Shown piece by piece: positions 1 through 19,575 of a DNA stretch of 19,575 bases. The stretch covers positions 1 to 19,575 of the forward strand of contig JAITLF010000320.1 in assembly GCA_031278025.1 (NCBI GenBank), read 5' to 3'. The stretch is from Treponema sp. GTDB lineage: Bacteria > Spirochaetota > Spirochaetia > Treponematales > Breznakiellaceae. Each line of letters opens with the position of its first letter. Within the stretch, counting starts at the first letter, position 1. Below the pieces are notes generated by a model, which saw nothing but the letters and a program-made list of their open reading frames with translations, did not search any database and was not told the DNA's origin. Position numbers and translations under genes: made by a program.

Positions 1-147
1 TCCAGGGATTGGACTTCAATCTCCAGGGATTGGACTTCAATCTCCAGGGATTGGGCTTCAATCGCCAGGGATTGGACTTCAATCTCCAGGGATTGGGCTT
101 CAATCGCCAGGGATTGGACTTCAATCGCCAGGGATTGGGCTTCAATT
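1..147. repeat. 21-bp tandem array, 7 copies (array R1)
   Basis: Seven consecutive 21-bp units fill the left edge. They differ almost only at unit position 1 (T or G) and position 13 (A or G). The plus-strand unit begins TCCAGGGATTGG and ends CTTCAATC. The array probably continues beyond the window. On the minus strand one frame is open throughout and reads as heptads of the form I-E-(V/A)-Q-S-L-(E/A). The minus-strand core GAAGTCCAATCCCTGG matches the core of the array near the right edge (GAAGTTCAAGACCTGG) at 13 of 16 positions. Confidence 0.97.
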
Positions 148-167
148 TTGAATAATATACAGTGCAT
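1..167 (-). CDS. Possible heptad-repeat ORF running off the left edge
   Basis: An ATG at 167 on the minus strand is in frame with array R1 and gives an open reading frame to the edge of the window, 55 codons. It has a short leader, M-H-C-I-L-F-K, followed by seven 7-residue units such as IEVQSLE and IEAQSLA. With V/A at position a and L at position d, the heptads fit an amphipathic coiled-coil helix. No convincing Shine-Dalgarno sequence lies upstream, and the ORF overlaps the presumed promoter zone of the divergent YitT gene. It may simply be repeat DNA that happens to be open. No function is proposed. Confidence 0.25.
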   Translation of the reverse strand, partial: MHCILFKIEAQSLAIEVQSLAIEAQSLEIEVQSLAIEAQSLEIEVQSLEIEVQSL

Positions 168-172
168 CACGG

Positions 173-1072
173 ATGCGGTATATTAAAAGTATGGTGCATT
201 CTGCTGTTCGTACTACCATAAAACGGCTCTTTTTGGTTCTTCTCGGCTCGGCTTTGATGGCTTTTAATATTAATACCTTTGTTCGCGCCGGGGGGCTCAT
301 CCCCGGCGGCTTTACCGGGCTGACCCTGCTCTTCCAGGAAATCGCCTTGCGGTTTTTCGACCTGCGGGTATCCTTCAGCATCATCCTTTACACCCTGAAT
401 GCGGTTCCGGCGGTTATCTGTTTCAGGTTTATCGGGAAACAATTCGCCCTCTATTCATGCCTGGCGATCATGATGAGCGGGCTTTTGACGGATTTTATGC
501 CCTCCATCTCTCGATTCATCGAGGTCCTGCAAGTCCACGACACCCTGCTTTCGGCGGTATTCGGGGGAATACTGAACGCGGTTTCCATCAGCCTGTGCCT
601 CTATGCGGACGCCACAACCGGCGGTACGGATTTCATCGCCGTCTTCATATCTGAAAAGTACCGGAAGGATGCCTGGAATTACATTTTTGCGGGAAATTGC
701 GTGATTCTGGCACTGGCGGCCTTTCTCTTTACCCTGGACAGGGCCCTCTACTCTATTATCTTTCAGTTTACCACTACTATGGCTTTGTCTTCCCTGTACC
801 GGGGTTACCAGCAGCGGACTTTGCTCATCATCACCGAAAAGCCCGATGAGGTATACACCCTTATCAGGGAGCAGACTCATCACGGCGCTACGGCTTTCCT
901 CGGCATAGGGTATTACGAAAAGACGGAACGGACCATGCTCTATTCGGTGGTGTCCGCCAACGAAGTTTCGCTGCTGGTGAACGCCATCAAAAAAACAGAC
1001 GGTTCCGCTTTCATCAACATACTTAAAACTGAACAGATCAACGGCAGGTTCTACAAGCGGCCCAGGAATTAA
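173..1072 (+). CDS. YitT family membrane protein (DUF161-DUF2179)
   Basis: The 299-residue protein has the standard YitT architecture. A hydrophobic multi-span N-terminal part (about residues 17-205) contains the glycine-rich motif GGLIPGGFTGLTLLF near residue 40 and a second related motif, DATTGGTDFIAVFIS, near 146. This is the internally duplicated membrane domain of the family. A soluble C-terminal DUF2179 domain (about 213-292) follows, with the typical GATAFLGIGYYEK segment. The family is an integral inner-membrane protein whose transport role is not firmly established. The start at 173 is uncertain: an ATG at 191 is equally possible, and neither has a clear ribosome binding site. The gene starts only 25 bp after array R1 and converges on the GerMN gene with a 38-bp gap. 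Confidence 0.93.
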   Translation: MRYIKSMVHSAVRTTIKRLFLVLLGSALMAFNINTFVRAGGLIPGGFTGLTLLFQEIALRFFDLRVSFSIILYTLNAVPAVICFRFIGKQFALYSCLAIMMSGLLTDFMPSISRFIEVLQVHDTLLSAVFGGILNAVSISLCLYADATTGGTDFIAVFISEKYRKDAWNYIFAGNCVILALAAFLFTLDRALYSIIFQFTTTMALSSLYRGYQQRTLLIITEKPDEVYTLIREQTHHGATAFLGIGYYEKTERTMLYSVVSANEVSLLVNAIKKTDGSAFINILKTEQINGRFYKRPRN

Positions 1073-1110
1073 CGGTTGAATACCCCTCAATCGCGGCGCG
1101 GCGTTACCGG

Positions 1111-2100
1111 CTAGCGGGACTCCCTTCCGATAGGGCTTCCTATCCAGATGCTCTCCCCCAGGTAATCCATCCTCCGGCCTTCAATCAGAATCTGCACATC
1201 CTTGACGTTGGAAAACTCGGTAACGGTCCAGACTATCTGCCTGAGCTGTCCGGCGTAGCCTTCAACCCCGTACTCGTTAAATAGAAAATTTTCGTTGAAG
1301 TTGATATAGGCAGTGGAACTCCTGACGGCGGCGGAAAGGACGCGGGTTCCCCGCGGTATCAGAGAAATCAGGCCCCGGCTGTTTTCCTCATCTGAAGGCC
1401 CCTGAAGCAGAACGTTCAGCGTGTCAGTCAGCGGCGAACCGGTAACCGGAAGGTCCCGCGTTACTCTGGTCCGCAGGATGGTCCCATCCGGGTCTACCTG
1501 CACCAGATACAGAGCCTGTTCCCGCCGGGTTTCCGGGGGCTTCCGCAACGCGGGCTGGGGGACGGCCGTCCGTTCGGCCATTTCCCGGGCGGGAGCGGCA
1601 TCCGGCGTTTCCGGTAACAGCGGGGCCGCCGGCGCCTCAACCGGTTCCACTGCCGTCTCCTCAAACCGGGGATCCGGCGGATCCAGGGGAGCCGGCGGCT
1701 CCGCCGGCGTTTCGGGGGCCGGGAGGAAAGAAGGCGCTATCTCCGGGGGATCGTCTTCCCGGAATGGGCCGTCCAAATCGGCGGGAGCGAGGGGACCCGT
1801 CTCCAGGGCGTCATCCCCGGCTTCCTCCTCCGGCAACAGGGCGTCCCGTCCCCGCTGGACAGGACGGTTCAAAAGGAGATCGACCACTCCGGTATTCCGA
1901 AGGCTTGTTTGAATAGCGTCCCTGTTAACGATAAAAAGGCAGATAACCAACATGAAAAAAAACAGCCAGAAGATATAAATCGCGGCCTTTTTTTTTGTTT
2001 TTTCCCGAACAGGCGGAGCTTTTCTTCCGGAGCTATAAGACCTGGAAGACGAAGGTGAGGATTTAGCCTTATCTTTTTTGTTTTTTTCGTTAATCGCCAC
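1111..2100 (-). CDS. Membrane-anchored GerMN domain protein
   Basis: From the proposed GTG start the protein has 329 residues. A basic, Ser/Lys-rich cytoplasmic N-terminus is followed by one transmembrane helix (about 39-58, AIYIFWLFFFMLVICLFIV). A long proline/glutamate/alanine-rich linker follows to about residue 190. The C-terminal GerMN domain (about 197-315) includes LTDTLNVLLQGPSDEE, a STAYINFNENF strand and IVWTVTEF. GerMN domains occur in spore germination and envelope proteins; in a non-sporulating spirochaete the domain is more likely a periplasmic binding module. The open frame extends upstream to 2265, but that would overlap the preceding gene heavily, so I prefer GTG at 2100. No Shine-Dalgarno sequence is visible there, and a promoter-like pair lies immediately upstream, so a leaderless start is possible. 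A downstream start cannot be excluded. Confidence 0.82.
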   Translation of the reverse strand: MAINEKNKKDKAKSSPSSSRSYSSGRKAPPVREKTKKKAAIYIFWLFFFMLVICLFIVNRDAIQTSLRNTGVVDLLLNRPVQRGRDALLPEEEAGDDALETGPLAPADLDGPFREDDPPEIAPSFLPAPETPAEPPAPLDPPDPRFEETAVEPVEAPAAPLLPETPDAAPAREMAERTAVPQPALRKPPETRREQALYLVQVDPDGTILRTRVTRDLPVTGSPLTDTLNVLLQGPSDEENSRGLISLIPRGTRVLSAAVRSSTAYINFNENFLFNEYGVEGYAGQLRQIVWTVTEFSNVKDVQILIEGRRMDYLGESIWIGSPIGRESR

Positions 2101-2106
2101 GATATA

Positions 2107-2136
2107 AAGATACGGTGAATACAGACCCCAGGTCAA
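2107..2136 (-). promoter_or_regulatory. Candidate promoter for the GerMN gene
   Basis: On the minus strand TTGACC (2136-2131) and TATCTT (2112-2107) are separated by 18 nt, in the 40-bp gap after the upstream gene. A transcript would begin close to the GTG at 2100, implying a leaderless or very short-leader mRNA. The site was judged by eye only. Confidence 0.35.
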
Positions 2137-2140
2137 CCGT

Positions 2141-3133
2141 TTAATTGGATTCCAGATATTCCCGCAAAACTTCGGGAAATTCCGCTTTGATTTTCCGTTC
2201 GGCTCCGATATATACCCGGTTGTCCGCGTCCGTCTGGCTCTGCGTATGAGACTCGCGGCTGGCAATAGTGTAACTGAACAGTTCCGTACCGTTTAGGGTG
2301 TCCTGGAGGACCGCATTTACCGTATAGCGGGTATTGTAGTATTGATTCTTCGGGGCTTCGGACAGGACCATCGTAACCTTAAAAGTATACCGAGAATTCA
2401 GGTTACCGGTCCTGAAACCCGCGCCGGTGAAGATTCCCGCAAAGGCGCTTCTGATCCGCCCGTCTCTGTCGCCGTCAACCCGCACGTCCACGGGAATGGT
2501 TTTTGCCTGGTCCATAGTATTGGTTACCCTGGTGGAAAGCGCGGAAATTTCAGCCTGCCGGCTCCGTCCGCCAAGCATACTGTGAACAAGGACCAATACG
2601 TCGGCTTTATCTACAAGCCCTTTGGCCTCCTGGCATTTCGAGATGGTTTCAAAAGAAACGCCCTCTGAAACGTCAATGAGATTGTTGATTTCCGTAACCG
2701 TTTTATCAATTTCTTCGGAATAACGGGGGGCGCATTTTACCTTTTCCATTACAGCAACAGCGTACCAAATCTTCTGACGTTCATTGTTCCAGACATCCCT
2801 GATTTCCACGCCGATAAGAGAGTCCACGGCGGAAACAGCTTCAATGGTTTGGGAGGCTTCCGTTGTCGATGAAACAGAACGGCCGTTTTCTTGCTTTTCC
2901 GAGTCCCGTATCATGATGGAGTTAATCACGGACTGCCTAAAATACGACGCGAGACCCCCCATGGCGCTGGTTTCCGCCCGACGGCGGTCCTGGCCACTGC
3001 CAACGGCGGAAATAAAAAGAGAGTCTGGAAACAACGCCCCCGGCCTGTCAACCCATACCGGTTTATCCCTCTGAGCACTCGCAAGTACCAGTTCGCCACA
3101 CAGGAGAAAAAACACAAGTACGATCTTCTTCAT
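2141..3133 (-). CDS. Secreted LPP20-like protein
   Basis: The 330-residue protein starts with a signal peptide (MKKIVLVFFLLCGELVLASA) probably cut after ASA by signal peptidase I. There is a Cys in the hydrophobic core but it is not a good lipobox. The region from about residue 24 to 150 resembles LPP20 domains: PVWVDRP, FISAVGSG, then a helix of alternating Ala, Arg and Glu with repeated E-T-S-A type spacing. The C-terminal half (about 205-330) is a separate mixed beta region (TIPVDVRVDGDRDGRI...) I do not recognise. A good Shine-Dalgarno sequence, AAGGGAG, lies 9 nt before the ATG. It sits between a small lipoprotein gene and the GerMN gene in a same-strand cluster, so an envelope role is likely. 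The exact function is unknown. Confidence 0.85.
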   Translation of the reverse strand: MKKIVLVFFLLCGELVLASAQRDKPVWVDRPGALFPDSLFISAVGSGQDRRRAETSAMGGLASYFRQSVINSIMIRDSEKQENGRSVSSTTEASQTIEAVSAVDSLIGVEIRDVWNNERQKIWYAVAVMEKVKCAPRYSEEIDKTVTEINNLIDVSEGVSFETISKCQEAKGLVDKADVLVLVHSMLGGRSRQAEISALSTRVTNTMDQAKTIPVDVRVDGDRDGRIRSAFAGIFTGAGFRTGNLNSRYTFKVTMVLSEAPKNQYYNTRYTVNAVLQDTLNGTELFSYTIASRESHTQSQTDADNRVYIGAERKIKAEFPEVLREYLESN

Positions 3134-3176
3134 TATAAAACGCTCCCTTCTTAAAGAGTTCCGGCCTCCCGCTTAG

Positions 3177-3327
3177 AGCCTGTTGTATTTGTGGATTTTT
3201 TGTTCAGGCACCTTTGGCGCTCTTCATGTAAAAATTCCGATTAACGGGGACTTCTTTGGATCCTGCAAGGTATAAATATGCAAAAAATCGCATTTATACT
3301 GTGTTTATGCGCGAAGCGCAACAGGCT
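3177..3327. repeat. Intergenic segment bounded by 9-bp inverted repeats
   Basis: AGCCTGTTG at 3177-3185 is matched in inverted orientation by CAACAGGCT at 3319-3327. The next few bases inside are also partly related (TATTT versus CGCTT). Between them is an AT-richer stretch with a second inverted pair, GTATAAAT (3270-3277) and ATTTATAC (3292-3299), separated by 14 nt. No ORF is evident. It resembles a short mobile or palindromic element between two genes of the lipoprotein cluster, but no target-site duplication is clear. Confidence 0.4.
3309..3326. repeat. Dispersed 18-bp repeat, copy 1
   Basis: GCGCGAAGCGCAACAGGC occurs here and identically at 6587-6604. Here it lies 2 bp beyond the stop codon of the small lipoprotein gene, so both copies sit at 3' ends of minus-strand genes. 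Confidence 0.85.
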
Positions 3328-3328
3328 T

Positions 3329-3481
3329 TTAGTCCAGCGCGTTATTCATACGCCTGGTTGCGTCAATCGCGGCGTTGCGCCCCTGGTCCAGATTGTTGTT
3401 ATTGCCTTTTTTTGTAACGCAGGCTGTACACAGCAACGCGCCTAAAAACACGGCAATCAATAAAATTGTTATCTTCTTCAT
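3329..3481 (-). CDS. Small lipoprotein, 50 aa
   Basis: This ORF is short but convincing. The ATG at 3481 is preceded by GGGAG with a 7-nt gap. The first residues are MKKITILLIAVFLGALL, a classic lipoprotein signal, followed by the lipobox L-C-T-A-C with the acylated Cys at residue 21. The mature peptide is only 30 residues and hydrophilic: VTKKGNNNNLDQGRNAAID and then ATRRMNNALD before the stop. Codon use is normal for the region. It starts 34 bp after the stop of the upstream LPP20-like lipoprotein gene and is very likely co-transcribed with it. It could be a small outer-membrane-anchored partner of the neighbouring LPP20-like proteins. I do not recognise a family. Confidence 0.85.
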   Translation of the reverse strand: MKKITILLIAVFLGALLCTACVTKKGNNNNLDQGRNAAIDATRRMNNALD

Positions 3482-3515
3482 AATTTCTCTCCCATTTAAT
3501 CTTAATTTTGTGGAA

Positions 3516-4352
3516 TTAACGGCGTTCCTTTGCCACTAACAATGTCCACACCGATCCGGTTTTTGCATCAAACCATGTCTCCAATATCATCACATTGGTT
3601 AAATTACCCTGGCTTGCGGTAATATTTTGCTGTACTTTTCCACCCACCGCGTCATTTACACTGCCGACAATTTTTGTTGTTAATTCGGGAAGCAACGAGA
3701 CAATCGCGCTTTCATAGGAAGCCTGCGAAGTCGCCTGAGGGGATCCTTTATTCCTGGATGATCCAACCCCGGTTAAAAATCCGGGAACATCAACATGGTA
3801 ATTTTTTACCCAATCCGGTACGCCGTTTTCAAAAACCGAAGCGTATGCGGGAACATCGACAACCCCTGTATATTTAACGCGGACATATAGGGAACCGTTT
3901 TTTTCATATACATCATTGTCTTTATCAAAAACAAGCGAATCGGTATACGCCGCAGGATCATTGTATATCGTCAGCCGATAATCAAAATCGGCAAAGTAAT
4001 CAAGATAGCCGGCCCCCTGGTTAAGGACGGTAGCGCTTGCCGCATATAATCCATGATACAAGGCAACTTTGCGGGCTGCATCGGCAACAGCGGCTTGAAT
4101 CGCCTCGTTCCGGTTATTACGCCTGCCGCTTATTCCGACAACCGGAATAGTCCCCCGCAATGGCCGGGTAACCCAATACCCACTGATATACAGCTCATCG
4201 AAAGAACGGTTAAATATGTTCCGGGACTCCTGAAAAATTTCCACCGGTGGAGTTTCCATTGTTTGAAGAACCGGCGGCCCGCTTTTCGTTGAGGCGCATG
4301 AAGTCATCACAATCACCGTCGCCGTTACAAATCCGATAAACCGCCTGGTCAT
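3516..4352 (-). CDS. LPP20-like lipoprotein
   Basis: I place the start at the ATG at 4352, not at the upstream in-frame codon at 4424. From there the protein begins MTRRFIGFVTATVIVMTSC, a lipoprotein signal with lipobox M-T-S-C, and AAGGAAG lies 6 nt upstream. The 278-residue protein contains two regions with LPP20 character. The first is about residues 60-130 (ISGRRNNRNEAIQAAVADAA). The second is about 175-250 (VPDWVKNYHVDVPGFLTGVG, then alternating Ala/Ser helix). A tandem or degenerate double LPP20 domain is therefore likely. LPP20 proteins are surface or outer-membrane lipoproteins, some linked to flagellar or envelope assembly. It lies 85 bp downstream of another LPP20-like gene. The specific role is not known. 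Confidence 0.85.
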   Translation of the reverse strand: MTRRFIGFVTATVIVMTSCASTKSGPPVLQTMETPPVEIFQESRNIFNRSFDELYISGYWVTRPLRGTIPVVGISGRRNNRNEAIQAAVADAARKVALYHGLYAASATVLNQGAGYLDYFADFDYRLTIYNDPAAYTDSLVFDKDNDVYEKNGSLYVRVKYTGVVDVPAYASVFENGVPDWVKNYHVDVPGFLTGVGSSRNKGSPQATSQASYESAIVSLLPELTTKIVGSVNDAVGGKVQQNITASQGNLTNVMILETWFDAKTGSVWTLLVAKERR

Positions 4353-4437
4353 ATTACGCTTCCTTAAACAAAGAACATTCCACCGTACCACTCCCCATCC
4401 CAAGGGGGGAATCCCGGGGACCAACCGATATTGAACA

Positions 4438-5043
4438 TCAGTCTCCTACGGGAATAGGCCCGCCGCCGGCAACCTTGTCAAAAGAGTTTTCCATGCGGGA
4501 CAGCGCGTCAAACGCCGCAGCAACAGGAACAGCCAACTTCGCGGCGGCAACGGACTGATTGACCGATTCATCGGAAAGAGCCGCCGACTTGCTGTACTCC
4601 ATGACTATCCAGAGGAGCCCGTTCCCATCGGTCTGGGCCTGAACCACCTTGGCGCCTCTCAGTTCGGACTTGGAAAGAGACTGGGTGATGCTTTCCTGGA
4701 AGGAAAGGGAAGCCTGCGGATCCAATTCGCTCTGAGCGGTATAATCAACAATCATATTTTTTATAATAGTTTGAAGCTGGCGGGAAATATCCGCACGAGC
4801 CCGCGTCTCGGCAAAGGGCTTCCCGGTAGATATCTTCGCGGGATCGTTGCCGATTTTATATGTCCCGATGCCAATAAGGACATCTTCGGACGCTTTGAGA
4901 TAGGCATCATTCACAAACTGGGGTACACCGCGTAATCCCTGTACCGGAGAACTCTCTGTGGGGACAGAATCGCTGGTACTGGCGCATCCTAGTATCGCAA
5001 CGGCCAGACCGGTAATTAATACCAAAGCCAATTTTTTTTTCAT
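4438..5043 (-). CDS. LPP20-like lipoprotein, first gene of the cluster
   Basis: Two adjacent ATGs are possible, at 5046 and 5043. GGAGG is 3 nt from the first and 6 nt from the second, so 5043 is preferred, giving 201 residues. The N-terminus MKKKLALVLITGLAVAILGC is a textbook lipoprotein signal with lipobox A-I-L-G-C. The mature part has a Ser/Thr-rich linker and one LPP20 domain (about 38-160): VPQFVNDAY, VLIGIGTYK, a helix with ETRARADISRQLQTII, and a final strand GLLWIVMEYSK. The last 40 residues are Ala-rich and helical. A strong promoter lies about 40 bp upstream, so this gene probably heads the cluster that runs to the GerMN gene. Confidence 0.88.
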   Translation of the reverse strand: MKKKLALVLITGLAVAILGCASTSDSVPTESSPVQGLRGVPQFVNDAYLKASEDVLIGIGTYKIGNDPAKISTGKPFAETRARADISRQLQTIIKNMIVDYTAQSELDPQASLSFQESITQSLSKSELRGAKVVQAQTDGNGLLWIVMEYSKSAALSDESVNQSVAAAKLAVPVAAAFDALSRMENSFDKVAGGGPIPVGD

Positions 5044-5091
5044 CATAAACCTCCAACGCTGATTTGATCAGCAATATATAATTGTTTATCT

Positions 5092-5121
5092 AGCATAAAA
5101 TACATAACTCTGGTATGTCAA
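5092..5121 (-). promoter_or_regulatory. Sigma-70-type promoter of the lipoprotein cluster
   Basis: On the minus strand a perfect TTGACA (5121-5116) is followed after 18 nt by TATGCT (5097-5092). Transcription would start near 5084, giving a leader of about 40 nt that contains the GGAGG ribosome binding site. Confidence 0.65.
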
Positions 5122-5190
5122 GGTACCGCATTGCCGCTGTGAATAATCAGTGCTAATTTCACCCATAAGAAATATCAGGGAAAATTGCAC

Positions 5191-5214
5191 CATCCCTGAT
5201 AATATGGAGGGATG
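5191..5214. repeat. Short inverted repeat upstream of a small ORF
   Basis: CATCCCT (5191-5197) pairs with AGGGATG (5208-5214) across a 10-nt loop that includes GATAAT. In the plus-strand RNA it would sequester GGAGGG and the ATG of the small ORF that follows. This is the only clear structure in the 367-bp interval 5047-5413, apart from the promoter, that small ORF and a hairpin near 5371. Confidence 0.5.
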
Positions 5215-5316
5215 AAGTACACGATGAGTAAGGACGAATTGAGGAAACACCCCGCCAACTATACCGGCGGGGATCTGCGAAGCAGGATCAGTGCGCTAAA
5301 AAAACGCTTTGCATGA
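5212..5316 (+). CDS. Small hypothetical ORF, 34 aa
   Basis: The ORF reads MKYTMSKDELRKHPANYTGG and then DLRSRISALKKRFA. GGAGGG directly abuts the first ATG (5212), too close for normal initiation, while the second ATG at 5224 is 12 nt away. The composition (charged, helical, Arg/Lys-rich tail) is protein-like. It lies alone in a region otherwise without genes, divergent from the lipoprotein cluster. It could be a small regulator or the remnant N-terminus of a decayed gene. No family is recognised. Confidence 0.3.
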   Translation: MKYTMSKDELRKHPANYTGGDLRSRISALKKRFA

Positions 5317-5370
5317 AGGCGCGAATTTCACATATTTTCGGTAATTGCTTGAGGAGCGGGAAACCATCAG

Positions 5371-5394
5371 CGGCAGTTATGCTGCGCTCTGCCG
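5371..5394 (-). terminator. Weak hairpin after the glucosaminidase gene
   Basis: Arms CGGCAG (5371-5376) and CTGCCG (5389-5394) enclose a 12-nt loop, 20 bp past the stop of the minus-strand glucosaminidase gene. The stem is short and the following bases are only mildly T-rich, so terminator function is uncertain. Confidence 0.3.
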
Positions 5395-5413
5395 TTGACA
5401 CGATTTTCACCCA

Positions 5414-6325
5414 TCACCCATTTTTTGCCAGGATGCCGCTTTCAGCCGGGGCAAAGGCAAAGGCGTAAAGGCGTTCCAGAATGTTCCGTATTTTTTTGGC
5501 ATATTCACGGTCGGCGGCCCAAGAACCGGCAAGGCCGTCCAGCGTGGGAGCGGAACCGTACCGGACATAGTAGTAACGGGGGTCCACCAAATCCTGGCGA
5601 AGGGGAGCATCGGTGGCATAGGCCTTCAGGTGCTGGATATGAGCCCGGACGCCAATGCGGGGAGAGGAAAACTGTTCGCCGGGCCGGCCAGGACCGGTGG
5701 AACCCAAGCCGCAAAAGTTGTTCATATCCGGTGTAACAAGACCGCCGTACCGGAGGAAGCCGGTTTCCAGGCACATTTGGGCAAAGGCAAGGTCATGGTT
5801 GACCCCTTCCTGAGCCGCCTCTTCGGTATAACAACGGGCCAATTCTTCAATAAATTGGGGATCAATATCGGGGTTAACCGTGAGGAGAAACAGGGCCAGC
5901 CCGTAAAACGGGATGCGGCCCACACCCATGATACGTTCCGGAGTGGGGGGGAATTCGGGACGTTCGGGGAATCGCTGTTCCTCCGGCGGACGGACCTCCG
6001 GGGGGAGCGCGGCGATTTCCTCATGCGGGGGTTCTTCCACCACCGGATCGGGAAGTGTGGTTTGGGGAAGGCCCTCCACACCTTCGGGAGGGGGGTCCGG
6101 TTCGGCAAGTTCGGGAGGAAGGGCCGGTTCAGGAGGGGGGGCCGCGGCATCTTCGCCGGGAACTTCGGGACGGACTTCCGGAACCTTGCCGGCGGTCTCA
6201 ACAGGGACGGACTCCGGAGGAACCCGCGTACCGGGAACGGAGGAACAGGAATACAAGAGGAAGGCCAGGATTACCGCGCCCCCCACGGGGAAAAATTTAC
6301 ACTTCATATTCTTCTTCATCATCAT
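5414..6325 (-). CDS. Glucosaminidase-domain lipoprotein (peptidoglycan hydrolase)
   Basis: The 303-residue protein has a lipoprotein signal ending in LLYSC (Cys27). A proline/glutamate-rich periplasmic linker follows (about 31-130). The C-terminal glucosaminidase domain (about 150-295) belongs to the FlgJ/LytG-like family. The domain motif LAFAQMCLETGF places the likely catalytic Glu at residue 187, followed by the conserved NNFCGLGSTG and a final AGSWAADREYAKKI helix. It should cleave the GlcNAc-beta-1,4-MurNAc bond of peptidoglycan while tethered to a membrane. Three consecutive ATGs begin the frame (6325, 6322, 6319), so the exact start is uncertain, with only an AGAAG-like ribosome binding site. 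It appears monocistronic. The linker has extreme Pro content, which suggests a reach across the periplasm. Confidence 0.88.
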   Translation of the reverse strand: MMMKKNMKCKFFPVGGAVILAFLLYSCSSVPGTRVPPESVPVETAGKVPEVRPEVPGEDAAAPPPEPALPPELAEPDPPPEGVEGLPQTTLPDPVVEEPPHEEIAALPPEVRPPEEQRFPERPEFPPTPERIMGVGRIPFYGLALFLLTVNPDIDPQFIEELARCYTEEAAQEGVNHDLAFAQMCLETGFLRYGGLVTPDMNNFCGLGSTGPGRPGEQFSSPRIGVRAHIQHLKAYATDAPLRQDLVDPRYYYVRYGSAPTLDGLAGSWAADREYAKKIRNILERLYAFAFAPAESGILAKNG

Positions 6326-6406
6326 ATTCTTCTATCGGTTAGTTCGGTTAATTACCGTCCAACTACACCATAAAATCCAATAAAAATACATATGTTGCGG
6401 CCAATT

Positions 6407-6430
6407 TTCGACTTTTCATTCGACTTTTCA
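6407..6430. repeat. 12-bp direct repeat x2 upstream of the glucosaminidase gene
   Basis: On the minus strand TGAAAAGTCGAA occurs twice in perfect tandem, about 80-105 bp before the glucosaminidase start. It could be a regulator binding site or a minor duplication. Confidence 0.6.
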
Positions 6431-6463
6431 AATGAGGCTGTTCCAAAACCTCAGGTTAATTAA

Positions 6464-6480
6464 TTCTGTCCGGGACAGAA
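6464..6480 (-). terminator. Perfect palindrome, possible terminator or operator
   Basis: TTCTGTCCGGGACAGAA is a perfect 8-bp inverted repeat around a single base. On the minus strand it is followed by TTAATTAA, so it could stop transcription about 100 bp beyond the redox operon. The absence of a true T-run keeps this uncertain. Confidence 0.35.
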
Positions 6481-6544
6481 CAATTTGACCCCGGAACTCC
6501 GGTTGTTCTATTCAAAACAGAACGATTTGACCTCGGAACGCCGG
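6475..6544. repeat. 28-bp imperfect direct repeat, 42-bp spacing
   Basis: Copies at 6475-6502 and 6517-6544 begin ACAGAAC(A/G)ATTTGACC and end in CGGAAC(T/G)CCGG, with 25 of 28 bases identical. The 42-bp period equals four helical turns. Confidence 0.8.
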
Positions 6545-6582
6545 CGCGGGGTCTTGGAACTGCCGCAAATGAAGAAACCACT

Positions 6583-8100
6583 TTAGGCGCGAAGCGCAAC
6601 AGGCGCTAAGATGCCCTGCGGGTCAAAGGCCTGGAGAATAGCCCGGATTTGTTCCAACCGCTCCGGGGAAAGATGGCGGATTAGGAGATCCCGCTTAAGC
6701 CTGCCGATCCCGTTTTCCGCCGCCAGAAGGCCGCCGGCCTTTACCGCCTGGGCCGCCCAGCGATCCAGAAGGGCCCGGCTGCGGGCAATTTCCTCCCGGT
6801 TTCCCGGTAACAGGTTTATATGAAGCCGCCCCTCGGCAATATGGCCGAAGATAAAGCCCCGCAAGCCCGCTTCCTCCAGGTCCCGGCGGCAGGCTTCCCG
6901 GTAAGTCCCGGCTAGTTCCGGGGGAACCTGGTAATCCGCAGCAGTTTTGCACAATTCCGGCAGTTCCCGCCGGAGCCGGTCAAGTTCGCTATTGATAAGC
7001 TCCGGCACGGCGTGGCGCAGGATGCGGAATTTTTCCAGTTCCGCCGGGCTTGCCGCCGCCCAGGTATCCTCCTCCCGGCCCCCGGCGGCCAGAAAAAGCT
7101 CCAACTGTTCCATCAGCAGGGATTCCAGGGCATCCGAATCTTCACCTTCAAGCTCAACCTGAACGGCCCCCGCCGCATGAGGATCGATGAGGGGAAGCTG
7201 CCGCAGGAGCGCGTTTTGGGAAGCCTGGTTCCGCACCAGTTCCAGGGACGGCTGGTCGTAATACTCCAGGGTGGAAAGGGCTTCCCCGCCGGGGGTTTGC
7301 GTCCGCCGCTTCCTAAGGGATTCGGCAAAATCAAGGGCGGGCCGCTCATCTTCAAAGAAGTAAACCACCCCCCAGACGGAGGCCGGCAACGCCTGGAGGG
7401 ACAGGGAAAGTTCCGCCGCAAGGCCCGCGCAGCCTTCGCTGCCCGCAAGAAAATCAAGGAAGTCCAGCCCCGGACGGGGATGCAGGAAGCGGCTTCCGCC
7501 GGGAGCAAGGGTGGCATCGCAGGAAAGGCGTCCGCCGTTAGGAAGGGGGCAGCCGGTTTCATCAAAACAATACCGGCCCCGTTGGATGCGCCAAATTTCC
7601 CCGTGGGGGGTAATCCACGTGAGGCCCTGCACATGATCCCCCACCGCGCCCCACCGCAGGGAATTGGGTCCCCGTGCGTTGCAGCCAAAAGCGCCTCCTG
7701 CGGTTGCCGAGCGTTCGGTGGGGTTGGGGGGAAACCGCAATTTCCGCGCCTGTTTCCGGAACAAGGCGGCGCTTTCGGCATCCCCGCCCCCCAGGGCTTC
7801 AAAGTTCACCCCCCCCTGGACCCGCAGAAGAGGGACCTCCCCGGCGGAAAAGCCCAAAACCCGGTCCATCTTTTCGGTGGAAAGGATAAGCCCTCCCTGG
7901 GGAACGGCCCCGCCGGCGATGCCGGTACGCGCCCCCTGAAGGGTAAGCGGAAGCCCTTTATCCGCGGCGCGGCCTATGGCGGCGGCGGCGCCGGCGGCGT
8001 CTTGGGGAAACACGATGTAATCCGCCTGGCCGCCTAAACGGGACTCGTCACGAAAATAGCTGAGGTAGCCGGGAACAGCGGCGATAAATTGTCCGGTCAT
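6583..8100 (-). CDS. GlcD-type FAD-binding oxidase (2-hydroxyacid dehydrogenase family)
   Basis: The 505-residue protein has the FAD_binding_4 fold (about 25-245): TLQGARTGIAGGAVPQGG near 53-70 binds the FAD pyrophosphate, and NPTERSATAGGAFGCNARG follows. The C-terminal FAD-oxidase_C domain (about 250-505) contains GHIAEGRLHIN (His420, His427) and AENGIGRLK (Glu462), the metal/substrate motifs of D-lactate, glycolate and D-2-hydroxyglutarate dehydrogenases. It probably oxidises a 2-hydroxyacid and passes electrons to the EtfBA pair encoded just upstream; that pairing is known for ETF-linked lactate dehydrogenases. The substrate is unresolved. AGGAAA precedes the ATG. The last codons and stop (…L-A-P-V-A-L-R-A) overlap the dispersed 18-bp repeat, replacing the usual N-P-G-K-type end. 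Confidence 0.87.
   Translation of the reverse strand: MTGQFIAAVPGYLSYFRDESRLGGQADYIVFPQDAAGAAAAIGRAADKGLPLTLQGARTGIAGGAVPQGGLILSTEKMDRVLGFSAGEVPLLRVQGGVNFEALGGGDAESAALFRKQARKLRFPPNPTERSATAGGAFGCNARGPNSLRWGAVGDHVQGLTWITPHGEIWRIQRGRYCFDETGCPLPNGGRLSCDATLAPGGSRFLHPRPGLDFLDFLAGSEGCAGLAAELSLSLQALPASVWGVVYFFEDERPALDFAESLRKRRTQTPGGEALSTLEYYDQPSLELVRNQASQNALLRQLPLIDPHAAGAVQVELEGEDSDALESLLMEQLELFLAAGGREEDTWAAASPAELEKFRILRHAVPELINSELDRLRRELPELCKTAADYQVPPELAGTYREACRRDLEEAGLRGFIFGHIAEGRLHINLLPGNREEIARSRALLDRWAAQAVKAGGLLAAENGIGRLKRDLLIRHLSPERLEQIRAILQAFDPQGILAPVALRA
6587..6604. repeat. Dispersed 18-bp repeat, copy 2
   Basis: This is an exact copy of GCGCGAAGCGCAACAGGC at 3309-3326. Here it lies inside the 3' end of the GlcD-type gene and supplies its last residues just before the stop codon. 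Confidence 0.85.
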
Positions 8101-8142
8101 TCGATTTTCCTTTTTCCTTCATTATGATCTTCCGAGTCCTTC

Positions 8143-8178
8143 TTCATCCGATCTTCCTTCATCCGATCTTCCTTCATC
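8143..8178. repeat. 15-bp tandem repeat, 2.4 copies, spanning the etfA stop
   Basis: On the minus strand the unit GATGAAGGAAGATCG repeats directly after the etfA reading frame, and the partial copy contains the etfA stop codon (within AGATGA). Each unit carries an AGGAAG-like ribosome-binding sequence and an ATGA, in the 73-bp gap before the GlcD-type gene. It may influence translation of that gene. Confidence 0.75.
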
Positions 8179-9322
8179 TGCCCGCGGTTCCCGCTTCAAG
8201 GGCGGCGATAAATTCTTCTGCGGAGGCGAGGATCCCCCTGTCCGCGCAGCGAAAAATGGGGGCGTTCCTATCCGGATTCACCGCTATCAGGGTGGATACG
8301 GACTCGATCCCCGTCATGAAAGCCGCGGCCCCGGATATTCCCAGGGCGATGCAGACTTCCGCGCTGCAGCGGACCCCCGATTGCCCGATGATCTCCCGCG
8401 TCTCCCCCCAGCCGTTAAGCGCGGCGGGGCGGCTGAACCCCAGGGGAGCGCCGAAATGAGCCGCAACGCGCCGCAGCCGGTCGCAGGCGGCCTTGCTTCC
8501 CAGTCCCCGCCCGGCGGCGAAGAGGAGCGGCGCGGTTTCCAGGGGATTGGAGGAGGGCAGGGATTCCGATTGTTCGTAGTCCAAAATCCACTCAGAAGGC
8601 TCCGCTCCGACTTGTAAAGGCGCCTGTACGACTTGTAAAGGCGCCTGTACGGCTTGCAAAGGCGCCTGTACGGCTTGTAAAGGCGCCTGTACGGCTTGCA
8701 AAGGCGCCTGTACGGCTTGCAAAGGCGCCTGTACGGCTTGCAAAGGCGCCTGTACGACTTGTAAAGGCGCCTGTACGACTTGTAAAGGCGCCTCTACGAC
8801 CTGTAAAGGCGCCTGTACGGCTTGCAAAGGCGCCTCTACGACCTGCAAAGGCGCCCTTACGGCTTGCAAAGGAATCGCTCTTTTCCCGATGACGGTCAGG
8901 ATCGCAGGATAGGCCGTGATTTCGGCATCCCCGTCAAGGTTCGAGCCGCAGACTTTCTTACGGGCAAACAGCCGCTTGCCTTCCCCTATAAGCGCCCTGG
9001 TTTCCGGGAAACAGCCGCAGTTGAGCCGGGCGCTAAGGCGTACCCCCAGTTCATGGCCGGCGGGAATTCCGGGCAGCAGTACCAGGTCCGGACGCCGTTC
9101 CGTACAAAGCCGTTCCAACCGGCGAAGACGGCTTTCGGTGTGGCGGATATTCCAGGGGTCTCCGGCGGGCGGCCGGGCCGATGGCCGGGATTCAGCTGAA
9201 ATACCGCCGGCAAAAAGCCAGAACTCAACGCGGTCTTCCGCTTCCCGGACCGGGGCGATAAGGTTCCACAGGAGGGGCGCGGCGGGATCATCCGGCCGGG
9301 GCAGGACAAACGCAAACGTCAT
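8174..9322 (-). CDS. etfA: Electron transfer flavoprotein alpha subunit with heptad-repeat insertion
   Basis: The ATG at 9322 overlaps the etfB stop (ATGA), so the 382-residue product is translationally coupled to EtfB. Domain I covers about residues 1-148. The C-terminal FAD domain (about 262-375) is well preserved: FAAGRGLGS, GFSRPAALNGW, EIIGQSGVRCS, CIALGISGAAAF and VNPDRNAPIFRCADRGIL match the ETF-alpha consensus. Between them residues 149-239 are 13 heptads of the type (Q/E/R)APLQ(A/V)V encoded by a 21-bp tandem array. Without the insertion the protein would be 291 residues, a little under the usual size. The repeat falls at the hinge between the domains. With EtfB it should form the heterodimer that accepts electrons from the flanking flavoprotein dehydrogenases. 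Whether it bifurcates cannot be decided here. Confidence 0.9.
   Translation of the reverse strand: MTFAFVLPRPDDPAAPLLWNLIAPVREAEDRVEFWLFAGGISAESRPSARPPAGDPWNIRHTESRLRRLERLCTERRPDLVLLPGIPAGHELGVRLSARLNCGCFPETRALIGEGKRLFARKKVCGSNLDGDAEITAYPAILTVIGKRAIPLQAVRAPLQVVEAPLQAVQAPLQVVEAPLQVVQAPLQVVQAPLQAVQAPLQAVQAPLQAVQAPLQAVQAPLQAVQAPLQVVQAPLQVGAEPSEWILDYEQSESLPSSNPLETAPLLFAAGRGLGSKAACDRLRRVAAHFGAPLGFSRPAALNGWGETREIIGQSGVRCSAEVCIALGISGAAAFMTGIESVSTLIAVNPDRNAPIFRCADRGILASAEEFIAALEAGTAGR
8606..8878. repeat. 21-bp tandem array, 13 copies, in frame within etfA (array R2)
   Basis: The plus-strand unit contains CTTGTAAAGGCGCCTGTACG or CTTGCAAAGGCGCCTGTACG. All 13 units keep a 21-bp period, so the etfA frame is preserved. 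The middle copies (8649-8753) are almost identical. Copies at the etfA 5' side (8774-8878) diverge more, a pattern expected from recent central expansion. Every complete unit holds the palindrome AGGCGCCT or a one-base variant. Confidence 0.97.
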
Positions 9323-10119
9323 CGTTCCCACCCCCGCAGGTATTCCGCCTGTATTTCAGCGGCGCTTTGAGCCAGATCGGCGCCGCCGGGGAGGAAACGG
9401 CAGAACCTATGCCGCGTTTCCCGGCTAAACCGGACCGCTTTTGTGGAAACGCCCGCTTCTATAAAAGCGGGCGTTTCCACAAAAGCGGGGAGGGTTTCGG
9501 CGCTGCGCTTGGACGCCGCCATCCGGGCGCCCAGGGTCGCCGCCCTAAGCGCCGATACGGGGCTGTTCCCCAGCACCGCAAGAAGCGGCAGGCGGACCCG
9601 CAGCCGTTCCCGGCCCGCAGGGCTTACCCGCTTTAGTTCAATGCCGCCGGTGCAGGGGGCGATCTCCTCAACTTCGGTTATCACCGGAACACCCAGGGCT
9701 TCGGCCAGGAGCAGGGGGACCATGCCGGTATCGGCGTATCCCGCCTGGCGGCCCGTAAGGATCAGATCGAAACCGGCGGTTTTCAGACAGTTCCCCAGGA
9801 GCGCTGCGGTACGCCGGGGCTGGAATTCCAGGACACCGGTTCCGGAGATCTCCCGTACCCGGTCAAAACCGACGGCAAAGAGGGTTTTACAAAAGGAAGA
9901 AGGAAGGGGGCCGGCGGTGAGGGCCGTACATTCGGTCTTTTCCCCCGCCGCTTCCCAGGCCGTACGCAGGCGCAACGCCGTTTCCAGGGCGCTTTCGTCG
10001 AAGCACCCTAAGACCCGCGTAACATAGCCCAAATCCGTAGAGAGGCTGAAATCGTCCCAATCCGCATCAATCACCCCCTCGAATTCGGGAATGACCTTAA
10101 AGCAAACCGTTATCTTCAT
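9319..10119 (-). CDS. etfB: Electron transfer flavoprotein beta subunit
   Basis: The 266-residue protein begins MKITVCFKVIPE and has the typical ETF-beta domain. The signature is GRQAGYADTGMVPLLLAEALG (residues 123-143, quoted here in two parts: GRQAGYADTG and MVPLLLAEALG), and a RVRLPLLAVLGNSP segment follows near 174-187. It pairs with EtfA and binds AMP or a second flavin depending on the ETF class. The last 60 residues are unusual: residues 211-229 (PAFVETPAFIEAGVSTKA) are encoded by a perfect DNA inverted repeat in the linker before the C-terminal arm. The gene lies 21 bp after the AGPS-type oxidase gene and overlaps etfA by 4 bp. No Shine-Dalgarno sequence is visible before the ATG, so translation may depend on coupling. 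Confidence 0.9.
   Translation of the reverse strand: MKITVCFKVIPEFEGVIDADWDDFSLSTDLGYVTRVLGCFDESALETALRLRTAWEAAGEKTECTALTAGPLPSSFCKTLFAVGFDRVREISGTGVLEFQPRRTAALLGNCLKTAGFDLILTGRQAGYADTGMVPLLLAEALGVPVITEVEEIAPCTGGIELKRVSPAGRERLRVRLPLLAVLGNSPVSALRAATLGARMAASKRSAETLPAFVETPAFIEAGVSTKAVRFSRETRHRFCRFLPGGADLAQSAAEIQAEYLRGWER
9435..9488. repeat. Perfect 24-bp inverted repeat inside etfB
   Basis: The left arm (9435-9458) begins CCGCTTTTGTGG and ends CGCCCGCTT. The right arm (9465-9488) is its exact reverse complement, and the loop is CTATAA. The 54-bp unit equals 18 codons and is in frame. A perfect palindrome of this length does not arise readily in coding sequence, so an in-frame inserted palindromic element is likely. 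Confidence 0.95.
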
Positions 10120-10140
10120 CAGTTTGGCTTATTAATCGTA

Positions 10141-11565
10141 TTAATCGATCAGCAAAACGCCTTTGTTCAGGATGCAACCGGGGTCCAGGGCTTCCTTGAG
10201 TTTCCGCAGGAGCGTATAGGAACTGCCGTGTTCCCTGGGCATCCACCGGGTGCGGTACTTGCCCGACCCGTGATGATGGGCGATGCTTCCCCCCCGGTTG
10301 AGGGTTTCCTCCAGGATCACCGAAATGACCTTCATGTAACCGGTACGGGCGGATTCTACCCCGTCTTTCACGATAAAGCCGAAGGTAAAGTAGATGTTCG
10401 TTCCCTGGACATAACTGTGGGAGGAATGGCCGCCTATGCTGACCAGGTTCGGCATTTCTTTGGGAAGCCGCTCCCGCACCGCTTCGTAGATCCCGCCGAT
10501 TTCGGACCAGGGGGCGGAGATCTCGCAGGTATCCGCCACAACGCCGTGTTTGTAGTAAACCGGTTCGTCCAGATGATAGCAGACGTCGTTCCGGGTTTTC
10601 AGCCAGGACTCAACGGGCCGCGTTCCCAAGTCCAGGGTTTCGTAACGCCCGGCAATTTCGGCGATCCCCTGGCCTGTGGCGGCGGTAACGGAAGCCGGTC
10701 CTTCCGCCAAGAAAAGAAGGACGCAGCACCCCTCCGGAACGGAATCGCCAAACAAGCGTTCTACCTCTTCGGCATCGTGGAGCCGTACCACCGCAGGCCG
10801 GTATCCTGAGACCATCACCTCCCGGATGAGGTCAAGTCCCGCCGGCATCCCCGTGATTGTCCAGGCCCGCATCCACCGGGTTTCGGGAGTATACCGGAAT
10901 ATCTTGATAGTGGCCTCGGTAATAAAGCCCAGCATCCCCTCGCTGCCGATGAAGAGGTGCCGCAGATCCGGCCCCACGGATCTGCGGGGGCTGTTCTTTA
11001 TTCTGATAACCTCGCCGTCCGCGAGAACCACTTCAAGGCCCACCAGCAGGTCTTCGATACCCCCGTAGAGGGTGGAAAACTGGCCTATGCTCCGGGTGGC
11101 GACAAGCCCGCCCAGGTGGGCCAGGGGCAGGGACTGGGGGAAATGGCCGGAGGTAAACCCCCGCTCATTCAGGTACTGCTCCAGATATTCCAGGGGGGTT
11201 CCGCATTTGGCGGTAACCATCATATCCCGCTCATTGAGGGCGATGATCCCATTCATCCCGGACCCGTCCAGGATTACCCCCCCTTCTTCGGGTTCTATGC
11301 TCTGGGTAACGCTGGACCCGCCGGTACGGGGAACCGTATCTATCCGGTTTTGGTTGAGGAAAGCCAGGGCTCTGGAGACTTCCTCCACGCCGCGGGGTTT
11401 TACCACGCACGCCGCCTGGGGAACCCAATCCTTGCCGTCGAACCGTTCATACTGTCTGAAGCCGATATAATCCGCCGACGCCTTCCGGATAAGTTCCGGG
11501 GCGGCCTGCACCCGGTCTTCGCCAAGCAGGGCCTGTAATCCGCCGATAATCGCCTGTTTGTCCAT
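10141..11565 (-). CDS. FAD-linked oxidase, alkyl-DHAP-synthase-like
   Basis: The 474-residue protein has the FAD_binding_4 motif VPRTGGSSVTQS (about 78-89), HLGGLVATRSIGQFS for the flavin, and LFIGSEGMLGFITEATIKI (near 207-225). The C-terminus has GGSIAHHHGSGKYRTRWM with the triple His at 430-432, which is characteristic of alkyldihydroxyacetonephosphate synthases and their bacterial relatives, and differs from the GlcD-type H-x-GDGNxH motif. True AGPS makes ether lipids from acyl-DHAP, but many bacterial relatives are plain dehydrogenases. In this operon a phosphoglycerol-type or 2-hydroxyacid substrate with ETF as acceptor is the likelier role. The gene begins 1 bp after the stop of the preceding gene, so it is co-translated. 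The end, LDPGCILNKGVLL, is normal for the family. Confidence 0.85.
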   Translation of the reverse strand: MDKQAIIGGLQALLGEDRVQAAPELIRKASADYIGFRQYERFDGKDWVPQAACVVKPRGVEEVSRALAFLNQNRIDTVPRTGGSSVTQSIEPEEGGVILDGSGMNGIIALNERDMMVTAKCGTPLEYLEQYLNERGFTSGHFPQSLPLAHLGGLVATRSIGQFSTLYGGIEDLLVGLEVVLADGEVIRIKNSPRRSVGPDLRHLFIGSEGMLGFITEATIKIFRYTPETRWMRAWTITGMPAGLDLIREVMVSGYRPAVVRLHDAEEVERLFGDSVPEGCCVLLFLAEGPASVTAATGQGIAEIAGRYETLDLGTRPVESWLKTRNDVCYHLDEPVYYKHGVVADTCEISAPWSEIGGIYEAVRERLPKEMPNLVSIGGHSSHSYVQGTNIYFTFGFIVKDGVESARTGYMKVISVILEETLNRGGSIAHHHGSGKYRTRWMPREHGSSYTLLRKLKEALDPGCILNKGVLLID

Positions 11566-11566
11566 A

Positions 11567-13258
11567 CTAGCCTTCCTTTCTTTTCATTGAGCGGGACGCT
11601 GTCACATCCACGCCGGTATTACAAATATTGGTTACGATAACGTCTCCGCATCGTATGGGGGCGCGTACCTCGATCCGGTAAAGCGCTTGAAGACACTGAT
11701 TGATCCGGGCCTTGGGTATCTCCTCCCGGCTTATTACCGGGAGCCGGGGCAGGGTTCCCCCGGAAACAGCCACGGTAGTGGTAAGCATTCGGGTGGGGGC
11801 GCGGTATTCCTGTATGCCGTATTTCTCCCCACGGGGGCATTCGTTCCCGGTAACCCTCAGGATGCCCGCGTCTTCAGCAACCGTCAGGCGGCAGCTATTG
11901 GGACAGACGATGCAGATCGTTTCGGCGCCGCGGGGATCTGCCCCGCCCCGCCCCGCAGAGGGGACGTGTCCCCCCGGCCCCCCCGAAGATTCATCCCGCC
12001 GCATCTCAACCAAGAGGGCGCCCGATGGTTCAAGTTCAAAACTGAGCATCTCCGGGGGAGCGGCATGGCGGCGCCGCCTTTTCAGACGGACCCGGCCCCT
12101 GGTGGAACAAACCAGTTCCGCCGCCGCCGCCGGTTCCTTGACCCGCAAAAAAAAGGCGGTTTTCCCGGCAGGATTCTCCCGGCGGACCCATTGGGGCGTT
12201 ACAAAACTGACATTCTCCCCGGCCTCTACCGGGTCCCTGCCGGAAGCGGAAAGTTCCCCCTTCAGAAACGCCGACGCTCCCTGGGCCGCGAATTCCCCGG
12301 ACAGGGACACGTAATCCACCAGATCGAATACCGCCGCCACATTCCCCGCCGCGAAGATCCCCGGTACGCTGGTCATGTAGGCCGAATCCAGCGCCGGCCC
12401 TTTGGTACGGGGATCAAGCGCTATCCCCGCCTTGACGGAGAGTTCGTTCTCCGGGATCAGCCCCACCGCCAATACCAGGAGATCGCAGGGGACCTCCCGT
12501 TCCGTACCGGGGATGGGCTTGCGATCCGGCCCGGCCTTAGCGGTGGTAACCGCCTCCACCCGGTCCCGGCCCCGGACCGCGGTAACGGTCTCCGACAGAT
12601 GCAGGGGTATGCCGAAATCATCCAGACACTGCACGATGTTCCGGGTTAGCCCGCCGGGACGTTCCATCACCTCGTATACTCCCTTGACCTCTATGCCCTC
12701 CAGGGTCATGCGCCGGGCCATGATAAGGCCAATGTCCCCGGAACCGAGAATCACCGCGGTCCGTCCCGGCAGATATCCTTCCATGTTGATGTAGCGCTGT
12801 ACCGCCCCGGCGGTAAGCACTCCAACCGGGCGGTCTCCATAGATCAGGGTTTGGGCGGCGGTACGCTCCCGGCAGCCCATCGCCAGGATGACGGCCCCGC
12901 ATTCAATGTCGAGTATCCCGTCCTGCTTGTTGCAGGCGAAGATGCGCCGGTCCGGGGTTACCTCAAGGACCATGGTTTCGGTGAGTACGTCAATGCCGGA
13001 GGCTTCCTCCTGATCGCTCTGATTGATCTGATTGATTTGATCGATAAAGTATTGCGCGTACTGACTGCCCGAAAGACGGCGGCCAAACCGGTGTATCCCA
13101 AAGCCGTCATGGATACACTGCTGAAGAATACCCCCCAGCTCAAAATCCCGCTCCAAAAGGAGCGTCTTTTCCACGCCGAGGCGTTTTGCTTCCAATGCCG
13201 CCGCGAGTCCCGCAGGCCCCGCGCCTATCACGGCAATACCGGTCCGCAGGCGCTTCAT
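11567..13258 (-). CDS. GlpB-like FAD/NAD oxidoreductase fused to a DUF1667 domain
   Basis: The 563-residue protein has a pyridine-nucleotide-disulfide-type fold. GAGPAG at 12-17 binds FAD, and AVILGSGDIGLIMARR (about 168-183) is the second nucleotide site. FAAGNVAAVFDLVDYVS marks the end of the flavin domain near 320. From residue 449 a Cys-rich DUF1667 domain follows: CIVCPNSC (449, 452, 456), C474 in NECPRGEKYG, then C537 and C546 in ICNTGVDV. In many bacteria the oxidoreductase and the DUF1667 protein are separate neighbouring genes beside the glycerol 3-phosphate dehydrogenase; here they are one chain. The Cys set could hold a metal or Fe-S cluster (inference). The start overlaps the upstream gene by 4 bp (ATGA). 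Confidence 0.87.
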   Translation of the reverse strand: MKRLRTGIAVIGAGPAGLAAALEAKRLGVEKTLLLERDFELGGILQQCIHDGFGIHRFGRRLSGSQYAQYFIDQINQINQSDQEEASGIDVLTETMVLEVTPDRRIFACNKQDGILDIECGAVILAMGCRERTAAQTLIYGDRPVGVLTAGAVQRYINMEGYLPGRTAVILGSGDIGLIMARRMTLEGIEVKGVYEVMERPGGLTRNIVQCLDDFGIPLHLSETVTAVRGRDRVEAVTTAKAGPDRKPIPGTEREVPCDLLVLAVGLIPENELSVKAGIALDPRTKGPALDSAYMTSVPGIFAAGNVAAVFDLVDYVSLSGEFAAQGASAFLKGELSASGRDPVEAGENVSFVTPQWVRRENPAGKTAFFLRVKEPAAAAELVCSTRGRVRLKRRRRHAAPPEMLSFELEPSGALLVEMRRDESSGGPGGHVPSAGRGGADPRGAETICIVCPNSCRLTVAEDAGILRVTGNECPRGEKYGIQEYRAPTRMLTTTVAVSGGTLPRLPVISREEIPKARINQCLQALYRIEVRAPIRCGDVIVTNICNTGVDVTASRSMKRKEG

Positions 13259-15012
13259 GCTTCCCCAGCCTCCTTACCCGCTTCCGGCCGGGTATCCGCT
13301 GTCAAGATATTGGTCCCCGCCCCTCTAAGGGTTACGCCGGTGAGGTCCGTCCCCAGTTCCCTGGCCAACAACTCCACTACACGGGGCTGGCAGAAGCCCC
13401 CCTGACAGCGGCCCATGCCCGCCCTGGTCCGGCGCTTTACGGCATCCACCGACGCCGGCGGAACCGGCGAACGCAGCGCGGCACGTATCTCTCCTTCGGT
13501 GATGCTTTCGCAGCGGCAGATAACCCTGCCGCAGGCCGGGTCCCGGCGGATAAGCTCGTCCTGCTCCTCCCTGCTCAGATGGCGGAATTCCTTCTCCCGC
13601 TCCCGAAAGGGATTGAAGCCGGGATTCCGTTCCAGGGGAAACCCGTCTTTCGCCGCAGCCTGGCGGAATATCCCCTCGACCATCTCGGCCACCGCCGGCG
13701 CCGCCGCTAGCCCCGGCGACTGTATGCCCCCCACATTGATAAACCCCCCGGTAACCGGGGACGCCTCAATAAAGAAATCTTCCTTGTAATCCGCCGGACG
13801 GATTCCGGTAAAAAACCGGATGATGTCGCCGTTACCGATGCCGTATTCCTCCCCCAGGGACATGGCGTAGGCCAGGTCTTCCGGTGTGGAACTCAGGTCC
13901 TCCTTATCGGGAACCTCCGCTGCCGACGGCCCCATCAGAATGTTCCACTCCGGGGTACGGCACATGCCGCCTCCCTTGGATTCGCGGTTCCCCTTCTTTT
14001 GCGGGCTTCCCCCCAACACCCCCGCCAGGGAGTGGTATACCGGCTTACGGCTCTTGTCGAGAATGGCGATAGTACCCTTGCGGGGATGGATGGTATAGCA
14101 TTTGTCCCCGGCCATCGCGGAGATTTCGTCGGCATACACCCCGGCGCAGTTGATAATGTAGGCCGCGTCAATGATCCCCCGGCTGGTAAGGGCCCCGGTT
14201 ACCCGCCCGTCTTTTGTCAGAATATCCGCGACCGTGCAGTTGAACAGAAAGCGCGCCCCGTTCACGGCGGCGTTTTCCGCCAGGGCCTCCGCCACCTTGT
14301 ACGGTTCCACCAGCCCCATAGAAGGCAGCCATATCGCCGCCGCCGGTTCTATCTTAAGCCCGGCGAATCCCGGTTCAATGTGCTTTGCCTGCTCCCCGTC
14401 GAGCACCTGGGGGTTAAAGACCCCCATTGCACGGGCGCCCTCCGCGGCCTTTTCCAGGAGGGGCCGCAGGTTTATGTCGGTAACCGCCCCCATAAGGCCG
14501 CAGCGCTGGAAGTCGAACCCCAGTTCCCGCGCCCATTGGGTGTACATCTGGTTCCCCCGTATATTCAGCTTCGCCTTGAGGGTCCCCGGCTTTACATCAT
14601 GCCCCGGATGGATATTGCCGTTGTTCGCTTTGGTCGCACCGGCGGCCACATCATCCCCCTTATCCACCGCGAGGATGCGGAGCTTGTATTTTGAAAGCTC
14701 CCGGGCAATGGCGCAGCCGGATATCCCCGTTCCGATGATGAGGACATCAACCGCGTCGATACGCCCCGCGGCGCTCCCCATTGCGCGGTACGAACTATAG
14801 TCCGTGCGGGGCATGATCATTCCCCGGACGGTAAGTTCGTTCACCACATTTCTGATTTCCGGCGGATTTGCCGCCAGATGCCCGGCGGCGACTACCTCTT
14901 CCCAGGCGGCGCATTCGCCCCGGAGGGTCAGGATACCCCGTCCGTCAAGAGAGAGTTCCACCTCCAAATCCGGGAAGGTTTCTTTCAATGCATTTCTGAT
15001 CGCTTCTAACAT
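13255..15012 (-). CDS. GlpA-like glycerol-3-phosphate dehydrogenase with BON-like N-terminus
   Basis: The 585-residue protein should oxidise glycerol 3-phosphate to DHAP with FAD. After an N-terminal BON-like segment (about 5-62, ending RNVVNELTV), a DAO fold begins with DVLIIGTGISGCAIARELS (GxGxxG at 94-99) and ATKANNGNIHPGHD. The fold continues through GIRPADYKEDFFIE and INVGGIQSPGLAAAPAVAE. The C-terminal BFD-type [2Fe-2S] domain carries Cys499, Cys501, Cys536 and Cys541 (ICRCES ... GRCQGGFC). GlpA-type enzymes are about 540 residues; the excess is mainly the N-terminal extension. GGGGAG lies about 10 nt before the ATG, and the operon promoter is 60-90 bp upstream. The partial glycerol kinase at the window's right edge supports a glycerol role. 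Related BFD-containing DAO enzymes can use other substrates. Confidence 0.88.
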   Translation of the reverse strand: MLEAIRNALKETFPDLEVELSLDGRGILTLRGECAAWEEVVAAGHLAANPPEIRNVVNELTVRGMIMPRTDYSSYRAMGSAAGRIDAVDVLIIGTGISGCAIARELSKYKLRILAVDKGDDVAAGATKANNGNIHPGHDVKPGTLKAKLNIRGNQMYTQWARELGFDFQRCGLMGAVTDINLRPLLEKAAEGARAMGVFNPQVLDGEQAKHIEPGFAGLKIEPAAAIWLPSMGLVEPYKVAEALAENAAVNGARFLFNCTVADILTKDGRVTGALTSRGIIDAAYIINCAGVYADEISAMAGDKCYTIHPRKGTIAILDKSRKPVYHSLAGVLGGSPQKKGNRESKGGGMCRTPEWNILMGPSAAEVPDKEDLSSTPEDLAYAMSLGEEYGIGNGDIIRFFTGIRPADYKEDFFIEASPVTGGFINVGGIQSPGLAAAPAVAEMVEGIFRQAAAKDGFPLERNPGFNPFREREKEFRHLSREEQDELIRRDPACGRVICRCESITEGEIRAALRSPVPPASVDAVKRRTRAGMGRCQGGFCQPRVVELLARELGTDLTGVTLRGAGTNILTADTRPEAGKEAGEA

Positions 15013-15052
15013 CCGGCGTTTCTCCCCTTAAACGTACGCGAGGTACCAAAAA

Positions 15053-15070
15053 CGTATATAAATTTATACG
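15053..15070. promoter_or_regulatory. Palindromic operator-like site at the operon start
   Basis: CGTATATAAATTTATACG has perfect 6-bp arms CGTATA/TATACG and an AT-rich centre. It covers the predicted transcription start of the redox operon, where a repressor would act. Confidence 0.4.
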
Positions 15071-15071
15071 A

Positions 15072-15101
15072 ATGATAATCCTGCCTTTGCGGATATGTCA
15101 A
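15072..15101 (-). promoter_or_regulatory. Sigma-70-type promoter of the glp/etf operon
   Basis: On the minus strand a perfect TTGACA (15101-15096) is followed after 18 nt by TATCAT (15077-15072). Transcription would begin near 15065, about 50 nt before the ATG of the GlpA-like gene. Confidence 0.65.
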
Positions 15102-15117
15102 GAAAAACTGAGGAAGA

Positions 15118-15191
15118 GCCCCAGGGGCTTGCGGGGCGCCGCCCCGGTCCCGGCGGGGCGCTGTCCCGAACCCCGCCGGGGACAGCGCCCC
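15118..15191. repeat. Cluster of three GC-rich hairpins
   Basis: In order these are the palindrome GCCCCAGGGGC (15118-15128), a short GGGGC/GCCCC stem around 15133-15145, and a strong stem of GGGGCGCTGTCCC (15155-15167) with its exact complement at 15179-15191 across an 11-nt loop. None has a T-run, so they are more like REP-type or insulating structures than ordinary terminators. They lie between two divergent promoters in the 468-bp interval 15013-15480. Confidence 0.75.
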
Positions 15192-15202
15192 CGCGTAATT
15201 TG

Positions 15203-15231
15203 TTGCGCTTTGGCCTTTGTTGTGGTAGAAT
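15203..15231 (+). promoter_or_regulatory. Candidate promoter for the lipoprotein/barrel gene pair
   Basis: TTGCGC (15203-15208) and TAGAAT (15226-15231) are 17 nt apart. Transcription would start near 15238, giving a leader of about 245 nt that includes the poly-C tract. Confidence 0.5.
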
Positions 15232-15236
15232 GGCGC

Positions 15237-15335
15237 ATGATGCGTAATCGAGAAGGGTACATTGGCCGTTCGCTCCATGGGGATTCACTAAAATCCCGCC
15301 TGAAACTAATTGCCCCCCCCCCCCCCCATATGTAG
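15237..15335 (+). CDS. Possible leader ORF crossing the poly-C tract, 32 aa
   Basis: The frame opens with two ATGs at 15237 and 15240 and ends with TAG. It reads MMRNREGYIGRSLHG, DSLKSRLKLIA and then P-P-P-P-H-M, the prolines coming from the poly-C run. Its start coincides with the predicted transcript start, so it would be leaderless. A change in C number would shift its frame. There is no ribosome binding site and no family match, so translation is speculative. Confidence 0.2.
   Translation: MMRNREGYIGRSLHGDSLKSRLKLIAPPPPHM
15313..15327. repeat. Homopolymeric C15 tract
   Basis: Fifteen consecutive C residues lie between the candidate promoter and the start of the lipoprotein gene. Runs of this length change by slipped-strand mispairing. 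It is followed by a 9-bp hairpin with one bulge (15335-15356, CTATTT/AAATAG core). Confidence 0.95.
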
Positions 15336-15483
15336 CGTCTATTTTCCAAATAGCGCCAAAAATACCCCATATACGGAGTCCTCCTCTCCGCGGGCGGCGG
15401 CGGACCGCTGTACCCCGCGGGAAGATCACGAGTAACGTATCCGGCGGAGCGCCGGTATTTAATTTTTTCGTAAGGAGAAAATG

Positions 15484-17547
15484 ATGAGAAAAAACAGATT
15501 TGTTTTGGGAGCGGCGGTTCTTGTAATCGCGCTTTTCTTCACAGCGTGCCCCGGTGCAACCAATCCGGAAACCACCGGGTACACGGTAACGGCCCAGGCG
15601 TCCGATAACGGCAGCCTGCGCTTTGAGCCCGCCGGGGGGCCCGCCGGAACGCCGGTAAAAATATGGGCCGATCCTGCCGCGGGATACCTGCTGAAGGAGC
15701 TTAAGGCCGGCGGGAAAGAGATCGACATAAGCGCCGCCGAACCCTGGGAGATTACCCTTACCGGGGACGTAGTGCTGACCGCAGTGTTTGAAACAGTTCC
15801 GGCGGATAGCTACACCGTAACCATCGCCGCGCTCCAGCACGGAAGCATCACCGCGAAACCCAAATATGGGACGGCGGGGACGCAAATCACCCTGACCATT
15901 ACCCCGGACGCCGGGTACGGGCTAACAGAGGGGAGCCTCACCTACAGCCAGAGCGGCTCCGGGCCTTCCGTTATAACGGGGAACAGCTTTGCCCTGCCCG
16001 CCGGGAACGTAACGGTAACGGCGGTTTTTGAACCCAAGACCGCCGAGCAGTTGGTTGCGGTGGGGACCGAATCCCTGGCGAATGGGAACTTTGAAGCCGC
16101 CATCGACGCCTTTGAGTCCGCCTACCAGAAGGACAAGAACAATACGGCGGCGACGATCTACTCCTCCCTGGGGGCCCTTGCGTCCATTGCCAAAGACCAG
16201 AAAGTCCGGGACCTGGTAATAAACCACCTGGGCGCTACCGCCTATCCCGGAAGCATCGGCAAACTGATTACCACCGACTGGATGGAAACCTATACCGATG
16301 AAACCCTAAAGACTTGGTACTATGCCGATGGTAAAAACTATAGCTGGTATGACCCAGCGGAGGACGGGTGGTTCTTTGATAACAACGAATTGGAGCCGAC
16401 AGCGGGGTATTACTGGTGGGATTACGATGATAACACCTACACCTATCACCTGGCCGGGACAACCCCGCAGTACAACAAGAAGGACGAAAAGCTGCCCGGT
16501 TTGTTCATACCCGACTGGTTTAAGCAGACGGGGGCTTACAAGGACAACCTGACTTCCGGCGGGGGCTTACAGGCCGCCCAGTGGCCGCTGCTCCTCATGG
16601 CCAACCTGGTGGAGAAAAACCAGAACGGCCTCAACAACCTTCTGGACGGCATCCTCTCCTCCGTGTTCGGCGCCGGCTTTGAAAACGCCGCCGCCCGGTT
16701 TGCGAACCTGGCGTATGATCAGTCTGTCCAGGTGGATGAGGGCCTTATTGCGGCTTTCGGCCTTTCGGAACTCCTTGAGGGGGACGATATATCTGTGGGC
16801 AAGGCGGAACTGGACATCCTCTTCGCTTCCCTGCGCCTCTTTAAGGCCAGCCTGGAATGGGTCGCGGCCTACGACTGGGACACGGACATCAGCTTCCTGA
16901 GGACCGACTGGCAGACGCTGGAAGACAACATCGCCAAGCTCTCGCCCAAGAATCTTCCCTTCGGCAACAACTTCATGAAGAACCGCAACAACGGGATGAT
17001 GGACCAATCCAAGGCGGATTTTGACAAAGCCCTGACAGCCGCAATCGCCGCGTATGGGCATCTTACCGGCGAGGATACCAGCCTGCCAAAGGCCTATCAG
17101 GGCGTGCTGGAAGAGTACGAGTGGATCAAAGACGGCTTATCCGCGCTCAAAAGCGCCATCAAAGACGGCAAGACCTTCTATGTGCCGGATGGGGAGCCTT
17201 CGGGCGGCGCGTATCCCACCGATGACAACGACGCCTTACTCGGCATTGACATGGGCAAGCTGTTCATCCCCGGCCAGTTCGCCATCGATAAACTGATAGC
17301 CGCCGGGTCAAACGGCGCCGCGCCGGCGTTCTATGCGTTCCCGGATAAGGCCGATCCCTTCGAGATCACGGGCAAAACCCAACTGGACAGCCTGGGCGGG
17401 GATTCCCGCATCGGCTTCATCCTCAACCTTGATCCGATCAAGGAAGTGCTGGTACACGGCGGCTTCCTTCCCGACGACGACACCCTGCCCCTGCCCCTGT
17501 TCCCGGCAAAAATCGGGAAAGACCTGTATGGGTTATATCACAAGTAA
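15484..17547 (+). CDS. Large lipoprotein with two InlB-B-like repeats
   Basis: AAGGAG lies 3 nt before the ATG at 15481 and 6 nt before the ATG at 15484, so the second is preferred, giving 687 residues. A lipoprotein signal ends in LFFTAC (Cys22). Two tandem domains of the divergent InlB B-repeat type follow (about 31-104 and 105-178). Each starts with an YTVT or YTVTIA strand, has an AGY(L/G)L turn and ends VLTAVFE or VTAVFE. A TPR-like helix pair (about 185-225, LVAVGTESLANGNFEAAIDAF) leads into a long helical region (to 687) rich in Asp, Trp and Tyr that I do not recognise. The mature protein is probably surface or periplasmic and acts with the beta-barrel protein encoded 11 bp downstream. 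The upstream poly-C tract suggests switching. Confidence 0.85.
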   Translation: MRKNRFVLGAAVLVIALFFTACPGATNPETTGYTVTAQASDNGSLRFEPAGGPAGTPVKIWADPAAGYLLKELKAGGKEIDISAAEPWEITLTGDVVLTAVFETVPADSYTVTIAALQHGSITAKPKYGTAGTQITLTITPDAGYGLTEGSLTYSQSGSGPSVITGNSFALPAGNVTVTAVFEPKTAEQLVAVGTESLANGNFEAAIDAFESAYQKDKNNTAATIYSSLGALASIAKDQKVRDLVINHLGATAYPGSIGKLITTDWMETYTDETLKTWYYADGKNYSWYDPAEDGWFFDNNELEPTAGYYWWDYDDNTYTYHLAGTTPQYNKKDEKLPGLFIPDWFKQTGAYKDNLTSGGGLQAAQWPLLLMANLVEKNQNGLNNLLDGILSSVFGAGFENAAARFANLAYDQSVQVDEGLIAAFGLSELLEGDDISVGKAELDILFASLRLFKASLEWVAAYDWDTDISFLRTDWQTLEDNIAKLSPKNLPFGNNFMKNRNNGMMDQSKADFDKALTAAIAAYGHLTGEDTSLPKAYQGVLEEYEWIKDGLSALKSAIKDGKTFYVPDGEPSGGAYPTDDNDALLGIDMGKLFIPGQFAIDKLIAAGSNGAAPAFYAFPDKADPFEITGKTQLDSLGGDSRIGFILNLDPIKEVLVHGGFLPDDDTLPLPLFPAKIGKDLYGLYHK

Positions 17548-17558
17548 AAACCGCGGCC

Positions 17559-18791
17559 GTGTGTAACGGCAAAAGAGCCCCGGCCCTGGCGCTGGGGCTC
17601 TTTTTATCCCTCTTCCTCCCCGGCGCTTTCCCGCTTCCGGCGGAGGAAGGCGCTTTTTTCCCGGCGGGGGCCGGATCCCTCTGGGTCGAAGACGGCGGCG
17701 CCGCCCTGTATTGGCGGACCGGCCTTTCCCTCAAAAAGGGAGGGGTTTACGCGGGGCTTGCCCTGGGCCAGGCTGCTTCCAGCCTGCCCTGGGCGGAGGG
17801 GGCGGTTTTCGCCGGCCGTGGGAACCTGAGGTTTGACACGCCCCGGTTCGGCCTTGATCTCAGCGGCGGCTTTTTCAGCCACGGGGTATTAAAAAGCGAA
17901 ACGGAAGCCTTCTCCGTCTACAGCGACGGGGGGCGGGCTTTTTTCGCGGCGGTTAAGGCGCCGGCGCGTTTGGGGGAATGGAGCATCGCGCCGTCCTTTT
18001 TATACGGCTCCGGCGGCTGGACCGGGGGCAGCCTGTACTGGTTCTTCGGCACGCCCAGGATTCCCGCGCTCACCGTCTGCGGCCTGTCCCTGGGGTATCG
18101 CAACCGGCATGAACTGGCCTTTCGGTATCTTTTCATGGATGCGGGCATTCGTAATGCCGATGGCGAGGGGCTTTTTGATTCCCGGCTGGACGCATACGCC
18201 GCCAGCTACCGGCTTTCCCTGGAAACGGGGAACCTCCGCCTGGGAGCGCGGCTGGGCTGGTTCTCCGCCGCTGCCGGGGCAGCCGGGGCTTTGACCGCCT
18301 CAAACCAGCATTACGCCTACTTCCCGTACCATTTCTACGCCTTAAACGGCTCCCTGAGCCTTCACGCCGGCTTTGGGGCGGCGGAACTAACCCAGGCTTT
18401 TTCATTTTTTCAGTACCGCGTTGTGATTGGCGCCGTCCGCCTTTTTCAGGGCGCCGGCGCCGCGGCCATCCATTATAAAAAGAAAACCCTCTTTGGCGGG
18501 GAAGAAGCCGTGGATACCCTGTCCCTGGACACGGGAGGCGCCGGCGCCGCCGTTATTCTGCTTGATGCCGGGCTTCCTTCGCTGCGGCTTGGTACGCGGA
18601 AAAAGGCGCGCCTGTCTCTGGGGCTGAAAAAGCTCTTTGTTGTCCCCTGGGGGTATGAACAAGCCCTTTCCGGCAGTTCCGCGGCGCCGGATGCTTCAAG
18701 CCCTTTAAGCCCTTCAGCTTCTTCAACGAACAGCCTGCTGAAAACCATCTTGCTTTCGGGTTTGTCCTTTTACGGTTCCCTGTATTGGTAA
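17559..18791 (+). CDS. Probable outer-membrane beta-barrel protein
   Basis: The 410-residue product has a signal peptide (hydrophobic ALALGLFLSLFLPGAF, likely cut near PLPA). The rest is made of alternating amphipathic strands rich in Gly, Ala, Tyr and Phe, such as GVYAGLALG, FGLDLSGGFFSHG and LRLGARLGWFSAAAG. It ends in an aromatic residue (FYGSLYW), as outer-membrane barrels do. A Ser/Pro/Ala-rich stretch lies near residue 370-390. The GTG start at 17559 has no Shine-Dalgarno sequence and lies 11 bp after the lipoprotein stop, so coupled translation is likely. No specific family is recognised; a role in surface display or transport with the lipoprotein is inference. Confidence 0.7.
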   Translation: MCNGKRAPALALGLFLSLFLPGAFPLPAEEGAFFPAGAGSLWVEDGGAALYWRTGLSLKKGGVYAGLALGQAASSLPWAEGAVFAGRGNLRFDTPRFGLDLSGGFFSHGVLKSETEAFSVYSDGGRAFFAAVKAPARLGEWSIAPSFLYGSGGWTGGSLYWFFGTPRIPALTVCGLSLGYRNRHELAFRYLFMDAGIRNADGEGLFDSRLDAYAASYRLSLETGNLRLGARLGWFSAAAGAAGALTASNQHYAYFPYHFYALNGSLSLHAGFGAAELTQAFSFFQYRVVIGAVRLFQGAGAAAIHYKKKTLFGGEEAVDTLSLDTGGAGAAVILLDAGLPSLRLGTRKKARLSLGLKKLFVVPWGYEQALSGSSAAPDASSPLSPSASSTNSLLKTILLSGLSFYGSLYW

Positions 18792-18794
18792 CCC

Positions 18795-18840
18795 GCCGGA
18801 CAGCGGAGCCGCCTTCCCGTACCGCGGGGAGCGGTCCGGC
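18795..18840 (+). terminator. Hairpin after the barrel gene
   Basis: GCCGGAC (18795-18801) pairs with GTCCGGC (18834-18840), with partial inner pairing. It starts 4 bp after the stop codon. There is no T-run, so terminator function is uncertain. Confidence 0.35.
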
Positions 18841-18854
18841 GTTTCGGGAAGCGG

Positions 18855-19349
18855 GTCCGGAAGTTCCGTACCCAGGTCCGAAAGTTCCGTACCCAGGTCC
18901 GGAAGTTCCGGACCCAGGTCCGAAAGTTTCGTACCCAGGTCCGAAAGTTCCGTACCCAGGTCCGAAAGTTTCGTACCCAGGTCCGGAAGTTCCGTACCCA
19001 GGTCCGAAAGTTCCGTACCCAGGTCCGGAAGTTCAAGACCTCATTTCTGGAAGTTCAAGACCTGGGTCTGGAAGTTCAAGACCTGGGTCCGGAACTTCAA
19101 GACCTGGGTCTGGAAGTTCAAGACCTGGGTCTGGAAGTTCAAGACCTGGGTCTGGAAGTTTAAGACCTGGGTCTGGAAGTTCAAGACCTCATTTCCGGAA
19201 GTTCAAGACCTCATTTCTGGAAGTTCAAGACCTCATTTCCGGAAGTTCAAGACCTCATTTCTGGAAGTTCAAGACCTCATTTCTGGAAGTTCAAGACCTC
19301 ATTTCTGGAAGTTCAAGACCTGGGTACGGAAGTTCAAGACCTGGGTCTG
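18855..19349. repeat. 21/22-bp tandem array, about 23 copies (array R3)
   Basis: Eight units of type A (18855-19022; core GAAAGTTCCGTACCCAGG or GGAAGTTCCGTACCCAGG) are followed by 15 units of types B and C with core GAAGTTCAAGACCT. Type B units have GGGTCT after the core and a 21-bp period. Type C units have CATTTC and a 22-bp period. The B and C core matches array R1 (minus strand) at 13 of 16 bases. The array fills most of the 618-bp gap between the barrel gene and the partial glpK. Open frames cross it on both strands, but 22-bp units shift the frame, so I treat it as non-coding. Confidence 0.97.
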
Positions 19350-19409
19350 CGGCTGCGGGAAGCGGGGGGCCGGGAACGCCAGAGGCGCCTGCGCTCGGCA
19401 GGGAGGCGC

Positions 19410-19575
19410 TTACGCGGACCAGGGAGGCGCCTTCGCCACAGCCTCCCGCCAGCCCACGAGACGGTGTTCCCGCTCAGGCGCGTCCATAAGCGGGGTGTAG
19501 CGGCGGCGCTTCATCGTGTCATACAAAGTAGGCGGGTAAAGCCCCAATGCCATTCCCGCCATCCACGCCGCGCCT
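19410..19575 (-). CDS. glpK: Glycerol kinase, C-terminal end (partial)
   Basis: The last 54 residues of a minus-strand gene are visible; the rest lies beyond the right edge. They begin GAAWMAGMALGLY and continue through RRRYTPLMDAPEREHRLVGW to REAVAKAPPWSA. This matches the FGGY_C end of glycerol kinases, which read GAAYLAGLAVGFW ... R.F.P.M...ER...AGWKKAV...W. The segment between G-L-Y and R-Y-T-P is about three residues shorter than usual. Glycerol kinase phosphorylates glycerol to glycerol 3-phosphate, the substrate of the GlpA-like enzyme encoded on the same strand 4.4 kb away. Other FGGY kinases such as xylulokinases are possible but fit less well. The reading frame and stop (TAA) are certain. 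Confidence 0.75.
   Translation of the reverse strand, partial: GAAWMAGMALGLYPPTLYDTMKRRRYTPLMDAPEREHRLVGWREAVAKAPPWSA

Follow-up and report, generated by a model that had tools for sequence, protein, structure and literature searches.

The etfA gene of the Treponema contig analysed here (the window, 19,575 nucleotides) contains an in-frame tandem array of 21-bp units, which is probably a coding instance of 21-bp satellite DNA that landed in a tolerant linker. We infer that it shares its cause with the other arrays of this kind, that it was inserted or expanded at the DNA level and that it is nearly neutral in the protein. The following features of the etfA locus are concerned.

Positions 8174 to 9331, minus strand: etfA, 385 aa, electron transfer flavoprotein alpha subunit with inserted heptads.
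Positions 8611 to 8872, minus strand: 21-bp tandem array of 12.5 copies, coding PLQ(A/V)V(Q/E/R)A heptads (TRF and unit list).
Positions 8596 to 8870, minus strand: stretch replacing 83 bp of non-repetitive linker DNA (6447-6529) of contig L001 (blastn alignments end at 8595/6530 and 8871/6446).

The tandem array in etfA was confirmed as real. TRF gave a period of 21 with 92% matches (score 405), and the coding strand shows 12 whole PLQ(A/V)V(Q/E/R)A heptads and a thirteenth that begins PLQV and then diverges (PLQVGAE). Several distinct unit types are present, two of them interleaved, and units 3, 7-9 and 11 have the same DNA. The array is in frame and the reading frame is unbroken, with EtfA on both flanks: the FAD domain ETF_alpha (PF00766) was found at residues 264-343 (E 5.8e-20, 71.5 bits against a Pfam cut-off of 27), and the N-terminal ETF domain (PF01012) gave a weak match at residues 72-179 (20.4 bits against a cut-off of 26.7). 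The array lies in the linker that joins domain I to the FAD/shuttle domain, and its placement at the hinge, as claimed in the preliminary description, was borne out by the Pfam domains and the aligned linker. In the excerpts of the study of Ldh-EtfAB (PMC9232219), the shuttle domain rotates by 75 degrees and two mobile linkers tie it to the base; the EtfA linker, occupied here by the array, is one of them. At an offset of seven positions, 70% of the residues of this linker are identical, and the 56 aligned relatives reach no more than 18%, which rules out chance for the heptad periodicity. A 15-bp repeat of 2.5 perfect copies (8142-8178; TRF) was also found at the etfA stop, ahead of the next gene.

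The closest named DNA was the Treponema MAG contig L001 (JAIRLK010000124.1), followed by L002 (JAISCR010000035.1); the related Treponema MAGs are, judging by their isolate names, presumably termite-gut genomes. The operon is colinear with L001 (blastn identity 91.6% over 6,309 bases and 92.6% over 1,537), and so are the etfA flanks of the array, at 91.6% and 93.2% identity. Between fixed anchors there are 285 bp in the window etfA and 93 bp in L001, and the EtfA linker has 112 aa in the former and 47 aa in the latter. Because the array took the place of 83 bp of L001-type linker, the linker gained 64-65 codons; the thirteen heptads and 91 residues first reported are about right for the repeat, but not for the net gain.

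The protein search covered 5.8 billion proteins and gave 462 matches at E ≤ 1e-3 among 7,999 candidates scored, the best 120 of the 462 being listed. The window EtfA was aligned with 71 of the other 119 listed proteins, and the linker was measured between fixed columns. The near relatives numbered 56 (P0002-P0011, P0013-P0049, P0053-P0060 and the more distant P0065), P0012, P0050-P0052, P0061-P0064 and P0066 having been left out as fusions, fragments or distant. Their linkers are 30-57 aa long (median 40; from the best 120 of 462 matches) and none is heptad-periodic; in 15 more distant EtfA the length is 41-45 aa. The window protein resembles ETF alpha subunits (EtfA/FixB; 5ol2, 7koe, 4kpu, 7qh2) in both domains, in the motif columns of the FAD domain and in the ETF-alpha fold, and differs from other EtfA in its linker of 112 aa. 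The interdomain linker is hypervariable and the least conserved stretch of EtfA, while the W(I/L)L.Y part after it is conserved and retained. The array was absent from all 56 aligned relatives among the matches listed, in agreement with the preliminary description, and the recent origin proposed for it holds, as it is not present in a relative at dS 0.12-0.22.

When residues 150-245 were used as the query, no further bacterial protein with the heptads came up among 7,996 candidates scored; the matches were the EtfA of the window itself and a protein from an annelid (41% identity, E 2.3e-5). The array DNA had one weak match in 145 family genomes, 82% over about 56 bases, inside an array of a different unit. 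A local seed for the unit was not found in the linker of the relative (p 0.80), a result counted against the satellite reading as well as against slippage, and a viral origin was rejected, a 35-base pattern of the unit having 0 matches in viral contigs.

The EtfA domains flanking the array are under purifying selection, with dN/dS against L001 (Nei-Gojobori) of 0.244 before the linker (dS 0.22) and 0.34 after it (dS 0.12); the corresponding value for EtfB is 0.55. Together with the absence of the array in relatives, the domain values indicate that the gene has been kept and that the array is young or, less likely, was lost in all relatives seen. Codon adaptation, with the 13 ORFs of the window as reference, was 0.46 for the array and 0.72 and 0.71 for the two EtfA domains. 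None of 423 overlapping windows of equal length (0.49-0.74, minimum to median) came down to the value of the array, which uses the codons CCT, TTA, TTG and CAA; these make up 11%, 5%, 12% and 21% of their families, respectively. Such poor adaptation is expected of DNA of non-coding origin, and it is support, not proof, because repeating one peptide also narrows the choice of codons.

Besides the etfA array, the 19.6-kb contig carries three arrays of 21-22 bp, none of them within a recognised gene.

Positions 1 to 146, no strand: 21-bp tandem array of 7.0 copies (TRF), at the contig end and 26 bp before a yitT-family gene.
Positions 18854 to 19034, no strand: 21-bp tandem array of 8.6 copies (TRF).
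Positions 19020 to 19342, no strand: 22-bp tandem array of 15.0 copies (TRF).

The yitT-family gene (173-1072) was identified by Pfam (YitT_membrane, E 1.6e-46), and no Pfam domain matched the open frame through both 3' arrays (18785-19489) at E 0.01. A1, A3 and A4, the units of these three arrays, are related to one another, either to A4 directly or by way of it (A1-A4 p 0.010, A3-A4 p 0.008). The etfA unit is unlike the other three (p 0.24-0.93), which was counted against the satellite reading. A single copy of CCTGGGTGTGGAAGTTC was located upstream of yitT in G001 (L138, about 2440-2460) and agrees with the 22-bp unit of the window at 17 of 18 bases (p 0.001). At this locus, where the closest relative has the solo copy, the window carries another, 21-bp array. 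The solo copy may represent the unit from which arrays grow. As a dispersed family CCTGGGTGTGGAAGTTC was rejected, with 4 matches (at most two mismatches) against 1 for the control in G001 and 21 against 7 in nine genomes.

The first sign of similar arrays elsewhere was given by the family protein search (145 genomes, 85 with a match), in which many matches covered nothing but query residues of about 150-245 and frequently contained stops. Ten array-rich genomes were chosen for those matches (G005, G010, G011, G028, G046, G071, G074, G102, G114 and G130) and analysed as stretches only. Their 695,740 bp contained 65 arrays with at least four copies, of which 44 had a period of 20-23 bp (TRF): two of 20, 35 of 21, three of 22 and four of 23 bp. 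Nine other family genomes were G001, G002 and G022 (relatives by etfA), G006, G012, G016 and G020 (no protein match) and G035 and G040 (long contigs); in 954,013 bp they had 12 arrays with at least four copies and none of period 20-23 (TRF). Lowering the threshold to three copies gave two arrays of period 20-23 in the nine (G020, G040), and an array of 2.9 copies is present in G001. As the ten were selected for matches, the contrast demonstrates two kinds of genome but not how frequent each is. The longest array seen has a 23-bp unit in about 59 copies (1.36 kb; L035 910-2269, G011). The array lengths in G074 are almost uniform (about 180-240 bp), which may be an assembly limit, and were given no weight.

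When the window and the ten genomes were taken together, 9 of the 48 arrays were within 90 bp of a contig end. Among the remaining 39, 26 had no spanning open frame (40 codons on each side) and 13 had one, three of them in the window including etfA. As 26 of the 39 cannot lie inside genes, codons do not set the 21-bp period. The open-frame test was run because the gene caller, a crude one based on codon usage, left the surroundings of all 10 G071 arrays without genes. In a larger, partly unit-selected set of 69 arrays (54 of period 21) this caller assigned 52 to intergenic positions, 12 to contig ends, four to the end of a gene and one (etfA) to the interior of a gene. Coding instances are thus rare by the gene caller (1/69), though a gene-length open frame spans 13/39, and this was also counted against the satellite reading. 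The L169 array, called at a CDS end, is flanked by divergent L13 and SecG genes and falls in an N-terminal extension that is spurious, and the open frames of two G071 arrays had no Pfam match over the cut-off. The peak at 21 bp has none of comparable height at 18 or 24 and the arrays are mostly non-coding; it is not explained by codons. B-DNA has 10.5 bp per turn, and two turns would be the obvious numerical match.

The units themselves are mostly unrelated. Similar pairs among 48 units were 3/152 within genomes (all in G074), 0/976 between genomes and 0/5,000 for shuffled units. One G074 unit had 82 matches (at most two mismatches) on 11 contigs and both strands, against 0 for the control, and forms a dispersed family in that genome. 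The etfA unit had four matches in nine related genomes against 17 for the reversed pattern, and thus nothing above the control. Taken together, 51 units had more inverted repeats than their shuffled versions (Fisher 1.7e-7), 12 of them at p <0.05. Palindromic units were rejected as a hallmark, as the units are non-independent, the shuffling was at the mononucleotide level and p was ≥ 0.15 for each of the four units of the window. The best inverted repeat of the etfA unit, AGGCGCCT, was no better than in shuffles (p 0.55), and this lack of a significant palindrome was likewise counted against the satellite reading.

The neighbours of etfA are two GlcD-like FAD-linked oxidases, EtfB, a DUF1667/pyridine-nucleotide oxidoreductase and a GlpA-like oxidoreductase with a BFD domain; the NCBIfam scores of the neighbour genes were all under curated cut-offs. 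The GlcD-like oxidase at 6583-8100 is without about 10-14 residues present in L001 near residue 100 (FEALGGGDAESA vs FEALGSFLNRGLPPEGWDAESA). The partner subunit is encoded alongside, etfB adjoining etfA, and its variable 3' part contains a palindrome.

Positions 9319 to 10119, minus strand: etfB, 266 aa, Pfam ETF (PF01012) at 40-206 (E 1.6e-14, 54.6 bits).
Positions 9435 to 9488, no strand: 54-bp near-perfect palindrome in the variable 3' part of etfB, with 27-nt arms, 96% complementary and without a gap.

The RNA fold of the palindrome has -48.7 kcal/mol against -17.8 +/- 2.8 for shuffles (z -10.95), and no other perfect arm in the 1.13 Mb of family DNA sampled was as long as its 24 bp, the next being one of 19 in G001. 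In the alignment, etfB of L001 is of equal length at this site and has no palindrome of that quality. The region precedes the C-terminal arm of EtfB, which we take to be the other mobile linker. The palindrome looks like a quasi-palindrome made perfect by template switching, and it fits the view that ETF linkers tolerate change at the DNA level.

An adaptive origin, in which the heptads were selected as a long spacer or loosely helical arm setting the reach or the frequency of the FAD-domain swing between the EtfAB base and the partner dehydrogenase, is unlikely. The exact placement of the array in a mobile linker of the shuttle domain, one of two according to the excerpts of PMC9232219, would agree with it, as would the intact frame and domains and the AlphaFold2 model of the array-bearing EtfA, in which residues 191-233 form a helix (pLDDT about 65-82; 167-190 and 233-254 below 50). 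A helix over repeats without alignment depth is, however, weak evidence, and this one is not to be relied on because every heptad has a proline; residues 146-172 of the linker model of a relative (P0002) are mostly below pLDDT 50. The linker of about 110 residues is probably flexible or loosely helical. Also against selection for such an arm, the codon adaptation is the poorest of the 423 windows, no relative has a comparable length (56 aligned, among the matches listed), and arrays of the same period exist where no protein is encoded. The idea that the array tunes electron transfer is unsupported though not refuted: as the codons are the worst adapted nearby, period-matched arrays with other units are mostly intergenic in this contig and the ten genomes sampled, and the site is the least conserved stretch, no protein-level invention is indicated. 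The hinge position stands, and the functional reading does not.

Plain local slippage, in which a short duplication in the linker would have expanded a single time into an ordinary minisatellite, independently of other arrays, appears improbable. The interleaved unit types and identical central copies have the pattern of slippage and block duplication, and the unit is unrelated to the other window units and has 4 matches against 17 for the reversed-pattern control in nine related genomes; yet the period equals that of the surrounding arrays, four arrays in 19.6 kb are far over the family background, and the linker of the relative has no seed (p 0.80). It is very improbable that the metagenome assembler made or mis-sized the array. 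Its copy number may be wrong, this being a metagenome contig, and the frequent position of arrays at contig ends (9/48 within 90 bp) implies that they disturb assembly, but the flanks are one gene, colinear with L001 (91.6%, 93.2%) and in frame, and several distinct unit types occur within the array. REP/BIME arrays with RAYT (Y1) transposases are short, often palindromic, extragenic and sometimes clustered. These transposases were rejected as the cause, since Y1_Tnp matches do not track array content in 19 genomes (0 in array-rich G074, 97 in the 2.2-Mb genome G028 and 0-3 in array-poor genomes), and a CRISPR array was rejected as the etfA units are contiguous head to tail without spacers.

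According to the excerpts of a survey of bacterial satellites (Subirana & Messeguer 2019, PMC6749651), a SATFIND satellite consists of a repeat of 10-260 nt in four or more contiguous copies, more than 4 satellites/Mb occur in only 18/119 bacteria, a length divisible by three is interpreted as coding, and non-coding families of long repeats (>30 nt) that are dispersed are reported only from Leptospira interrogans and Methanocella conradii. The etfA units agree with this definition, with 12.5 contiguous 21-bp copies (by TRF, not SATFIND). Like the satellites in those excerpts, the arrays are head-to-tail and mostly short, some forming dispersed families and some coding amino-acid repeats; unlike them, they number 65 (at least 4 copies) per 0.70 Mb in ten chosen genomes, as counted by TRF here and by SATFIND there, and have a 21-bp peak in mostly non-coding arrays. 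The Rickettsia palindromic elements, as presented in the excerpts of PMC10969869, are likewise DNA-level elements read in frame that leave a metabolic gene intact, but they are single palindromes of about 150 bp in shared families and many genes, while etfA has a tandem array in one gene. In literature on repeats and minisatellites of termite-gut Treponema and spirochetes, with subscription papers and preprints outside its scope, no such 21-bp arrays were described among the matches listed, and 'tandem', 'repeats' and 'minisatellite' are absent from the main text of PMC13067680 on termite-gut spirochaetes.

The satellites, more than the hinge, are the novel part, best read as a variant of bacterial satellite DNA. 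Some presumed termite-gut treponemes, that of the window and the ten sampled, carry many arrays of period 20-23, nearly always 21, with differing units. One array would have arisen in, or been copied into, the hypervariable etfA linker and displaced the old linker, and it would have survived because the linker tolerates changes of length and composition, the unit is free of stops in frame, and 21 bp, being seven codons, keeps the frame. Bacterial satellites are thought to be rare, and a triplet period is usually taken as coding; a sharp 21-bp period in mostly non-coding, unrelated arrays calls for a fixed-step mechanism. Tentatively, one lineage of termite-gut treponemes might possess a so far undescribed activity that makes satellites in fixed steps of some two helical turns (21 bp); it would act genome-wide on unrelated, often palindromic sequences and occasionally write a heptad domain into a working enzyme, here into one mobile linker of ETF, the other, in etfB, having the 54-bp palindrome. 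The etfA array would then provide a dated case of satellite DNA turned protein in a conserved enzyme, with the state before insertion comparable at 92% identity.
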